Origin: Litchfieldia alkalitelluris | GTDB taxonomy: Bacteria; Bacillota; Bacilli; Bacillales; Salisediminibacteriaceae | Direction: 5' to 3' | DNA: 64,000 nt | Assembly: GCF_002153425.1 (NCBI RefSeq) | Contig: NZ_KZ119600.1 | Location: 1,471,103-1,535,102, forward strand | Shown here: positions 1 to 64,000 of the stretch, piece by piece | Numbering within the stretch: position 1 is the stretch's first letter | Layout: each line of letters begins with the position of its first letter | Program-made: the position numbers and the translations under genes | The notes under the pieces: model-generated | Seen by the model: the letters and a program-made list of their open reading frames with translations, nothing else | What the model was told of the DNA's origin: nothing | The model's database searches: none

Positions 1-1
1 A

Positions 2-37
2 GATATTGCTAGTAAGTTTCCTGAGTACTTCATTTAA
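2..37 (+). CDS. Possible 3' end of an upstream gene
   Basis: One open frame at the window edge runs for 11 codons and ends in TAA. It could be the tail of a gene lying mostly outside the window. Another frame is also open briefly here, so the coding assignment is weak. In Bacillus subtilis floT follows an NfeD-type gene (yuaF), but this short tail does not look like one. Confidence 0.15.
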   Translation, partial: DIASKFPEYFI

Positions 38-55
38 TTAACAAACACTTTACAA

Positions 56-107
56 GGGGCGGTTCTAATGTTTTACTTCGTTTCTAAGTAAACATCGGAA
101 CCGTCCC
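56..107. repeat. REP-like palindrome, family A, copy 1
   Basis: A long inverted repeat has outer arms GGGCGGTTC and GAACCGTCCC and inner arms ATGTTTTACTT and AAGTAAACAT. It is followed by CTTTGTTTACA. The same ending recurs at 5198-5216, and the arms recur at 1754-1794 and 12641-12671. It may act as a terminator of the gene upstream of the window, since it lies before the sigma-W-like promoter of floT. Confidence 0.6.
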
Positions 108-132
108 TTTGTTTACACTTTTCCAATTATTT

Positions 133-158
133 TGAAACTTTCATGTTTCTTGCCCGTA
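133..158 (+). promoter_or_regulatory. Sigma-W-type promoter of floT
   Basis: TGAAAC (133-138) and CGTA (155-158) are separated by exactly 16 bases, which matches the known ECF sigma-W consensus. It ends about 30 bases before the start codon. In B. subtilis the yuaF-floT operon belongs to the sigma-W cell-envelope stress regulon, so the match is expected for this gene. Confidence 0.75.
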
Positions 159-190
159 TTACATATTAAGTTTATTAAAGGAGGGTTTTG

Positions 191-1735
191 ATGTTAGCTT
201 CACTAGGTATTTTAGCAATTTTAATTCCATTGTTGATTTTGGCAATGATTTTAGGTTTAGCCTACTTCTTCTGGTACAAAATCAGGTACAAAACGGCGAG
301 ATCCAACGAGGCACTCATTATTGCAGGTCCCAAGCTTGGTGACCCAGAGAAGGAAACGAATATCTTCACGGATAATGAAGGTCGATCCATAAAAATAATC
401 CGTGGTGGTGGGCATTTATTAAAAATGCATCAAACTGCTACGCCTGTGGATTTAACTTCATTTCAATTAAAGCTTAGGACACCGCGAGTTTTCACACATG
501 GTGGGGTGCCTATCGTTGCAGATGCAGTGGCCATGGTTACTGTTTCTGATACGTTAAAGGGAATTGCAATTTATGCAGAGCAATTCCTTGGGAAAAAACA
601 GAAGGAAATTGAAAGTGAAATTGGAGAAGTTCTAAACGCAAATCTTCGTGCAATTCTATCTAAAATGACAGTGGAAGAAATTAATGCTGACAGGGAAAAG
701 TTTAACGAGGATGTTCGTACTGTCGCTCAGGCCCAATTAGATTCCATGGGCTTTAAGATTACATCATTAGGTTTAACAGACCTCTCAGATGCTGATGAAG
801 AAAATGGATATCTTGAGAATTTAGGAAGACCACAGATTGCGAAGGTTCGTAAAGAAGCGGAGCTTGCAGAATCTGATAGTGAACGGGAAACACGAATCCA
901 TAGGGCAACAAATGATAAGGAAGCAAAGGAACAGGAGTATCAACGCCAAATCGAGATTGCAGAAGCCTTGAAAGAAAAGGATTTAAAGGATGCCCAAATT
1001 AAAGAAGAAACAGAGCGGGCGCGGGCGAAATCTGAGCAATCTTATGAGTTGGAAAGGGCAAAATTAAATAAAGAAGTCCAGGAAGCAGAGCTTAAGCTTC
1101 AAGCACAAAAAACGGAAGAAGAATTACGAATTAAGTTTCTAGAGCGGGAACGTGCTGTTAAATTAGAAGAAGAGGAAGCCAAAGTTCGTAAGCAAAAAGC
1201 TGATGTAGCATACTATGAGACTACTAGAAAAGCTGAAGCAGAAGCGGAAAAAGCTCGCATTGATGGGGAAACGCAAGCGAAGATTGAAAGAGACCGTGGT
1301 ATTGCGGAAGCAGAGGTTATCCGTGAGAAAGGGCAAGCAGAAGCGGAAGCGAAACGACTTCTTGCAGAAGCTATTTCCAAGCATGGAGAAGTTGTTATTG
1401 CAGAGAAGTTAATTGAAATGCTACCACAATATGCTAGAGAAATTGCGGCACCATTAGGCAATATTGATTCTATCAAAATTATTGATACAGGAAGTGGAAA
1501 TGGAGCCGCTTCCTACAGCCAATCTATTACAAATACTATGACGCAAATTCAAGAGCCCCTAAAAGAGTTAACTGGCTTGGATGTATCTCAATTACTTTCG
1601 GACTTAGTGAATCGTGGCAACACGCATACAGTAGTTCGTCCAGAAGTACAACAGCAAGCTGCTACAAAGGAAGATACAGCAAGTGAAGACAGTGTGTATG
1701 AAACTGAATCAGCGAAGAAAACTGAGTCAGAATAA
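191..1735 (+). CDS. floT: Flotillin-like SPFH protein FloT
   Basis: This is a scaffold protein of functional membrane microdomains, anchored to the inner face of the membrane. The 514-residue product has a hydrophobic N-terminus (about residues 5-28), an SPFH/prohibitin-type domain (about 30-200) and a long coiled-coil region rich in Glu-Ala repeats (about 210-405). It ends in a less charged tail before an acidic, threonine-rich C-terminus. B. subtilis FloT has 509 residues. ATG at 191 follows AAAGGAGGG at a 6-7 base spacing; an in-frame TTG at 188 is less well placed. A sigma-W-like promoter lies just upstream, and no NfeD partner gene is visible in the short stretch before it. Confidence 0.93.
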   Translation: MLASLGILAILIPLLILAMILGLAYFFWYKIRYKTARSNEALIIAGPKLGDPEKETNIFTDNEGRSIKIIRGGGHLLKMHQTATPVDLTSFQLKLRTPRVFTHGGVPIVADAVAMVTVSDTLKGIAIYAEQFLGKKQKEIESEIGEVLNANLRAILSKMTVEEINADREKFNEDVRTVAQAQLDSMGFKITSLGLTDLSDADEENGYLENLGRPQIAKVRKEAELAESDSERETRIHRATNDKEAKEQEYQRQIEIAEALKEKDLKDAQIKEETERARAKSEQSYELERAKLNKEVQEAELKLQAQKTEEELRIKFLERERAVKLEEEEAKVRKQKADVAYYETTRKAEAEAEKARIDGETQAKIERDRGIAEAEVIREKGQAEAEAKRLLAEAISKHGEVVIAEKLIEMLPQYAREIAAPLGNIDSIKIIDTGSGNGAASYSQSITNTMTQIQEPLKELTGLDVSQLLSDLVNRGNTHTVVRPEVQQQAATKEDTASEDSVYETESAKKTESE

Positions 1736-1753
1736 AAGCCAAGGTAAAACGAA

Positions 1754-1794
1754 GGGACGGTACTCATGTTCACGACATGGGACCGTCTTTTTTC
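1754..1794 (+). terminator. Terminator of floT (family A palindrome, copy 2)
   Basis: The arms GACGGTACTCATGT and ACATGGGACCGTC form a long stem with one mismatch and a 5-base loop, followed by TTTTTTC. The GGGACGGT arm belongs to the same repeat family as 56-107 and 5170-5216. Confidence 0.8.
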
Positions 1795-1892
1795 TGTTAT
1801 AAAAAAGTTGTCACATTTTATACTATTTTAAGAAAATTCAAGGGTTATTCTAGTACCTAGTTTATTTATCTACTTCCCTTATAGTGATATAC

Positions 1893-1920
1893 TATAATTT
1901 AATCCATGTAAGCGCTTTTT
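1893..1920 (+). promoter_or_regulatory. Probable -10 box and CcpA cre site before the GH3 gene
   Basis: TATAAT (1893-1898) is followed by TGTAAGCGCTTTTT (1907-1920), which matches most positions of the Bacillus catabolite-responsive element. A cre site just downstream of the start point would normally give repression by CcpA when preferred sugars are present. No good -35 box is visible. Confidence 0.5.
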
Positions 1921-2028
1921 TAGGAGTTTCCATTATTTTAACTAGAAATAGCATGGTACTATTTTTGATTTGGCCTATAAAAGCTAACTAAAAGCACTAC
2001 GAAACAATGAAAGGGGTATACATACAGC

Positions 2029-4797
2029 ATGAATCAAATAGGAATTCCACTAGAAGGATTTGCAGAATTTAGTAGAAAAGTAGCAGCAGAAGGAGCCGTA
2101 TTACTTAAAAATGAAAAAGAGGTACTACCATTACAAAAAGGAGATCAAATTTCAATATTCGGTAGAACACAAATAAATTATTACCGAAGTGGAACAGGCT
2201 CTGGAGGAAGTGTGAATGTCACCTATACAACAAACCTGTTAGACTCTATGCGAAATAAAGATAAAGTTATCATTAATGAAGAATTAGCCAAAGTTTATGA
2301 AACGTGGATTGAAAAGAATCCGTTTGACAATGGTGGTGGTGGATGGGCAGCTGAGCCTTGGCACCAAAAGGAGATGCCTTTAACAGAGGAGATCGTTTCT
2401 AGTGCTAGTAAAAAGTCCGATAAGGCGATCGTAGTGATTGGACGTACTGCTGGTGAGGATCAAGACAATGCAAATGAACCAGGTAGCTACCAACTGACGG
2501 AAGATGAATTATTGATGTTACGATTAGTGACTAATTTTTTCAATAAAGTAGTGGTCGTTCTTAATGTTTCTAACATTATTGATATGAGTTGGATGAATGA
2601 CTTTCCAATTCAAAGTGTCATATACGCTTGGCACGGTGGTATGGAAGGTGGGAACGCCATATCAGATGTATTGGTTGGAGAAGTGACACCGAGTGGGAAA
2701 CTAACAGATACCATTGCCTTTTCTATCAATGATTACCCGTCCACTCGTAATTATGGTAATGAGCTGAGAAATTTTTACGAAGAAGATATTTATGTAGGGT
2801 ACAGATATTTTGAGACCTTTGCTCCAAAGAAGGTTCAATATCCGTTTGGGTTTGGTATGTCGTATACAAACTTCTCCATTGATCCTGAAGGAGCTTCTAT
2901 TGTTGAAAAAAATGGTGTAAAATACTTTGAAGTTTATGTATTTGTTAAGAATACAGGGTCGAGTTTTTCAGGTAAAGAAGTTGTTCAAGTCTATGTCGAA
3001 GCCCCTCAAGGTAAGTTAGGAAAGCCAGCGAAAGAGTTGGTGGCCTTTAAAAAAACGCAAGAGCTACAAGTTGGGGAAACAGAAGATCTAACGATTAGTT
3101 TTCCATTAAAATCGTTAGCATCTTATGATGATGCAGGGATAACAGGACAACCTTCAGCATACGTGTTAGAAGCTGGAGAGTATCGATTCTTGGTTGGGAA
3201 TAGTGTGAGAAATCTAGCCAAAGTAGAAGTTGATGGACGTAGTAGTTACAAACTCGAAGATTTACAAGTGGTGGCTCAGCTAGAAGAGGTGTTGGCACCA
3301 ACAGAATCATTTAAAAGAATGATGCCTGGTAGTAAAAAAGAAGATGGATCCTATGAACTTACTTATGTGGAAGTACCAAAGCAGCAGGTGTCCTTAGCTG
3401 AGAGAATAGAGACGAACCTCCCTCGAACATTGGAACAGACTGGGGATAAAGGGTATAAGCTACGAGACGTCTATGATGGCAAAGTGAGTATGGAGGATTT
3501 CATTGCACAGCTAGATGATAATGACTTGGCAACAATCGTGAGAGGGGAAGGAATGAGTAGCCCACTCGTAACCCCAGGTACTGCCTCTGCTTTCGGTGGA
3601 GTGAGTGATGGATTGTTGAATTATGGCATACCATTAGGTTGTACTGCTGATGGACCATCAGGAATTCGAATGGATAGTGGTCATAAAGCAACGCAAGTGT
3701 CCATTGGAACTTTACTTGCTGCGACGTGGGATCCTGAATTAGTAGAGGAATTGTATGTGATGGAAGGACAGGAGCTCTTGCAAAACAATATTGATGTTCT
3801 ACTTGGGCCTGGAATGAATATTAGGAGAAGCCCTTTGAACGGACGTAACTTTGAATATTTCTCTGAAGATCCCCTTGTGACTGGTCAGTTTGGTATCGCT
3901 TGCACTCGTGGTGTTGTAAGAGGAGGAGCGAATGCAACATTAAAGCACTTTGCATGTAATAGTCAGGAACAATATAGAACAAAGGTAGATGCAGCAGTTT
4001 CTGAGCGAGCGCTGCGGGAGATATATTTAAAAGGATTTGAAATGGTTGTAAAAGAAGGTAGTGCAAATTCCATTATGACCTCCTACAATCCAATCAATGG
4101 CCATTGGGCTGCTTCAAATTACGACTTAAATACAACCGTTCTTCGTAAAGAGTGGGGATTTAAAGGGATCGTAATGACTGATTGGTGGGCACATATGAAT
4201 GATACGGTGAACGGAGGACCTGCTGATCGAACATCTACAAACTTTATGGTTCGAGCACAAAATGACTTGTATATGGTAGTGAATAACTATGGAGCAGAGG
4301 TCAATTCCTCAAATGATAATACGCTAGCATCACTTGAAGATGGTACCCTAACGAGGGGAGAATTGCAGCGTTCTGCAATAAATATATGTGAATTTTTAAT
4401 GCAGGCCCCTGTGTTTTTTAGAGATCAGGTCATTGAGGAAAATGTGAACAGCTTTGAAGGGACTAATTCTGTGTCGCCTAAGGAGTTTACATTACTTTTG
4501 GAAAAAACAAAGGTTAATCCATCAGAAAATGAGTCTACCTACTTGAAAGTAGATGAAGCAGGGACCTATCGTTTGTTTGTGAAGGTTATGTCGCCTCACT
4601 CAAGTTTAGCTCAGAGTGTATGCAATGTACTGTTAAACGGGGAGCCATTAACAACTATTCAAACTAGTGGTACTGAAGGGCACTGGGTCGAACAGAAATT
4701 AGTGAAAGCAGTACTTCAAGAAGGCTTTCATGAATTAACTTTAGATTTTATTAAACCTGGCTTAATTATTGATTGGATTCAATTTAAGAAAGTGTGA
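2029..4797 (+). CDS. Glycoside hydrolase family 3, permuted domain order
   Basis: This is a probable beta-glucosidase or related glycosidase of 922 residues. The usual GH3 order is reversed: the alpha/beta sandwich (GH3 C domain) comes first (about 15-285, ending at the YPFGFGMSYT motif). A fibronectin III-like domain follows (about 300-405), and then the TIM-barrel domain (about 500-775). The barrel carries TADGPSGIR, the KHFACN substrate-site motif and the nucleophile D718 in GIVMTDWW. The last ~110 residues look like a carbohydrate-binding beta-sandwich. The reversed order is known from the Ruminococcus albus type. There is no signal peptide, so it is probably cytoplasmic and acts on imported oligosaccharides. 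It stands alone, without a sugar transporter beside it. Confidence 0.9.
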   Translation: MNQIGIPLEGFAEFSRKVAAEGAVLLKNEKEVLPLQKGDQISIFGRTQINYYRSGTGSGGSVNVTYTTNLLDSMRNKDKVIINEELAKVYETWIEKNPFDNGGGGWAAEPWHQKEMPLTEEIVSSASKKSDKAIVVIGRTAGEDQDNANEPGSYQLTEDELLMLRLVTNFFNKVVVVLNVSNIIDMSWMNDFPIQSVIYAWHGGMEGGNAISDVLVGEVTPSGKLTDTIAFSINDYPSTRNYGNELRNFYEEDIYVGYRYFETFAPKKVQYPFGFGMSYTNFSIDPEGASIVEKNGVKYFEVYVFVKNTGSSFSGKEVVQVYVEAPQGKLGKPAKELVAFKKTQELQVGETEDLTISFPLKSLASYDDAGITGQPSAYVLEAGEYRFLVGNSVRNLAKVEVDGRSSYKLEDLQVVAQLEEVLAPTESFKRMMPGSKKEDGSYELTYVEVPKQQVSLAERIETNLPRTLEQTGDKGYKLRDVYDGKVSMEDFIAQLDDNDLATIVRGEGMSSPLVTPGTASAFGGVSDGLLNYGIPLGCTADGPSGIRMDSGHKATQVSIGTLLAATWDPELVEELYVMEGQELLQNNIDVLLGPGMNIRRSPLNGRNFEYFSEDPLVTGQFGIACTRGVVRGGANATLKHFACNSQEQYRTKVDAAVSERALREIYLKGFEMVVKEGSANSIMTSYNPINGHWAASNYDLNTTVLRKEWGFKGIVMTDWWAHMNDTVNGGPADRTSTNFMVRAQNDLYMVVNNYGAEVNSSNDNTLASLEDGTLTRGELQRSAINICEFLMQAPVFFRDQVIEENVNSFEGTNSVSPKEFTLLLEKTKVNPSENESTYLKVDEAGTYRLFVKVMSPHSSLAQSVCNVLLNGEPLTTIQTSGTEGHWVEQKLVKAVLQEGFHELTLDFIKPGLIIDWIQFKKV

Positions 4798-4901
4798 ACA
4801 GATGGGAAATTTTAGGGTAGTTACGATTTGGGCAGTATCTGCATATGATTATATTTGATAAATTGTTTCATTAATTATCTAAGAAGGGTGTGTTGTTGAT
4901 A

Positions 4902-5108
4902 ATGAGCGACGAAAAGGTAACTATTAAAGTAAATGATCATGGTTCTATTAGAATTACTGGTGATGTAGAGTTAATAGATGGTGAGGGAAATGAATTTAAA
5001 GTAGGAAAAAGCTTTTCGTTATGCAGGTGTGGAGAGTCTAGTAAGAAGCCATTCTGTGATGGTACACATAAGAAGATAGATTTTGATAGTGCACCAAGGG
5101 CCAAATAA
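4902..5108 (+). CDS. CDGSH-type iron-sulfur protein
   Basis: A 68-residue protein carries a single CDGSH motif, CRCGESSKKPFCDGTH. This gives the three Cys and one His that bind a 2Fe-2S cluster in mitoNEET-like proteins. Single-motif bacterial forms are small and soluble, with a redox or Fe-S handling role that is not settled. I chose ATG 4902; the GTG at 4890 sits only one base after AAGAAGGG (4881-4888). A TTG at 4896 has good spacing and cannot be excluded. The gene has its own terminator-like palindrome downstream. Confidence 0.85.
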   Translation: MSDEKVTIKVNDHGSIRITGDVELIDGEGNEFKVGKSFSLCRCGESSKKPFCDGTHKKIDFDSAPRAK

Positions 5109-5140
5109 GAAAAGCGAAAGCGCCTTGGTCATCAGCCACA
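5109..5140 (+). repeat. Dispersed repeat family C, copy 1
   Basis: The sequence AAAAGCGAAAGCGCCTTGGT followed by CATCAGCCACA recurs, with few changes, at 15062-15091 (minus), 27196-27227 (plus) and 50093-50125 (minus). All four copies lie between genes, close to a stop codon or start codon. Confidence 0.65.
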
Positions 5141-5165
5141 ATATACACTTCTTTACCTATTAACC

Positions 5166-5216
5166 AAAAGGACGGTTCGAGCGTTTTGTAAACGCAAGAA
5201 CCGTCCCTTTGTTTAC
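5166..5216 (+). terminator. Terminator-like REP palindrome, family A, copy 3
   Basis: The outer arms GGACGGTTC (5170-5178) and GAACCGTCC (5198-5206) pair perfectly. A second nested stem, GCGTTT with AAACGC, lies inside, and CTTTGTTTACA follows. It probably ends the CDGSH transcript. Confidence 0.65.
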
Positions 5217-5433
5217 AATTAGGACTAAAGGTAGTTGAGTTACATTATTAAAGTAGTAATTTAGATATAATTTACTTGAAAACAAAATAAACATATTGTG
5301 GAATTATTGTCCGAAAATTATAATAATTTAGAGTTAGTCTGGAATTAATATCCATAAGGTGGTGCTGCTATTATTTACATACTTTCTTAACAGCACCTTG
5401 TCATTATTATAAATTAGGAGATGGTGAAAACAA
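5217..5433. other. Intergenic stretch before the lipoprotein pair
   Basis: This is an AT-rich gap with no gene. It holds a bulged stem, AAGGTGGTGCTG (5356-5367) against CAGCACCTT (5391-5399), which lies 35-80 bases before the start of the next gene. That could be a leader hairpin. No convincing promoter was found. Confidence 0.3.
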
Positions 5434-6138
5434 ATGGAAACCTACCTTGGACGAAGAATGAAAATATGTTTATACTTAACTACTATATTTTTCGCTGTAG
5501 TGGTAGTTGTGGCTTGTTCTAACGAAGAAGATGCTTCAACTGGTGCAGAAGAAGTAGCAGACGAAACGGAAGTGGACGACACAGTTAATGATGAGCCAAT
5601 TGAGGTGAATGGAGACGAAGATGTGATCGATGAGAATAAAACACAAGTGGCTACGGAATCAGAAGATATAGCTGTCAGTTCAGATGACGCTGAAGAAGAT
5701 AGTAGTGTTGAGGATTTATCCACTGAAGTTAGTGCAAGTAGTTTACCAGAAACATTGGAGCTTGATGAAACACAATATCATGAAAATGGAACCATTTTAA
5801 CATTGGAAAGCATTCATTTTAACGAGGAGTATATCACGGTTAATATTACGGTTCTAAATGCATCTGGAAAGGACATCAGCATAACAGCAGCTGGAAGAAC
5901 TGGTGCTGAACTAGAAGACGATACAGGGGAGACAATGTATTATTATCAACCACCAAAGGAAAATGAGTCTTTAGATATACCAGAAGGGGATAGGATGACA
6001 GCATCACTCATCTTTGTTGGTATGCTCCCTGAAGAAGCTACAAGCCTACACCTAACATTAAATAGTATTTTTGGTGGGAGTTCTCGAATTACACATAATC
6101 CTATGTTTGAGTTTGAAGATATTAGTTTAGGTCGATAG
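5434..6138 (+). CDS. Acidic lipoprotein with DUF4352-like domain
   Basis: A 234-residue predicted lipoprotein. The N-terminus has a hydrophobic stretch ending in the lipobox VVAC, so the mature protein starts at Cys29 outside the membrane. About 80 very acidic, serine-rich residues follow (a likely flexible linker). A C-terminal ~125-residue beta-rich domain resembles DUF4352/immunoglobulin-like domains of Bacillus lipoproteins. ATG 5434 follows TAGGAG; an internal ATG at 5458 would also keep the signal. The OmpA-like lipoprotein gene starts 14 bases after its stop, so the two are probably one operon and may act together at the cell wall. The function is unknown. Confidence 0.7.
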   Translation: METYLGRRMKICLYLTTIFFAVVVVVACSNEEDASTGAEEVADETEVDDTVNDEPIEVNGDEDVIDENKTQVATESEDIAVSSDDAEEDSSVEDLSTEVSASSLPETLELDETQYHENGTILTLESIHFNEEYITVNITVLNASGKDISITAAGRTGAELEDDTGETMYYYQPPKENESLDIPEGDRMTASLIFVGMLPEEATSLHLTLNSIFGGSSRITHNPMFEFEDISLGR

Positions 6139-6152
6139 GGAAGGTGGTTGAA

Positions 6153-6932
6153 GTGAATGGAAAAGTTACGATAACCAAGATGGATAAGTCGCAATTTGGG
6201 ATAATTATAGGTTGTATAATTCTTTTGCTCTTCGTAATGACAGCTTGTATTGGACAATCGGATAGGAATAATGATCATGAAGTAGAAGGCGAAACGGTTA
6301 GCTCAATAACAGGAGAGGATAGTCTTATAGAGGGTGAAGCGGTGTCAACCGTTGATGCGGAGGATAAAGAGAACACTTCTTTACCATCGTCCACGTATAT
6401 TATTGAACCTTTTATTAGTGAAGTAGAGAGAATTATTGGTGTTCCTGTTATCACTGGGAAGATTCCGACTAGTCGGGCTGTTGTTTATGAAGGAGTTACT
6501 TCTTCGCAAGCAGAGGTTGATATGATGGAGACTTTAAGTGAATATAATGCCGTTGAGATGGATTTAGGTACATTATTAACATTACCAGGAAATATATTAT
6601 TTGATTATGATGATGATGAGCTGCGCCATGAATCGGAGGCTGTAGTAGATCAAATTGTGCAGATTATCGAAGCGACTGAAGGAACTGTTTATATAGCAGG
6701 TCATACAGATAATCACGGAACTCCAGAATACAATCAAGACCTTTCAGAGCGAAGAGCGTATTCTGTATTGGAAACCCTCGTAGAAAGGGGGATTGATGAA
6801 GGGCGTTTGATTGCAGAAGGTTTTGGTGAAAGTAAGCCCATTGCCCGGAATAATCATGCAGATGGGACTGACAACCCCGATGGACGGCAAAAAAATAGAC
6901 GAGTGGAGATAACAATTGAAGGCTTACAATAA
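6153..6932 (+). CDS. Lipoprotein with OmpA-family peptidoglycan-binding domain
   Basis: A 259-residue predicted lipoprotein: hydrophobic segment, lipobox MTAC, acidic linker, then an OmpA/MotB C-terminal domain (about residues 145-257). That domain shows ILFDYDDDEL, AGHTDNHG, LSERRA and the NRRVEI ending, all typical of the fold that binds diaminopimelate in peptidoglycan. GTG 6153 is preferred because AGGGAAGG lies 8 bases upstream; GTG 6144 is also possible. The domain is mostly known from Gram-negative envelopes and from MotB, so a lipid-anchored version in a Bacillus-type cell is uncommon. It could tie the membrane face to the wall. It probably shares a transcript with the lipoprotein gene before it. 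Confidence 0.8.
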   Translation: MNGKVTITKMDKSQFGIIIGCIILLLFVMTACIGQSDRNNDHEVEGETVSSITGEDSLIEGEAVSTVDAEDKENTSLPSSTYIIEPFISEVERIIGVPVITGKIPTSRAVVYEGVTSSQAEVDMMETLSEYNAVEMDLGTLLTLPGNILFDYDDDELRHESEAVVDQIVQIIEATEGTVYIAGHTDNHGTPEYNQDLSERRAYSVLETLVERGIDEGRLIAEGFGESKPIARNNHADGTDNPDGRQKNRRVEITIEGLQ

Positions 6933-6953
6933 AAAATGGAGGCGTATATAATA

Positions 6954-7433
6954 ATGACAAAATATCGAGTTTTAACGAAACCTGCATACCGTGCAGTAGG
7001 CATGAAGTGGGAAGGAAGTTGGGCAGAAGTAAGTGGTCTGAAAGAGGTTATTCATCAAATGGAGAAACGAGTAGAGGAATTGGACGGTGCTGTTGAAGCT
7101 ACTATTCAACTCGGTCTTTCTTATCATACAAGGAAAGATGGTTTTACACATTATTCAGCATTTGAAGTAACAAAGGATCAACATGTTCCGACTGGGATGG
7201 AGGAAATTAATATTCCAGAAATGATGTACTTGGTGACGACTCATGAAAAGGGTGAAAACATAGGTCAGACCTATGTTGACATCACTAATTATTTGAAGAA
7301 TAGTGACTACCTTCCATATAGTGATGAAACAGTGCCTTATGACTTTTTGCCGATAAAACATGAGAGGTATCCTTTGGATAGGAACAAGGAAGACCCTCAT
7401 TTTGAAATTTTAATTCCTATTGTAAAAAAATAG
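6954..7433 (+). CDS. GyrI-like / AraC effector-binding domain protein
   Basis: A 159-residue protein made of one GyrI-like (SHS2 type) small-molecule-binding domain. It begins with the typical KPAYRAVGMKWEG strand and ends with FEILIPIVKK, as in effector-binding domains of AraC/MerR regulators. There is no DNA-binding domain, so it is probably a stand-alone sensor or hydrolase-like member; its ligand cannot be told. ATG 6954 follows GGAGG (6938-6942). It begins 21 bases after the OmpA-like gene and may be read from the same transcript. Confidence 0.75.
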   Translation: MTKYRVLTKPAYRAVGMKWEGSWAEVSGLKEVIHQMEKRVEELDGAVEATIQLGLSYHTRKDGFTHYSAFEVTKDQHVPTGMEEINIPEMMYLVTTHEKGENIGQTYVDITNYLKNSDYLPYSDETVPYDFLPIKHERYPLDRNKEDPHFEILIPIVKK

Positions 7434-7544
7434 GTGAAACAAACTATCATGAAAAATAATTTCTCACGATGCTAAATTCCTTTCATACTCTGTTATTTTG
7501 CAAGTAATTAATAGTTTTTGTTTCATAAGTCTGACATTAGTCCC

Positions 7545-7573
7545 TATACAATTTTTGAAATATTATGTATAAT
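7545..7573 (+). promoter_or_regulatory. Probable promoter of the cobalamin operon
   Basis: TATACA (7545-7550) and TATAAT (7568-7573) are separated by 17 bases and lie about 30 bases before the riboswitch. The -35 box matches 4 of 6 consensus bases. Confidence 0.5.
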
Positions 7574-7604
7574 GGGCTCGACATAAAAAAATACATATGA
7601 ATAA

Positions 7605-7768
7605 GAAGTAAGGTGCTAGCCTTCGTAGAATGCTAGCTTAAAAGGGAAGTTTGGTGTAATGCCAACGCGGTCCCGCCACTGTAATTGGGAGTAACCTGCA
7701 ACATGCCACTGTCTAAGATGGGAAGGCGCAGGAAACTATGACCATAAGCCAGGAGACCTGCCTACTTC
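7605..7768 (+). ncRNA. Cobalamin (B12) riboswitch
   Basis: The conserved B12 box AAGCCAGGAGACCTGCC is at 7746-7762. Closing stem P1 pairs GAAGTAAGG (7605-7613) with CCTACTTC (7761-7768). The conserved core GGGAA...GGTG (around 7643-7655), the GCCAACGCGGTCCCGCCACTG block (7671-7681 at its end) and GGAAGGCGC are all present in the known order. It binds adenosylcobalamin or a related cobalamin and normally lowers expression of the genes downstream. Here it precedes the surface-capture and ECF transporter genes. Confidence 0.95.
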
Positions 7769-7841
7769 ATTTTCACCGTACTACGAGGATAGGAGGGTGT
7801 TAAGTGGTAAAGTCTGCGATTTTTACTGTCTTAATTTCACT

Positions 7842-7865
7842 TCTCCTTCACAGGGGATTTTTTTT
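7842..7865 (+). terminator. Short hairpin plus T-run after the riboswitch
   Basis: TCTCC (7842-7846) and GGGGA (7853-7857) form a 5-bp stem with loop TTCACA, followed by eight T. It could be the intrinsic terminator of the expression platform, though the stem is short. Confidence 0.45.
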
Positions 7866-7902
7866 ATGCCAAAAAACACTATTTATTGGAGGAGAAAAGA
7901 AG

Positions 7903-9981
7903 ATGAAGAAGACAACAAGCATTTTTATGAGCATTCTATTAGTTTTTGGAATGTTGTTTGGAAGCATTACAACGGTACTTGCTGAAGCTGCAAGTTACCA
8001 AGGGGAATTGACTGTTTATAATGGCAGTGACGTTTTAGTTGAAACAGTAGATTTCACTTTTGACCAAGGAGATACTGCTTATGATGTCCTAACTAGTGAA
8101 ACACTAGAATCAGTATTAGATGTAGGAATTACCTATCATGCTGACTTTGGAGCATTTATTGATAGTTTTAACGGAGTAGAGCAATATGATGATAAATATT
8201 GGTCATTTTATGTAAATGGAATTCAAACACAAACAGGTATTACTGGTTACCCTGTTAGAGATGGTGATCACTTAACTTTCCATTTACTAGATTTCGATTC
8301 TACACAGGTAAATACAGCCACTTTATCAGCATTAAAGGATGATGAGAATCTTGTAACTATAGATTATCCTATCTCTTTTATTCCTGAGTTGGAGCCCACT
8401 GCTTTTGACTTACTATTAACTACTTTAGGGGAAGAGAATGTTGATTATACTTACTTCGATGGTGTTGGATACTTTGTTGATAGTATTCTAGGAAACACTG
8501 CAGAGGGAACTTATTTTTGGGCCTTTTATGTAGGGGAAACGTCACAAGATGTTGGAGCAAGTAGTTACGTTTTACAAAATAATGATGATATTAATTTTAA
8601 ATATGTATCTTGGGCTAATGAGGATTCTGATGATGACACTTCAACGGATGATGGTGACGGTGAAACAGAATACTCTGATGACACACATTCAACACAATTA
8701 GATAAAGCGTTGATAGATAGTTCAATAGAGTCGGCAAAAAATTATGTGATGGCCAATTACATTGGAGATTGGGAAGCTATTGCATTAAGTAAACTAGGAT
8801 ATACAGATCTAGGTGAGTATTTAGAAAGAGTAAAGCAAGAAATTCTTGAAGTAGATGGAGAGTATCGTAATATTACGGATACCGCTCGACGAAGTTTAGG
8901 AATTTTAGCTGCTGGTGGTGATCCAACAAATGTTGAAGGATATAATTTGATTGAAAAAATTTATAACGGAACAAACATTACAAGACAAGGACATGTTGGT
9001 ACAGCATTTAGCTTAATTGCATTGGATAGTGGGGATTTCAACGTGCCGGAAGATGCTGAATGGACGAGAGAGAGGATCCTCCATCATTTATTGGAAAACC
9101 AACAAAGTGACGGAGGGTGGACTTGGGCTTCTACACCACCTAGCGATCTTGATTTTACTGCGATGATTTTAACAGCACTTGCTCCATATGAGAGTGATCC
9201 AGAAGTTCAGGGGGCAATTGATGCAGCGGTAGATTTTCTTTCTGAAAGTTTTCTTGATGGAAAAATTAATAATAGCTCTACTGCTGCCCAAATGGTAATT
9301 GCATTCTCGACATTAGGACTAGATTCTCATACTTTCTATAATCAAAATGGTGATAGTTTAATAGAGTATTTATTAACTTTTCAAGATGAAGATGGAGGAT
9401 TTGGGTGGCAAGACAATGAAAGTGACGGCTTTTCTACAGACCAAGCATTCCGTGGTGTCGTAGCTTACTATCTCTTTACTGAAGGTAAATCGTCACTTTA
9501 TGCCTTCAACTTTGAAGAAGACGATGAAGAAACTGAGCAACCAGATGATCCGTCGAATGATGAGGATTCAGAAAATGGAGAAGATCCAACCAATGGAGAG
9601 GACCCAATAATTGAGGATGATCCATCAAACGGTGATGACGAAACAGAAGATCCAAAAAATGAAGAAGACCAAAAAAATGAGGTTGAAACGCCAAACAGAG
9701 AAGACACAACAGATGAAGATGAGCTAACAAATGGTGAAAAACCAACGACAGGCGGAAACTCTTCAAATGATGATAATGCTTCAAATGAGGAGAAACTATC
9801 AAATGAAGAAGCGAAAGATGCTGAAGAATCCGAAGAAGAAGCTGCTGAAAAAACAAATGAAAATGGAGACCTACTTCCAAACACAGCAACAATAAGCTAT
9901 AACCTTCTTGCTATTGGATTAGTAATCCTACTTATTGGTGCTGCTAGTTTAGTTGTTACGAGAAAGAAAAGGTTTATATAA
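7903..9981 (+). CDS. Wall-anchored transcobalamin/intrinsic-factor-like protein
   Basis: A 692-residue surface protein, probably a cobalamin capture protein. In order: a signal peptide (1-28); two DUF4430 / transcobalamin C-terminal-like beta domains (about 31-132 and 135-235), each with a W-x-F-Y-V motif (WSFYVNG, WAFYVGE); and an acidic linker. Next comes an alpha/alpha-barrel of terpene-cyclase/transcobalamin type (about 255-545) with QSDGGW and EDGGFGW turns. A long Asn-Gly-Glu-Asp-rich spacer (545-655) leads to the sortase signal LPNTA (658-662), a membrane segment and RKKR. Human intrinsic factor and transcobalamin use the same two folds to enclose B12, in the opposite order. ATG 7903 follows GGAGGAG by 8 bases. 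It is the first gene behind the B12 riboswitch. The ligand is inferred, not shown. Confidence 0.88.
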   Translation: MKKTTSIFMSILLVFGMLFGSITTVLAEAASYQGELTVYNGSDVLVETVDFTFDQGDTAYDVLTSETLESVLDVGITYHADFGAFIDSFNGVEQYDDKYWSFYVNGIQTQTGITGYPVRDGDHLTFHLLDFDSTQVNTATLSALKDDENLVTIDYPISFIPELEPTAFDLLLTTLGEENVDYTYFDGVGYFVDSILGNTAEGTYFWAFYVGETSQDVGASSYVLQNNDDINFKYVSWANEDSDDDTSTDDGDGETEYSDDTHSTQLDKALIDSSIESAKNYVMANYIGDWEAIALSKLGYTDLGEYLERVKQEILEVDGEYRNITDTARRSLGILAAGGDPTNVEGYNLIEKIYNGTNITRQGHVGTAFSLIALDSGDFNVPEDAEWTRERILHHLLENQQSDGGWTWASTPPSDLDFTAMILTALAPYESDPEVQGAIDAAVDFLSESFLDGKINNSSTAAQMVIAFSTLGLDSHTFYNQNGDSLIEYLLTFQDEDGGFGWQDNESDGFSTDQAFRGVVAYYLFTEGKSSLYAFNFEEDDEETEQPDDPSNDEDSENGEDPTNGEDPIIEDDPSNGDDETEDPKNEEDQKNEVETPNREDTTDEDELTNGEKPTTGGNSSNDDNASNEEKLSNEEAKDAEESEEEAAEKTNENGDLLPNTATISYNLLAIGLVILLIGAASLVVTRKKRFI

Positions 9982-9995
9982 AAAATATTAGTTTT

Positions 9996-10037
9996 GAGGC
10001 TGGGACATTCGTAATAGCACTTTAAAATCCCAGCCTC
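9996..10037 (+). other. Intra-operon hairpin
   Basis: GAGGCTGGGA (9996-10005) and TCCCAGCCTC (10028-10037) make a perfect 10-bp stem with a 22-base loop. There is no T-run after it. It may stabilise the 3' end of the surface-protein message or partly reduce read-through, so that the capture protein outnumbers the transporter. Confidence 0.6.
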
Positions 10038-10071
10038 ATTCAATTAGCTTAGAAGATTGGGGAGGAAAACT

Positions 10072-10947
10072 GTGATAAAAAAGAAGACTATTAAAATAGT
10101 AACGGTTTTGTTTTCCTTTTTATTTATTATGGCGGTGTCCCTATTTGGTTGTGGTACAGCAACGGATCAAGAAGCAACAATAGGACCAGTACATGATGCA
10201 GTAAAACTTGAGAAAGGTCCGTTTGAAAGAAGCCAACCTCAAGTAGCTATTGCTTTTAAAAATGAGTTAGGGGAAAAAGATGAAGGAACAGATGAACCTA
10301 ATGAAGGTACGACAGAGTCAAAAACTGAGGAAGAACAGTTAGGATCTGAGCCGCGTGATGAATCTACGTCAGTGGCTAAATCAGAACAATCGGAAACTAA
10401 CACTTCTGCTTCCTCCACAGATAAATCGAAGAAAACTGATGAGAAAGGTAGTGGAGAAGAATCTCGTACCGAATCGAAGGATACAGCAAATAACAAAAAG
10501 AGCGACTCTGCCACTTCCACTTCTTCTTCCAAATCAAATTCTTCTAAGAACAAAGAGGGGAAGAAGGAGGGGAGTAAGGGGAATGATAATGATTCAGACT
10601 CATCAAATGACGGAACTGAGCCAAAGGCTGAAACAGTTAGCATTACCGTTACAGGTCCACCAGATATTGGGTCGATACTAAGTAATACACAAATTCCTTT
10701 CGAGGGTGGGGATACGGTATTAGATATTTTATTAAAAACCTCCCTACGTGTAGATTATACAGGTCGTGGAGCAACAGCTTATGTCCAAGGGATCGATCAT
10801 ATATATGAATTCGATTACGGTGTTAATAGTGGATGGGTGGCAAGTGTAAATGGCGTTGACTTAAGTAGAAGTGCAGGCGCAACAAGTGTAAAAGCAGGGG
10901 ACTCCATAACTTGGTTATACCTTGAAGATTATACGGATGGAAGCTAA
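10072..10947 (+). CDS. Lipoprotein with transcobalamin-like DUF4430 domain
   Basis: A 291-residue predicted lipoprotein. The signal segment ends at lipobox LFGC. A very long Ser-Lys-Glu-rich linker (about 55-185) follows, and then one DUF4430-type domain (about 190-289) with EGGDTVLDILL, SGWVASVNG and the YLEDYTDG ending. It probably stands off the membrane by its linker and hands ligand from the wall-anchored protein to the ECF transporter. GTG 10072 follows GGAGG at 7 bases; TTG 10057 lies before that site. Its TAA overlaps the ATG of the T-component gene, which implies translational coupling. ECF systems do not usually need a binding protein, which makes this arrangement notable. Confidence 0.85.
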   Translation: MIKKKTIKIVTVLFSFLFIMAVSLFGCGTATDQEATIGPVHDAVKLEKGPFERSQPQVAIAFKNELGEKDEGTDEPNEGTTESKTEEEQLGSEPRDESTSVAKSEQSETNTSASSTDKSKKTDEKGSGEESRTESKDTANNKKSDSATSTSSSKSNSSKNKEGKKEGSKGNDNDSDSSNDGTEPKAETVSITVTGPPDIGSILSNTQIPFEGGDTVLDILLKTSLRVDYTGRGATAYVQGIDHIYEFDYGVNSGWVASVNGVDLSRSAGATSVKAGDSITWLYLEDYTDGS

Positions 10948-11834
10948 TGATACAACGATTTGAAGACTTCCATCCAGCATTCACTTTTTTCTACTATATG
11001 GGTGTGATCCTTCTACTTATGATGTTTCAGCACCCAACGATACTAGTTATTGCTCTGCTTATTATTTTGATGATTCATTTTGTAGAAGATCGCTTTCAAA
11101 ACTTGAAACGCTGGAGCCTCCTAATTATTTTAAGTGGCGTTCTAATTATCCTTTTGAATCCTGTTTTTAACCAGAGGGGAAGGATTGTGTTATTTATTAT
11201 CGGCGATCACTATATCACGCTAGAGGCTGTTTTGAATGGAAGTGTGACCGCACTGTCAATCATGGCGATCATCTCTATATTTGTTTCATATAACGAGGTC
11301 ATGACGCCGAATAAATTATTATTCCTATTTTCAAAGTTATTACCGCAATTTGCAGTCCTTCTCATGCTTACCCTCCGATTCATTCCACTCATGAGGCGAA
11401 GGTTGGAGGAGATTTCAGCTGTCCAGTATAGCAAAGGAATTGCGGTGACAGATGGCAATTGGAGAAAAAAAGTGAAGAACGGACTTCTATATATTCAAGT
11501 ACTTGTCACCTATTCTTTGGAAGAAGCGATTCAAACAGCTGATTCTATGAATGCTAGGGAATATGGTAAGGGTGAACGAACGACCTATGACCATTTTAGG
11601 TTCAAAAAAATAGATGCTGTAGCATTTTTATGGGTAGGATTTCTACTTATCTATTGTGTCATTGGTAGACTATACGGTTTTGGGGTGCTGACCATTTATC
11701 CTATGATGGACCCGATTCCATTGACAGGAATGGAATGGTGCCTTGCTATAGGTATGTTCATTTTTATCGCATTTCCACTAGTTGTAAAGGGAGGAGGTCG
11801 TTTGAAATGGCGTATATTAATTTCAAAAATGTAA
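10947..11834 (+). CDS. ecfT: ECF transporter T component (CbiQ/EcfT family)
   Basis: A 295-residue membrane protein with about six predicted membrane segments: the energy-coupling T component that links the ATPases to the substrate-binding S protein. The cytoplasmic coupling region carries the expected Ala-Arg-x-x-Gly motif in NAREYGKG. The start ATG overlaps the stop of the DUF4430 lipoprotein gene, and its 3' end overlaps the ATPase gene by 28 bases, so translation is tightly coupled. Being encoded with its own A and S parts makes this a group I (dedicated) ECF system. The symbol is the family name only. Confidence 0.88.
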   Translation: MIQRFEDFHPAFTFFYYMGVILLLMMFQHPTILVIALLIILMIHFVEDRFQNLKRWSLLIILSGVLIILLNPVFNQRGRIVLFIIGDHYITLEAVLNGSVTALSIMAIISIFVSYNEVMTPNKLLFLFSKLLPQFAVLLMLTLRFIPLMRRRLEEISAVQYSKGIAVTDGNWRKKVKNGLLYIQVLVTYSLEEAIQTADSMNAREYGKGERTTYDHFRFKKIDAVAFLWVGFLLIYCVIGRLYGFGVLTIYPMMDPIPLTGMEWCLAIGMFIFIAFPLVVKGGGRLKWRILISKM

Positions 11835-13531
11835 CTTTTTCTTATCCAGAAAATCCTGCTATGCCAGCATTACAAGACCTCAGCCTGCAAGTAGAGAAAG
11901 GACAGTTTGTTGTATTGTGTGGTCATTCTGGTTGTGGAAAAAGCACACTTCTACGACTGCTAAAGCAAGAAATTAAGCCACATGGGGCGATTTTAGGGGA
12001 CATTCAGTTAGAAGGCCAGAGTCTTCTTGTGGAAAATTCCTCTTCCAAAGGGATAGGCTATGTTTTTCAAGACCCAGAGAATCAAGTCGTGGCTGACGAA
12101 GTTCTTCATGAGCTTGCCTTTGGCCTGGAAAACGTAGGTCTGTCCACAAATGAAATGAGAAACCGCATCGCAGAGATGGTGAATTTTATGGGGGCGGAAA
12201 ATCTCCTTCACCGGAAAACACACACGTTGTCAGGTGGACAAAAACAGCAGTTGAACTTAGCTTCCGTCCTCCTCATGCAACCTAATGTCCTTTTGCTTGA
12301 TGAACCAACTGCGCAGCTTGATCCAGTCAGTGCGCGGGAGTTTCTCGATATGATCGTCCGCCTAAATGGAGAGTTCGGACTCACTGTAATCATGGCAGAG
12401 CATCGTCTCGAGGAGGTGTTGGCAGTTGCTGATAAGATTGTCATGATGGAAAAGGGGCAAATAAGATTGGAGGGACGCCCGAAGGAAATATTGCCAAAAG
12501 TGTGGGATTCATCAGAGAAACCGTATGTACCCACTATCCCGTCATTTTACTTGAAGGTGTTCGATCAGGGACAAGAGGGTTGCGGTGTTGGAGCAAGTTC
12601 AGAAGTCCCCCTTACAGTTAAGGAAGGGCGCAGTTGGCTCCGTGAACGGAGGGACGGTTCTCCCGTTTACGGATATGAATCAACTGAATCAACCCAACTT
12701 ATATCCGAGCATAAACTAGATAAGCCAGAACTTCCCCCCTCGGAACCAATCATTGAAGTGAAGAATCTATTTTTTCAATATGACGCTAGAAAGCCGAGTG
12801 AGGCCATCTTAAAGGGTTTGAGTTTAAACCTTCATAAAGGAGAATTTTACACTCTTTTAGGAGGCAATGGATCTGGTAAATCAACATTAATGAAACTGAT
12901 TTGTGGAGTGTCCAAGCCTCAGCGGGGAAAAGTTATCATTAACAAAAGAGACTTGAAACGTTGGGGCCGTCAAGAGCTTGCAAAAATGATTGGCTATTTG
13001 CCACAAAATCCAAAATTATATTTTATTCAAGATACGGTTGGAAAAGAGCTACAGGATACCCTTGAGCAGTGGGGATTGGCAACGGAGTCTGGGGAGAAAA
13101 GGACTTCTGATTTGTTAAATTCACTTGGAATACCTCATCTAACAAATAAGCACCCTTATGATTTAAGTGGTGGAGAGATTCAAAAGGTAGCTCTTGCTTG
13201 TCTTCTTGTACGTCAGCCTCAAATTCTTTTACTAGATGAACCAACGAAAGGATTAGACCCAGTTTCTAAGGGGCAACTGGCGGATATTCTATTGGAGCTA
13301 CAGTCTCAAGGATTGACAATTATGATGACGTCCCATGATGTGGAGTTTGCAGCAAAGTATGCAGACCGTTGTGGGATGATGTTCGAAGGGCGGATAACAT
13401 CAGAATCATCTCCGGCTTCATTTTTTAAAGGAAATTTCTTTTACACAACGATGATACAACGATTGTTCCGTGGTTATACGGAGGATGTAGTCACAATGGA
13501 GGAGGCAATCCGAATATGGGGGGCGCGGTAG
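11807..13531 (+). CDS. ecfA: ECF transporter fused ATPase (A-A')
   Basis: A 574-residue protein with two ABC ATPase domains in tandem, doing the work of the usual EcfA/EcfA' pair. Domain 1 has Walker A GHSGCGKST, signature LSGGQ and Walker B LLLDEPT. Domain 2 (from about 325) has GGNGSGKST, LSGGE and LLLDEPT. ATG 11807 follows GGGAGGAGG. The linker between the domains (about residues 250-320) contains a family A palindrome (12641-12671) read in frame as coding sequence, so the linker has tolerated a repeat insertion. The 3' end overlaps the S-component gene. Confidence 0.92.
   Translation: MAYINFKNVTFSYPENPAMPALQDLSLQVEKGQFVVLCGHSGCGKSTLLRLLKQEIKPHGAILGDIQLEGQSLLVENSSSKGIGYVFQDPENQVVADEVLHELAFGLENVGLSTNEMRNRIAEMVNFMGAENLLHRKTHTLSGGQKQQLNLASVLLMQPNVLLLDEPTAQLDPVSAREFLDMIVRLNGEFGLTVIMAEHRLEEVLAVADKIVMMEKGQIRLEGRPKEILPKVWDSSEKPYVPTIPSFYLKVFDQGQEGCGVGASSEVPLTVKEGRSWLRERRDGSPVYGYESTESTQLISEHKLDKPELPPSEPIIEVKNLFFQYDARKPSEAILKGLSLNLHKGEFYTLLGGNGSGKSTLMKLICGVSKPQRGKVIINKRDLKRWGRQELAKMIGYLPQNPKLYFIQDTVGKELQDTLEQWGLATESGEKRTSDLLNSLGIPHLTNKHPYDLSGGEIQKVALACLLVRQPQILLLDEPTKGLDPVSKGQLADILLELQSQGLTIMMTSHDVEFAAKYADRCGMMFEGRITSESSPASFFKGNFFYTTMIQRLFRGYTEDVVTMEEAIRIWGAR
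12641..12671 (+). repeat. REP-like palindrome inside a coding sequence
   Basis: CGTGAACGG and CCGTTTACG are inverted around AGGGACGGTTCTC. The core GGGACGGTTC is identical to arms of the intergenic family A repeats at 56-107, 1754-1794 and 5166-5216. The frame stays open through it, adding residues such as RRDGSPVYG to the linker of the ECF ATPase. Confidence 0.65.
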
Positions 13532-14244
13532 GGAAGAGTTTGAAAATGAGAGTACTTCAGTTACTGCTGCTCCTCGGTGTTGTGGGGATCCTAGCTAGCA
13601 CCCTTGTTTGGAGCGAGCATTATTTGTGGTTGAGCTTTGGTATAGTCATCTTAGCAATCATTATATTTTTGTTACACTTCGAACGTAGAAAGATTGTTGC
13701 CCGGGAAATCGTACTCCTTGCAGTGATGGCAGCCATTGCATCAGTAAGCCGCATCCCCTTTGCAGCTATTCCAAGCGTTCAGCCCACCACCTTCGTTATT
13801 ATGATGGCAGGCTTTGTTTTTGGAAAAGAGAGTGGATTTATTATAGGCGTTGTATCTGCCCTCGCCTCCAACATGATTTTAGGTCAAGGTCCATGGACAC
13901 CGTGGCAGATGATTGCCTGGGGGCTCGTTGGGTTTTCTGCAGGACTCCTGAGAAATTGGAGTGTAATGAAGGGGACTATTGGAAAAGTTGGCTTTGCAAT
14001 CATTTGGGGATTTCTATTTGGTTGGATCATGAATATTTGGGGGCTATTGGCCCTAACGGGTGGAGGAACAGGTGAGGGAGGATTACTTGATCCGCAAGTC
14101 CTCATCCCATACTTTATCAGTAGTGCGTTGTTTGATTCCATGCATGCAGTTTCCAATGTGGTCTTTTTATTATTATTTGGTGGTGTGTGGGTGAAATTAT
14201 TAGAGCGGTTTAAGATGAAGTACGGCTTGCTTGAATACAAGTAA
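13516..14244 (+). CDS. ECF transporter S component, probably cobalamin-specific
   Basis: A 242-residue membrane protein with about seven or eight hydrophobic segments. The block SRIPFAAIPSVQPTT, then VFGKESGF and GQGPWTPWQM, is typical of ECF S components linked to B12 riboswitches in Firmicutes. It would bind the vitamin in the membrane and toggle with the T component. ATG 13516 follows GGAGGAGG (13498-13505) and overlaps the ATPase gene by 16 bases. The first ~60 residues form two extra hydrophobic segments before the conserved core. Cobalamin specificity rests on the riboswitch and the neighbouring transcobalamin-like proteins; a precursor such as cobinamide is also possible. Confidence 0.83.
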   Translation: MGGAVGKSLKMRVLQLLLLLGVVGILASTLVWSEHYLWLSFGIVILAIIIFLLHFERRKIVAREIVLLAVMAAIASVSRIPFAAIPSVQPTTFVIMMAGFVFGKESGFIIGVVSALASNMILGQGPWTPWQMIAWGLVGFSAGLLRNWSVMKGTIGKVGFAIIWGFLFGWIMNIWGLLALTGGGTGEGGLLDPQVLIPYFISSALFDSMHAVSNVVFLLLFGGVWVKLLERFKMKYGLLEYK

Positions 14245-14412
14245 CAACTTTTTAAAGTAGAAGTTATGTAGCCATGAAACTTTCTTCACTTCCTCTTCGA
14301 AAAGTCAACATTAGTTCATTATGTTTGTTGTGATTCCTTGACCTAACCATGTATGTAAATGTATATAAATGGAGAATTTAGTAATAGGAATTATAGAAAG
14401 GATGGACTAAGA

Positions 14413-14982
14413 TTGAAGAAATTTTCTCTTTCTATCTCTATTACAGCTTTGATTCTCTTTCCTTTGATTGGCTGTGGAGACAATATGGATAATAATGACG
14501 AAATGGAAGGTCAAAACTTTGGGGAGCATGGCTTTATGGAAACAGAGGATGGCGACCTTAACGCCGGCACTAATCCAGGTGCTAACCTAAATTCAAAGAA
14601 TAGGACTAAGACTGAATCCTATCATGGGGCTACATACAATACTAATGACGGAAAGCTAGTTCAGCAGATTGTTGATCAAGTAGAAGGGATAGACGGTGTT
14701 AGAGAAGCCCATGTTGTCCTAAACGAAGATGACCTTATTATTGCTGTAGAAGCTACAAGGAACATCACGGAAGTAAGATGGGAAGTGGAACAGTATACGA
14801 ATAATTTATCAAATGACAAGAATGTGATAGTAGTAACGAATGAGGAAGTGGTTGGACAAGTTCGGGCCCTTGATAATGAATTACGTCAGAGGGAACAACA
14901 TGATGGTTTCGATGATAATATTGATCGTATGATTGATGATATTGATCGTGCTGTACGAGAATCTCTGGATAGAAATCAATAA
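14413..14982 (+). CDS. YhcN/YlaJ-type sporulation lipoprotein
   Basis: A 189-residue predicted lipoprotein with lipobox LIGC. The C-terminal ~110 residues match the YhcN/YlaJ domain: VQQIVDQVEGIDGVREAHVV, the IAVEA strand, then a VEQYTNNLSNDKNVIVVTN-type segment. Relatives sit in the forespore or inner spore membrane and affect germination or outgrowth. The mature N-terminus is Asn/Asp/Gly-rich. I chose TTG 14413, which follows AAAGGA; the longer reading from ATG 14359 would put 18 charged residues before the signal. The gene stands alone with a terminator downstream. Confidence 0.8.
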   Translation: MKKFSLSISITALILFPLIGCGDNMDNNDEMEGQNFGEHGFMETEDGDLNAGTNPGANLNSKNRTKTESYHGATYNTNDGKLVQQIVDQVEGIDGVREAHVVLNEDDLIIAVEATRNITEVRWEVEQYTNNLSNDKNVIVVTNEEVVGQVRALDNELRQREQHDGFDDNIDRMIDDIDRAVRESLDRNQ

Positions 14983-15016
14983 AATAATGATTTGGAAATA
15001 ACTTGATATGTTAAAC

Positions 15017-15060
15017 AAGAAGTGTTCCCCTGAGCTATTGGGAAACACTTCTTTTCTTTT
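15017..15060 (+). terminator. Terminator of the YhcN-like gene
   Basis: AAGAAGTGTT plus CCC and GGG plus AAACACTTCTT form a long stem, followed by TTCTTTT. Confidence 0.8.
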
Positions 15061-15061
15061 T

Positions 15062-15091
15062 GCGGTCGTGATCAAGGCGCTTCCGCTTTTT
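15062..15091 (-). repeat. Dispersed repeat family C, copy 2
   Basis: Read on the minus strand this is AAAAAGCGGAAGCGCCTTGA then TCACGACCGC, a variant of the sequence at 5109-5140. It lies directly after the terminator of the lipoprotein gene. Confidence 0.6.
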
Positions 15092-15131
15092 TATATAAAT
15101 GTAATATATCGTAATGTTTTTGTAAAAAAAT

Positions 15132-15161
15132 GAAGGAAATCGCCAAGTTTATTTAGAATAC
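15132..15161 (+). promoter_or_regulatory. Sigma-H-like promoter of the first PAS kinase
   Basis: GAAGGAAAT (15132-15140) fits the sigma-H -35 consensus RnAGGAwww fully. The -10 core GAAT (15156-15159) follows at the correct distance, with one mismatch (T for R) in front of it. Sigma-H drives kinA in B. subtilis. Confidence 0.55.
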
Positions 15162-15215
15162 AGAAAGAAAGTGCTTATAGTTATCCAAGCAATTAAGGAG
15201 TGAGGCTAACCAATT

Positions 15216-16598
15216 ATGAATCATAACGACGGAGATAAATTTAATATATTAGATAAAATCACAGATGGTTTTTATATTCTTGATGATAAATGGAACTACA
15301 TCTATTTAAATAATACTGCTGAAAAAATCTTAAACCGTACTAAAGAAGAATTATTGGGAAAGTGTATATGGAATGTATTTGAAGATGCAGTTTATTTGCC
15401 TTTATATAACAAATACATGGTAGCGGTGCAAGAGAATAAGTCAGTTGAATTTGATTTCTATTATCCCTCAATGAAATCTTGGTTTGAAGTTCGGGCATAT
15501 CCTACGGACGAAGGGCTATCTGTTTTATTTTTAGACATAACAAATAAAAAAAATATTAGTATTACTAAGGAGCAGTATTATCAATCCTTGTTTGCTAACA
15601 ATCCAGATGCAGTTTATATCATGGATTTAAATGGCCATTTTACTAGTATAAATGACGCTGTAGATACTTTAGCTGGTTATAAAAAACAAGAGCTAATAGG
15701 AAAAAATTATGGTTCATTAGTTGTAGATGAGGACTATAAAAAAGTAAGAACTTTTTTTGAACAGGCAAAGGAAGGCAAACCACAACATTTCGAAACTAGA
15801 ATTATACATAAAACAAGAAGAATTGTATATTGTAGCATAACAAATATCCCAATTATTATCGATGGAAAACTAATTGGGATATACGGAATTGCAAAGGATA
15901 TTACGCTACAGAAGGTGGCAGAAGATAATTTAGAAAAAGCGGAAAAGTTATCTATCGTTGGACAATTGTCAGCTTCCATCGCCCATGAAATTAGGAATCC
16001 TTTGACAACACTGAAAGGGTTTCTTCAACTTCTTGAAGGGGAAGAGGGCAATGTAGGAAATGAAGGAAATTATTTTAAGATTATGTTGGAGGAAATGGAC
16101 CGAATTGACTTGATAACCAGTGAGTTATTATTTTTGGCAAAGCCCCAAGCAGTGGAATATTACTATGAGGATATTAATGCTATTTTAAAGGATGTGATCC
16201 TACTTCTTCAATCTGAGGCGTTAATGAATGACATTGATATTCAATTTGAGTATCAATCTGTTAAACCTATTTATTGTGTCAAAAATCAGATCAAACAAGT
16301 TTTTATTAATATTATTAAAAATGCGATGGAATCCATGTCCCATAAAGGCGTAATAAAAGTAAAGCTAATAGATTATGATCATGATACGATTATAATTGAG
16401 GTGGATGATCAAGGGTGTGGTATATCAGAAGAATTGGCTCCTCAGATAGGTCTTCCCTTTTATTCTACGAAAGAGAGGGGTACTGGTCTAGGAATGGTAA
16501 CAACTTATAAAATTATCCAAGAGCATGGTGGAAAAATAAACTTTGAAAGTGAAAAAGGAGTAGGTACTACTTTTCGAATCTATCTTCCAAAAGATTAA
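15216..16598 (+). CDS. Soluble PAS sensor histidine kinase (sporulation-type)
   Basis: A 460-residue cytoplasmic sensor kinase without membrane segments. Two PAS domains (about 8-115 and 122-235) are followed by the dimerisation domain with H-box SIAHEIRNPL (phosphorylated His257). The ATPase domain carries N-box NIIKNAMESM, G1 DQGCGI and G2 GTGLGM. The H-box sequence and PAS layout resemble the KinA/KinE kinases that feed the Spo0F-Spo0A phosphorelay. No response regulator gene is adjacent, as usual for that group. A sigma-H-like promoter lies 55-85 bases upstream. It shares organisation with the kinase gene at 46852. The signal sensed is unknown. Confidence 0.88.
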   Translation: MNHNDGDKFNILDKITDGFYILDDKWNYIYLNNTAEKILNRTKEELLGKCIWNVFEDAVYLPLYNKYMVAVQENKSVEFDFYYPSMKSWFEVRAYPTDEGLSVLFLDITNKKNISITKEQYYQSLFANNPDAVYIMDLNGHFTSINDAVDTLAGYKKQELIGKNYGSLVVDEDYKKVRTFFEQAKEGKPQHFETRIIHKTRRIVYCSITNIPIIIDGKLIGIYGIAKDITLQKVAEDNLEKAEKLSIVGQLSASIAHEIRNPLTTLKGFLQLLEGEEGNVGNEGNYFKIMLEEMDRIDLITSELLFLAKPQAVEYYYEDINAILKDVILLLQSEALMNDIDIQFEYQSVKPIYCVKNQIKQVFINIIKNAMESMSHKGVIKVKLIDYDHDTIIIEVDDQGCGISEELAPQIGLPFYSTKERGTGLGMVTTYKIIQEHGGKINFESEKGVGTTFRIYLPKD

Positions 16599-16601
16599 CT
16601 T

Positions 16602-16640
16602 AAAAGGTTGTCTCCAATTTATCATTGGGACAACCTTTTT
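16602..16640 (+). terminator. Terminator of the PAS kinase gene
   Basis: AAAAGGTTGTC and GACAACCTTTTT pair, with an inner CCAAT/ATTGG stem. It also lies just after the stop of the convergent UbiD gene. Confidence 0.85.
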
Positions 16641-16647
16641 GTAATTC

Positions 16648-18483
16648 TTATTTATTCAGTTTATCTTTAAGGATACCTTCCCCAGTAAAGAATTTTTCTA
16701 TATTTTTTTCCACATCTTGATCTGGAATTAATGGTGGTGCGTGATGTGGCTTTAGACGCACATCAATAATCACGTTATCGCAACCCCAATGCTTGTTATC
16801 ATAAAAACTATTCACCCCATAAATATCATGGGAAGGGTTGCTTCTTGTAAAGGTAGCCCATAGGAAGTTGCTCATGTTGGCGCTAAGGAATTCACTATCA
16901 TCAGCAACGATAATAATTGGACAATTAGTAACTTCTCCCTTCGCTTCGATAGCGTTGGAGAGGGTATTCATTTCCTCTTGTGCCACTTCATAAGACGTAA
17001 ACTTTGGACCGTTTAATGCAACGACACCAGGCATAACAAGCTTAGCCTGTCCAAAATTATCTAGGGCTTTCAGTTCACCTGGAACATCTGTACATAACTC
17101 TCTCTTTTTATCCCCACAAGCTGCAAAGATTACTTTACTTCCTGTATTAAGGCCAGTCCCGGAATAGTCTAGTGTATCAATCGTAGTATTTGTTTGGAAG
17201 TGAATATCCCTCCGAAAATCCATCCGTTCAAAAATGTAAGCTAGGAATTCTGCTTCCTTATGTGTATCCAACTCCACGTCTTCTTCTGCTGCAATGAAAA
17301 GATATTTGGCCAAACTAAGTTGACCTGTTCCAAGTATTCTATTTGCAATGGTGAGTAGTTCAGCAGGCTGCTTCACTTTTTGAAACGGCGTATATCGCTC
17401 ACTTCCGATAGCAAAGAGGAGTGGGTGTACCCCAGCAGCATCTACGGCATGTACTTCTTTCACACCAGGAATTTCCTGTTTAATGGCACCACCAGTAAGT
17501 TCATGGATAAGGTCCCCAAAGGAAGTGTCCTCTTGAGGAGGACGTCCCACAACAGTAAATGGCCAAATTGCATTTTTTCTAGCATAGACTTTGTGCACTC
17601 TCATTAATGGAAAATCATGTACTAAGCTGTAGTATCCTAAATGATCACCGAATGGCCCCTCTGGCTTTGTTTCATTAGGGTGTATTTCTCCAGTAATAAC
17701 GAAATCGGCATCATGGCTTATACAGTAGCCATCCACATAGCTATATTGAAAACGACGGTTGTTTAACATTCCTGCAACCGTCATCTCCGTTAACCCTTCT
17801 GGTAATGGCATAACTGCGGCTAGCGTGTGAGATGGAGGACCTCCAACAAATATACTAACTTTCAATGGCTCCCCTTTCTTCACAGCTTTATGTTGATGAA
17901 CGCCGATTCCACGGTGAATTTGATAGTGAAGTCCCACTTCTTTATCCACTTCATAATCGTTTCCAGTCAGTTGTACACGGTACATACCAAGATTAGCGTT
18001 CATGATTCCAGGCTTATCTGGATCTTCAGAGTAGACTTGGGGTAAAGTGACAAAAGCGCCACCATCATCAGGCCAATGTTTAATGAGAGGAAGGTCTGAG
18101 ATCTTAATTTCTTCCATGTGTGACGGTAGTTTATCTGATTTTTTTGATGGTAAAGCTTTTAAGCCAGTGAGCCCACTACTGACATGCTTAAAGGGACTTT
18201 TTAAAGCCTTCATTGGATCGTTTCTAAGTCCAATTACACTTTGTGTTTTTTCCCACGTATCTTTAAAAATAAATTTACTTCTTTCCATCGTGCCAAATAA
18301 GTTAGACACGGCTGGATAGTCGGAGCCTTTTACATTTTCAAATAATATAGCTGGTCCACCTGCTTCGTAAACCTTCAAATGAATGGCAGCCATTTCAAGA
18401 TGAGGATCCACCTCTTCTTTAATACGTATAAGGTGTCCGTGTTTTTCTAAATCAATAATACATTCTTCTAAATTACGATACAT
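16648..18483 (-). CDS. UbiD-family decarboxylase
   Basis: A 611-residue protein of the UbiD family, which uses prenylated FMN to decarboxylate aromatic or alpha,beta-unsaturated acids. Family features include the ENVKGSDYPAVSNLFG segment near residues 45-60, EGPFGDHLGYYS in the middle and IPGVKEVHA before the core helix. Its length exceeds BsdC/YclC (about 470), as in the group tied to menaquinone or unknown aromatic acids. No UbiX-type flavin prenyltransferase lies nearby, so the cofactor must come from elsewhere. I chose ATG 18483, 8 bases after GGGAG; that site itself sits just behind an upstream ATG at 18498. The substrate is not known. Confidence 0.85.
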   Translation of the reverse strand: MYRNLEECIIDLEKHGHLIRIKEEVDPHLEMAAIHLKVYEAGGPAILFENVKGSDYPAVSNLFGTMERSKFIFKDTWEKTQSVIGLRNDPMKALKSPFKHVSSGLTGLKALPSKKSDKLPSHMEEIKISDLPLIKHWPDDGGAFVTLPQVYSEDPDKPGIMNANLGMYRVQLTGNDYEVDKEVGLHYQIHRGIGVHQHKAVKKGEPLKVSIFVGGPPSHTLAAVMPLPEGLTEMTVAGMLNNRRFQYSYVDGYCISHDADFVITGEIHPNETKPEGPFGDHLGYYSLVHDFPLMRVHKVYARKNAIWPFTVVGRPPQEDTSFGDLIHELTGGAIKQEIPGVKEVHAVDAAGVHPLLFAIGSERYTPFQKVKQPAELLTIANRILGTGQLSLAKYLFIAAEEDVELDTHKEAEFLAYIFERMDFRRDIHFQTNTTIDTLDYSGTGLNTGSKVIFAACGDKKRELCTDVPGELKALDNFGQAKLVMPGVVALNGPKFTSYEVAQEEMNTLSNAIEAKGEVTNCPIIIVADDSEFLSANMSNFLWATFTRSNPSHDIYGVNSFYDNKHWGCDNVIIDVRLKPHHAPPLIPDQDVEKNIEKFFTGEGILKDKLNK

Positions 18484-18664
18484 AGTACTATCTCCCATAT
18501 TTAGTAGTCTTATATAAAATAAATTATACCTGTTTTCTAATCTTGTGTCTTATGATAGCTGTGAGAAAAGTATGATATATTTATTATATAATAATGTTCT
18601 AATCTATTAAAAATGGTAATGTTTAGTTAGTATTTAGTATTTAGTATTTTTAGGAGGGCTCTAT

Positions 18665-19357
18665 ATGAATATTCTTGTAACAGGTGCGAATCGTGGTCTA
18701 GGCTTATCCTTTATAAAACTTGGTGTTGAAAAGGGTTATAAGATGATTGCAGGAATTAGGGGAGATAAAGGTAAGCACGAGGATTTACTTAAAGTACAGG
18801 CTGAATACCCAGACCTAGTCGAGATTGTTAACATTGATGTGTCTGATGAGGAGAGTATCCGTCAGGCGAAGCGGGTATTGGAGAAGCTTGACTTGGAGCT
18901 TGATGGCCTAATCAACAATGCTGGAGTTCTTGTTGACCGTGGGAAAAAATTTGATGAATTAGATTTGGACGAAGGTCTACTAACTTTTGACATTAACACG
19001 TTTGGACCAATTCGTGTCGTAAAGCATATGCATGCTTTATTAAAGGGAGAAGATAGTTTCATCGTTAATATTTCATCTGATGCAGGGAGTATTGCAAATA
19101 CATACGATGGAGACTATTTTTACGGCATGTCCAAATCGGCATTAAATATGTTTTCTGAAAAGCTGAATCGTGCCTTAAAAGGTGTTCGTGTTTATTCCGT
19201 CCATCCTGGTTGGCTTCATACGGATATGGGTGGGGGACAGGCCCCAATGAGTCCTGATGAGTCTGCTACGTGTATCTATCATTTAGTTGAAGGGAAAGTG
19301 GAAACTGATCCAAGTCATACTTATATGAATTATAAAGGTGAGAAATTCGATTTTTAA
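18665..19357 (+). CDS. Short-chain dehydrogenase/reductase
   Basis: A 230-residue SDR oxidoreductase. It shows the nucleotide-binding TGANRGLG motif (6-13), NNAG, the ISSDAGS serine strand and the catalytic YGMSK. The sequence resembles the C-factor/sniffer-like group of SDRs, with unknown substrate. ATG 18665 follows AGGAGGGC. It is divergent from the UbiD gene and ends in a strong terminator, so it is a single-gene unit. Confidence 0.85.
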   Translation: MNILVTGANRGLGLSFIKLGVEKGYKMIAGIRGDKGKHEDLLKVQAEYPDLVEIVNIDVSDEESIRQAKRVLEKLDLELDGLINNAGVLVDRGKKFDELDLDEGLLTFDINTFGPIRVVKHMHALLKGEDSFIVNISSDAGSIANTYDGDYFYGMSKSALNMFSEKLNRALKGVRVYSVHPGWLHTDMGGGQAPMSPDESATCIYHLVEGKVETDPSHTYMNYKGEKFDF

Positions 19358-19378
19358 GCTCTGTAATCTGCATATTAG

Positions 19379-19418
19379 GGAGGTAGCTAGCTCAGAGCAA
19401 AGCTAGCTACCTCCTTTT
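19379..19418 (+). terminator. Strong terminator of the SDR gene
   Basis: A perfect 14-bp stem, GGAGGTAGCTAGCT with AGCTAGCTACCTCC, has an 8-base loop and is followed by TTTT. Confidence 0.85.
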
Positions 19419-19438
19419 CGCACAAATAGTAAATACTA

Positions 19439-20113
19439 TTATGATTGTTGGTATTGGTCCGACGAGAGATATGATAAATAGTCAAAATAAGAACGGAGTA
19501 GTTCATCAGCAATCATTTGATGTCCTTTTCCGTTAGGGTGGATTCCACCAAAGGAGAACAACCCTTTTCCGTTTTGCTGGAACACAGGATAAACATCTAT
19601 ATACACAGTGTTTTTGTAAGAGGTAGCCAGTTGGTAAAGACTCTCATTTGTTTTACCTATCCAATGGTCACTATAAGGAAGTTTAGGATAGGGGTTATAT
19701 ATGCCGATGAGCTGAATGAGATAGTTTTGTGGCTCGTTAGCTTTGATTTCGTGGATCACAGATAAGATTTGCTTTACGTTATTGTACAAATAGTAATGTG
19801 ACTGCTCGAGTACTTGGGGGTCTCCAATCTCTTTATATCGCTTATTTGCCTGAATCAGATCATTTCCACCAATATTAATTGTAATAATGTGGGCTCTTGC
19901 AATATCCCTTCTTACATTTGGATCATACAAGAAGGTTAAAAGCTGGTATGATGTGATGCGGGGTTGTGCATACAAATGTAGATACACAGGGAGGCGCAAA
20001 TGGTGTTCAAGCTTATGGTGATACGCTTTTACAAAGCCATCACGGAGATATGCACCAACTCCAGCTGATATGGAATCCCCGAGAGCTGTATAATATAACC
20101 ACCTACTGTACAT
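19439..20113 (-). CDS. SGNH/GDSL-type esterase or lipase
   Basis: A 224-residue hydrolase of the SGNH family. Block I is GDSISAG with the nucleophile Ser14, block III contains GGND, and the C-terminal block has GGIHPNGKGH with the catalytic His. There is no signal peptide, so it is probably cytoplasmic or spore-associated; spore-forming relatives include LipC-like germination lipases. The ATG follows AAGGGGGG. The substrate cannot be told from sequence. Confidence 0.82.
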   Translation of the reverse strand: MYSRWLYYTALGDSISAGVGAYLRDGFVKAYHHKLEHHLRLPVYLHLYAQPRITSYQLLTFLYDPNVRRDIARAHIITINIGGNDLIQANKRYKEIGDPQVLEQSHYYLYNNVKQILSVIHEIKANEPQNYLIQLIGIYNPYPKLPYSDHWIGKTNESLYQLATSYKNTVYIDVYPVFQQNGKGLFSFGGIHPNGKGHQMIADELLRSYFDYLSYLSSDQYQQS

Positions 20114-20213
20114 ACTATCCCCCCTTATTACGATCTTTCTAATAAGCTATGAAGGAATGTACATAGTTGTTCTAGGCTGTGGTTGAAGTAGGTGTTTGTT
20201 TGTAAGAAATATT

Positions 20214-20516
20214 TTATCTATATACTCTAGAAACCCCTAGGGCATGGTTTGTCCATAGGATTTCTTCTATTTTTTCGTCAATTTCATCTTCACACTCTAC
20301 AATCAATACCACTTCGGTGACGTTAATAACAAATTCCCAAGTGAATAAAATGAATCCTTTCACATATGAACCAAGCATGATATGTCCCATTCCTGGAAAA
20401 GCGGCTGACCACCATGCAGGAACCCAGGGATTCTTCATTTGAAGAATGTTTGTATTAAATGAGGTAATATTAGCGCGATAATATCTGCTATATTTTGTGG
20501 ACGAAGTGCTATCCAT
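20214..20516 (-). CDS. Small membrane-associated protein, possibly truncated
   Basis: A 100-residue protein that I do not recognise with certainty. The middle section NPWVPAWWSAAFPGMGHI followed by LGSYVKGFILFTWEFVINV looks like the start of longer Bacillus membrane proteins that continue with more membrane segments. Here it changes into a short acidic helix and stops. Neither other frame downstream stays open, so a single frameshift does not explain the ending. I prefer ATG 20516, 10 bases after AAAGGTG; an earlier in-frame ATG lies at 20546. It overlaps the 3' end of the CBO0543-type gene by 8 bases, so they are co-translated. Confidence 0.55.
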   Translation of the reverse strand: MDSTSSTKYSRYYRANITSFNTNILQMKNPWVPAWWSAAFPGMGHIMLGSYVKGFILFTWEFVINVTEVVLIVECEDEIDEKIEEILWTNHALGVSRVYR

Positions 20517-21021
20517 TACTTGCTTCACCTTTTTGCTTGTGGACAATTGGCTCTATTTTGAAAAACCAACGGTAGTAAAGTCTAGATAAATAATATGTTC
20601 CCCAAATTGTTATAAAGCTCCAATACCAGCGCCATTTCGGATAACGAATTAAATCTGTAAACTTCACAGCATAATACTCAAATCCAACAATGATAGATGT
20701 GTGGAAAAAGTAATATAAACCTTTTATTAAAGGTTTCCTTTTTTCGGGATAGTGAACATTAAAAATGGAACAGAGTATTGGATACACAAAGTATTCAAAG
20801 GTGAAGCTTGCTTTGTTTGACTTTTTAAAAATTCTAACAGGATATTTTATAAGACCATATTCCACTACAATGAGTCCGAATAACCAGGTCATCACTTGTT
20901 TAAATAAAAAACTCACATGTGCTTCACGTGTATGGTTCTTTGGGACAAAAATTAAATATAACAAGATACTGAAAATCCAAGAAGCTGCTAATATCTTCTT
21001 TTCCTTCTTATTTTTGACCAA
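20509..21021 (-). CDS. CBO0543-family membrane protein
   Basis: A 170-residue protein with about five hydrophobic segments. It resembles the CBO0543 family of Bacillus and Clostridium (FVPKNHTREAHVSFLFKQV, WLFGLIVVEYGLIKYPVR and FEYFVYPILC blocks), whose function is unknown and which tends to occur in spore formers. The start is TTG 21021, well placed behind AAAGGAGGGG. The small protein gene that follows is coupled to it. Confidence 0.7.
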   Translation of the reverse strand: MVKNKKEKKILAASWIFSILLYLIFVPKNHTREAHVSFLFKQVMTWLFGLIVVEYGLIKYPVRIFKKSNKASFTFEYFVYPILCSIFNVHYPEKRKPLIKGLYYFFHTSIIVGFEYYAVKFTDLIRYPKWRWYWSFITIWGTYYLSRLYYRWFFKIEPIVHKQKGEASNG

Positions 21022-21083
21022 ATGGTTCCCCTCCTTTATAATGTGGCAACCTTAGTTTGTGCATCTCCTTTTTAAAATATAAA

Positions 21084-21109
21084 AGAAAAACCTCCGCGTT
21101 GTACGGAGG
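21084..21109 (-). terminator. Terminator of the poly-asparagine gene
   Basis: On the minus strand CCTCCGTACAACGCGGAGG folds into a 7-bp stem followed by a T-rich run. Confidence 0.75.
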
Positions 21110-21139
21110 CTTCCTTTAATGTAAAAGTTAAGTATTCAA

Positions 21140-21328
21140 TTAGTTGTTGTTATTGTTGTTGTTGTTGCTGTTATTACGGTTGTTGCGGTTGTTACGGTTA
21201 TTCGCATTGTTGTCATTAGCGAATTCCGTATTTACATTGTCCACGTTTAATTCTTGATTGTTATTGTTGTTATTGTTGTTATTGTTGTTATTGTTGCTAT
21301 TGTTACGGTTGTTTCGATTTCTAGCCAT
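21140..21328 (-). CDS. Asparagine-rich low-complexity miniprotein
   Basis: A 62-residue protein that is more than half Asn. It has Arg-Asn-Asn repeats at both ends and two long Asn runs around one normal-looking core, QELNVDNVNTEFAND. The ATG is supported by GGAGGTG 7 bases upstream, and a terminator follows, so it is likely expressed. A good Spo0A box (TTTTGTCGAAAAAA on this strand) lies about 60 bases before the start. The TEFA piece faintly recalls gamma-type small acid-soluble spore proteins, but the similarity is too short to assign. A role in the spore or in biofilm is a guess. Confidence 0.65.
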   Translation of the reverse strand: MARNRNNRNNSNNNNNNNNNNNNNQELNVDNVNTEFANDNNANNRNNRNNRNNSNNNNNNNN

Positions 21329-21386
21329 CTTTATCACCTCCATACTATTAAGGTGTCCAAGTAGACAAAAAATAATACCTCTTTTT

Positions 21387-21393
21387 TCGACAA
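21387..21393 (-). promoter_or_regulatory. Spo0A box upstream of the poly-Asn gene
   Basis: TGTCGAA in the context TTTTGTCGAAAAAA on the minus strand matches the 0A-box consensus. Its distance of about 60 bases from the start codon would suit binding at or near the promoter. Confidence 0.5.
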
Positions 21394-21416
21394 AAAACAA
21401 CAGATTTCTTCCTTAT

Positions 21417-22295
21417 TTACCCATTTATGATATCTCCGCCATTTACATGAATGACTTGACCGGAGACATAGGAAGAATCATCTGATGCAAGGTATACATA
21501 ACTTGGAGCAAGTTCAGCAGGCTGTCCTGGTCTGCCCATTGGACTAGTTGTACCGAACTCTGCTACTTGATCAGAAGGGAAAGATGCAGGGATTAATGGT
21601 GTCCAAATCGGTCCTGGTGCAACTGCATTCACTCGGATACCTTTGCTCACCAGATTCTCAGATAAGGATCTTGTTAAAGCAATCATAGCACCTTTCGTTG
21701 ATGCATAATCCATTAATACAGGATTTCCTTTATATGCAACAATGGAAGCTGTATTAATAATGGTGCTTCCTCCTTTTAAATGAGGCATGGCGGCTTTAAT
21801 TAAATAGAAGCAAGAAAAAATATTAGTTTTAAAAGTGCGCTCTAGCTGCTGAGCACTAATATCTTCTATTTTTTCTTGATAATGCTGTTCTGCAGCATTG
21901 TTAATCAAGCAGTCAAGTTGTCCAAATTCTTTCGTAACAGTTGTAACGGCAGTTTGACAGAAGGTTTCATCACCTATATCCCCAGGGATAAGTAAACACT
22001 TACTACCGTAGCTTTCCACTTTTGCCTTCGTTTCCTCCGCATCTTTATGTTCATCTAAGTAGACGATTGCGATTTTTGCCCCTTCTTTTGCAAAGGCAAT
22101 GGAGACCGCTCGCCCAATTCCACTGTCCCCGCCAGTAATAATAGCGACTTTATCCTTTAACTTACCACTACCTTTATAAGCAGGATCATCGAAAACAGGC
22201 AGTGGGTTCATTTCCCTTTCCATCCCAGGCTGGCGAGATTGCTCTTGTGCAGGCTGACCATTCTTTTGTTTGCTACTAACTTCTTCAAATTTCAT
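21417..22295 (-). CDS. SDR oxidoreductase of the YhdF/YhxD type
   Basis: A 292-residue short-chain dehydrogenase with a ~45-residue N-terminal extension rich in Gln, Pro and Met before the Rossmann core. Motifs are TGGDSGIGR, NNAAEQ, the NTASIVAYKG serine strand, the active-site Tyr-x-x-x-Lys in DYASTKGA, and the GQVIHVNGG ending. This group (B. subtilis YhdF, YhxC, YhxD, general stress proteins) is NAD(P)-dependent, with unclear natural substrate. The start ATG follows AGGGGG. It stands alone between the poly-Asn gene and the tRNA repeat array. Confidence 0.88.
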   Translation of the reverse strand: MKFEEVSSKQKNGQPAQEQSRQPGMEREMNPLPVFDDPAYKGSGKLKDKVAIITGGDSGIGRAVSIAFAKEGAKIAIVYLDEHKDAEETKAKVESYGSKCLLIPGDIGDETFCQTAVTTVTKEFGQLDCLINNAAEQHYQEKIEDISAQQLERTFKTNIFSCFYLIKAAMPHLKGGSTIINTASIVAYKGNPVLMDYASTKGAMIALTRSLSENLVSKGIRVNAVAPGPIWTPLIPASFPSDQVAEFGTTSPMGRPGQPAELAPSYVYLASDDSSYVSGQVIHVNGGDIING

Positions 22296-22574
22296 ACACA
22301 GAACCCCCTATTATTAAAACTTACTTATAGATTGGCTATTAACGTTCAATCTTACTCATAAACAAATACTAAAACAGGGTTTGACATTTATAAAACGAAA
22401 TAGTAAAATACAGGCTACATAGAAATAGTTAGCATAACTCCTCAGAATAAACTGCGAGTTGTCTCGACGGATAAAGCACCAGAGCATAGCTAGCAGAGGA
22501 AGAGACATGTTCAAGGCGAGTGGATGAAAACGGGAATAAAGTAGTAATATAAGAAAAAAAGTTAGGATTAACAT

Positions 22575-22605
22575 GCGGGTGTAGTTTAGTGGTAAAACCT
22601 CAGCC
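22575..22605 (+). pseudogene. Partial tRNA-Gly (5' half), copy 1
   Basis: 31 bases identical to the 5' end of the tRNA-Gly gene: acceptor 5' strand, D arm and 5' side of the anticodon stem. The anticodon, T arm and acceptor 3' strand are missing. Confidence 0.9.
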
Positions 22606-22752
22606 ACGAGCATAACTCCTCAGAATAAGCTGCGAGTTGTCTCGACGGATCAAACGTCAGAGCACGGCTAGTAGAGGAAGAGACATGTTCAAGGCGAGTG
22701 GATGAAAACGGGAATAAAGTAGTAATATAAGAAAAAAAGTTAGGATTAACAT

Positions 22753-22783
22753 GCGGGTGTAGTTTAGTGGTAAAACCTCAGCC
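22753..22783 (+). pseudogene. Partial tRNA-Gly (5' half), copy 2
   Basis: The same 31-base fragment, exactly 178 bases downstream of copy 1 and 178 bases upstream of the intact gene. Confidence 0.9.
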
Positions 22784-22930
22784 ACGAGCATAACTCCTCA
22801 GAATAAGCTGCGAGTTGTCTCGACGGATCAAACGTCAGAGCACGGCTAGTAGAGGAAGAGACATGTTCAAGGCGAGTGGATGAAAACGGGAATAAAGTAG
22901 TAATATAAGAAAAAAAGTTAGGATTAACAT

Positions 22931-23004
22931 GCGGGTGTAGTTTAGTGGTAAAACCTCAGCCTTCCAAGCTGATGATGTGAGTTCGATTCTCATCACCCGC
23001 TCCA
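22931..23004 (+). tRNA. tRNA-Gly (anticodon TCC)
   Basis: A 74-base gene including an encoded CCA. The acceptor arms GCGGGTG and CACCCGC pair fully. The D arm, the anticodon loop CTTCCAA with TCC, and the T arm with GTTCGATTC are all present. It is the only complete tRNA gene in the window and is followed by a terminator-like hairpin. Confidence 0.97.
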
Positions 23005-23018
23005 ATTTAATTCATAAC

Positions 23019-23052
23019 AAAGTAGTGTTTCAACATGGGACGCTACTTTTTT
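23019..23052 (+). terminator. Terminator after tRNA-Gly
   Basis: AAAGTAGTGTTTC and GGGACGCTACTTT pair (with G-T pairs) around AACAT, followed by TTTC. Confidence 0.7.
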
Positions 23053-23200
23053 CATGCTTATAGATAGTGATAAATGGATTGTGACTTGTATATTTATAAA
23101 CCTTTAACTACTATTAAAAAAAGAATTCTTTCATTATTTCGTCAATATATAACGAATTTTTGCAGAAAAAAGTAACTATATATAGAAAGTGGGTGAATTC

Positions 23201-24343
23201 ATGTCAAATGCCCAATTGAAACAGGAAATCATTGCATATAGTAAGTGTATAGGTATAGATAAGATAGGCTTTGCCTCAGCTGACCCATTCGTAACACTTA
23301 AATCACGGTTAAAAGCACAGGAGGAGTTAGGGTATCAATCTGGTTTTGAAAAAGGAACAATTGAAGAACGTACGGAGCCAGAGTTACTATTACCAGAAGC
23401 AAAAACAATCATTGCGATTGCCTTAGCCTATCCATCTAAAATGAAAAACTCACCGAAATCAACACGTGATGAACGAAGGGGGTTGTTCTGTAGAGCCTCT
23501 TGGGGGGAGGACTATCATCATATTTTAAGGCGTAAGCTAGAAGCATTAGAAAATTTCATTTTGGAGAAAATGCCAGATTCAAAATGTTTGTCAATGGTGG
23601 ATACGGGAGAATTGTCTGATAGGGCAGTAGCCGAACGTGCTGGAATTGGGTGGAGTGGAAAAAACTGTTCTATTATTACTCCTGAATTTGGCTCCTATGT
23701 TTACTTAGGGGAAATGATTACAACCATTGATATGCCTGAGGATACACCTATTGAGGATCAATGTGGTTCTTGTAATCGTTGTGTGGAAGCATGTCCAACG
23801 GAGGCTCTGATTCAGGGGGGGCAGCTGGATTCCAACAAATGTATTGCCTTTTTAACACAGACAAAGGATTTTTTACCTGAAAAATATCGTCAAAAGCTTG
23901 GGAATCGGCTTTATGGCTGTGATACATGTCAAGTTGTCTGTCCAGAAAATAAGGGGAAGGATAGCCATATTCACTTGGAAATGGAGCCTGACCCACATGT
24001 AGTGAAGCCTCTTCTAAAACCTCTTCTGTCGATCAGTAATCGCGATTTTAAAGAATCCTATGGACATCTGTCTGGTGCATGGAGAGGAAAGAAACCTATT
24101 CAAAGGAATGCTATCATTGCATTAGCCCATTTTAAAGATGAAAGTGCATTGCCCACACTGTGGGAGCTCTTAAGAAAAGATCCTCGACCAGTTATTCGTG
24201 GGACGGCAGCTTGGGCGATTGGTAAGATTGGAAGTTCTAGCGGGAAGAAAATTTTGCTGGAAGCGAAAGAGCATGAAACAGACCAGGACGTTTTAAATGA
24301 GATCGAATTAAGTGTCAAATCAATGGAATTTGAGACTATTTAA
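23201..24343 (+). CDS. queG: Epoxyqueuosine reductase QueG
   Basis: A 380-residue cobalamin-dependent iron-sulfur enzyme that performs the last step of queuosine synthesis, epoxyqueuosine to queuosine in tRNA. It shows the two 4Fe-4S sites CGSCNRCVEACPTEAL and CDTCQVVCPEN, and the VDTGELSDRAVAERAGIGW active-site region. C-terminal HEAT-like repeats (ALPTLWELL, IRGTAAWAIG) are typical of the longer Bacillus form. ATG 23201 follows AAGTGGG. It needs B12, so it is a plausible local consumer of the vitamin taken up by the riboswitch-controlled system. The distance (about 9 kb) gives no operon link. Confidence 0.95.
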   Translation: MSNAQLKQEIIAYSKCIGIDKIGFASADPFVTLKSRLKAQEELGYQSGFEKGTIEERTEPELLLPEAKTIIAIALAYPSKMKNSPKSTRDERRGLFCRASWGEDYHHILRRKLEALENFILEKMPDSKCLSMVDTGELSDRAVAERAGIGWSGKNCSIITPEFGSYVYLGEMITTIDMPEDTPIEDQCGSCNRCVEACPTEALIQGGQLDSNKCIAFLTQTKDFLPEKYRQKLGNRLYGCDTCQVVCPENKGKDSHIHLEMEPDPHVVKPLLKPLLSISNRDFKESYGHLSGAWRGKKPIQRNAIIALAHFKDESALPTLWELLRKDPRPVIRGTAAWAIGKIGSSSGKKILLEAKEHETDQDVLNEIELSVKSMEFETI

Positions 24344-24435
24344 GGATGGAAATCCATCTTAATGTCCAGTAAGATAGAGACATTAAATTTTACTAGAAAA
24401 GCTTTGGGAGAATGGGCTTGAAAGTGGGGGTATAT

Positions 24436-24966
24436 ATGTCACAGAGACCGTTCATTTATTATGATGAAATGGATAGTCCAATAGGTATGTTGACAGTGGG
24501 GAAAACGAAGAAGGGAATTTGCTTCATAGAGTTTGGTTCTATGAAGGATACAATCTCTTGTATTGAAACGTGGTTGAAGAAAAAGTTTATGAATGTTTCC
24601 CTGGAGAGAAACGAGGAAGAACTCAAGCAGGCTTTTGAGCAACTGAACGAATACTTTAGGGGACAAAGAACTAATTTTGACTTGCCACTTGATTTAATTG
24701 GAACACGTTTTCAAACCCTTGTCTGGAATAAAGTGAGAGAAATTCCTTACGGCGTAACCAAGTCTTATAAACAGATTGCGTTAGAAATCGGTGCACCTAA
24801 AGCCGTAAGGGCTATTGGTGGTGCTAATAACAGAAACCCAATCCCAGTCATCATACCATGTCATCGTGTGATCGGAAGTAATGGATCGATGGTAGGGTAT
24901 GGCGGTGGTCTTGATAAAAAAGAGCAATTGCTAAGATTAGAAGGAGCAATTGAGAAAATATCATAA
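24436..24966 (+). CDS. ogt: Methylated-DNA-protein cysteine methyltransferase
   Basis: A 176-residue O6-alkylguanine repair protein that transfers the alkyl group to its own cysteine. The active site is IPCHRVIG with Cys142, followed by GYGGGLDKK. The helix-turn-helix with YKQIALEIGAPKAVRAIGGA is complete. The N-terminal domain is of the usual size. The start is chosen at ATG 24436 behind GTGGGGG; another in-frame ATG at 24412 has its GGGAG site too close. It lies 92 bases after queG and could be read from the same transcript. Confidence 0.93.
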   Translation: MSQRPFIYYDEMDSPIGMLTVGKTKKGICFIEFGSMKDTISCIETWLKKKFMNVSLERNEEELKQAFEQLNEYFRGQRTNFDLPLDLIGTRFQTLVWNKVREIPYGVTKSYKQIALEIGAPKAVRAIGGANNRNPIPVIIPCHRVIGSNGSMVGYGGGLDKKEQLLRLEGAIEKIS

Positions 24967-25152
24967 ATGATTTTCTGAGTCTCCATCTGGGGGCTCTTTT
25001 TTGAGCAGATATCGTACTTGTACTTAGACCTAGAGTGAAATCGAGTTTGCGAAGGACTAATCAAACATGCTTTTTAAAAATTATCATCTCCATTCACTCA
25101 TTTATTCCTTCTTACATTGAATACATATAGTAAGGATAGGAGGGGAAATGGG

Positions 25153-26049
25153 ATGTTAGAAAAAATTAAAAACCATGTGGAAAACTGTATGGAGTGTTAT
25201 TTAAATGGGCCTGAGGTGAGAAGTTTATTAAGAAATGATGAAATGGATGCGATTGAACGAAAGCATGAATCATTGGAAAAGCGAAATGCAAAAATTGTAA
25301 AAAATATCGTTGATGGCAAGATAATTAACGAAGAACAATATGAAAACAGGGCGTTAGTGGACTATGTTGTAACTATTCAACATGTAATTAAACATAAAGA
25401 GCAGTTTTATATAGAAGAAAATATGCAAACTAGACGTATTGTGATGGAAGATGAAGATATCATTGATGACTATTTATTAAACCGTGATGGGCTTGGTAAC
25501 TTGAAGGCAAAAAATATTACCCAAGAGTTTCAAAGGGACACACGACAAGGCCCCGACTATATATATGATCGAATGGAAGCGGTTAGGTATGCTGAAAGAT
25601 GGTGGAATGATTTTAATCCTGCTTATCAAAAATTTGAGAATGACTGTACAAATTACATTTCCCAATGTTTACATGCAGGGGGCGCTCCAATGACAGGTCA
25701 GCCGAACCGTTCGAACGGGTGGTGGTACCAAAATGATCAGTGGAGTTATAGCTGGACTGTTGCCCATGCATTAAGATGGTACTTTAGTGGTACGAAATCT
25801 GGTCTTCTGGCAAGGGAAGTATCTAGTGCCGACCAACTAATGAAGGGTGACATCATTTGTTATGATTTTAATGGTGATGATAATTGGCAGCATACAACCA
25901 TTGTAACTGGAAGAGATGGGGAAGGGGAGCCCCTAGTAAATGCCCATACGACAAATAGCAGAATGCGATATTGGAAATATGATGATTCAACAGCATGGAC
26001 ACCAAACATTAAGTATAAATTCTTTCATATCATTGATAAAAATTCCTAA
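25153..26049 (+). CDS. Amidase_6-domain protein
   Basis: A 298-residue protein. The C-terminal half (about 135-298) is a putative amidase domain (Amidase_6 type) with YAERWWNDFNPAY, the conserved NDCTNYISQCLHAGG, and NGWWYQND. It also has DIICYDFNGDDNWQHTTIV, which gives Cys, His and Asp for a papain-like NlpC/P60-related site. The N-terminal ~120 residues are helical and charged. No signal peptide is seen, which fits a spore or mother-cell protein, or release by lysis. ATG 25153 follows AGGAGGGG at 7 bases. The substrate is unknown; cell-wall peptides are likely. Confidence 0.8.
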   Translation: MLEKIKNHVENCMECYLNGPEVRSLLRNDEMDAIERKHESLEKRNAKIVKNIVDGKIINEEQYENRALVDYVVTIQHVIKHKEQFYIEENMQTRRIVMEDEDIIDDYLLNRDGLGNLKAKNITQEFQRDTRQGPDYIYDRMEAVRYAERWWNDFNPAYQKFENDCTNYISQCLHAGGAPMTGQPNRSNGWWYQNDQWSYSWTVAHALRWYFSGTKSGLLAREVSSADQLMKGDIICYDFNGDDNWQHTTIVTGRDGEGEPLVNAHTTNSRMRYWKYDDSTAWTPNIKYKFFHIIDKNS

Positions 26050-26175
26050 GTTTTAACTATTAACACCTTTTTTTATAAGCAACATGTTTTATTCCGGCGA
26101 AGGTAGTATAATGGATAGTGACTCATTAGATGAAGTCAAATAAATTCCTTCACGGAAAACAATAGGTGTCTGTTT

Positions 26176-26694
26176 ATGAGAAAAATAATAAAGTACCTTA
26201 TGCTTAGCTTTGTCATCGTTATTTCCATAGGGTGTAGTAAATCAGATATGACCGTTTATCAGGCGGCGAGGGAGCTCCCATTTCCTGTATTGTTACCTGA
26301 TCCTCTTCCTGAGGGGTGGGAGATTAACGAAACGGTGTTTGATGATGATCTACTTGTCTTAAGTTACAAGACTGAAAATGATGGCCGGGTTGATTTAGTA
26401 CAAGATTTAAATATTCAAGGGCTCGATATACTCGCTCTCCAAACGCATGTGATTGTTGAGGGTTTGAATACTACTTCAAGTTTTCCTGATGAGTCGTATA
26501 CAGAAATAGGGGGCTTCATAGGTGAGTTAAACCGTTTTGTTGAACCTGTGCCAATTGTTCAATACACATTCGTGAACAAGGACGATTTATTTAATGCTAA
26601 CGATAATATCCCATTGTATCAGGCAATTGGAAAACAAGCATCGGAAGTAGAAGTGCGGAAATTAGTGGAGTCATTGGAACTAATTGAAGAATAG
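26176..26694 (+). CDS. Lipoprotein of unknown function
   Basis: A 172-residue predicted lipoprotein with lipobox SIGC. The mature part starts with a segment LPFPVLLPDPLPEGW, a pattern seen in DUF4367-type and related extracytoplasmic domains of Bacillus, followed by alternating beta strands. I do not recognise a specific family. Its stop lies 28 bases before the TrmL start codon, so it may share that transcript. Confidence 0.7.
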   Translation: MRKIIKYLMLSFVIVISIGCSKSDMTVYQAARELPFPVLLPDPLPEGWEINETVFDDDLLVLSYKTENDGRVDLVQDLNIQGLDILALQTHVIVEGLNTTSSFPDESYTEIGGFIGELNRFVEPVPIVQYTFVNKDDLFNANDNIPLYQAIGKQASEVEVRKLVESLELIEE

Positions 26695-26722
26695 TGTTTT
26701 ATATCAAGTAAGAGGTGAAATC

Positions 26723-27196
26723 ATGGGACTACACGTAGTACTACACGAACCAGAAATACCAGCAAATACAGGGAATATTGCCAGAACTTGTGCAGGCACG
26801 AATACATCTTTACATTTGATCCATCCTTTAGGATTTTCAACTGATGACAGAATGCTGAAACGAGCTGGCTGTGATTATTGGCCAAATGTCAAAGTCAATC
26901 ATTATGATGCTATTGAAGAACTATTTGAGAAGTATCCTGATGGAGAGTTTTTCTATATTGAAACCATAGGGGAAAAATATTATCACGAATTTGATTATAG
27001 TAACCTGGAGAATGATTACTTTTTTGTGTTTGGAAAGGAAACGAAAGGCCTACCCAAAGCATTGACTGAGCATAATGCAGAACGTTGTTTCCGTATTCCG
27101 CAGACAGAGCATATCCGCTCCTTAAATCTTTCAAATACTGCAGCTATAGTTGTGTATGAGGCATTAAGACAACAGCAGTTTCCAAATATTAAATAG
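26723..27196 (+). CDS. trmL: tRNA (cytidine(34)-2'-O)-methyltransferase TrmL
   Basis: A 157-residue SPOUT methyltransferase that modifies the wobble base of certain tRNA-Leu species with S-adenosylmethionine. Motifs are EPEIPANTGNIARTC at the N-terminus, FVFGKETKGLP (knot loop) and RIPQTEHIRSLNLS. ATG 26723 is chosen because GAGGTGA lies just upstream. The size matches B. subtilis TrmL (CspR). Confidence 0.95.
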   Translation: MGLHVVLHEPEIPANTGNIARTCAGTNTSLHLIHPLGFSTDDRMLKRAGCDYWPNVKVNHYDAIEELFEKYPDGEFFYIETIGEKYYHEFDYSNLENDYFFVFGKETKGLPKALTEHNAERCFRIPQTEHIRSLNLSNTAAIVVYEALRQQQFPNIK

Positions 27197-27227
27197 AAAA
27201 GGGCAAGTGCCTCGGTCATCGGTCACA
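27196..27227 (+). repeat. Dispersed repeat family C, copy 3
   Basis: AAAAGGGCAAGTGCCTCGGT followed by CATCGGTCACA begins at the stop codon of trmL and matches the copies at 5109, 15062 and 50093. Confidence 0.6.
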
Positions 27228-27239
27228 AAAACAACTTAT

Positions 27240-27291
27240 AAAGGGATTCCATTATAGCTCACTTGTATGTGAACTGTGGAATCCCTTTTTA
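27240..27291. terminator. Bidirectional terminator between trmL and the BAAT-like gene
   Basis: AAAGGGATTCCA and TGGAATCCCTTT pair perfectly, with a second stem inside the loop, and T-runs lie on both strands. Confidence 0.8.
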
Positions 27292-27326
27292 ATGCCTATG
27301 ACTAAGGTATTTGTGCTTTTCAGAAT

Positions 27327-28577
27327 TTATATTTGGACTGAATAGGTTTCTAATGGTATTTGTGCTGGAGGAAAATGATCATGAAGGAACTTGAGTGTAC
27401 CTTCCCAAGCTTTTTTACCAGAAACAACGTTGTCTAGTGGATCTCCTCCCAATGCTAAGGTGAGTGCCTTACTTGGTGCTGGCATGTAAGGGTGTGGAAG
27501 GTGGTGACCTGCCTCCAAATACTCCAGATGCTCCATTTCATATTGGAATTTATTTTGGGATAGACGATACATTATTTTTTCAGCCATCCACCTAGAAGGC
27601 CAATAAGCATCTTGTCCCCCACTAAGTAAGAGAATGGGTCCATGAATATTTTCCACTTTAATAATTGCGTCTGTTTTTCCCTTTTTATCATATTTCTCTA
27701 TGCTTTGTTTGATCGTGTTTGCATTATGGATAGATGACTTGAAAACCTTTTTTACTAGCCTATCCAAACCAGAACTTAATGGGACGTATGGGACTGATTG
27801 CCCTTTTTCAGTCCAAGGAGATGCTTGTTTCTGATTGTCTGATCCTTCCAAAACGTGACTAGTAGGTGACATGGCAATAACACCTTTGATATCTTTGTTT
27901 TTAGATGCGGTAAGCAATGCGAGCTCTGCTCCTTTTGACATGCCATATAAAATAATATTCTTGTTGCCTTTTACATTTTCTTTTACCCAATCTACTGCCT
28001 GATGCACTTGTTCAACGGTTCTTTTTCTTGTAGTTGGGCCGTCCATTTTTCCAGCACAATAGGATAATTGAAGGGCGCCATATCCATTAGATGCCAAGAG
28101 CGCAGCTGTATGGTGTGATTGTAAATCATCAAAACCCAACACAATGATTACAGGGAATTGTTCTGTATTATTCGGATAAAAGAAACTTCCTTCAAAATCA
28201 GTTTTTATAATATTTTTGCGGTTAACGTGATCTTCTTGAAAAAGCCTTGTGAGAGTTCTGGATTCTGTCCAGCCTGATTCCGTTGCCTCAATGTCAATAT
28301 GATAAACGAATGGTTCTATCTCAGATGTAGTTGATTTTCCAAAGTCATCATTGTTTTCAGGACGAAGCTTCCAAATTAAATTGGCTAAAACTTCTTTACT
28401 TTGTGTCGTAACTTTTCCATTCTCATCAGCGTTCATGCTGAGTGCTGATGTCCATCGACCTGCTGGTGCTTCCCACCTAAGCTTTAGATTAACTTTTTCT
28501 TTTGGTTTTAACCCATTCATATGGAGTTGTAGGGGTTCGTCCACTCGACCGATATCAGGATATAGAAAGCATTTCAT
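27327..28577 (-). CDS. BAAT/acyl-CoA thioesterase-like alpha/beta hydrolase
   Basis: A 416-residue protein with the two-domain layout of the bile-acid-CoA amino acid N-acyltransferase / acyl-CoA thioesterase family. An N-terminal beta-sandwich (about 10-120, including LKLRWEAPAGRW) is followed by an alpha/beta-hydrolase domain. The nucleophile elbow is YGMSKGAE (Ser), the acid lies in GGQDAYWPS, and the His is in AGHHLPHPY. Bacterial members probably cleave acyl thioesters or esters; the natural substrate is unknown. It is a single-gene unit with its ATG behind GAGGTGGG. Confidence 0.82.
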   Translation of the reverse strand: MKCFLYPDIGRVDEPLQLHMNGLKPKEKVNLKLRWEAPAGRWTSALSMNADENGKVTTQSKEVLANLIWKLRPENNDDFGKSTTSEIEPFVYHIDIEATESGWTESRTLTRLFQEDHVNRKNIIKTDFEGSFFYPNNTEQFPVIIVLGFDDLQSHHTAALLASNGYGALQLSYCAGKMDGPTTRKRTVEQVHQAVDWVKENVKGNKNIILYGMSKGAELALLTASKNKDIKGVIAMSPTSHVLEGSDNQKQASPWTEKGQSVPYVPLSSGLDRLVKKVFKSSIHNANTIKQSIEKYDKKGKTDAIIKVENIHGPILLLSGGQDAYWPSRWMAEKIMYRLSQNKFQYEMEHLEYLEAGHHLPHPYMPAPSKALTLALGGDPLDNVVSGKKAWEGTLKFLHDHFPPAQIPLETYSVQI

Positions 28578-28652
28578 TTGAATCCCACCTCGTCTATTAT
28601 TCCATACTATCGTATTCAGACGAGCCAGAAAAAAGAATAGATTTTTTATAGT

Positions 28653-28690
28653 AAAAAAAATGTCTGCAATGGCTCCCGACCATTGCAGAC
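28653..28690 (-). terminator. Terminator of the 29-residue membrane peptide gene
   Basis: On the minus strand GTCTGCAATGG pairs perfectly with CCATTGCAGAC, followed by ATTTTTTTT. Confidence 0.85.
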
Positions 28691-28696
28691 TGTGTA

Positions 28697-28786
28697 CTAA
28701 TTTTTATGTGGATTATCGTCATAACCAGCTGTGAAAATTGCTACTAAGAACGCCACACAAACCCCTAAAATTAATAAAGTACCCAT
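28697..28786 (-). CDS. 29-residue hydrophobic membrane peptide
   Basis: A short gene: ATG at 28786 behind AAGGGGG and stop TAG at 28697. It encodes one membrane segment (GTLLILGVCVAFLVAIF) and a charged tail, YDDNPHKN. The perfect terminator six bases after the stop and the good ribosome site make translation likely. It resembles the many single-span small proteins of Bacillus, but I cannot name a family. No function is assigned. Confidence 0.7.
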   Translation of the reverse strand: MGTLLILGVCVAFLVAIFTAGYDDNPHKN

Positions 28787-28801
28787 AAATAAGCCCCCTT
28801 A

Positions 28802-29086
28802 GACTATATCTATCATTCAATATACCATGTTTATTTTCGAATGAAAAGAGAAGAGCTATCTTTGCTTCTTTTAATTTGGCTACCGAGAAAATATACATGA
28901 TGTAATTAAACTCGCTTATGCTACTCGCTTTCTGCGGGTGGAAAAGTATATGTTTCCAATCATTGTCTACCAGCGCTTTTCTATTTAATATTCGTATCGT
29001 ATAATATTAGCATCAACTAAATGAATTCATATATGAACATTTATTTTATCCATATTTTATAGATCTCTAGTAGACATAGGAGCACT
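28802..29086. other. Gap without recognisable gene
   Basis: AT-rich sequence between the divergent small-peptide gene and the YufK-like gene. It should hold both promoters, but I could not pick out convincing boxes. Confidence 0.4.
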
Positions 29087-29647
29087 ATGATGAAAAATAC
29101 ATATTTGACAAGCCACTTTCCGCTCATTTCAATCATCTTATTTAGTTTGTCCTATTCCATTTTTTTTGAAAACATAACGATAAACTACCTTGTGGATATT
29201 GGACTCTTTGAAGGGATGATTGAATTCTTCTCTGAAAGGGGTATCCACCTTACATTACTATTTTTACTTTGGTTATTCTTTTTTATGCTGTTTTCAGCTT
29301 TAAAGCTTATTGCAAACACAATCAATGAGCTATCCCTCTTGTTTTTTTCAAAGGATGAGGAAGGGACGGACCTGAAGAATGTCCGTGGTGGCGCTTGGAT
29401 ATTTCTAATCACGAGCCTATTATCAATTGCTGCCACGTTCAACCTTTATCTTTTAACAGGTTTAATTATTCTTTCATGCTTTACGTATTTCATTTACTTT
29501 ATTTATAAGCTTGGAGATTCCCTTACATTCTTGTCGTTAATTGGAATTATCTTTTTCCATATGTTCTTTTGGTTCTCCTTTATATTGGCGATTGTGTATG
29601 CTTTATTAAAGCTTTATAACAGTTTAATTGCTAGTCTACCGATCTAA
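29087..29647 (+). CDS. YufK-like (DUF5366) membrane protein
   Basis: A 186-residue protein with about five membrane segments. The central cytoplasmic motif ANTINELSLLFFSKDEEGTD and the NVRGGAWIF start of the next helix recall the YufK/DUF5366 family of Bacillus, of unknown function. A second ATG at 29090 directly follows the first. Its 3' end overlaps the convergent pbpD gene by 4 bases. Confidence 0.65.
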   Translation: MMKNTYLTSHFPLISIILFSLSYSIFFENITINYLVDIGLFEGMIEFFSERGIHLTLLFLLWLFFFMLFSALKLIANTINELSLLFFSKDEEGTDLKNVRGGAWIFLITSLLSIAATFNLYLLTGLIILSCFTYFIYFIYKLGDSLTFLSLIGIIFFHMFFWFSFILAIVYALLKLYNSLIASLPI

Positions 29648-31521
29648 TGGTCTAGCTTCATCATTATCTCTCGCCAAGTTTTTGTGTGTAGATGCTGACT
29701 GCTGGCAGATGTAATGGAAGCTGGCTGATCCTTTCCTAACCAGAGTCCAGTAGTATATCGATTAGAAGCACCGACGAACCATAGGTCATGGACTTTGTTC
29801 GTCGTACCTGTTTTTCCCCCAAGATAACCAGATGTAGAGAATGCTGCGTTTCGCCCTGTACCTTCTGTTATGGCGAGGGACAACATTTGTTGCATGATTT
29901 GATTTGTTTCTTCACTCCACATTCTTTTTTCTTTATCAGGCCAACGATACAGTAAATTACCCTCTTTGTCTGTAACTTGTCTAATCCCTCTTGGGAAAGT
30001 ATATTTCCCTTCATTGGAAAACGTAGTGTAAGCCAACGTCATTTCTAGTACAGTCACACCATGAGTAAGACCGCCTAGTGCTGCTGGGAGATTTAAATCT
30101 TGCTCGACCAATCTGTCAAATTCAAATTCATTTAAGTAAGAAAAGCCAGTTGGAGGTGACATCGTATCGAGTAAACGAACTGCTGCTGTATTATAAGAAT
30201 GTTTAAAGGCTGTTTCCATTGGCACATTTCCGTAAACACCGCCACCTGCATTTCTTGGGTTATACCCATTTCTACTAAACGGTGATGCATCAATGACAGT
30301 TCTTGAATTTGTCCCAGTCTCTTCAATGTATGGGGCAAATACAAGTAACGGTTTTATGGCAGACCCTGGCTGTCTATAGGCTTGATATCCTCTATGAAAG
30401 TCAAATTTTTGGTAATTTCGACCTCCTGTAATGGCAATGATTTCATTTTTTGCATGGTCTATAACTACTGACGCTCCTTGTAAACCTTGAATGTTCGATC
30501 CTTTTATTGCATTTACAGCATCAACTGTAGACTTCTGAGCAGTTGGCTGTAGGGCTGTTTCAATTACGATACCTGACGTTAATAATTCTTCTACTCGCTC
30601 CTTCAAATCTCTCTGATGAGTTTTCTTTTCCTCAGCATCACGAGCGTGTTCAATGCGCTTTGTGTAGCCTTCTCTTAACCCTATGAGTTGTTCGAATTCC
30701 GTATGGATATAAGTAACATAATCAGGATATATATCAACTCTACTTCCTAGATTTAATTCAATATGCTCTTCTAAAGCGATCGAATAATCATCTTCGTCGA
30801 TGCTTCCTGTTTCAAGCATTTTATCAAGTATCCATTCTTTTCGTTTATGAGTTAACTCTTCGTTTTTTAATGGATTATATAGCGTTGGGTTATTTGGTAT
30901 GGCAGCTAAAAATGCTGTTTCTGCAACGTTTAATTCTTTAGCGAATTTATTAAAATAGAATAAACTCGCTGCTTCAAATCCGTAAACGCCGTTTTGAAAG
31001 TAGATAATATTAATATATAACTCTAGAATTTCTTCTTTTGTAAGCTCCCTTTCTAACTGGTAAGCATAAAGAATTTCCGATAGCTTTCTTTCATAGGACT
31101 GATCATGCGTTAAATAAAGGTTTCGAATCAGCTGCTGTGTGACTGTGCTTCCTCCCTGCTCAATTGATTGGCTCTCTAAGTTAATGAGCAGTGCCCGTGA
31201 TATTCCCTTTATATCAAATCCTTTATGATCAAAAAACGATTGATCCTCTGCAGACAGAAGGGCGTCAATAACTGTCTGTGGTATCTCTTCATAGGAAAGG
31301 TTGATTCTGTTTTCCACAGCATATATTTCAGAAACTACGTTTCCATTTGAATCAGTGATAATGCTTTTTTCAGGGAGCTGAATTGTTGAAACCTCCACAG
31401 CTTCATCTAAAACCTCATGGAGTGTTTTTAATTGATAAAACTCCTCTGTTGTTTCCATAAAAATGAATGAAAATAATCCTATTAATATCAAGGTAAATGA
31501 AAATCCTAAAAAACCTCGCAT
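29644..31521 (-). CDS. pbpD: Class A penicillin-binding protein 4 (PbpD-like)
   Basis: A 625-residue bifunctional peptidoglycan synthase, the same length as B. subtilis PbpD (624). An N-terminal membrane anchor (about 4-25) is followed by the GT51 glycosyltransferase domain with SAEDQSFFDHKGF, GGSTVTQQL and RELTKEEILELYIN. The transpeptidase domain carries SxxK in PGSAIKPL (Ser387), SxN in SYNTAA and GGKTGTTNK. It polymerises and cross-links the wall outside the membrane. The gene stands alone. Confidence 0.92.
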   Translation of the reverse strand: MRGFLGFSFTLILIGLFSFIFMETTEEFYQLKTLHEVLDEAVEVSTIQLPEKSIITDSNGNVVSEIYAVENRINLSYEEIPQTVIDALLSAEDQSFFDHKGFDIKGISRALLINLESQSIEQGGSTVTQQLIRNLYLTHDQSYERKLSEILYAYQLERELTKEEILELYINIIYFQNGVYGFEAASLFYFNKFAKELNVAETAFLAAIPNNPTLYNPLKNEELTHKRKEWILDKMLETGSIDEDDYSIALEEHIELNLGSRVDIYPDYVTYIHTEFEQLIGLREGYTKRIEHARDAEEKKTHQRDLKERVEELLTSGIVIETALQPTAQKSTVDAVNAIKGSNIQGLQGASVVIDHAKNEIIAITGGRNYQKFDFHRGYQAYRQPGSAIKPLLVFAPYIEETGTNSRTVIDASPFSRNGYNPRNAGGGVYGNVPMETAFKHSYNTAAVRLLDTMSPPTGFSYLNEFEFDRLVEQDLNLPAALGGLTHGVTVLEMTLAYTTFSNEGKYTFPRGIRQVTDKEGNLLYRWPDKEKRMWSEETNQIMQQMLSLAITEGTGRNAAFSTSGYLGGKTGTTNKVHDLWFVGASNRYTTGLWLGKDQPASITSASSQHLHTKTWREIMMKLDH

Positions 31522-31744
31522 ACACTCACGTCTCTCCCATCGTAATACTTCTAGTTTACAGAAATTTTCACAAGATAGGGAGATTTTTATTTAAATAAAA
31601 ACATTTCGTTCATTGTTTTTTATATCGCAGTATAGAAGGGATTGGGAGTTATCTGAATAATATGAAAGCATCATATTCTAGGTAGACGCATAAGATGAAC
31701 CATGGGATGTCTAATAGTATTACTGGTGTTGAGAGGAGGAGAGC

Positions 31745-33640
31745 ATGGACATATTAAATCAGATTCAACAGCACCGGGAGGAAGAAGGACGCCTGAAGTG
31801 GGAAGGGACATTCGCAGAGTATTTGGATATCCTACGGGAGCGGCCTGAGGTGGCCCAGACAGCTCACTCCCGAGTTTATAACATGATTAAAGATGCGGGA
31901 GTAGTTGAAAAGGATGGAAAAAAGCACTACAAGTTTTTTGAAAATGAGATTTATGGCCTTGAGGATTCTATTGAACGTCTTGTGGAAGAGTATTTTCACT
32001 CAGCAGCTCGAAGGTTAGATGTGAAAAAGCGAATACTATTGTTAATGGGACCTGTAAGTGGTGGTAAATCAACGCTAGTTACCATGCTGAAACGGGGATT
32101 GGAGGAATACTCACGTACTGATCGAGGGGCGGTATATGCCATTAAAGGATGCCCAATGCACGAGGATCCTTTGCATTTAATTCCTCATCATCTACGTGAT
32201 GATTTCTATAAGGAATATGGTATTAGGATTGAAGGGAATTTATCCCCCCTAAACCTCATGCGTTTGGAAAAAGAATACGGGGGTAAAATTGAAGATGTAA
32301 TAGTGGAGCGGATTTTCTTTGATGAAGATAAACGTGTAGGTGTTGGTACCTTTAGTCCTTCTGATCCAAAATCTCAGGATATAGCTGATTTAACTGGAAG
32401 TATTGATTTCTCCACGATTGCAGAGTATGGATCTGAGTCTGATCCAAGGGCATACAGATTTGATGGAGAACTAAACAAAGCAAACCGCGGACTGATGGAG
32501 TTTCAGGAAATGTTGAAATGTGATGAAAAGTTTTTATGGCATTTATTATCGTTATCGCAAGAAGGGAACTTTAAGGCTGGTAGATTTGCTTTGATCTCTG
32601 CTGATGAAATGATTGTTGCCCATACAAATGAGGCAGAATATAAGTCATTTATCTCCAATAAAAAGAACGAAGCCCTTCATTCGAGAATTATCGTTATGCC
32701 AATTCCCTATAACTTAAGGGTGACAGAGGAAGAGCGAATATATAAGAAAATGATTAAAGAAAGTGATATTTCTGATGTTCATATTGCACCGCATGCCCTA
32801 AGAATAGCGGCAATCTTTACAATCCTTACGAGATTAAAGGATTCGAAAAAGAATGGTGTAGATATTATGAAGAAACTGAAGCTGTACGATGGGCAAAGTG
32901 TGGAAGGCTTCAATTCACAGGACGTAGATGAGTTGATGACAGAGTTTAATGACGAAGGCATGGACGGAATTGATCCAAGGTACGTCATTAACCGAATATC
33001 TTCAGCAATTATCAGAAAGGATTTAAAAGCAATTAATGCACTTGATGTTCTCCGTTCTATAAAGGATGGGCTTGATCAACATGCTTCCATCTCTGAAGAG
33101 GATAAAGAGCGTTATTTAAATTTCATTTCAATGGCTCGTAAAGAATATGATGATATTGCAAAGAAAGAAGTGCAGAAGGCATTCGTGTATTCCTATGAAG
33201 AGTCGGCAAAAACTTTGATGGATAACTATTTAGATAATGTGGAGGCGTACTGCAATAAGAATAAGCTCCGCGATCCACTTACTGGGGAAGAAATGAATCC
33301 AGACGAAAAACTTATGAGATCGATTGAGGAGCAAATAGGTATCTCGGAAAATGCAAAAAAAGCATTCCGCGAAGAAATATTAATTAGGATATCTGCCTAC
33401 GCTCGTAAAGGGAAAAAGTTTGATTATAATTCCCATGAGAGGTTACGAGAAGCGATTCAGAAGAAGTTGTTTGCAGACTTGAAGGATGTTGTTAAGATAA
33501 CCACATCAACGAAGACACCTGATGAAAATCAGTTAAAGAAAGTGAACGAGGTCATTGCAAGGCTTGTGGACGAATATGGCTATAACTCCACATCAGCTAA
33601 CGATCTCTTGAGGTATGTTGGAAGTCTCCTTAATCGTTAA
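31745..33640 (+). CDS. prkA: Serine protein kinase PrkA
   Basis: A 631-residue AAA+-type protein of the PrkA family, very close in length to B. subtilis PrkA (631). It has Walker A GPVSGGKST at about 104-112, an RxxxE sensor region and the C-terminal PrkA domain. In Bacillus it is made in the mother cell under sigma-E and affects sporulation; both kinase and protease activity have been reported. ATG 31745 follows GAGGAGGAG. The yhbH gene, often its partner, is downstream, with the signal peptidase gene in between. Confidence 0.95.
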   Translation: MDILNQIQQHREEEGRLKWEGTFAEYLDILRERPEVAQTAHSRVYNMIKDAGVVEKDGKKHYKFFENEIYGLEDSIERLVEEYFHSAARRLDVKKRILLLMGPVSGGKSTLVTMLKRGLEEYSRTDRGAVYAIKGCPMHEDPLHLIPHHLRDDFYKEYGIRIEGNLSPLNLMRLEKEYGGKIEDVIVERIFFDEDKRVGVGTFSPSDPKSQDIADLTGSIDFSTIAEYGSESDPRAYRFDGELNKANRGLMEFQEMLKCDEKFLWHLLSLSQEGNFKAGRFALISADEMIVAHTNEAEYKSFISNKKNEALHSRIIVMPIPYNLRVTEEERIYKKMIKESDISDVHIAPHALRIAAIFTILTRLKDSKKNGVDIMKKLKLYDGQSVEGFNSQDVDELMTEFNDEGMDGIDPRYVINRISSAIIRKDLKAINALDVLRSIKDGLDQHASISEEDKERYLNFISMARKEYDDIAKKEVQKAFVYSYEESAKTLMDNYLDNVEAYCNKNKLRDPLTGEEMNPDEKLMRSIEEQIGISENAKKAFREEILIRISAYARKGKKFDYNSHERLREAIQKKLFADLKDVVKITTSTKTPDENQLKKVNEVIARLVDEYGYNSTSANDLLRYVGSLLNR

Positions 33641-33661
33641 TAAATGAATACACTTCATATC

Positions 33662-33690
33662 ACTCTGGTAAATAACCAGGGTCTTTTTTT
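33662..33690 (+). terminator. Terminator of prkA
   Basis: CTCTGGT and ACCAGGGT form a short stem, followed by CTTTTTTTG and a further T-run. Confidence 0.7.
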
Positions 33691-33936
33691 GTTTTTTTTG
33701 AAAAATGGACAAGGAGAATGACTAATCTATTAATCACCAATCAAAAAGTTTAAGCATAAATGTTTATTAATACCCATTTTTAGCATATAATAATTTAAAA
33801 AGAGTGAAAAGTTTGAATAGTTAGATAAAAGAAGATAGAAAATTTATTAAAAATATTATATTAACTGGTATAACTTCTTGAGAATGTCACCATAGCTTTT
33901 GGCCTAAAAAACCGTTGTTATGTGGAGGAGAAGGGT

Positions 33937-34536
33937 ATGGAATTACAAGAGGTTCGTGAGAGGGATCAGAAAACAGCTCACTGGAAAAAGGAAATCATAA
34001 CATGGATTAGAACGATAGCTGTTATCTTAATATTAGTTGGACTGGTGAGGGGCTTTTTGTTCACAAATTATATTGTACATGGGCAGTCTATGATGCCTAC
34101 CATTCACGATGGGGAAAGAATTATCGTAAATAAGATAGGTTATGAGATTGGTGTACCAGAGAGGTTTGATTTAATCATATTCCATGCCACGGAGGAATCA
34201 GACTATATCAAGAGAATTATTGGTGTTCCAGGAGATCATGTTATGTACAAAGGTGATACGTTATTTGTAAATGGAGAGCCGTATGAAGAAGATTTTTTAA
34301 AGCATAACAGAGAAAATTATGAGCACGGATTGTTTACAGAAGACTTCTCACTCGAATCTATTACAGGATATGAACAAGTTCCTGAAGGGTATGTCTTTGT
34401 TTTAGGAGATAATCGTCGCAATAGCCTGGATAGTAGACATATTGGTTTTGTAAAGGTAGAGGATATCGTTGGAAAAGCGAACCTTGCCTATTGGCCACCC
34501 AAAAATTTTAGGTTTTACTCAACAACGAAACACTGA
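33937..34536 (+). CDS. lepB: Signal peptidase I
   Basis: A 199-residue type I signal peptidase of the SipS/SipT class. One N-terminal membrane anchor (about 24-44) is followed by the extracellular protease domain with the Ser-Lys dyad Ser51 (GQSMMPT) and Lys92 (YIKRIIGVPGD). It ends with GDNRRNSLDSRHIG. It cleaves signal peptides of secreted proteins after the consensus AxA. ATG 33937 follows GGAGGAG by six bases. It sits between prkA and yhbH as its own unit, with a terminator after it. Confidence 0.95.
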   Translation: MELQEVRERDQKTAHWKKEIITWIRTIAVILILVGLVRGFLFTNYIVHGQSMMPTIHDGERIIVNKIGYEIGVPERFDLIIFHATEESDYIKRIIGVPGDHVMYKGDTLFVNGEPYEEDFLKHNRENYEHGLFTEDFSLESITGYEQVPEGYVFVLGDNRRNSLDSRHIGFVKVEDIVGKANLAYWPPKNFRFYSTTKH

Positions 34537-34562
34537 GAATAGGAACTCAGTGTTTTTCTTTT
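34528..34562 (+). terminator. Terminator of the signal peptidase gene
   Basis: AAACACTGAG and CTCAGTGTTT pair perfectly, followed by TTCTTTTT; the stem overlaps the stop codon. Confidence 0.85.
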
Positions 34563-34769
34563 TGTTGTATTAATAATGACCTCTAAAAATAACATGTTCT
34601 ATTTATCAGATTTTTTTGTCAACTGAATCTGGTTTCTGCATAGTATAAAGTAAACTCTTTTTTAAAGGGAAAGAGTGGGCATGTTATTCTCAGCAGTGTC
34701 GTCAAATTTATTGTATGTGAGATGGTGCAGAGTTGTGTATGTATTTTAATATTTAGAGGAGGGAAAGTG

Positions 34770-35936
34770 ATGAAAGGCAGTGTAGGTAAGAATTTTGTTG
34801 TCTCTCAGGATAATTGGTCCCTCCACCGAAAAGGATACCAAGACCAGCAGCGTCACCAAGAAAAGGTCAAGGAAGCAATTAATAAGAACTTACCAGACCT
34901 TGTAAGCGAAGAAAACATCATCATGTCTAATGGCCGAGAGGTAGTCAAGATCCCTATAAGATCGTTAGATGAATATAAGATTAGGTATAACTATGATAAA
35001 AACAAGCACGTAGGCCAAGGGAATGGTGATAGTGAGGTTGGTGACGTGGTTGCGCAAGACGGTACACCTGATAAGAAAGGTGCAGGGAAAGGAGAAGGAG
35101 CGGGAGAACAGCCAGGTGAGGACTATTATGAGGCGGAGGTTTCCATAGCAGAATTAGAGAACCTTCTTTTCCAGGAACTAGAACTGCCTTATTTAAAACA
35201 AAAGGAACAGGACAATATCGTTGTAGAAGATATTGAATTTAATGACATTCGTAAAAAAGGGTTAATGGGTAATATTGATAAGCGAAGAACAATTCTTGAA
35301 GCAGTAAAACGTAATGCTATGAATGGAAAACCAGGGGTTGCTCCAATTTATAACGATGATCTTCGTTTTAAGACGTGGGAAGAGAAAGTGAAACCAGAAT
35401 CTAAAGCAGTAGTTCTTGCAATGATGGATACGTCAGGCAGTATGGGACGTTGGGAAAAATTCATGGCAAGAAGCTACTTTTTTTGGATGACGAGGTTTCT
35501 AAGGACAAAGTACGAGACAGTAGAAATTGAATTTATTGCTCATCATACAGAAGCGAAAGTGGTATCAGAAGAAGACTTCTTTATGAAAGGGGAAAGTGGT
35601 GGAACCATTTGTTCCTCTGCTTATCGTAAGGCATTGGAGCTTATTGAAGAAAAGTATCCCCCAACTCGTTACAATATTTATCCATTTCACTTCTCGGACG
35701 GGGATAATTTAACTTCGGATAATAAGCGTTGTTTAGGACTTGTGGAGGAGCTGATGGATCTTTCTAGTATGTTTGGATATGGTGAAGTAAATCAATATAA
35801 CCGACCGTCCACTTTAATGAGTGCATATAAAAATATTGAGGATGAAAGATTCCGTCATTACGTATTACGAGATAAAGCAGATGTTTATCGGGCACTAAAG
35901 TGGTTTTTTAAGAAAGAAGAAGCTACAGTTCAGTAG
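34770..35936 (+). CDS. yhbH: Sporulation protein YhbH (DUF444)
   Basis: A 388-residue DUF444 protein, similar in length to B. subtilis YhbH (392). A basic N-terminal region leads into a Gly/Asp-rich segment and then a von Willebrand A-like domain with MMDTSGSMG. YeaH/YhbH proteins act with PrkA and SpoVR in many bacteria; in Bacillus yhbH is a sigma-E gene needed for normal sporulation. ATG 34770 lies behind GAGGAGGG. SpoVR, the third partner, is not in the window. Confidence 0.93.
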
Positions 35937-35984
35937 TTCTGTAATCCAATAATATATGGATAACAAAAGTAAATAAAATATTCT

Positions 35985-36025
35985 GGCATGAGTGAGGTAG
36001 TTAGAACCGAATTCATGCCTTTTCT
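35985..36025 (+). terminator. Terminator of yhbH
   Basis: GGCATGA (35985-35991) and TCATGCC (36013-36019) form the stem, followed by TTTTCTT. Confidence 0.65.
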
Positions 36026-36113
36026 TATATTAATTGGAGGAAATACTAACTTTTTACAGAATTAATTATAAAATCTCTATTGACTATAGGAATAGGTAGG
36101 AAAGGAGTGAGAT

Positions 36114-36164
36114 ATGGCAACATTTATTATGTGTCTGGACTACTTCATATACTTTTTTGTTTAA
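36114..36164 (+). CDS. Possible 16-residue leader peptide
   Basis: ATG 36114 follows AAAGGAGTGA and opens a 16-codon frame, MATFIMCLDYFIYFFV, ending in TAA 75 bases before the DoxX gene. The strong ribosome site is the only support. It could be a hydrophobic leader or chance. Confidence 0.3.
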   Translation: MATFIMCLDYFIYFFV

Positions 36165-36238
36165 TATACGACTTCCGTGGAATTATAAGAGTAGTCTACT
36201 TTATAACATTTTAATATTTGAAAAAGAGGTGAGGAATA

Positions 36239-36796
36239 TTGGTTGAAGTGAAGCAAGGTAGATTTGGAAGTGAAATCATTATTGGTGAGAATCCTGTTTC
36301 AAGGTTTTTATTTACAAATACGAGGTCTGCATGGATCTGGTTAATTTTAAGATTATACTTAGGTTGGGCCTGGCTAACTGCTGGTTGGGGGAAAGTTGGG
36401 GCAGAAGGCTGGACAGGGGCAAATGCAGGTGCTGCAGTGGAAGGTTATATGGGAGGAGCCTTGGCAAGGGCTGGCGAAGGTGATGTTGCTGTCTGGTATG
36501 CATGGTTTTTAGAGACTGTGGTTATTCCAAACGCAACCCCGTTTGCCTATATGGTCGCATGGGGTGAAGTGCTAGTTGGACTTGGACTTATCGCTGGGTT
36601 ATTAACAGGAATTGCTGCGTTTTTTGGAGCTCTAATGAACATGTCCTTCCTACTTGCAGGAACAGTTAGTTCAAATCCAGTGATGTTTATGATAGCAATT
36701 TTATTAATCCTCGCTTGGAAAGTAGCCGGGTGGTATGGATTAGACCGTTGGGCATTACCGAAATTCGGAACCCCATGGCAACGGATAAGTAAATAA
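36239..36796 (+). CDS. DoxX-family membrane protein
   Basis: A 185-residue membrane protein with about four segments, of the DoxX type (thiosulfate:quinone oxidoreductase small subunit-like). The conserved part is LRLYLGWAWLTAGWGKV. GYMGGALA, AYMVAWGEVLVGLGLIAGLLTG and the C-terminal GLDRWALP follow. Bacillus relatives are quinone-linked or stress proteins, with no clear reaction established. The start is TTG 36239 behind AGAGGTGAGG; GTG 36248 is an alternative. A terminator follows. Confidence 0.82.
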   Translation: MVEVKQGRFGSEIIIGENPVSRFLFTNTRSAWIWLILRLYLGWAWLTAGWGKVGAEGWTGANAGAAVEGYMGGALARAGEGDVAVWYAWFLETVVIPNATPFAYMVAWGEVLVGLGLIAGLLTGIAAFFGALMNMSFLLAGTVSSNPVMFMIAILLILAWKVAGWYGLDRWALPKFGTPWQRISK

Positions 36797-36809
36797 GATA
36801 GAATGGAAG

Positions 36810-36841
36810 AACCGTGCGGTAAATATTTCCGTACGGTTTTC
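36810..36841 (+). terminator. Terminator of the DoxX gene
   Basis: AACCGTGCGG and CCGTACGGTT pair with one mismatch, followed by TTC. Confidence 0.7.
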
Positions 36842-36874
36842 TAAAATGTAGTGCGAACTAGGGAGGGTGAGGTT

Positions 36875-39232
36875 GTGTCACAGCATGCTGATCTTGATTG
36901 GAGACAAGAAAAACAACGAGTAGAAACAGTCGAACATTTAATCAACAAAAAAATAGAGGAAATCAAAGAAAACACAGGTGGATTGAAAGAAGGGGTCATA
37001 GAATTAAGAAAAAGCTTTTGGGAAGATGTGACTGTCAATTTAGATGATGCACATGAAATTGGTGAAACCTTCACGAGTATAAAACAACAAGCAGAATTGC
37101 TTTCAGAAAGGGAAAGGACACATAAACAGTTTTATAAAAAGCTGGTAAATCTTATTAAACTAAAGGATAATCCGTATTTTGGACGTGTAGATTTTAAGGA
37201 AAAGGGTGAAAGTGATCCCGAGGAAGTGTATATCGGTATTACTTCCCTAATGGATGAAAATGATGAGGATTTTCTGATTTATGATTGGCGTGCCCCTATA
37301 TCAAGTCTGTACTATAATTTTTCCCCAGGTCCCGCTCACTATGAAGTTCCTGAAGAAAAGGTAGATGGGGAGATTAGCCTGAAGCGTCAATATATTATTA
37401 GGAATGGTCAGTTGAAAAGCATGTTTGATACTGGCGTAACCATTGGTGATGAGTTATTACAGGAGGTTCTTAGCAATAGCGCAAATACTCAAATGAAGAG
37501 TATTGTAGCTACAATACAAAAGGAGCAGAATCAGATTATTCGTAATGAGACGAGTAAGTACTTAATTGTCCAAGGGGCTGCAGGAAGTGGGAAAACATCT
37601 GCAGCGCTTCAACGGGTTGCATACTTACTCTATCGTTACCGAGGAAAAATTACGTCAGATAATATTATGCTCTTTTCACCTAACTATCTTTTTAATAGCT
37701 ATGTGTCAACAGTACTGCCTGAATTAGGGGAAGAAAACATGAGGCAGTCCACTTTCTTCGAGTATATTCAGCAACGGGTGGGTAAGGCTTACGAGGTGGA
37801 GGATCCATTCACTCAAATGGAATTTGTCTATGGAGAGCTGGATAGATCAGATTATGATTTGAGACTTGAAGGGATCAGGTTAAAGTCGAGCAAACAGTTT
37901 AAGGATCTATTAGATAAGTATATTACTCATTTATCTCAAGCAAATATGAGCTTTAAAGATATAGTATTTCGGGATAAAACATTAGTTACCCGTGCTGAAA
38001 TTGAGGAATACTTCTATTCTCTTGATAAAGCACTTCCTATTCCAAATCGAATTAATCTTGTGATGGAATGGTTGATTGTTACGATTAAAAAAGCAGAGCA
38101 TCGAGAACGGAAGAAAGATTGGGTCCTTGAGGAAATTGAGTTATTACATAAAGAGGACTATTTAGAGGTTTATCGGGAGGTCCAAAGTAATATGAAAGGG
38201 GAGGATTCTTTCGATGATTTTGAAAAGGAACAGGAATTACTAAGGAAGAAATATGTGAAGACGAAATTTAACCCTGTTTATGGAATGGTAAAAAAGTTCC
38301 GTTTTATCAACATGAAGGATATGTATGAACAATTCATTCAGGAGGGTTTAGTTGAAGAAAGTAGCGATGTGAAACTAGCGTATAATTGGAAGGAAATTGT
38401 TGAATATACAACAGAGAATCTCCGTAGTGGTATTCTTCTATATGAGGATGCTACCCCATTTTTATATCTTACTGATAAGATTGAAGGGAGAAAGGGGAAT
38501 TCTGGAATTCGACATCTCTTTATAGATGAAGGGCAGGATTATTCCATCTTCCAATTTAATTACTTAAAATATATTTTCCCAAATAGCAAAATGACAATTT
38601 TAGGGGACTTTAATCAGGGAATTTATGCACACTCCATTGACTCCCCATCATTCTTACCGACTGAAACCTTAGTCGAGGAGAATGAAACAAGTGAACAGAT
38701 TATTCTGTCGAGAAGTTACCGGTCAACAAAGGAGATAGTGGAGTTTACAAGTGGATTAATTCCTGGAGGAGATAAAATTGAGCCATTCAACAGACCTGGG
38801 AAGAAGCCAACATTAACCTTAATAGGTGAGGGAGATAAGGTACAGCATCATCAGGCTATTTTGAAGAGAGTAAAGGAATTACGCTCTCAATTTGATTCGG
38901 TTGCAATTATTTGTAAAACTGGGGATCAAAGTGAAAAAGTATATGAAGAGTTGAGAGATGACTTGGAAGGTTTACGTCTCATCAAAAAGGATACCACCTC
39001 CTTTGAAAAAGGAACGCTAGTTTTACCAAGTTATCTAGCAAAAGGAATTGAGTTTGATGCAGTGGTTGTGTACGATGCTTCAGGAAATGATTATGGTAGG
39101 GAAATGGAAAGGAAGTTATTTTACACTGTCTGTACACGGGCGATGCATGAGCTACATTTATTTTCAAATGGGGAGAAATCACCATTTATTAATGATGCCA
39201 CAATGGGAACTTACGAGACGAATACTGTATAA
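36875..39232 (+). CDS. helD: RNA polymerase recycling motor HelD
   Basis: A 785-residue superfamily 1 helicase-like protein. The long N-terminal coiled-coil arm (about 5-95) and the DFKEKGESDPEEVYIGI and LIYDWRAPISSLYY segments mark it as HelD. HelD pushes into stalled RNA polymerase and frees it from DNA using ATP. Walker A is GAAGSGKT near residue 234, Walker B/DEXX is IDEGQDY, and the SF1 motifs LGDFNQGI and LSRSYRST follow. The C-terminal motif VI is in FYTVCTRAMHEL. I chose GTG 36875, eight bases after GGAGG. The product length agrees with B. subtilis HelD (774). Confidence 0.93.
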   Translation: MSQHADLDWRQEKQRVETVEHLINKKIEEIKENTGGLKEGVIELRKSFWEDVTVNLDDAHEIGETFTSIKQQAELLSERERTHKQFYKKLVNLIKLKDNPYFGRVDFKEKGESDPEEVYIGITSLMDENDEDFLIYDWRAPISSLYYNFSPGPAHYEVPEEKVDGEISLKRQYIIRNGQLKSMFDTGVTIGDELLQEVLSNSANTQMKSIVATIQKEQNQIIRNETSKYLIVQGAAGSGKTSAALQRVAYLLYRYRGKITSDNIMLFSPNYLFNSYVSTVLPELGEENMRQSTFFEYIQQRVGKAYEVEDPFTQMEFVYGELDRSDYDLRLEGIRLKSSKQFKDLLDKYITHLSQANMSFKDIVFRDKTLVTRAEIEEYFYSLDKALPIPNRINLVMEWLIVTIKKAEHRERKKDWVLEEIELLHKEDYLEVYREVQSNMKGEDSFDDFEKEQELLRKKYVKTKFNPVYGMVKKFRFINMKDMYEQFIQEGLVEESSDVKLAYNWKEIVEYTTENLRSGILLYEDATPFLYLTDKIEGRKGNSGIRHLFIDEGQDYSIFQFNYLKYIFPNSKMTILGDFNQGIYAHSIDSPSFLPTETLVEENETSEQIILSRSYRSTKEIVEFTSGLIPGGDKIEPFNRPGKKPTLTLIGEGDKVQHHQAILKRVKELRSQFDSVAIICKTGDQSEKVYEELRDDLEGLRLIKKDTTSFEKGTLVLPSYLAKGIEFDAVVVYDASGNDYGREMERKLFYTVCTRAMHELHLFSNGEKSPFINDATMGTYETNTV

Positions 39233-39240
39233 AGGATGTT

Positions 39241-39279
39241 CACAAAAAATTGCGGGACCAGGTCCCGCAATTTTTTGTG
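39241..39279. terminator. Perfect palindrome, family B copy 1, terminator of helD
   Basis: The 39-base sequence is a complete inverted repeat: CACAAAAAATTGCGGGACC, a single A, then its exact complement. T-runs lie on both strands. The GGGACCAGGTCC core and the TTTTTGTGTC ending recur at 44587-44643. Confidence 0.85.
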
Positions 39280-39445
39280 TCTTTCATTAGACAACCATAC
39301 CTTTCAATAAGTAAAGGAGATACATATTATAAATTGCATAATACTCTATAATTTGCTCTACAAAATTCCTGCTGTCTGTGGGGTGATTTATATTAAATGA
39401 AAAAAAGTACCGCATCTTAATCAAATTCGAGGAGGAGATGTGTTA

Positions 39446-40315
39446 ATGGAATTTCAAAATCTAGCTAATCTTGAGGATGTAAAAGATCAATTGACGACCC
39501 ATCCAAATAGGACTTACAGTTCTCATCGCATAGAGGAAATTTCATATATAACTATTCATCATAGTGCAACACCGAGTGGCAATGCAGAGTCGTTTGCGAA
39601 CTATCATGTAAATAATAATAACTGGCCTGGAATTGGGTATCATTTTGTCATTCTGAGGAATGGTGATGTCCAATGGACAAACCGATTAGAAGTAACAAGT
39701 TTTCATACAGGTGGGCATAATACTGGAAATATTGGTATTTGTCTTGTAGGTGATGGTGAGTTTACGGATATTCAGATTGACCGTGTAGTTGAATTAGTTG
39801 CAGCATTAAGGGAAGATTTGTATGTTCCAGTTCGAAGAGTTCTTGGACATAATGAACATCCAGAACAATCAACTGCTTGTCCGAGCTTGGATATGGATAT
39901 GCTTAGGGGGCGTATTGATTCAATAGATGGTAGGGAGGAAGAACCAGGAGGAAATGGGGGAGAAGATATGAATTTACCAACCCAAACATTAAGACGTGGA
40001 GACCGTGGAGAACAAGTTAGACGATTACAAGAGTCTTTAATGGAGGCAGGCCAATCTTTACCAAGATATGGTGCCGATGGGATTTTTGGAAGTGAAACTG
40101 AGAATGGCGTATTGGAGTTTCAGAGAAAACATGGCTTAGCAGTGGACGGTATTGCTGGACCAGAAACATTACAGAAACTTCGTGAAGTATTAACTAAGGC
40201 GTCAGATGTTATCCATCGAGTCCAGGTTGGCGCATTCACTGATCGTGATAACGCAGAAGAACTTGCCAGAGAACTTCGTGAGCAAGGCTATGACGTTTAC
40301 ATTAGAACAAGTTAA
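39446..40315 (+). CDS. Peptidoglycan amidase with PG-binding and SPOR domains
   Basis: A 289-residue protein with three parts. An N-acetylmuramoyl-L-alanine amidase of the Amidase_2/PGRP fold (about 28-160) carries TIHHSATPSG and a second Zn-site region GHNEHPEQSTACPS. A PG_binding_1 repeat domain (about 178-240) shows LRRGDRGEQVRRLQ and GADGIFGSET. A short SPOR-like domain (about 250-289) begins VQVGAFTDRDNAEEL. It cuts the bond between MurNAc and the stem peptide. There is no signal peptide, as in lysis-released or spore/phage-type amidases. ATG 39446 follows AGGAGGAG. It is a single-gene unit. Confidence 0.87.
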   Translation: MEFQNLANLEDVKDQLTTHPNRTYSSHRIEEISYITIHHSATPSGNAESFANYHVNNNNWPGIGYHFVILRNGDVQWTNRLEVTSFHTGGHNTGNIGICLVGDGEFTDIQIDRVVELVAALREDLYVPVRRVLGHNEHPEQSTACPSLDMDMLRGRIDSIDGREEEPGGNGGEDMNLPTQTLRRGDRGEQVRRLQESLMEAGQSLPRYGADGIFGSETENGVLEFQRKHGLAVDGIAGPETLQKLREVLTKASDVIHRVQVGAFTDRDNAEELARELREQGYDVYIRTS

Positions 40316-40573
40316 ACTTTGTTAATTGAAGGAATAAATGATATTACGAAGCAGTGTGTATGGTAGGAGCGTTCTTTTAGATTCGCCCTATCTTAGAAAA
40401 TCTTTTTTTAAGGCCTTTTTTTTCATAGTAAAAAATGAGGCTTTTCTCTTTTTATACATTAACTTCCCATTTATAGAGAAAAATAAATTTCATAGGGTAC
40501 GTTACATTTGATTAATTTGTGATATAATAGTACAGTTGCAAAAAAAGACCGTGTAAGGAGAGAAAATTATAGA

Positions 40574-42412
40574 ATGAAAATTCGTGAAGATATAAGGAAT
40601 ATCGCAATCATCGCACACGTTGACCATGGTAAAACGACTTTAGTTGATAAGTTGCTGCATCAATCTGGAACATTTCGTTCCAACGAGCAGGTTGAGGAAC
40701 GTGCAATGGATTCAAATGCTATTGAAAAAGAACGCGGAATTACAATCTTAGCAAAAAATACTGCAATAAACTATGATGATAAGCGTATTAATATTATGGA
40801 TACACCAGGACACGCAGATTTTGGTGGAGAAGTAGAGCGAATCATGAAGATGGTAGACGGTGTACTTCTTGTTGTAGATGCTTATGAAGGCTGTATGCCC
40901 CAGACAAGATTCGTGTTAAAAAAAGCGTTAGAACAGAAACTAACTCCAATTGTTGTTGTAAATAAAATTGACCGTGACTTTGCCCGTCCAGTAGAAGTAG
41001 TGGATGAGGTTGTTGATTTATTTATTGATTTAGGTGCTGATGAAGATCAATTGGATTTCCCTGTCGTATATGCATCTGCTATTAATGGAACTGCAAGTAC
41101 GGATCCTGAAAAACAAGATGATGATATGAAAGCATTATTTGATATGATCATTGAGTCCATTCCAGCCCCTGTAGATAATAGTGATGAACCACTTCAATTC
41201 CAGGTTGCACTTCTTGACTACAATGATTATGTAGGAAGAATTGGTGTTGGTAGGGTATTTCGTGGAAAGATTAAAGTGGGTGATTCAATTGCACTCATGA
41301 AATTGGACGGTAGCGTCAAACAATACCGTGTAACTAAGCTTTTCGGCTTTTTAGGCCTAAAACGAATTGAGATTGAAGAAGCGAAAGCTGGTGACCTAGT
41401 AGCTGTTTCTGGAATGGAAGAGATTAATGTTGGTGAGACTGTTTGTCCAGTGGACCATCAAGATCCACTGCCAATTTTACGAATTGATGAGCCAACACTA
41501 CAAATGACATTTTTAGTTAATAACAGTCCTTTTGCAGGGCGTGAAGGAAAATATTTAACGAGTCGTAAGATTGAAGAGCGTCTTCGTGCTCAGTTAGAAA
41601 CAGATGTAAGTCTAAGAGTTGAAAATACAGAATCCCCAGATGTATGGATCGTATCTGGACGTGGTGAACTTCACTTGTCTATCTTGATTGAAAACATGAG
41701 ACGAGAAGGTTATGAACTTCAAGTTTCTAAACCAGAAGTTATTGTTCGTGAAATAGATGGTGTACGATGTGAACCAGTTGAACGTGTCCAAATAGATGTT
41801 CCTGAAGAATACACTGGTGCAGTCATGGAGTCCCTTGGTGCACGTAAAGGTGACATGCAAAATATGACTAATAACGGTAGTGGCCAAGTTCGTCTTGAAT
41901 TCATGGTACCAGCCCGCGGATTAATCGGTTACTCAACTGAATTTTTAACACAGACAAGGGGTTATGGGATTATTAACCATACTTTTGATAGTTATCAACC
42001 AATGGTAGAAGGACAAGTTGGAGGAAGACGTCAAGGGGTTATGGTTTCTATGGAAAATGGAAAAGTTTCTCAGTACGGAATTATGCAAGTAGAAGACAGG
42101 GGAACTATTTTTGTTGAACCAGGTACTGATATTTACGGTGGTATGATTGTTGGTGAGCACACACGTGAAAATGATATTACAGTAAATATTACGAAGATGA
42201 AACAAATGACGAATATGAGATCGGCTAACAAAGATCAAACAGTGACGATGAAAAAACCACGTATTATGAGCTTAGAAGAAGCGTTAGAATATTTAAATGA
42301 TGACGAGTTTTGTGAAGTTACACCTGAATCTATCCGCTTGCGGAAAAAGATTCTTGATAAAAATGAAAGAGAGCGTATTGCAAAGAAAAAGAAATACGCG
42401 AACCAAGTATAA
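40574..42412 (+). CDS. bipA: Ribosome-associated GTPase BipA/TypA
   Basis: A 612-residue translational GTPase. G1 [10 protein letters not shown]3 [11 protein letters not shown] and G4 NKID are intact. EF-G-like domains II, III and V and the BipA-specific C-terminal domain ([15 protein letters not shown], then [14 protein letters not shown]) follow. It binds the 70S ribosome and helps late ribosome assembly under cold or stress. ATG 40574 follows AAGGAGAG. In B. subtilis it is ylaG, among yla genes; here only an unrelated small membrane-protein gene is next to it. Confidence 0.97.
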
Positions 42413-42420
42413 TAAAATAA

Positions 42421-42456
42421 AAAACAAGCACCGGTTCTACCGAGTGCTTGTTTTTT
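42421..42456. terminator. Bidirectional terminator after bipA
   Basis: AAAACAAGCAC and GTGCTTGTTTT pair perfectly, with TTTTTT following on the plus strand and T-runs on the minus strand. Confidence 0.85.
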
Positions 42457-42457
42457 A

Positions 42458-42700
42458 TTAATTCGATTCATTGCTTGCTTCGTTAGTACCTGTACGCCTT
42501 TCACGGAAGTAACTAACCGTCTGATAAATAGAGAATAATAAAAGACAAGACATGAGGGATCCAGCCATATACCCAGCATTTGAAAATGCAGGCCTAAACC
42601 ATTCTGTATTTGCGCCCACAAGTATACCGATGATGATAGAAATAATGAAAATACTGTAAACAATATATGTTTCTTTTGAGAGGTTTTTGAAGTAATTCAT
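42458..42700 (-). CDS. Small two-span membrane protein
   Basis: An 80-residue protein with two hydrophobic segments (IVYSIFIISIIIGILVGA and AGSLMSCLLLFSIYQTV) and a polar Asn/Glu-rich tail. I do not recognise the family. The ATG follows AAGGGGG, so it is likely real. It converges on bipA and shares its terminator. Confidence 0.7.
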   Translation of the reverse strand: MNYFKNLSKETYIVYSIFIISIIIGILVGANTEWFRPAFSNAGYMAGSLMSCLLLFSIYQTVSYFRERRTGTNEASNESN

Positions 42701-42898
42701 AACATCCCCCTTCCTCTAGGCATTTAAGTACTTTTATTATACTTTTTTTATTGTAACCATGCAATTGAACTTATAATTATAGTATTTTTATGAAAACTAA
42801 GTATATTGGTTGCTCTCGTTTTGAAACTAATTTGACTTTCTAACCGTAAATAAAATGGAGTAAATAAAATCTATTATAATGAGAGAGGGCGATTTTTA

Positions 42899-43213
42899 AT
42901 GATCATGGTAAATACAGAAACAATCCCTGGTGTTGAGATTGAAAAGGCCTTAGGAATTGTATCAGGAAACACAGTACAGGCAAAACATGTTGGGAAAGAC
43001 ATTGTTGGCGGTTTAAGAAACCTTGTTGGGGGTAAAATGACTGAGTATGAGGAAATGTTCCGAGAGTCAAGGGATATTGCTGAAAAGGAAATGGTAGAAG
43101 AGGCAAAGAAGCTAGGTGCTGATGCAATTGTTAATATTCGATACTCTTCATCTTCAATTATGCAAGGTTCATCTGAAGTATTAGTATATGGTACAGCAGT
43201 GAAGATTAAGTAG
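42899..43213 (+). CDS. YbjQ/UPF0145 heavy-metal-binding-domain protein
   Basis: A 104-residue protein of the YbjQ/UPF0145 family. The whole chain fits: TETIPGVEIEKALGIV at the start, then GLRNLVGGKMTEYEEM, and GADAIVNIRYSSS near the end. The fold forms pentamers and is often called a heavy-metal-binding domain, though its function is not established. ATG 42899 follows GAGGG at nine bases. Confidence 0.88.
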   Translation: MIMVNTETIPGVEIEKALGIVSGNTVQAKHVGKDIVGGLRNLVGGKMTEYEEMFRESRDIAEKEMVEEAKKLGADAIVNIRYSSSSIMQGSSEVLVYGTAVKIK

Positions 43214-43275
43214 ATCATAGCCTTCTAAGCGTCCTTTGCCTTTGGCCTTCCACTCAAATCGAGAGGTGCTTGTAT

Positions 43276-43833
43276 ATGAGACAGTTTCTGTATAGCTTTA
43301 TTGTAATCATAATAATGATGGTTGGTTGTAGTTCGGAAGAGGAACACCTATATTCTTCAGAGGGAAGGGATCCAATCATATCAGAAACAGAAGCTGGAGA
43401 TTTTATTATAAGATTACAGTCTTCTAAAGGGATTTATAAGGAAGACGAGTCTGTAAAAATTGTTGCGAAGTTAAAGTATGTAGGTGAAGAAGATAGCATA
43501 ACGATTTTTTATGGAGAATCGCCTTTTTTATATGATATAACTGAAACAGAACTTGGTATTCATGCAACTAATATACATCAAAGGCTAGAAAATCCTACAA
43601 ACGAGCAATTGTTAGATAGGGGAGAGTGGCTTGAGAAAGAGTTTAATAAAACCTTTTTAAGTGCGAGCGATGAAGAGTATCTAGAGTCATTTGAATGGTT
43701 TTTAGATGGGGAAGGATTTCCAGCTGGCAATTATGAAATAGAATTACGTACTGATTTTTTAACATTGAACGTCGATGATGATGAGTTTCAACAACATAAC
43801 TATTCTACGAATATCATGTTAAAAAGTGAATAA
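43276..43833 (+). CDS. Lipoprotein with beta-sandwich-like domain
   Basis: A 185-residue predicted lipoprotein with lipobox MVGC. The mature part has alternating beta strands (GDFIIRLQSSKGIYKEDESV, KIVAKLKYVG) that suggest an Ig-like or BsuPI-type fold, but no family is certain. It is acidic. ATG 43276 is placed after AGAGGTG. The sfsA start codon follows its stop by 16 bases, so the two may be co-transcribed. Confidence 0.65.
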   Translation: MRQFLYSFIVIIIMMVGCSSEEEHLYSSEGRDPIISETEAGDFIIRLQSSKGIYKEDESVKIVAKLKYVGEEDSITIFYGESPFLYDITETELGIHATNIHQRLENPTNEQLLDRGEWLEKEFNKTFLSASDEEYLESFEWFLDGEGFPAGNYEIELRTDFLTLNVDDDEFQQHNYSTNIMLKSE

Positions 43834-43849
43834 AAAGGCGGCTAGTTTT

Positions 43850-44587
43850 ATGAAGAAAGATCATAAGAAGGAGAGATTTATTAGCTTTCCTCCGAATTTA
43901 CTTCCTGCTATTTTTGTTGAGCGACCAAACCGTTTTATTGTAAAATGCAGACTAGAAAAAACAGGAGAAATGGTGGAGGCACATTTAGCTGACTCAGGAC
44001 GGCTACTGGAATTACTAATACCAGGAAAGCTAATATATTTGAGGAAGGTAGAGGACCCAAAGAGGAAAACGAAATACTCTTCTGTCATTGTGGAGCGTGA
44101 AGACGGAAATGGGTGGGTCTCCCTAAATGCGCAGCTTCCAAATAAGTTAGCTGTCATGGCAGTTCAAGGGAAGCTAATTGATAGTTTGAAGGAATGGGAG
44201 TACGTCCGTTCAGAATATACGAAAGGGCACTCGCGTTGGGATCTACTCTTGGCTCATAAAGATGGGCGGAACATGTTAGTAGAGGTCAAAGGCGCTACGT
44301 TAGTAAAAGAAGGTCTAGGTACCTTTCCTGATGCTGTTACAGCAAGGGGGACAAAGCATGTCCTTGAGCTTGCACAGATACAAAAAGAAGATGGTTGGGA
44401 AACTGCAATTCTCTTCATTGCCCAACGTAATGATATCATGTCATTAAAGCCGGCTTATCATATTGATCCAGCTTTTGGTGAAGCAATGCAGAAAGCAGAA
44501 AAAGCTGGGGTAAAATTATTAGGATGCCGAGCTGACGTAACTTTAGAAGGAATTGAAGTAACAGATGAAATTGAGGTTGGCACATAA
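43850..44587 (+). CDS. sfsA: SfsA family protein
   Basis: A 245-residue protein of the SfsA (sugar fermentation stimulation) family. It includes FVERPNRFIVKCRLE, HLADSGRLLELL, the SRWDLLLAHKDGRNMLVEVK region with the nuclease-like D-x(n)-E-x-K arrangement, and FPDAVTARGTKHVLEL. The fold combines an OB domain and a restriction-endonuclease-like domain; it binds DNA in E. coli but its function remains unclear. I chose ATG 43850 after AAAAAGGCGG; an in-frame GTG at 43826 lies inside the preceding gene. Confidence 0.9.
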   Translation: MKKDHKKERFISFPPNLLPAIFVERPNRFIVKCRLEKTGEMVEAHLADSGRLLELLIPGKLIYLRKVEDPKRKTKYSSVIVEREDGNGWVSLNAQLPNKLAVMAVQGKLIDSLKEWEYVRSEYTKGHSRWDLLLAHKDGRNMLVEVKGATLVKEGLGTFPDAVTARGTKHVLELAQIQKEDGWETAILFIAQRNDIMSLKPAYHIDPAFGEAMQKAEKAGVKLLGCRADVTLEGIEVTDEIEVGT

Positions 44588-44643
44588 GGACCTGGTCCCC
44601 GAATTAACGTTCGGGGACCAGGTCCTTGACATTTTTGTGTCCA
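44587..44643. repeat. REP-like palindrome, family B, copy 2
   Basis: AGGACCTGGTCCCCGAA and TTCGGGGACCAGGTCCT pair around a short TTAACG loop, directly after the sfsA stop codon. The GGGACCAGGTCC core and the ATTTTTGTGTC that follows match the palindrome at 39241-39279. It probably ends the sfsA transcript. Confidence 0.7.
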
Positions 44644-44720
44644 TATAATAAAGGGAAAAAACATAGTTATGTAGAAGAATGGTCGAAAGGAACATAATTT
44701 TGAAAGTAGGATGAGAGAGT

Positions 44721-45563
44721 ATGAGGCGGGAATTGGGCTATGTACATATTGCAGTCTTGTTATTTGGGTTATCAGGATTATTTGCTAAGTGGTTAACTAT
44801 CTCGGCTTACGTCATTGTTTTAGGACGAGTTTTTTTTGCTGCAATTTTTTTATGGTTAGTTTTAATTATCATAAGTAAGCCTGTGTTACTACCAAATTAT
44901 AAAAATTATCTCCCTTTCATTTTTATTGGGGGGGTATTGGCAATACATTGGGGGAGTTTTTTTCATTCTATCCAAATATCTACTGTAGCCATAGGACTTG
45001 TTACCTTCGCTACATTCCCTGTTTTTGCAAGTCTTCTAGAACCAATTATTTTTAATGAGAAATATGATAAAAGGACTTTTGTGTTAGCAACAATGACAGT
45101 AGTCGGTGTCATTTTTATCGTTCCAGTAGATCTTTCTAGCGAAGTAACACAAGGGGTAATATGGGGTCTTGTCTCCGCAGTAACCTTTACTATACTTTCA
45201 ATACTCAATCGCAAGTATGTACGCAATTATTCAAGTATTACTGTCGGGTTTTACCAAAACTTATTTGCATTTTTCTGGCTAATTCCTTTCACCCTTTTCA
45301 TACCATTCACCATAACTAGCTCAGATTTTTCATTATTATTATTGCTAGGCGTATTATTTACAGGTGTTGCCCATGTCGTTTATATCCAAGGTTTGTCAAA
45401 GGTGAATGTAAGATCTGCCAGTATCATTGCTTCTTTAGAGCCAGTTTATGGTATTTTAGCTGCTATTATTCTGTTAAGGGAAATGCCTATATGGAATGAA
45501 TGGGTGGGAATGGGAGTTATCCTGTTTTCAGCCATGTACATCTCTTTAAAAAAACAAACTTAA
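44721..45563 (+). CDS. EamA-family (DMT) transporter
   Basis: A 280-residue protein with ten hydrophobic segments in two EamA repeats, a member of the drug/metabolite transporter superfamily. The first repeat ends with VVGVIFIVPVDLS and the second with ASIIASLEPVYGILAAI and GMGVILFSAMY, all typical. These proteins export amino acids, metabolites or drugs; the substrate is unknown. A second EamA transporter is at 60539. It is a single-gene unit. Confidence 0.88.
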   Translation: MRRELGYVHIAVLLFGLSGLFAKWLTISAYVIVLGRVFFAAIFLWLVLIIISKPVLLPNYKNYLPFIFIGGVLAIHWGSFFHSIQISTVAIGLVTFATFPVFASLLEPIIFNEKYDKRTFVLATMTVVGVIFIVPVDLSSEVTQGVIWGLVSAVTFTILSILNRKYVRNYSSITVGFYQNLFAFFWLIPFTLFIPFTITSSDFSLLLLLGVLFTGVAHVVYIQGLSKVNVRSASIIASLEPVYGILAAIILLREMPIWNEWVGMGVILFSAMYISLKKQT

Positions 45564-45781
45564 ACGAAAGTGATTGGACTGTAACGAACACTAACACAAG
45601 ATTAGTATTTCACTTTAGCCTAAAGATAAATCTTCCTGTTTTAAGACAAACGTTCTGAATCATATGAATAAAAAGGAATGCCTTCTTCTGATATAGCATG
45701 TTTTTCACATTGGTATTAGGAATGTGCACTTTGAAACTCGGGAAGAAGAGTACTCTATCATATGAAACGGAGGGGCGCAGA

Positions 45782-46678
45782 TTGTTTACTAGGATTGATA
45801 AGCTTCAAATCGAGTTGCCAAAACCAAAGAGTCCAGATGCCAATGCAGCTGCAGCGGTTCAAGAATTATTAGGTGGAAAATATGGCGAAATGTCCACATT
45901 AAATAATTATATGTTTCAGTCTTTTAACTTTAGAAATAAGAAAAAGCATAAACCTTTCTATGATCTTATTGCAAGTATCACAGCAGAAGAATTTGGTCAT
46001 GTGGAACTAGTATCGAATACGATTAATTTAATGCTTGAAGGAACGACTTTCCCAGGTGATCCCGACATTGCTCCAATGCAAAATGCAAAGGATAAAAGAA
46101 ATTCTCACCATTTTATTGCGTCAGCACAAACGGCCTTACCTGCTGATTCCATGGGAAATCCGTGGACTGGGGACAATGTTTTTACTAGTGGTAATTTAGT
46201 ATTGGATCTATTGCATAATTTTTTCCTTGAGTGTGGAGCAAGAACACATAAAATGAGAGTGTATGAGATGACAGACAACCCTGTTGCAAGAGAAATGATA
46301 GGTTACCTGTTAGTTCGAGGTGGGGTTCATGTTGTGGCTTACGCAAAAGCTCTGGAAGTAATGACAGGTGCAGATGTGACAAAAATGCTACCGATTCCAG
46401 ACTTAGATAATAAGCGTTTTGAAACTGCACGGAAGTTTGAAGCAGAGGGAAAACATAGAAAGCTATATACATTCAGTGCAAGAGATTACCAGGATGTAAA
46501 TAAGATTTGGAAAGGAGAGCATCCAACTGAAGGAGGAGAACTTGAAGTAATCCAAGGTACACCTCAAGGTGGTCCAATCCCAGATTTAGAGGAGATACCT
46601 GAGGAGTTTGCCCCTGGAGTATCCTATGAAGATTTTCAGGAAATAGGAAAGAAACTACAGCGGAAAGCTGGTCTATAA
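45782..46678 (+). CDS. Manganese catalase
   Basis: A 298-residue dimanganese catalase that breaks down hydrogen peroxide. Metal ligands can be placed in LLGGKYGEMSTLNNY (Glu), ITAEEFGHVELV (Glu and His), FLECGARTHKMRVYEM (Glu) and RGGVHVVAYAKALE (His). The C-terminal tail with FAPGVSYEDF is the normal family ending. I chose TTG 45782, seven bases after GGAGGGG, because the family normally begins MF-x-R-IDKLQIELP; the longer reading from 45698 adds 28 unrelated residues. It is probably cytoplasmic or spore-coat associated, as with YdbD/CotJC relatives. Confidence 0.92.
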   Translation: MFTRIDKLQIELPKPKSPDANAAAAVQELLGGKYGEMSTLNNYMFQSFNFRNKKKHKPFYDLIASITAEEFGHVELVSNTINLMLEGTTFPGDPDIAPMQNAKDKRNSHHFIASAQTALPADSMGNPWTGDNVFTSGNLVLDLLHNFFLECGARTHKMRVYEMTDNPVAREMIGYLLVRGGVHVVAYAKALEVMTGADVTKMLPIPDLDNKRFETARKFEAEGKHRKLYTFSARDYQDVNKIWKGEHPTEGGELEVIQGTPQGGPIPDLEEIPEEFAPGVSYEDFQEIGKKLQRKAGL

Positions 46679-46761
46679 CGATAAAGCGACATAATATAAC
46701 ACCGGTAGACATAATTATCGGTGTTTCTCTTTACTTTTAAAAATAATATCGATAAATTATG

Positions 46762-46791
46762 ATGGGAAAAATGTGCAGAAAGCACGAATTG
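46762..46791 (+). promoter_or_regulatory. Sigma-H-like promoter of the second PAS kinase
   Basis: ATGGGAAAA (46762-46770) and GAAT (46786-46789) lie at the same spacing as in the promoter at 15132. Both boxes have a mismatch to the sigma-H consensus. Confidence 0.35.
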
Positions 46792-46851
46792 TTTATCATT
46801 TTTTGTTAGTATTATATTAATTGGGTTAATTGTATAAGGATGAGGTGTATA

Positions 46852-48687
46852 ATGGTGACGAATAAGGCTGAGATGTCATGGATGAAGAATGCGGATTCCA
46901 TTGTAAATAATCAACAAGAACAACAAGATAACTTTGAATTAATGTCTCAAACTTTTGATTTTATTAGCGATGCAATCCTAATCGTTGATAAGGCCTGGAA
47001 ACTCATATATACAAACGAAGCAGCAGCTAAACTATTAAGAAGTTCGAAGAGGGATCTACTGGGAGTCCATTTGTGGGACAAGTTTTCGGACAATGTTCGT
47101 ACGACATTTTTTGATTCCTATCAAAAGTCTCTTTTAGAAGACAAGCCTGTGGAATTTAATGAGTATTATACTCCTTTAAAGATGTGGCTTCACTTTAAAG
47201 TTATTCCATCTAAAGGTAGGGTGACCATTCTACTAAATAAACTAAATGATAACCTCACGATGGAAGTAACTGAGGAAGTATACCGAACCATGTTTCGGGA
47301 CTACCCAGATGCTGTCTGCTCTACTGATTTAAGAGGTTATTTCTTAACGGTTAATAAGTCGTTTAAAGAAATGTTTAGTGTAGATGATGAAAATATTAAA
47401 GGGAAACATTTCTTAGATTATTTAGTAGGAAATCGGAATGGCAGAATAAAAGATATATTTGAAACAGCAATTAATGGTAATCCACAAACTGTGGAAATTA
47501 ACTTATCTAATGAAGTTGGAAGACCTTTTGTAGTCATGCTAAGTCTTATCCCAATTATCGTAAACTCTGAAATCATTGGTGCTTATGCCATTTTTAAGAA
47601 CATAACGAAGTATTATTTAAATGTCGATGAAATAAGGCGATTATATGATATGAACCAATCTATCATGGAAGCAGTAGAGGACGGTATTCTTGGACTTGAT
47701 AAAGACTTTAATGTTGTTATGTGGAATGAAGCGGCAGAAAAAATCACTGGTTATGACCGTGAAGAACTAACACCAGAAACAATACATAAATTATTACATC
47801 ATATCCAACCATCTATTGATCATTTTTTCAATAAAGATTTTAATAGTTTAAATTTATTCGAGGAAATTGTAATAGAGAAGTCAGGGATTACCTTTTATAA
47901 AAAGGACGGAACACCGTTTATTACAGAATTTACTGTGACACCCATGATTTCAGGTGAAACCGTTATCGGCAGCGTACTAACTTTTAGGGATATTACTCAG
48001 AAGAAGAAGTCAGAAGAATTGATTCATCAGTCAGAAAAATTGTCAGCTGTAGGGCAATTGGCAGCTGGAATCGCTCATGAGATTCGGAATCCTCTAACTT
48101 CCTTAAAAGGTTTTTTACAGCTAATTGAATTTAATCAAGGGGGTAAACAGGAGTATTATGACATCATGAAGTCAGAGTTCAGTAGAATTGAACAGATATT
48201 AAATGAACTCTTAATTTTATCTAAACCGCAAAAAATGGATAAGGTACCAACCTCTATTGTGAACCTTATGGATCATACAGTTACTTTGTTACAAACACAA
48301 GCGATTATTAAAAATATCCAAATTAAAAAGGATATTCAAGCGGAAGATGCAATGGTAGAGTGCGCAGAGCATCAAATAAAACAAGTTTTTGTAAACCTCA
48401 TTAAGAATGCCATTGAAGCGACAGATGATGGTGGTGAAATTAATGTTCTCATCCGTGCAATAAATCAGGAAGTAACTGTTGAAGTGGTTGATACTGGTTG
48501 TGGAATACCTAAAGAAAAGTTAAAGAGAATTGGTGAACCATTCTTTACTACGAAAAATAAAGGTACTGGCCTTGGGCTTATGGTGACTTTCCAGATAATT
48601 GAAGAGCACGGTGGAACAGTAGAAGTAGATAGTATTGAGGGAGAAGGGACGACCTTTAAAATTAAATTGCCTCTTTACGAAAGCTAA
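46852..48687 (+). CDS. Triple-PAS soluble sensor histidine kinase
   Basis: A 611-residue cytoplasmic histidine kinase with three PAS domains (about 25-130, 140-250, 265-385). The H-box GIAHEIRNPL has His409, the N-box is NLIKNAIEA, and G1 DTGCGI and G2 GTGLGL follow. Three PAS domains and no membrane span match the B. subtilis KinA layout (606 residues). The first two PAS domains and the kinase core resemble the gene at 15216, so the two are probably paralogues. It likely feeds a Spo0F-type receiver protein. ATG 46852 follows AAGGAT. A eutH gene follows 40 bases after it and may be co-transcribed. Confidence 0.9.
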   Translation: MVTNKAEMSWMKNADSIVNNQQEQQDNFELMSQTFDFISDAILIVDKAWKLIYTNEAAAKLLRSSKRDLLGVHLWDKFSDNVRTTFFDSYQKSLLEDKPVEFNEYYTPLKMWLHFKVIPSKGRVTILLNKLNDNLTMEVTEEVYRTMFRDYPDAVCSTDLRGYFLTVNKSFKEMFSVDDENIKGKHFLDYLVGNRNGRIKDIFETAINGNPQTVEINLSNEVGRPFVVMLSLIPIIVNSEIIGAYAIFKNITKYYLNVDEIRRLYDMNQSIMEAVEDGILGLDKDFNVVMWNEAAEKITGYDREELTPETIHKLLHHIQPSIDHFFNKDFNSLNLFEEIVIEKSGITFYKKDGTPFITEFTVTPMISGETVIGSVLTFRDITQKKKSEELIHQSEKLSAVGQLAAGIAHEIRNPLTSLKGFLQLIEFNQGGKQEYYDIMKSEFSRIEQILNELLILSKPQKMDKVPTSIVNLMDHTVTLLQTQAIIKNIQIKKDIQAEDAMVECAEHQIKQVFVNLIKNAIEATDDGGEINVLIRAINQEVTVEVVDTGCGIPKEKLKRIGEPFFTTKNKGTGLGLMVTFQIIEEHGGTVEVDSIEGEGTTFKIKLPLYES

Positions 48688-48727
48688 AACAATGGTTGCA
48701 CTCTAAAAAGGTGGTTAAACGTACTTC

Positions 48728-49807
48728 ATGTGGATGAATGAACTCATAATTTGGATTTTGGTCTTATTTATGTGTATTGGCGGAATAGATCGTATCCTAG
48801 GAAACCGTTACGGATATGGAAAAGCTTTTGAGGAAGGTTTCTTGGCAATGGGGCCCATAGCGTTAGCGATGGTTGGCATTATTTCCATCTCTCCAATTCT
48901 AGCTGAGGTCATGCGCCCTATCATTACGCCATTGTTTCTAGCGATAGGTGCAGATCCAGCTATTTTTCCAGGTATGATATTGGCCATTGATATGGGAGGT
49001 TACCCCCTCGCAATGGAACTGGCTGAAACTGAAATGGCTGGGATGTTTTCTGGTATTATTTTGGCCACGTTACTCGGTCCAACCTTTGTTTTTACCATTC
49101 CAGTGGCCCTTGGTATCTTAAAAAAAGAGGATCACCCAATTTTTGCGAAAGGTATTTTGATTGGTCTCATTCCTATACCAGTTGGGGCTTTGGTAGGTGG
49201 AGCTGTGGCAGGCATACCTGTTTTATTTCTAATCCATCAGCTAATGCCAGTTATCCTATTTTCACTTGGAATTGCAGCAGGCCTTTTATGGAAACAACAA
49301 TTGATGATAAGAGGCTTTTTTGTGTTTGGAAAAATCGTTACAGTGGTCATTACTATTGGATTAGTTCTAGCTATTGTTGAAGCCTTAACTGGATCAGTGA
49401 TCGTTCCGGGGCTTTTACCGCTGTCCGAGGGGGTACAAATCGTTGGGATTATAGCTATTACCCTAGCTGGTGCATTCCCTTTAGTCCATTTCTTGAAGAC
49501 GGCTTTAAAGCCAGTCTTGATACCTTTAAAAAAAAAAGTGAATACGTCTGAGATGACATTTATAGGACTTGTATCTAGCCTTGCCCACAGTATTCCAATG
49601 TTTAAATACTTACATCAAATGGACGATAAAGGGAAGCTAATGAATGTGGCATTTGCAGTTAGTGGCGCATTTGTCTTAGGAGGACATTTAGGCTTCACAG
49701 CTTCTGTAGAGGCAGACTATATCTTTCCGATGATGATAGGAAAAATCATTGCAGGCTCTTTATCAGTTTTGATTGCATACATTTATTATTCAAAAACTAC
49801 TGACTAA
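48728..49807 (+). CDS. eutH: EutH-family ethanolamine transporter
   Basis: A 359-residue membrane protein with about ten or eleven segments, matching EutH (ethanolamine utilisation transporter). Typical stretches are GGIDRILGNRYGYGKAFEEG, MILAIDMGGYPLA, ATLLGPTFVFTIPVALGI and the C-terminal GGHLGFTASVEADYI. No other eut genes (ammonia-lyase, microcompartment) lie in the window, so it may serve another role or supply ethanolamine to enzymes encoded elsewhere. Ethanolamine ammonia-lyase needs B12. The start could also be ATG 48734. Confidence 0.88.
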   Translation: MWMNELIIWILVLFMCIGGIDRILGNRYGYGKAFEEGFLAMGPIALAMVGIISISPILAEVMRPIITPLFLAIGADPAIFPGMILAIDMGGYPLAMELAETEMAGMFSGIILATLLGPTFVFTIPVALGILKKEDHPIFAKGILIGLIPIPVGALVGGAVAGIPVLFLIHQLMPVILFSLGIAAGLLWKQQLMIRGFFVFGKIVTVVITIGLVLAIVEALTGSVIVPGLLPLSEGVQIVGIIAITLAGAFPLVHFLKTALKPVLIPLKKKVNTSEMTFIGLVSSLAHSIPMFKYLHQMDDKGKLMNVAFAVSGAFVLGGHLGFTASVEADYIFPMMIGKIIAGSLSVLIAYIYYSKTTD

Positions 49808-49810
49808 ACA

Positions 49811-50074
49811 TCAGTTTGATTCACCCATCTTAAGATGACGTAAATCCATTTTTTCATGATCATGTTCATTTGAATTCTCAACTATAGGATCTCCTTCTAC
49901 ATTTGCTTCTTGTGGAGGAGATTCTATTTGTTTTTCATTCAATTTATCGAGTTTCTTGAAATGCTTATTCATTGCTTTTTCATGTCGATAGCTTCCGTAA
50001 TAATACATTTTAACTAAATGCCAATTGTGCCAAAATTCATGCCATTTTCTGTACAATTTATCTTTTTTAGACAT
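49811..50074 (-). CDS. Small charged protein, unrecognised
   Basis: An 87-residue soluble protein. The N-terminal part is rich in Trp, His, Tyr and Lys (KWHEFWHNWHLVKMYYYGSY), followed by an acidic, polar C-terminus ending in Glu-Ser-Asn. The ATG follows TGGAGGGA, so it is probably a real gene. No family is recognised. It converges on eutH. Confidence 0.6.
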   Translation of the reverse strand: MSKKDKLYRKWHEFWHNWHLVKMYYYGSYRHEKAMNKHFKKLDKLNEKQIESPPQEANVEGDPIVENSNEHDHEKMDLRHLKMGESN

Positions 50075-50092
50075 ATCTTTCCCTCCAGTTTT

Positions 50093-50125
50093 TGCGACCG
50101 ATGACCAAGACGCTTACGCTTTTCT
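50093..50125 (-). repeat. Dispersed repeat family C, copy 4
   Basis: On the minus strand this is AGAAAAGCGTAAGCGTCTTG then GTCATCGGTCGCA, matching the other three copies. It lies just upstream of the 87-residue gene. Confidence 0.6.
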
Positions 50126-50240
50126 AATATTTCATTTATATTATCCCTCTTTGATTCGTATTCAATAAAAGTATTAATTTCCTTAAATATTTCACGAAAA
50201 GTAAGTTGAAAAACGTGAATACCAACAAGTTTTCATTTAA

Positions 50241-50294
50241 AGAGTATAAAAAAAGTACTGTTCCATTATTGGAATCAGTACTTTTTTATACTCT
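50241..50294 (-). terminator. Terminator of the receiver protein gene
   Basis: A long near-perfect stem, AGAGTATAAAAAA plus GTACTG against CAGTAC plus TTTTTTATACTCT, overlaps the 3' end of the gene and contains the T-run. Confidence 0.75.
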
Positions 50295-50675
50295 AGAAGG
50301 ATAATCGGCTCCATTTAATAACTTTTTAATAATCTCCTTTAAAATACTCTCTTCAATTGGTTTTTGAATAAAACCATAAGCACCAAGATGAATGGAGTTC
50401 TTTAAGTGTGCCTGTCCGCTCGTGGATGATGCCATGATAATTTTTATTTCTGGGTATGCTTGATGGATTTCCTTTAGGGCAGCAATTCCATCTTTCTTAG
50501 GCATAATAATATCCATAAAAACAAGGTTTGGTCGGACGGCATGACATATATCCACTGCTTCAACACCATCTTTAGCTTCCGATATATCTGTAATACCAAT
50601 CTTTTTTAAACAATCAACCATTTGATTCCTTACAGTTTCTGAATCGTCACAAACCAAAATTGATAATTTGTCCAT
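50286..50675 (-). CDS. Single-domain response regulator (CheY/Spo0F type)
   Basis: A 129-residue stand-alone receiver domain. The acidic pair Asp10/Asp11, the phosphorylation site Asp55 (FMDIIMPKKDG), Ser83/Ser84 and Lys105 (QKP) complete the active site. Without an output domain it works as a phosphate carrier or by protein contact. The sequence is of the CheY type; a role in a phosphorelay is inferred from the orphan kinases nearby and two Spo0A boxes 190-235 bases upstream. It is not obviously Spo0F, and no second domain follows. Confidence 0.88.
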   Translation of the reverse strand: MDKLSILVCDDSETVRNQMVDCLKKIGITDISEAKDGVEAVDICHAVRPNLVFMDIIMPKKDGIAALKEIHQAYPEIKIIMASSTSGQAHLKNSIHLGAYGFIQKPIEESILKEIIKKLLNGADYPSRV

Positions 50676-50866
50676 TATTTAGCCTCCCAGATATCAGCTT
50701 TCTGATTGACCACAAGTTTCATTTATTTCTAAATTTTTTTACTCTTAACCCTATTCTACCATATGCACATTCGTATCTAAGTGTCATATTTCATTTGTCA
50801 TCTTTTTTTAATAATGTCGGTATGTCGTGTTTCTTAGAGTATCGTGTGAATTGAATCGATGAGTTG

Positions 50867-50908
50867 TGTCGAAAAAAAGAGAATTCAAGCGAAATGGGGA
50901 GTGTCGAA
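50867..50908 (+). promoter_or_regulatory. Two direct Spo0A-like boxes
   Basis: TGTCGAA occurs at 50867-50873 and again at 50902-50908, both inside GTGTCGAAAAAAAG, 35 bases apart on the same strand. The sequence equals the 0A-box core. They lie between the divergent receiver gene and the nup-like operon, so the controlled gene is uncertain. Confidence 0.45.
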
Positions 50909-51129
50909 AAAAAGAATGAGAATCTTAAACTTATCTATTTATTCCTCTATCATTTAGTGGTATTATAAATGCGATTCAAGAAACCGAAATATGGGTAGAT
51001 AGTAAAATATATGATGATTGTTTGGTTTGAGTTGTCAGACATCTTACTTATAAAAAATTACCCAAAAAGAAAAAAGGTTGTATGAAAGGTGATAATTTAT
51101 ATTACCTTTAGCCATAATAAAGGCACAGA

Positions 51130-51190
51130 AGTCATGTACCGGTAACGTGAACAAGGGCATTATTCTTGTTCTTTTTGGTGAGTACGATGA
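51130..51190 (+). ncRNA. Structured leader of the nup-like operon
   Basis: An outer stem pairs GTCATGTAC (51130-51138) with GTACGATGAC (51181-51190, one extra base). Inside, GAACAAG (51148-51154) and CTTGTTC (51164-51170) form a second hairpin followed by TTTTT. The BMP gene starts 34 bases downstream. It does not match the purine or other riboswitch consensus I know. It could be an attenuator. Confidence 0.4.
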
Positions 51191-51223
51191 CAAAAAAACG
51201 AGATCTTAAGGGGGATCAGTAAG

Positions 51224-52348
51224 ATGAAAAAAGGTTTATTAATGTTTCTTTTTAGTATCTTTGCATTAGGTACAATTTTAGCAGCATGTGGACAAGCAGA
51301 TGACAATGAGGTAGAAACACCAGCAGACACTGGTGATACTGGTGAAGAAGTGGAAGACGGCGAAGGTACTGCAGAAGACACTGGTGATTTTGTAGCTAAA
51401 ATGGTAACGGACGAAGGCGGTGTGGATGATTTATCATTCAACCAGTCAGCATGGGAAGGTTTAAAACAATTCGGAGAAGATTTTGGTGTAGAGGTTGATT
51501 ATCAACAATCTAGTGATGCATCAGACTATGCTCCAAACTTAAATCGTTTAGCACGTGACCCTGAAACGTCTATTGCTTTTGCAATTGGCTTCTTAATGGA
51601 AGATGATATTCGTTCTGTGGCACAACAACATACAGATAAACAATTTGCGATCGTAGATACTGTTGTAACAGATGATGATGACAATACAATCCCTAATATT
51701 GCTAACATTACTTTTGCTGAGCATCAAGGTTCTTTCTTAGTGGGAGTTGTCGCTGGATTACAAACTGAAACTGACCACGTTGGATTCATTGGTGGTGTAG
51801 AAAGTGGTTTAATTAAGAAATTTGAAAATGGATTTAAAGCTGGGGTTAAAGCAGTAAATCCTGATGCAACTGTGTCAGTTCAATATGCACAATCTTTTAA
51901 CGATGCTGCAACAGGTCAGAGCATTGCAAATACTTTCTATTCAAATGGAGCAGATATCATTTATCATGCTTCAGGTGGTACTGGTAATGGTGTTTTCTCT
52001 GAAGCCATTAACAGAGCAAGAAATGGAGAAAACGTTTGGGTTATTGGTGTAGATAGGGACCAACATGAAGAAGGAGAATGGGCAGACGGTAACGTAACCC
52101 TTACTTCTATGGTAAAACGTGTTGACCAAGCTGTTTATCAAGTGTCTCAAATGACAATGGAAGGTAACTTCCCTGGTGGAGAAATCCTTGAGTTTGAACT
52201 TGCTGATCATGGTGTTGGGATTGCTGAATCAACGGAAAATGTATCAGAAGAAATATTAAGTGCCGTTGATGAGTGGACACAACGTATTTTAGATGGTGAG
52301 TTTGAAGTACCACAAACGGATGAAGAATTTGAGGAGTTTGAAATTTAA
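51224..52348 (+). CDS. nupN: BMP-family nucleoside-binding lipoprotein (NupN-like)
   Basis: A 374-residue lipoprotein with lipobox LAACG and an acidic Thr/Glu linker, then the BMP (basic membrane protein/PnrA) domain that binds purine nucleosides. Family signs are VTDEGGVDDLSFNQSAWEG, the DTVV strand, FIGGVESGLIKKFENGFKAG and the VIGVDRDQ strand. It delivers nucleosides to the ABC permeases that follow. In B. subtilis the orthologous nupNOPQ (yufNOPQ) operon imports guanosine and is controlled by CodY; no clear CodY box was seen. A terminator-like stem after it may reduce expression of the ABC genes. Confidence 0.92.
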   Translation: MKKGLLMFLFSIFALGTILAACGQADDNEVETPADTGDTGEEVEDGEGTAEDTGDFVAKMVTDEGGVDDLSFNQSAWEGLKQFGEDFGVEVDYQQSSDASDYAPNLNRLARDPETSIAFAIGFLMEDDIRSVAQQHTDKQFAIVDTVVTDDDDNTIPNIANITFAEHQGSFLVGVVAGLQTETDHVGFIGGVESGLIKKFENGFKAGVKAVNPDATVSVQYAQSFNDAATGQSIANTFYSNGADIIYHASGGTGNGVFSEAINRARNGENVWVIGVDRDQHEEGEWADGNVTLTSMVKRVDQAVYQVSQMTMEGNFPGGEILEFELADHGVGIAESTENVSEEILSAVDEWTQRILDGEFEVPQTDEEFEEFEI

Positions 52349-52358
52349 ATAAAGATTT

Positions 52359-52392
52359 AACAAAGGCTAGTGCTCCACTAGCCTTTGTTTAT
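52359..52392 (+). terminator. Internal attenuating hairpin after the BMP gene
   Basis: AACAAAGGCTAGTG and CACTAGCCTTTGTTT pair perfectly around CTC. Lying inside the operon, it probably gives partial termination so that binding protein exceeds transporter. Confidence 0.8.
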
Positions 52393-52439
52393 AGAATTAG
52401 ACACAAGGCTTTTATGCTTTACTGTCAGGAGTGATGATA

Positions 52440-53969
52440 TTGGATTATGTGATAGAGATGAATAATATTCGAAAAGAGTTTCCTGGCATTGTTGCAAATG
52501 ACAATATTACTTTGCAAGTCAAACAAGGGGAAATTCATGCTCTTTTAGGGGAAAATGGTGCTGGGAAATCTACATTAATGAACGTACTTTTTGGTCTTTA
52601 CCAACCTGAAAAGGGTGAGATTAAGGTGCGTGGTGAAAAAGTGGAAATCACTGATCCTAATGTGGCAAATGACCTTGGTATTGGGATGGTTCACCAGCAT
52701 TTTATGTTAATTGATAAATTTACAGTAACTGAAAACATAATTTTAGGTAATGAACCCACTAAATTTGGTAACATCGATTTGAGAAAAGCAGAAAAGGACG
52801 TTGCAGAGATTTCAGAAATGTATGGACTACAAGTTGATCCGAGAGCAAAAATTGAAGATATTTCTGTAGGAATGCAACAAAGGGTTGAAATACTGAAAAC
52901 GCTTTATCGTGGTGCTGAAATTCTTATTTTTGATGAACCAACTGCTGTATTGACCCCTCAAGAAATAAATGAATTAATGGAAATTATGAAAAAGCTTATT
53001 AATGAAGGAAAATCCATCATTTTAATTACACATAAATTAAAAGAGATTTTAGCTGTTTGTGATCAATGTACAGTCATTCGCAGAGGAAAAGGAATCGGTA
53101 CTGTAAATGTAAAAGAAACGAATCAAAATGAATTAGCAGCCATGATGGTTGGTCGTGAAATTAGTTTTGCAGTGGAGAAAACAGTGGCGAAGCCAAAAGA
53201 TCCTGTCCTTAAAATAGAAAATTTAGTCGTGAGAGACGCACGAGACGTGAAGGCTGTAAATGACTTAAATCTTGAAATAAGGGCTGGAGAAATTCTAGGG
53301 ATTGCTGGTGTTGATGGAAATGGGCAGACAGAACTTATTGAATCTATAGTTGGTCTTCAAAAATCCGAAAGTGGCAAAATCACCATTGATGGAAAAGACA
53401 TTACGAATCTTTCACCTCGAAAGGTAACGGAGTCAGGGTTAGGACATATCCCTCAAGACCGTCATAAGCATGGACTAGTGTTAGATTTTTCTGTAGGAGA
53501 AAATATTTTACTACAAACGTATTATCGTCAACCGTATTCTAAAAATGGTGTTTTGTTTTACCCAAAGATGTACGAGAAAGCAAAAGAGTTAATTGAAGAA
53601 TATGATGTTCGCACTCCTAGTGAACGAACGTTAGCAAGGGCTTTATCAGGAGGGAATCAGCAAAAAGCTATTATTGCAAGAGAGGTAGATAGATCACCTA
53701 ACTTATTAATAGCCGCTCAGCCTACCCGTGGTCTTGATGTAGGTGCAATTGAATTTATACACAAAAAGCTCGTGGAAGAGCGGGATAAAGGTCGAGCTGT
53801 CCTATTAATTTCCTTCGAATTAGATGAAATACGAAATGTTAGTGACCGTATAGCAGTAATCTATGAAGGGAAGATAGTGGCCATTGTTGATCCGAAAGAT
53901 ACAACTGAGCAGGAGCTTGGCTTATTGATGGCTGGCGGAAAGCAAGAGAAAGCAGGTGAATCCAATTGA
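52440..53969 (+). CDS. nupO: Nucleoside ABC transporter ATPase (NupO-like)
   Basis: A 509-residue protein with two ABC domains fused. Domain 1 has GENGAGKST, LLGENGAG and the degenerate signature ISVGMQQR, as usual in this family. Domain 2 has GVDGNGQTE and LSGGNQQK with the substituted Walker B LLIAAQPTRGLD, also typical. It energises nucleoside uptake. I chose TTG 52440 behind CAGGAG, because relatives begin M-x-YVIEM; ATG 52434 and GTG 52431 are too close to the ribosome site. Confidence 0.92.
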   Translation: MDYVIEMNNIRKEFPGIVANDNITLQVKQGEIHALLGENGAGKSTLMNVLFGLYQPEKGEIKVRGEKVEITDPNVANDLGIGMVHQHFMLIDKFTVTENIILGNEPTKFGNIDLRKAEKDVAEISEMYGLQVDPRAKIEDISVGMQQRVEILKTLYRGAEILIFDEPTAVLTPQEINELMEIMKKLINEGKSIILITHKLKEILAVCDQCTVIRRGKGIGTVNVKETNQNELAAMMVGREISFAVEKTVAKPKDPVLKIENLVVRDARDVKAVNDLNLEIRAGEILGIAGVDGNGQTELIESIVGLQKSESGKITIDGKDITNLSPRKVTESGLGHIPQDRHKHGLVLDFSVGENILLQTYYRQPYSKNGVLFYPKMYEKAKELIEEYDVRTPSERTLARALSGGNQQKAIIAREVDRSPNLLIAAQPTRGLDVGAIEFIHKKLVEERDKGRAVLLISFELDEIRNVSDRIAVIYEGKIVAIVDPKDTTEQELGLLMAGGKQEKAGESN

Positions 53970-55024
53970 AACTAATTAAAGATACAGCTGTTAAATTGGC
54001 AATTCCCCTGATAGCAATATTCTTCGGCTTCTTTGCAGGAGCAATTATCATGCTTGCAAGTGGTAACAATCCTATTGCAGGCTATGCTGCCCTTATAGAT
54101 GGTGTAATCGGTGACGCGTATGTATTCGGTGAGACACTTCGTATGATGACGCCACTTATTTTTTCAGGTATAGCAGTGGCCTTTGCCTTTCGAACGGGTC
54201 TATTAAATATAGGGGTAGAGGGACAGTTAATCGTTGGTTGGCTTGCATCTGTAGTGGTTGGTATCGTATTTGACCTTCCGATGGTTATACACCTTCCATT
54301 GGCTATCTTAGCAGGTGCTATAGCTGGTGGAATATGGGGATTTCTTCCTGGGATTTTAAAGGCGAGATTCCAAGTTCACGAGGTTATTGTCACGATTATG
54401 TTAAATTACGTTGCACTTCATGTAAGCAACCATGTAATACGTAATTATATGCTAGCATCAGGGCAACGTACTGATTTTATCTCTCCAACTGCATCGTTAA
54501 CATCAGATTTTTTAGCTGGATTAACTGATTTTTCAAGAATGCACTGGGGATTTTTCCTGGCTATAGCTGCATGTGTCATTATGTGGTTTATCCTTTGGAA
54601 AACAACGAAAGGATATGAATTACGGGCTGCTGGGTTTAATCCAAATGCCTCATCATATGCAGGTATGAATGTAAAAACAAATATCGTACTATCTATGGTT
54701 ATCTCTGGCGCATTTGCAGGTATCGGTGGGGCAATGGAAGGTCTAGGAACATATGGCTTTATTCAAATTCTATCAAGCTTTACAAACTTAGGATTCGACG
54801 GAATAGCTGTGGCTTTACTCGGTGGAAGTACATCTATTGGGATCTTTCTTGCAGCATTTTTATTCGGTGGTTTAAAAATTGGAGCTGCAAATATGCAAGC
54901 AGGTGCAAATGTCGCACCAGAGCTTGTTGAAATCGTAATAGCCCTGATCATTTTCTTTGTGGCATCTAGTTACTTAATTCGTTTAATTTTAAACCGTCTC
55001 CAAAGTAAGAAGGAGGGGAAATAA
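53966..55024 (+). CDS. nupP: Nucleoside ABC transporter permease (NupP-like)
   Basis: A 352-residue permease with about eight to ten segments of the BPD_transp_2 family. Typical stretches are TGLLNIGVEGQLIVGW, FQVHEVIVTIMLNYVA, LRAAGFNPNAS and FDGIAVALLGG. It starts at TTG 53966, overlapping the ATPase stop codon by 4 bases, which indicates translational coupling. Confidence 0.92.
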   Translation: MKLIKDTAVKLAIPLIAIFFGFFAGAIIMLASGNNPIAGYAALIDGVIGDAYVFGETLRMMTPLIFSGIAVAFAFRTGLLNIGVEGQLIVGWLASVVVGIVFDLPMVIHLPLAILAGAIAGGIWGFLPGILKARFQVHEVIVTIMLNYVALHVSNHVIRNYMLASGQRTDFISPTASLTSDFLAGLTDFSRMHWGFFLAIAACVIMWFILWKTTKGYELRAAGFNPNASSYAGMNVKTNIVLSMVISGAFAGIGGAMEGLGTYGFIQILSSFTNLGFDGIAVALLGGSTSIGIFLAAFLFGGLKIGAANMQAGANVAPELVEIVIALIIFFVASSYLIRLILNRLQSKKEGK

Positions 55025-55025
55025 A

Positions 55026-55988
55026 ATGGATATTATCTCAATATTAAATTTAATTATCCCAACTGCAATTTTTGCAGCAACTCCTTTAATATTTACTGCT
55101 TTGGGCGGCCTGTTTAGTGAACGTGCAGGGGTTGTTAACATTGGTCTTGAAGGTCTCATGGTAATGGGAGCTTTTAGTGGGATTGTATTTACACTACTGT
55201 TTGAAAGTCTAGGATTTGGAGCCGCATCTCCTTGGGTCGCATTAGTAATGGCAATGCTTATAGGTGCAATTTTTTCTCTTTTCCACGCGGTTGCTTCTAT
55301 AACTTTTCGCGCTGATCAAATCGTCAGTGGTGTTGCCTTAAACTTTCTAGCTGTTGGACTTACAGTCTTTTTAACGAGAGAAATTTTCGGAAGAGGTCAA
55401 ACAGATTATATTAGTGAAAGAATTTTCCGTGAGAATATCCTATTTCTAAGTGATATACCAGTGGTAGGTAACTGGTTTTTCAGCAATATTTACCCTACCT
55501 CGATCGTTTCGTTAGTTTTTGTATTGGTCGTTTGGTACGTTGTATTTAAAACGCCTTTCGGACTCCGACTTCGTTCTGTTGGAGAACACCCAATGGCAGC
55601 CGATACAATGGGAATCAAAGTGAATAGAATGAAGTATATTGCTGTTATGTTAAGTGGGGCTCTAGGTGGAATTGGTGGAGCTGTCTATGCAATAACTACC
55701 TCTGCAAACTTTAGTGGTGGCACAATTGCAGGGCAAGGATTTATGGCATTAGCTGCATTAATTTTTGGTAAATGGAATCCACTTGGTGTATTAGGAGCAG
55801 CATTGTTCTTTGGCTTTGCGCAATCACTGAGTCTTTCTGCTCAGCAGATTCCTGCATTAGCAAATGTCCCTCAAGTATATTTGCTCATTGCACCATACGT
55901 CCTGACGATTCTAGCTCTTGCTGGTTTTGTTGGAAAAGCAGAAGGTCCTAAAGCGATTGGTAAGGCTTACGAGAAGGGTAGCCGATAA
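55026..55988 (+). CDS. nupQ: Nucleoside ABC transporter permease (NupQ-like)
   Basis: A 320-residue second permease of the same family, shorter than NupP. It has ERAGVVNIGLEGLM near the N-terminus, the EAA-like loop LRSVGEHPMAADTMGIKV and GQGFMALAALIFGKWNP. It forms the channel together with NupP. The ATG follows AGGAGGGG one base after the nupP stop. The unit ends in a terminator. Confidence 0.92.
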   Translation: MDIISILNLIIPTAIFAATPLIFTALGGLFSERAGVVNIGLEGLMVMGAFSGIVFTLLFESLGFGAASPWVALVMAMLIGAIFSLFHAVASITFRADQIVSGVALNFLAVGLTVFLTREIFGRGQTDYISERIFRENILFLSDIPVVGNWFFSNIYPTSIVSLVFVLVVWYVVFKTPFGLRLRSVGEHPMAADTMGIKVNRMKYIAVMLSGALGGIGGAVYAITTSANFSGGTIAGQGFMALAALIFGKWNPLGVLGAALFFGFAQSLSLSAQQIPALANVPQVYLLIAPYVLTILALAGFVGKAEGPKAIGKAYEKGSR

Positions 55989-56011
55989 AATAATTAAAAA
56001 ATATATGTATT

Positions 56012-56050
56012 AGAAGACCACTTTGCAAAGCGAAGTGGTCCTTCTTCTTC
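56012..56050 (+). terminator. Terminator of the nup-like operon
   Basis: GACCACTT and AAGTGGTC pair, with flanking complementarity GAAG/CTTC, followed by a T-rich run. Confidence 0.7.
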
Positions 56051-56215
56051 GTAGATTATTATTAAGTGAAAGAGATATGTGAAAAAATCTAGTAAATAAT
56101 ATATTTTTGCAAAGGTAAAGCTATCCTTATAAGCGAGAATCGTTGCAAATATTAACCTTTCATATTAGATTAGAGTTTGACTGATATAATTGAAAGAGAG
56201 AGGATGGAAAGTCCC

Positions 56216-57751
56216 ATGAATCCGTTAGATATGTCCAAGTTCGAAAAGAAAGTAATTATTAGAAACATACGACATGATGATATAGATAAAATCATTCAGC
56301 TTTCAAAAATTTGTTTTCCAAAGATGGAGCCTTGGAAAAGGGAGCATCTAGAAAGTCATCTTCAAGTGTTTCCTGAAGGACAGTTTTGTGTGGAACTAGA
56401 AGGAGAAATTATAGGTTCCTGTGCTAGTCTCATAATAAATTTTGATGAATATGATGATCAGCATACGTGGGATGAAATAACAGACGAAGGTTATATTACA
56501 AACCATGATTCAGAAGGTTACAACTTATATGGGATTGAAGTTGCCGTCCACCCTGAATATCGTAGAATGAAAATCGGACGCCGATTGTATGAGGCACGCA
56601 AAGATTTGGCTCGTAGAATGAATCTAAAAAGTATCATCATTGGTGGAAGAATTCCAAATTATAATAAATATGCGAAGGAAATGTCACCAAGGGAATATGT
56701 AGAAGAAGTCATGCATCATAATTTATTTGATCCAGTTCTAACATTTCAGGTAATGAACGGTTTTACATTAAAGCGTGTTAATAAAGATTATTTGGATGAC
56801 GATAATGCTTCCATGAAATATGCAACGTTAATGGAATGGAACAATGTAGAATATCAACCAACTACAAAACGGCACTTTAAAACATCTTTTCCTGTTCGAA
56901 TTTGTGCGATTCAATATATGATGAAAAAGATTGATTCATTTGAAGAATTTGCTCAGCAATGTGAATACTACGCAGATGTTGGTGCTAGCTACCACTCCGA
57001 TTTTGTTGTTTTCCCTGAGATTTTCACCACTCAGCTTTTATCTTTTATAGAAGAAAAAAGACCAGCTCAAGCCATACGTCGCTTAACCGAATTTACAGAA
57101 GTGTATATAAATTTATTTACGGAGCTTGCTATTAAATATAACGTTAATATTATTGGCGGCTCACACTTCGTTGAAGAGGACGGAAAGATTTTTAACATAG
57201 CTTATTTGTTCCGTAGAGACGGGACGATAGAAAAGCAATATAAAATCCACATTACTCCAAATGAGCGAAAGTTCTGGGGGATTCACGGTGGAGATAAGGT
57301 GGAAGTATTCGATACAGACTGTGGTAAAATCGCGATTCAGATTTGTTATGATATCCAGTTCCCTGAACTTTCAAGAATAGCAACTGAAAAGGGAGCAAAC
57401 ATTATTTTCTCCCCATTCTGTACGGATGAGCGACAAGGTTACCTGCGAGTAAGGTATTGTGCACAAGCAAGGGCAATCGAAAATCAAGTATATACGATGA
57501 TAACAGGTACAGTAGGGAACTTGACTCATGTAGAAAATATGGATATTCAATATGCTCAGTCAGGAATATTTACTCCGTCAGACTTTCCATTTCCACGGGA
57601 TGGTATTGTAGGGGAGTGTAATCCTAATATTGAAGCTGTTGTTGTTGGAGATGTTGATCTAGAGTTATTAAGAAGGAATCGTAAGTCAGGAACTGTAACT
57701 CAGTGGAAGGATCGACGAAAGGACCTGTTTGAACTTAAATATGATTGCTAA
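56216..57751 (+). CDS. Fusion of GNAT acetyltransferase and carbon-nitrogen hydrolase
   Basis: A 511-residue two-domain protein. The N-terminal GNAT domain (about 10-205) shows LYGIEVAVHPEYRRMKIGRRLYEA with the acetyl-CoA-binding Arg-x-x-x-Ile-Gly-Arg pattern. The C-terminal nitrilase-superfamily domain (about 225-500) has the catalytic triad Glu268 (VFPEIF), Lys343 (YKIHITP) and Cys377 (QICYDIQ). Such fusions are common in Bacillaceae and probably release ammonia from an amide, perhaps one that the GNAT part makes or uses; the substrate is unknown. ATG 56216 was preferred over ATG 56204, whose ribosome site lies too close. Confidence 0.88.
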   Translation: MNPLDMSKFEKKVIIRNIRHDDIDKIIQLSKICFPKMEPWKREHLESHLQVFPEGQFCVELEGEIIGSCASLIINFDEYDDQHTWDEITDEGYITNHDSEGYNLYGIEVAVHPEYRRMKIGRRLYEARKDLARRMNLKSIIIGGRIPNYNKYAKEMSPREYVEEVMHHNLFDPVLTFQVMNGFTLKRVNKDYLDDDNASMKYATLMEWNNVEYQPTTKRHFKTSFPVRICAIQYMMKKIDSFEEFAQQCEYYADVGASYHSDFVVFPEIFTTQLLSFIEEKRPAQAIRRLTEFTEVYINLFTELAIKYNVNIIGGSHFVEEDGKIFNIAYLFRRDGTIEKQYKIHITPNERKFWGIHGGDKVEVFDTDCGKIAIQICYDIQFPELSRIATEKGANIIFSPFCTDERQGYLRVRYCAQARAIENQVYTMITGTVGNLTHVENMDIQYAQSGIFTPSDFPFPRDGIVGECNPNIEAVVVGDVDLELLRRNRKSGTVTQWKDRRKDLFELKYDC

Positions 57752-57763
57752 ATACAACAACCG

Positions 57764-57797
57764 ATCACTGTCATTTATTGGCAGTGATTATTTTGGC
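57764..57797 (+). terminator. Terminator of the GNAT-nitrilase gene
   Basis: ATCACTGTC and GGCAGTGAT pair with a mismatch around ATTTATTG, followed by TATTTTG. Confidence 0.65.
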
Positions 57798-57902
57798 TGT
57801 CTTCTTTGCCTCGGGAGCTTGGGGAGTTTTTTGAAAACGTCTCTTTATGAAGTTTACTCTTCCTTAATCATGACTAACATGTGAATGGAAGGGTGATTAG
57901 GA

Positions 57903-58331
57903 ATGAAAACAGAATCAAGTGCAAAAACAGTTAATTATAAAAAACATTTGCGGATTGTGATAACATTATTTTGTTTAAGTATTGTAGCTATGCTTTATAT
58001 GCTACCAATGGATACTGTAGTGGAGGAGGAAGGGGATTTATCTTGGACAATTCAATGGGCCGCAAAGGATTATCCTATCCGTACTGAGAATCAAACTACC
58101 ATACAAGTAATTGTAATGGAGGACCCATACACTTGGTTAGAGGGGGCAGACGTAAAAGGGGAATTCCATGCAGGCACAGCTAAAGCTGAAGTGGAGCTTG
58201 TTCATGTTGATGGTGGACTGTATGAGGGGCGAACTACATTTTCACAGCCAGGTAACTGGACAGGAGTAGTAACGGTTAAGGAGGGGGATCGCAAGAATTC
58301 ACAAGAAGTGAATATAATGGTACACGGATAA
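57903..58331 (+). CDS. FixH/YtkA-like membrane-anchored protein
   Basis: A 142-residue protein with one N-terminal membrane anchor (about 17-35) and an extracellular FixH/YtkA-like beta-sandwich. Recognisable are YPIRTENQTTIQVIV near 60-75 and GGLYEGRTTFSQPGNWTGVV near the end. FixH-type domains assist cytochrome oxidase or copper delivery; YtkA-like copies in Bacillus have no proven task. There is no Cys pair for copper. ATG 57903 follows GAAGGGTGATTAGG. Confidence 0.72.
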   Translation: MKTESSAKTVNYKKHLRIVITLFCLSIVAMLYMLPMDTVVEEEGDLSWTIQWAAKDYPIRTENQTTIQVIVMEDPYTWLEGADVKGEFHAGTAKAEVELVHVDGGLYEGRTTFSQPGNWTGVVTVKEGDRKNSQEVNIMVHG

Positions 58332-58436
58332 TGAAACATGCCTTTAGTTTTTACGAATTTGTTGGTAAAATTAAGCATAAAGTATATAACTAAACGCCCT
58401 AAGTCAAACGCCGTGGAAACGAACGGTACTTAGTGA

Positions 58437-59969
<1,533 letters not shown>

Positions 59970-60285
59970 ATCTTGATTATTGTTCAAATAAATGAAAGTT
60001 AGTACTTTATTCTCTCCACAAAAATAGATGATAATAGGTCTTTTATTGTTATTTGACAAAAGTATTGCGATAATTGTCGTAATAAAACTAAAATATTCCT
60101 TTCACTTTTTGAAAGTTTTATATTAAAATATATTTAAGTACTATATTGATAAACAATTATATGATAGATATAATAATAGAAAGATTTTTTAATTTAGGAA
60201 AGCGAGTACCTGTAACAAAAAAACGTAAAAGTTTAACATCGCTTTAATTTAATGAGGAAAGTGAAAGTAATCTTTGGGGAAACGA
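59970..60285. other. AT-rich gap with an imperfect palindrome
   Basis: There is no gene. It holds TTGACA at 60053-60058 and, at 60063-60084, half-sites TATTGCGATAA and TTGTCGTAATA that are inverted (9 of 11 pairs), which would be a plausible operator. I cannot assign it to a known regulator. Confidence 0.3.
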
Positions 60286-60294
60286 GTGAAACAA

Positions 60295-60492
60295 ATGGGG
60301 ATTCAATATTATCTAAAACGACAAATGGAAGAAAAAAGATCACAAATGATCCAGTCCGCTCAAGAAAACGGATTTACGTCCAATCAGACGGTCCGTTATA
60401 GTCAAGAATTGGATCATTTAATGAACATGTATCTTCGTTTGTGTGTAAAAAAAAGTGATGATGAGGATTCTTTGCGACAAGCTTTTGGTTAA
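60295..60492 (+). CDS. Spo0E-like sporulation phosphatase
   Basis: A 65-residue protein of the Spo0E family of aspartyl-phosphate phosphatases. The pattern is a first helix with KRSQMIQSA, a turn ENGFTSNQTVRY, then SQELDHLMNMYLRL, which contains the conserved S-x-E-L-D motif. It would remove phosphate from Spo0A~P and delay sporulation. The start is uncertain: ATG 60295 was taken, but GTG 60286 and TTG 60274 are in frame and no strong ribosome site distinguishes them. It is alone, with a terminator after it. Confidence 0.78.
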   Translation: MGIQYYLKRQMEEKRSQMIQSAQENGFTSNQTVRYSQELDHLMNMYLRLCVKKSDDEDSLRQAFG

Positions 60493-60495
60493 TAC

Positions 60496-60536
60496 AAAAA
60501 ACACCAAATCGTATTCACGAGTGGTGTTTTTTTGTT
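60496..60536. terminator. Bidirectional terminator after the Spo0E-like gene
   Basis: AAAAAACACCA and TGGTGTTTTTTT pair across a 15-base loop; it also serves the convergent EamA gene. Confidence 0.7.
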
Positions 60537-60538
60537 TA

Positions 60539-61462
60539 TTACGCTTCTTTTTTGAACTGTATTTGTTTCTGTCTCTGTCTGCTTTTCATTCCTGTTGATA
60601 AGTACACACCTATTAGTACAATGATTCCACCGAATAAATGATGGTAGGTAAAGACTTCTCCTAAAAAAGTAATAGCCAACACAGTAGTAAACACAGGCAC
60701 TAAGTTGAAAAAAACGGAAGCTTTTGCTGGTCCAATTTCTGCTACTCCTTTATACCATGCTAACAAGGCGATGGCAGAAGGAAAGAGACCGATATACATG
60801 ATCCCAAGTATTGTATTCCAATCAAATAAAGAAGGAAAACCATATGTAATCCATTCATAGAGTGCTAATGGAAAAAGAATGATAGCTCCAATTATCATTG
60901 TCATTACAAGACCTGCAATATTAGGAAATTTATAGCTATGTTTTTTTATGATAATCGAATAGATGGCCCAACAGACTATACCAAAAAGCATAATGATATC
61001 TCCAATATTAAAGGAAAGACTCCTAATAACAGCAAATGAGCCTTCTGTAATAATCCACAGTATCCCTCCAAAGGATAAAATGATTCCCCCTAGTTGAATT
61101 TTATTTAAGGTTTCCCTTAACAAAATAAAGCCTAAAATAGCAGCTACAGCTGGCGTTAAAGCGTCTACAATTGCAGCATTTATAGAACTTGTATAGTTTA
61201 CAGCAGAATAAAGGGCAACGTTAAACAGGACAACCCCTGTTAAAGAAATCCCTAATAAAGGCTTCCATTCCTTTTTCCATAACGAATGATTTAACCGTAA
61301 AGTTTTGTAACAAAGGGGCAACAGAAAAATACTTGCTGCCACTACCCTAAATAGAGCCAAAGTAAATGGTGGGATAACCCCTTCAAATGCTTTACCTACA
61401 ATAAAGTTTCCAGAGAAAAATAACATGGCTGAAGTTAGTATAATGTATGGATGAATTCGCAT
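60539..61462 (-). CDS. EamA-family (DMT) transporter
   Basis: A 307-residue transporter with ten segments in two EamA repeats (PPFTLALFRVVAASIFLLP near the N-terminus; GPAKASVFFNLVPVFTTVLA in the second repeat). It ends in a basic Gln/Lys-rich tail. It is an exporter of unknown small metabolites. The ATG follows AGGAGGG. Similar in layout to the protein at 44721 but not a close copy. Confidence 0.88.
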   Translation of the reverse strand: MRIHPYIILTSAMLFFSGNFIVGKAFEGVIPPFTLALFRVVAASIFLLPLCYKTLRLNHSLWKKEWKPLLGISLTGVVLFNVALYSAVNYTSSINAAIVDALTPAVAAILGFILLRETLNKIQLGGIILSFGGILWIITEGSFAVIRSLSFNIGDIIMLFGIVCWAIYSIIIKKHSYKFPNIAGLVMTMIIGAIILFPLALYEWITYGFPSLFDWNTILGIMYIGLFPSAIALLAWYKGVAEIGPAKASVFFNLVPVFTTVLAITFLGEVFTYHHLFGGIIVLIGVYLSTGMKSRQRQKQIQFKKEA

Positions 61463-61645
61463 AGCCTAGCCCTCCTAAGTGACTAGTATAACATGGAGGC
61501 AACTTCTACTGGGGATAAATGCACCTTCATTAAATATAATGTGCGTCACATTAGAAAGAAAATTCAGATTTTTAGTTGTGGACATGTTACAAACAAGGGA
61601 AAGTGAGTTATAATGAAGAAAAGACTAAGGAGCGGGTGAACTTTC

Positions 61646-61789
61646 ATGTCCATTGTGTACATTTGTAACCAATGTAAAGGGTCTGGTTCTATTGAGAAGA
61701 GAGTTTGGATTTTGACGAAAAAAGCTTCATGCCGCTTGTGCAACGGTACAGGAAAACGAAAGTATAAGAAGGAAAGATTAGTTAAGTGA
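61646..61789 (+). CDS. 47-residue CxxCxGxG zinc-finger protein
   Basis: A small basic protein with two CxxCxGxG-type repeats, CNQCKGSGS (7-15) and CRLCNGTGK (29-37), the same repeat that binds zinc in the DnaJ cysteine-rich domain. Two such repeats can make one complete zinc site. The basic tail KRKYKKERLVK could contact RNA or DNA. The ATG is preceded by AAGGAGCGGG, and a terminator follows. No known family name is certain; relatives may be small anti-TRAP-like or DnaJ-finger proteins. Confidence 0.72.
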   Translation: MSIVYICNQCKGSGSIEKRVWILTKKASCRLCNGTGKRKYKKERLVK

Positions 61790-61811
61790 TCATTAATGTG
61801 CAGTGTTATAA

Positions 61812-61856
61812 AAAGAAGACGAGGCTGTGACATTGGTTCATAGCCTCGTCTTTTGA
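61812..61856. terminator. Bidirectional terminator between the zinc-finger gene and prfC
   Basis: AAGACGAGGCTGTGA and TCATAGCCTCGTCTT pair with one mismatch around CATTGGT, with T-runs on both sides. Confidence 0.85.
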
Positions 61857-61858
61857 TA

Positions 61859-63400
61859 TTATTCGAGAATTTCCCACCCTGTAGATAAACCAAGGTCTGG
61901 AAACTTATCTTGGAAATAACGTAGGGCAAATTCATTTTCAAATAATAGGACAGGACGACCTTGTTGATCATTAACAAGCATTTTTCTGCTGTCTGTCATC
62001 TTATCAGTAATTTCACCTTTTGTTACCCAACGTGCCAGTTCATGAGTCATATGCTGGAAATCGACATCTACGTTGTATTCATTTTTCATTCTATATTCGA
62101 AAACTTGGAACTGGAGTTCTCCAACAGCACCGATAATATAATCTTCAAAATACGGTGTTTTGTACAATTGGATCGTACCTTCCTGCACCAATTGTTCAAT
62201 CCCCTTATGGTACTGCTTATGCTTTAAGGCATTCTTTGCAGTTACTTTAGCAAATTTCTCTGGTGGGAATTGCGGCATTTCCTCATACATTAGCCTTTCA
62301 TTGCCAGTAACGAGTGTATCCCCAACTTGGAAGTTGCCAGAGTCATACAGCCCGATAATATCACCAGGCATGGCACTATCAACCGTCTCCCTATCTGAAG
62401 CAAAAAAGGAGTGGGATTGGTTTAACTTCATTTTCTTGCCCGTACGTGAAAGCATGACTTCCATCCCACGATCAAATTGTCCAGAACATACTCGTAAAAA
62501 GGCAATTCTGTCTCTATGATTCGGGTTCATGTTCGCTTGAATTTTAAAGATAAATCCTGAAAAAGTGTTGCTTTCAGGGTCAACAAGTTCTCCAGAAGCC
62601 TTTCTTGGTTGTGGTTCTGCAGCAAGCTTAACAAATTGATCTAAGAAAGACTGCACTCCAAAGCTTGAAAGGGCGCTACCAAAGAATACAGGTGTTAACT
62701 GACCGTTTTGTACTTTCTCCATCGTAAAGTCATTTCCTGCCTCTTCTAGAAGCATAATATCTTCTTCGAGCTTTTCCACCTCGTAATCTTGCAGAACTGA
62801 TTGATCCTTGAACGGGACAATCTCTCTTTCATGGGAGTCATTATAAACTTCAATTTTCTCATCAGGTATGCTGTAAATACCTCGCAATGTTTTTCCCATT
62901 CCAATAGGCCAGTTCATAGGATAGGTTTCCATCTCTAGAACTTCTTCAATCTCTGAAAGAAGATCAAGTGGCTCTTTTCCTTCTCGATCGAGCTTATTAA
63001 TAAACGTAAGAATAGGAATTCCACGCATTTTACATACTTTAAATAACTTGAGTGTCTGTGCTTCAATCCCTTTTACACTATCTATTACCATTACAGCCGT
63101 ATCCACAGCAGTTAAAGTACGATAAGTGTCCTCACTGAAGTCTTGGTGACCAGGTGTATCCAATATGTTAATCTGAACATCGTTGTAAATTAGCTGCATC
63201 ACACTAGATGTAACGGAGATACCCCGTTGCTTTTCAATTTCCATCCAGTCAGATGTAGCGAATTTACCTGATTTTTTCCCCTTCACAGTACCAGCACTGC
63301 GAATTCCACCCCCAAGTAGTAGGAGCTTTTCCGTTAAAGTAGTTTTCCCGGCGTCAGGGTGAGATATAATCGCAAACGTGCGACGTGGTGTTGTTGTCAT
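61859..63400 (-). CDS. prfC: Peptide chain release factor 3
   Basis: A 513-residue translational GTPase, RF3, which removes RF1 and RF2 from the ribosome after termination. G1 [10 protein letters not shown]3 [16 protein letters not shown] and G4 NKLDR are intact; the switch segment SVTSSVMQ and the C-terminal domain III ([13 protein letters not shown]) follow. ATG 63400 lies behind AAAGGG; an upstream ATG at 63433 would add 11 residues before that site. It is a single gene. Confidence 0.95.
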
Positions 63401-63674
63401 AAACATTACCCTTTCTATATAAAAATAGTGCATTACTCTTTATCATGTAGGAGCTTAGCTACATTGCTTATGTGTTCCAATATGTGTTCCAATTCTTCAT
63501 TATAAACAATCTGAAGACATAAAGCACATTTTTTTTGAAAAATAAAGTAGTTTCCAGTATTTCATGTGAGACCGGAAGTGGGAGCAAGGGAATCTTTACC
63601 TCCCTTTCTTTGGGAAACACATTTATTGGTTATCTGCATAGTATAGGAGTGAACCCAAGATAAGGAGGCGTTAA

Positions 63675-63776
63675 ATGATGTCTCATACACACGGAAAACA
63701 CAATCTAGCTTCTGGCTTTGCGTTTATATTGGTGATCTTCATTCTGTTGGTCATTATTGGTGCAGCCATCGTCTAA
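63675..63776 (+). CDS. 33-residue YjcZ-like sporulation miniprotein
   Basis: The segment SGFAFILVIFILLVIIGA is close to the conserved core of YjcZ-family miniproteins of spore formers (GFALIVVLFILLIIVGA), preceded by a short His-rich head. The ATG at 63675 or 63678 follows AAGGAGG. A strong terminator comes 25 bases after the stop. Function unknown; several copies usually exist in a genome and are made during sporulation. Confidence 0.85.
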   Translation: MMSHTHGKHNLASGFAFILVIFILLVIIGAAIV

Positions 63777-63800
63777 GCTTCTCTTAAATAGGTCAGAAAA

Positions 63801-63836
63801 AAATACTCGTAGGGAATCGGTTCCCTACGAGTATTT
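63801..63836. terminator. Bidirectional terminator at the right end
   Basis: AAATACTCGTAGGGAA and TTCCCTACGAGTATTT pair perfectly around TCGG. It serves the miniprotein gene and the partial minus-strand gene. Confidence 0.85.
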
Positions 63837-63865
63837 AATGTTTTTAAACATTATTAAGTGAGGGG

Positions 63866-64000
63866 CTATGTTGCTGTTTCTACATCACCAGGTAAAAATT
63901 TTGTGAAATATGCCCCTAAAATTGTTAAAACGGTGGCTCCAGTCCAAAATACAACGCCGTACAATGATAGGCCAATTAATCCAATCATTACATAAAAAAC
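63866..64000 (-). CDS. 3' end of a membrane protein gene (partial)
   Basis: The last 44 codons of a minus-strand gene, cut by the window edge. Two hydrophobic segments (VMIGLIGLSLYGVVFW and TGATVLTILGAYF) are followed by a short polar tail ending LPGDVETAT. The family cannot be told from this piece. Confidence 0.6.
   Translation of the reverse strand, partial: VFYVMIGLIGLSLYGVVFWTGATVLTILGAYFTKFLPGDVETAT

Follow-up and report, generated by a model that had tools for sequence, protein, structure and literature searches.

Can a Gram-positive bacterium catch vitamin B12 at its wall with proteins related to the animal B12 carriers, pass it to a lipoprotein and import it through an ECF transporter, in which the S component alone is usually held to bind the substrate? 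The initial annotation of the locus described here had proposed such a route. The window, i.e., the whole stretch of 64,000 nucleotides from Litchfieldia alkalitelluris that was analysed, contains a riboswitch followed by five genes for a wall protein, a DUF4430 lipoprotein, EcfT, a fused EcfA-A' and an S component, all on the forward strand (Table 1). We consider this very probably an operon for corrinoid uptake that is repressed by B12, in a bacterium that requires corrinoids, with surface capture followed by ECF import. B12 capture and ECF import are the well supported parts of the answer.

Composition of the operon and its leader

Table 1. Features of the locus, with positions in the window and the basis of each assignment.
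Feature	Position	Strand	Basis
Promoter-like site, TATACA-17-TATAAT	7545..7573	+	consensus match alone, 10/12 positions
Cobalamin riboswitch aptamer, RF00174	7593..7779	+	119 bits, E 3e-29, full model 1-189
Terminator-like stem + eight T, between aptamer and gene 1	7842..7857	+	weak; 1 site vs 1.5 expected
Gene 1, wall-anchored transcobalamin-like protein, 692 aa	7903..9981	+	DUF4430 x2, sorting signal, alpha/alpha barrel
DUF4430 domain 1 of gene 1	8035..8301	+	PF14478 + own profile
DUF4430 domain 2 of gene 1	8368..8622	+	PF14478 + own profile
Alpha/alpha barrel (toroid) of gene 1	8674..9480	+	alignment, model, sub-threshold Pfam SQHop/Prenyltrans
LPNTA sortase sorting signal of gene 1	9874..9969	+	NF058670 41.4 bits, residues 658-689
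Intercistronic hairpin between genes 1 and 2, 11-bp perfect arms	9995..10038	+	shuffle test
Gene 2, DUF4430 lipoprotein, 291 aa; DUF4430 ~10708-10920	10072..10947	+	PF14478 50.1 bits; lipobox LFGC by eye
Gene 3, EcfT (CbiQ, CbrV-like)	10947..11834	+	PF02361 52.5 bits; PDB EcfT 5d3m E 1.3e-5
Gene 4, fused EcfA-EcfA' ATPase (CbrU-like), 574 aa	11807..13531	+	two ABC_tran stretches; TIGR04520 387 bits, cut-off 315
Gene 5, ECF S component, CbrT homologue	13516..14244	+	PF07155/PF12822; PDB 6fnp_A E 2.1e-11, residues 62-237

The cobalamin riboswitch that had been noted ahead of the genes was recovered with the covariance model over its full length (119 bits; gathering score 31.5 bits) and starts 12 nt 5' of position 7605, where it had been placed before. 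Riboswitches of this class sense cobalamins. The promoter-like site lies in a region that is poorer in such sites than chance (7 observed, 9.6 in shuffles). The terminator-like stem, whose expectation comes from shuffles of 7400-10200, could possibly be a transcriptional OFF switch; the RNA fold of 7740-7875, 3' of the aptamer, was not better than shuffles. B12 riboswitches are common per se, with 376 of the 397 genomes of the order carrying one.

Pfam and sorting-signal matches confirmed the five-gene set given in the initial annotation. The description of these genes as tightly spaced or overlapping holds for genes 2/3, 3/4, and 4/5, which overlap by 1, 28, and 16 nt, but not for genes 1 and 2, which are separated by 90 nt. 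The hairpin inside this gap has a stem score that none of 200 shuffles reached, and among the 29 loci whose gap measures 40-250 nt, 24 have an intercistronic hairpin with p<=0.05 (p-values uncorrected for number and kinship of the loci). The genome has three DUF4430 matches, every one inside the locus.

Gene 1 can also be read as a longer open reading frame from GTG 7804. This is unlikely to be the true start and ATG 7903 probably is, since, by eye, a GGAGGAG lies 5' of the ATG and the part encoded next resembles a signal peptide. The two DUF4430 stretches of the protein score 71.2 bits (PF14478, curated cut-off 23.8 bits) and precede the barrel, the reverse of the order in the animal carriers. 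The LPxTATN sorting signal (cut-off 32) and the signal-peptide-like N-terminus are those of a sortase-anchored protein.

The dedicated ECF transporter that had been suggested is also there, with EcfT, two EcfA ATPase parts and an S component homologous to CbrT, and therefore has the composition of ECF-CbrT. Searched against the PDB to E 10, the S component matched 6fnp_A and otherwise a single unrelated sequence at 1.5; we infer from chain length and paper title that chain A of 6FNP is CbrT. CbrTUV cobalamin ECF transporters were reportedly described by Rodionov in 2009.

Likeness of the surface proteins to animal B12 carriers

The relationship between DUF4430 and transcobalamin given in the initial annotation was borne out by profile A1, built from 56 of 155 DUF4430 stretches, whose best matches in the PDB were transcobalamin-2 (5no0, 2.1e-5), transcobalamin-1 (4kki, 5.7e-5) and intrinsic factor (3kq4, 5.1e-4). 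A phmmer search of the PDB with the gene 2 lipoprotein gave no matches. For the structure model of gene 1 (pLDDT 82.5), the first three Foldseek ranks were transcobalamin chains. With an rmsd of 2.1 over 101 columns, the model fits the isolated beta domain 5no0 at a TM of 0.83 of the target; for 5np4, the lone beta domain with bound cyanocobalamin, the TM is 0.82. The 5no0 match points to a predicted transcobalamin beta-domain fold (SLBB clade, DUF4430).

The alpha/alpha barrel, merely implied earlier, is present in gene 1 according to both alignment and structure model. With VIA it reached a Z of 21 to terpene cyclases and a Z of 17.5 to intrinsic factor 2pmv (221 aligned, rmsd 3.3). Across two VIA lists of barrels, intrinsic factor had a Z of 17.5-18.8; transcobalamin itself was absent among the best 50 matches of either list. 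Gene 1 therefore combines barrel and beta domain in a single chain, as a two-domain carrier does, in reversed order.

The animal order, barrel before DUF4430, was found in 18 aligned relatives, mostly Paenibacillaceae. One of these (L077) was modelled (pLDDT 80.3), and its Foldseek ranks 1-15 were all taken by transcobalamin, haptocorrin or intrinsic factor, with E from 2e-9 to 8.7e-8 over 450-477 columns. Both domains align, with a poor overall fit (rmsd 10.7-13.3, TM 0.40-0.44 of the query).

Recurrence across relatives and B12 genes of the genome

Related loci were taken from 80 of 109 relatives, and the sources number 81. Linkage was counted on the 65 sources in which the S gene is preceded by at least 5 kb, and the 16 of 81 with less than 5 kb were left out. 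EcfT and EcfA occur in all 65, DUF4430 in 63 (missing in 2), a barrel in 55 (none recognised in 10) and the riboswitch in 57; 3 of the 8 sources that miss the riboswitch are cut at the 5' end. A riboswitch model (R1) was built from 20 of 33 riboswitch stretches. The survey for the same gene set thus showed that it recurs, and since the identical set is seen at related loci the operon is not a chance arrangement. In 58 of the 65 sources EcfT has a small DUF4430 gene no more than 150 nt away; in the other 7 none abuts it.

In a tree of DUF4430 domains, calculated without the broken copy in locus L082 and without domains below 40 bits, wall-type and lipoprotein-type domains fall into separate clusters: the label changes 6 times, compared with about 49 times in shuffles. 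The labels were assigned by size and EcfT proximity, and related rows cluster labels regardless. The separate clusters suggest that the two proteins have distinct roles.

Within the window's family (35 genomes), the six genomes with DUF4430 are the same six that have the S component, and all belong to one genus. A congener (G015) has the barrel solely on the wall protein and DUF4430 solely on the lipoprotein, i.e., a split transcobalamin. The reading of DUF4430 as a surface module of general use, with no tie to B12, was mostly rejected by the linkage and co-occurrence; a second DUF4430 lipoprotein in the same congener (L146), apart from any ECF gene, stands outside the pattern. A search of phages gave three unannotated faecal records with 37-40% identity.

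MetH and MeaB, present in the genome, point to a need for B12, as does the failure to find CbiJ and CobS there. Elsewhere it carries a riboswitch-led operon with BtuC/BtuD-like and PduO-type proteins and also a BtuF-like protein, all of which score below the NCBIfam cut-off wherever one was tested.

Proposed uptake route, rival readings and known systems

When cobalamin is scarce, the riboswitch would permit the operon to be read, and OFF control might act via the terminator-like stem. The wall protein, in which an alpha/alpha barrel is joined to a pair of beta-grasp domains of the transcobalamin type, would catch cobalamin outside, the lone beta-grasp domain of the lipoprotein would hold or guide it at the membrane, and import would be the task of the CbrT-like S component and its dedicated EcfT/EcfAA' module. 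We infer B12 binding by both surface proteins, the relay order from wall to lipoprotein to S, and the OFF regulation. Tentatively, and as a possibility that we would not yet bet on, the wall transcobalamin homologue and the lipoprotein, whose beta domain is of a kind of its own, would together clamp cobalamin in a two-stage relay, as the split transcobalamin of G015 would illustrate, and deliver it to S, with an ECF transporter that would depend on external binding proteins and a hairpin that would give more wall protein than pump.

Alternatively, the ECF transporter could import B12 unaided. The surface proteins would then serve to keep or stockpile corrinoid at the wall, or to compete with neighbouring cells, with no hand-off to S. 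The purified and reconstituted ECF-CbrT of L. delbrueckii, for which B12 uptake in proteoliposomes is reported (PMC5997447), fits such unaided import, as do the sources in which no barrel was recognised. The close linkage of a small DUF4430 gene to EcfT and the separate clusters of wall-type and lipoprotein-type domains, suggestive of distinct roles, speak against it, and we find it rather doubtful.

It is unlikely that the operon takes up, in place of cobalamin, a different corrinoid or a precursor (cobinamide, cobyrinate diamide or a non-DMB cobamide). Because a BtuCD-like operon and a BtuF-like protein exist elsewhere in the genome, the present operon may be redundant or may serve such a corrinoid; yet CobS, which is required for completing cobinamide, was not found in the genome, and the riboswitch class is one that senses cobalamins. 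Published entries that would agree with another substrate are the listing of cbrUVT for cobyrinate diamide uptake (PMC8123684) and the alternative vitamers suggested for BtuFCD and CbrT relatives (PMC6593275).

The isolated barrel has squalene-hopene cyclases and drimenyl diphosphate synthases as its top sequence and structure matches. In the PDB, barrel profile A2 (built from 35 of 48 barrels) matched squalene-hopene cyclases best, and transcobalamin was among none of its 58 matches and none of the 31 of the two-domain profile A4. Hence the barrel sequence does not pinpoint a B12 site, and the overall relationship of the two-domain protein is, given the A4 result, visible by fold alone. PF01122 (Cobalamin_bind) has matches at E<=1 in 6 of the 35 barrels, the best of them at 8.3e-6, and none in the gene 1 barrel of the window. 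The barrel was rejected as stand-alone evidence for B12, as profiles find terpene cyclases, alpha-2-macroglobulin and prenyltransferases. The Asp of its SDxDxTAM motif, invariant in all 35 rows of A2, corresponds to the site of DXDD, the catalytic motif of class II terpene cyclases; DXDD is absent from the window barrel (DLDF), and a further Asp follows the invariant one in 1 of the 35 rows, which reads EPDD. A secreted enzyme of the class II terpene-cyclase or prenyltransferase kind, in an operon that handles a lipid-like ligand, would explain the cyclase matches and the invariant Asp but is highly improbable for a barrel that is secreted, wall-anchored, under a B12 riboswitch, fused to transcobalamin-type domains, of the same broad fold as the transcobalamin toroid and, in the window, without that following Asp.

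If the relay works as described above, bacteria would have functional counterparts of human intrinsic factor and transcobalamin, as was proposed in 2007, and anchored binding proteins would be able to serve an ECF transporter, contrary to the usual view that the S component alone binds the substrate. Since the idea was published in 2007, the locus makes a good case on which to test it and is not a new discovery.

The claim of a new kind of vitamin uptake pathway did not hold, and a categorically new pathway was rejected, since bacterial transcobalamin-like wall proteins with alpha/alpha toroids, their operons with CbiO/CbiQ and their proposed role in B12 scavenging were already described by Burroughs et al. 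(2007; PMC1796856). A lipoprotein is listed in a table of PMC9963975 as 'Additional lipoprotein component of putative cobalamin ECF transporter' and is probably the same protein as the DUF4430 protein adjoining rtpR in the text of that paper. In the open-licence PubMed Central literature we saw prediction and annotations of these surface proteins, and no experiments on them.

With BtuFCD, a B12 importer, the locus shares the B12 riboswitch and the external binding protein, whereas the protein families differ and the same genome has a separate BtuCD-like operon. ECF-CbrT, with B12 as its proven substrate, has the homologous S component, EcfT and EcfA parts (PMC5997447); the locus differs in its dedicated T and fused A-A' within the operon, in an S component about 50 aa longer than CbrT at the N-terminus and in having a pair of DUF4430 proteins at the surface. 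Animal transcobalamin, haptocorrin and intrinsic factor have an alpha/alpha barrel and a beta domain in common with the bacterial proteins. Unlike them, the window protein is wall-anchored and has two beta domains in reversed order, and the 18 relatives with the animal order bear S-layer-homology-like ends.

The closest likeness is with the systems of Burroughs et al. (2007; PMC1796856), in whose account the proteins have a transcobalamin-type beta-grasp domain, a toroid at either end and a wall anchor, the operons have a second extracellular paralogue with CbiO and CbiQ, and key B12 synthesis enzymes are usually missing, all of which the locus shares. The account of the bacterial transcobalamin-like proteins there appears to be without biochemistry, and the main text uses neither 'riboswitch' nor 'S component'. 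The locus is a well-documented example of the type of system predicted in 2007, to which the present analysis adds the links to the riboswitch and to CbrT, the separate clustering of wall and lipoprotein domains, the split carrier and the intercistronic hairpin.

Operon layout and recurrence of the gene set

The five genes are co-directional and lie downstream of a cobalamin riboswitch, as the initial annotation had proposed; the start positions of the riboswitch and of gene 1 have been improved. The tight spacing claimed for all five holds for genes 2 to 5, which touch or overlap, but not for genes 1 and 2, which are separated by a 90-nt gap with a hairpin. Adjacent to the operon are a lipoprotein gene (6144–6932), whose product's C-terminal end, read by eye, resembles an OmpA-type peptidoglycan-binding domain, and a gene for a YhcN/YlaJ sporulation lipoprotein (14359–14982).

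Features of the operon behind the B12 riboswitch (window positions)
Feature	Position	Remark
Cobalamin riboswitch	7593–7779	Complete, 119 bits
Terminator-like stem and eight T	7842–7857	Weak; downstream of riboswitch
Gene 1, secreted 692-aa protein	7903–9981	Two DUF4430 domains and LPNTA sorting signal
Barrel of gene 1	8674–9480	Residues 258–526
Perfect 11-bp hairpin	9995–10038	Between wall gene and lipoprotein gene
Gene 2, DUF4430 lipoprotein, 291 aa	10072–10947	
Gene 3, EcfT	10947–11834	
Gene 4, fused EcfA-A' ATPase	11807–13531	
Gene 5, S component	13516–14244	

A scan with the S component, which is closest to those of Evansella (71–74% identity), kept 80 loci of 109 relatives, giving 81 sources with the window. 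Judged by their record titles, most of these loci come from Bacillaceae, Paenibacillaceae and Clostridia; two are from MAGs, one of them actinobacterial (L096) and the other labelled Deltaproteobacteria (L068). The same gene set recurs in these loci: among the 65 sources with at least 5 kb before the S gene, EcfT and EcfA were found in 65/65, DUF4430 in 63/65 (all except L065 and L097), a barrel in 55/65 and a B12 riboswitch in 57/65. A small DUF4430 gene ends ≤150 nt from EcfT in 58 of these 65, and over all 81 sources DUF4430 was found in 68 and the riboswitch in 57. In 48 of the 57, an automatic rule places the riboswitch no more than 800 nt ahead of the operon's first gene. An Rfam check confirmed all eight riboswitch-positive loci examined (L066, L069, L083, L087, L091, L092, L093, and L100; that of L091 was matched as the AdoCbl family) and gave no B12 riboswitch in six negative ones (L049, L065, L073, L094, L096, and L097). 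The Tepidibacter thalassicus operon (L073) has a TPP riboswitch upstream (5716–5828 of that locus), while its relative L069 has B12 riboswitches.

Since B12 riboswitches are common in the order (376 of 397 genomes), it is their linkage and not their mere presence that carries weight. A set of 35 genomes of the window's family, chosen without regard to S, agrees with this linkage: DUF4430 was present in six and S in the identical six; all belong to one genus and are thus not six independent events.

A strong stem was commoner in wall/lipoprotein gaps of 40–250 nt than in shuffled sequences, and stem sequences vary between groups. Of 29 loci, which are related to one another, 24 reached p ≤ 0.05 and 14 reached p ≤ 0.01, without correction. 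We infer that the hairpin may lead to the wall protein being made in excess of the transporter.

Surface proteins and animal B12 carriers

The kinship of DUF4430 to transcobalamin and intrinsic factor stated in the initial annotation is supported. A profile of 56 DUF4430 domains searched against the PDB placed transcobalamin-2 (2.1e-5), transcobalamin-1 (5.7e-5) and intrinsic factor (5.1e-4) within the top seven rows, followed by a Ruminococcus gnavus structure (3U7Z, 0.0012). The predicted structure of gene 1, built from a 12-sequence alignment (mean pLDDT 82.5), had transcobalamin at rank 1 in Foldseek and covered the isolated beta domain 5NO0 at TM 0.83. As PDB entry 5NP4 is a transcobalamin beta domain by itself with cyanocobalamin, there is precedent for B12 binding by a single domain of this type.

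The barrel of gene 1 gave only sub-threshold matches to Pfam toroid families and can be aligned with 34 other barrels of related operons. Its model folds into an alpha/alpha barrel with Z 21 to terpene cyclases, and the suggested comparison with human intrinsic factor (2PMV) gave a Z of 17.5 over 221 aligned residues (rmsd 3.3). By sequence, the barrel profile found terpene cyclases and not transcobalamin in the PDB, and PF01122 matched just 6 of 35 barrels, the window's own not among them; both observations count against kinship with the animal carriers.

The barrel-DUF4430 order of the animal carriers also occurs in the surface protein of 18 relatives, mainly Paenibacillus, all of which show an S-layer-homology-like pattern in a crude search (18/18). 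For the Aneurinibacillus protein of this order (L077; pLDDT 80.3), the 15 top-ranking matches of the model were all chains of transcobalamin, haptocorrin or intrinsic factor, with 450–477 columns aligned. The rmsd was 10.7–13.3 and the TM 0.40–0.44 of the query, and the relative placement of the two domains therefore differs or is wrong.

In a DUF4430 tree (156 domains, 88 columns, many weak forks), wall-type and lipoprotein-type labels change 6 times versus ≈49 in shuffles, a clustering that is partly expected as kinship by itself groups labels. The types do not form two clean clades, the last DUF4430 of Paenibacillaceae wall proteins, for example, falling among the lipoprotein types. Their separation fits with different jobs for the two domains. 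In a congener (G015), the wall protein (L145, C1:3048000–3060000) retains its barrel and ends in an LPDTA-type sorting motif, LPDTA, yet has no DUF4430 match, DUF4430 being found just on the lipoprotein; this amounts to a transcobalamin split across two proteins. The same genome encodes a second, short DUF4430 lipoprotein (L146, C1:527000–533000; 2180–2632, 150 aa, 80 bits) adjoining an lspA-like gene, as read by eye, with no ECF gene within the 6 kb examined.

Transporter, probable B12 need and proposed route

The best PDB match of the S component is 6FNP chain A (2.1e-11), the sole other sequence up to E 10 being at 1.5. 6FNP is ECF-CbrT of L. delbrueckii, for which cobalamin and cobinamide import is reported in PMC5997447; from its length, chain A would be CbrT. 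EcfT likewise matches the EcfT sequence in 6FNP (1.3e-5). Five related loci (L084, L093, L094, L097, and L101) have ORFs of 829–891 aa matching fused ATPase and S component, i.e., A-A'-S fusions.

The genome encodes MetH and MeaB. A second B12 riboswitch (L008, G000 C1:4132000–4144000) lies upstream of two genes reading by eye as nrdE and nrdF, which encode a B12-independent ribonucleotide reductase. A third (L007, G000 C1:2043000–2053000) leads genes for BtuC-like and BtuD-like proteins and a PduO-type adenosyltransferase; for the last ≈190 aa of the BtuD-like protein, Pfam gave no match at E ≤ 1e-4. A BtuF-like protein is encoded elsewhere in the genome and not beside this BtuC/BtuD-like pair, and BtuC, BtuD and BtuF models each scored under the cut-off. 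The two biosynthesis families searched for, CbiJ and CobS, were not found, which, together with MetH, MeaB and the second transporter operon, suggests that the cell probably requires complete cobamides from outside and owns two importers.

When B12 is scarce, the unoccupied riboswitch would leave the operon on; wall proteins would capture cobalamin, the lipoprotein would take it over or present it at the membrane, and the S component with EcfT and the fused ATPase would carry it into the cell. Each step beyond the operon's position behind a B12 riboswitch we infer from gene linkage and homology. In the main rival explanation, the ECF pump acts by itself and the surface proteins merely keep B12 close to the cell. 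Our search of open-licence PMC papers found no experiments on these proteins. Surface capture of B12 coupled to ECF import is probably the correct functional reading.

Relation to known systems

That this would be a new kind of uptake pathway, as the initial annotation suggested, is not supported. Burroughs et al. (2007; PMC1796856) already define a transcobalamin-like clade in low-GC Gram-positives, with an alpha/alpha toroid fused at either end of the domain, Gram-positive anchors, and operons with a second paralogue, CbiO and CbiQ. They note that key B12 synthesis enzymes are usually missing, and they propose B12 scavenging and that animals acquired the two-domain form by transfer. In PMC9963975, LGG_02295 is a DUF4430 protein adjoining rtpR and a table has the entry "Additional lipoprotein component of putative cobalamin ECF transporter"; on our reading, these are the same protein. 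CbrUVT is among the B12 transporters listed in PMC6593275 and PMC8123684. The operon belongs to a known kind, apparently one at the stage of prediction, to which the present analysis adds the riboswitch linkage, the link to CbrT, the two beta-domain groups, the split carrier and the hairpin.
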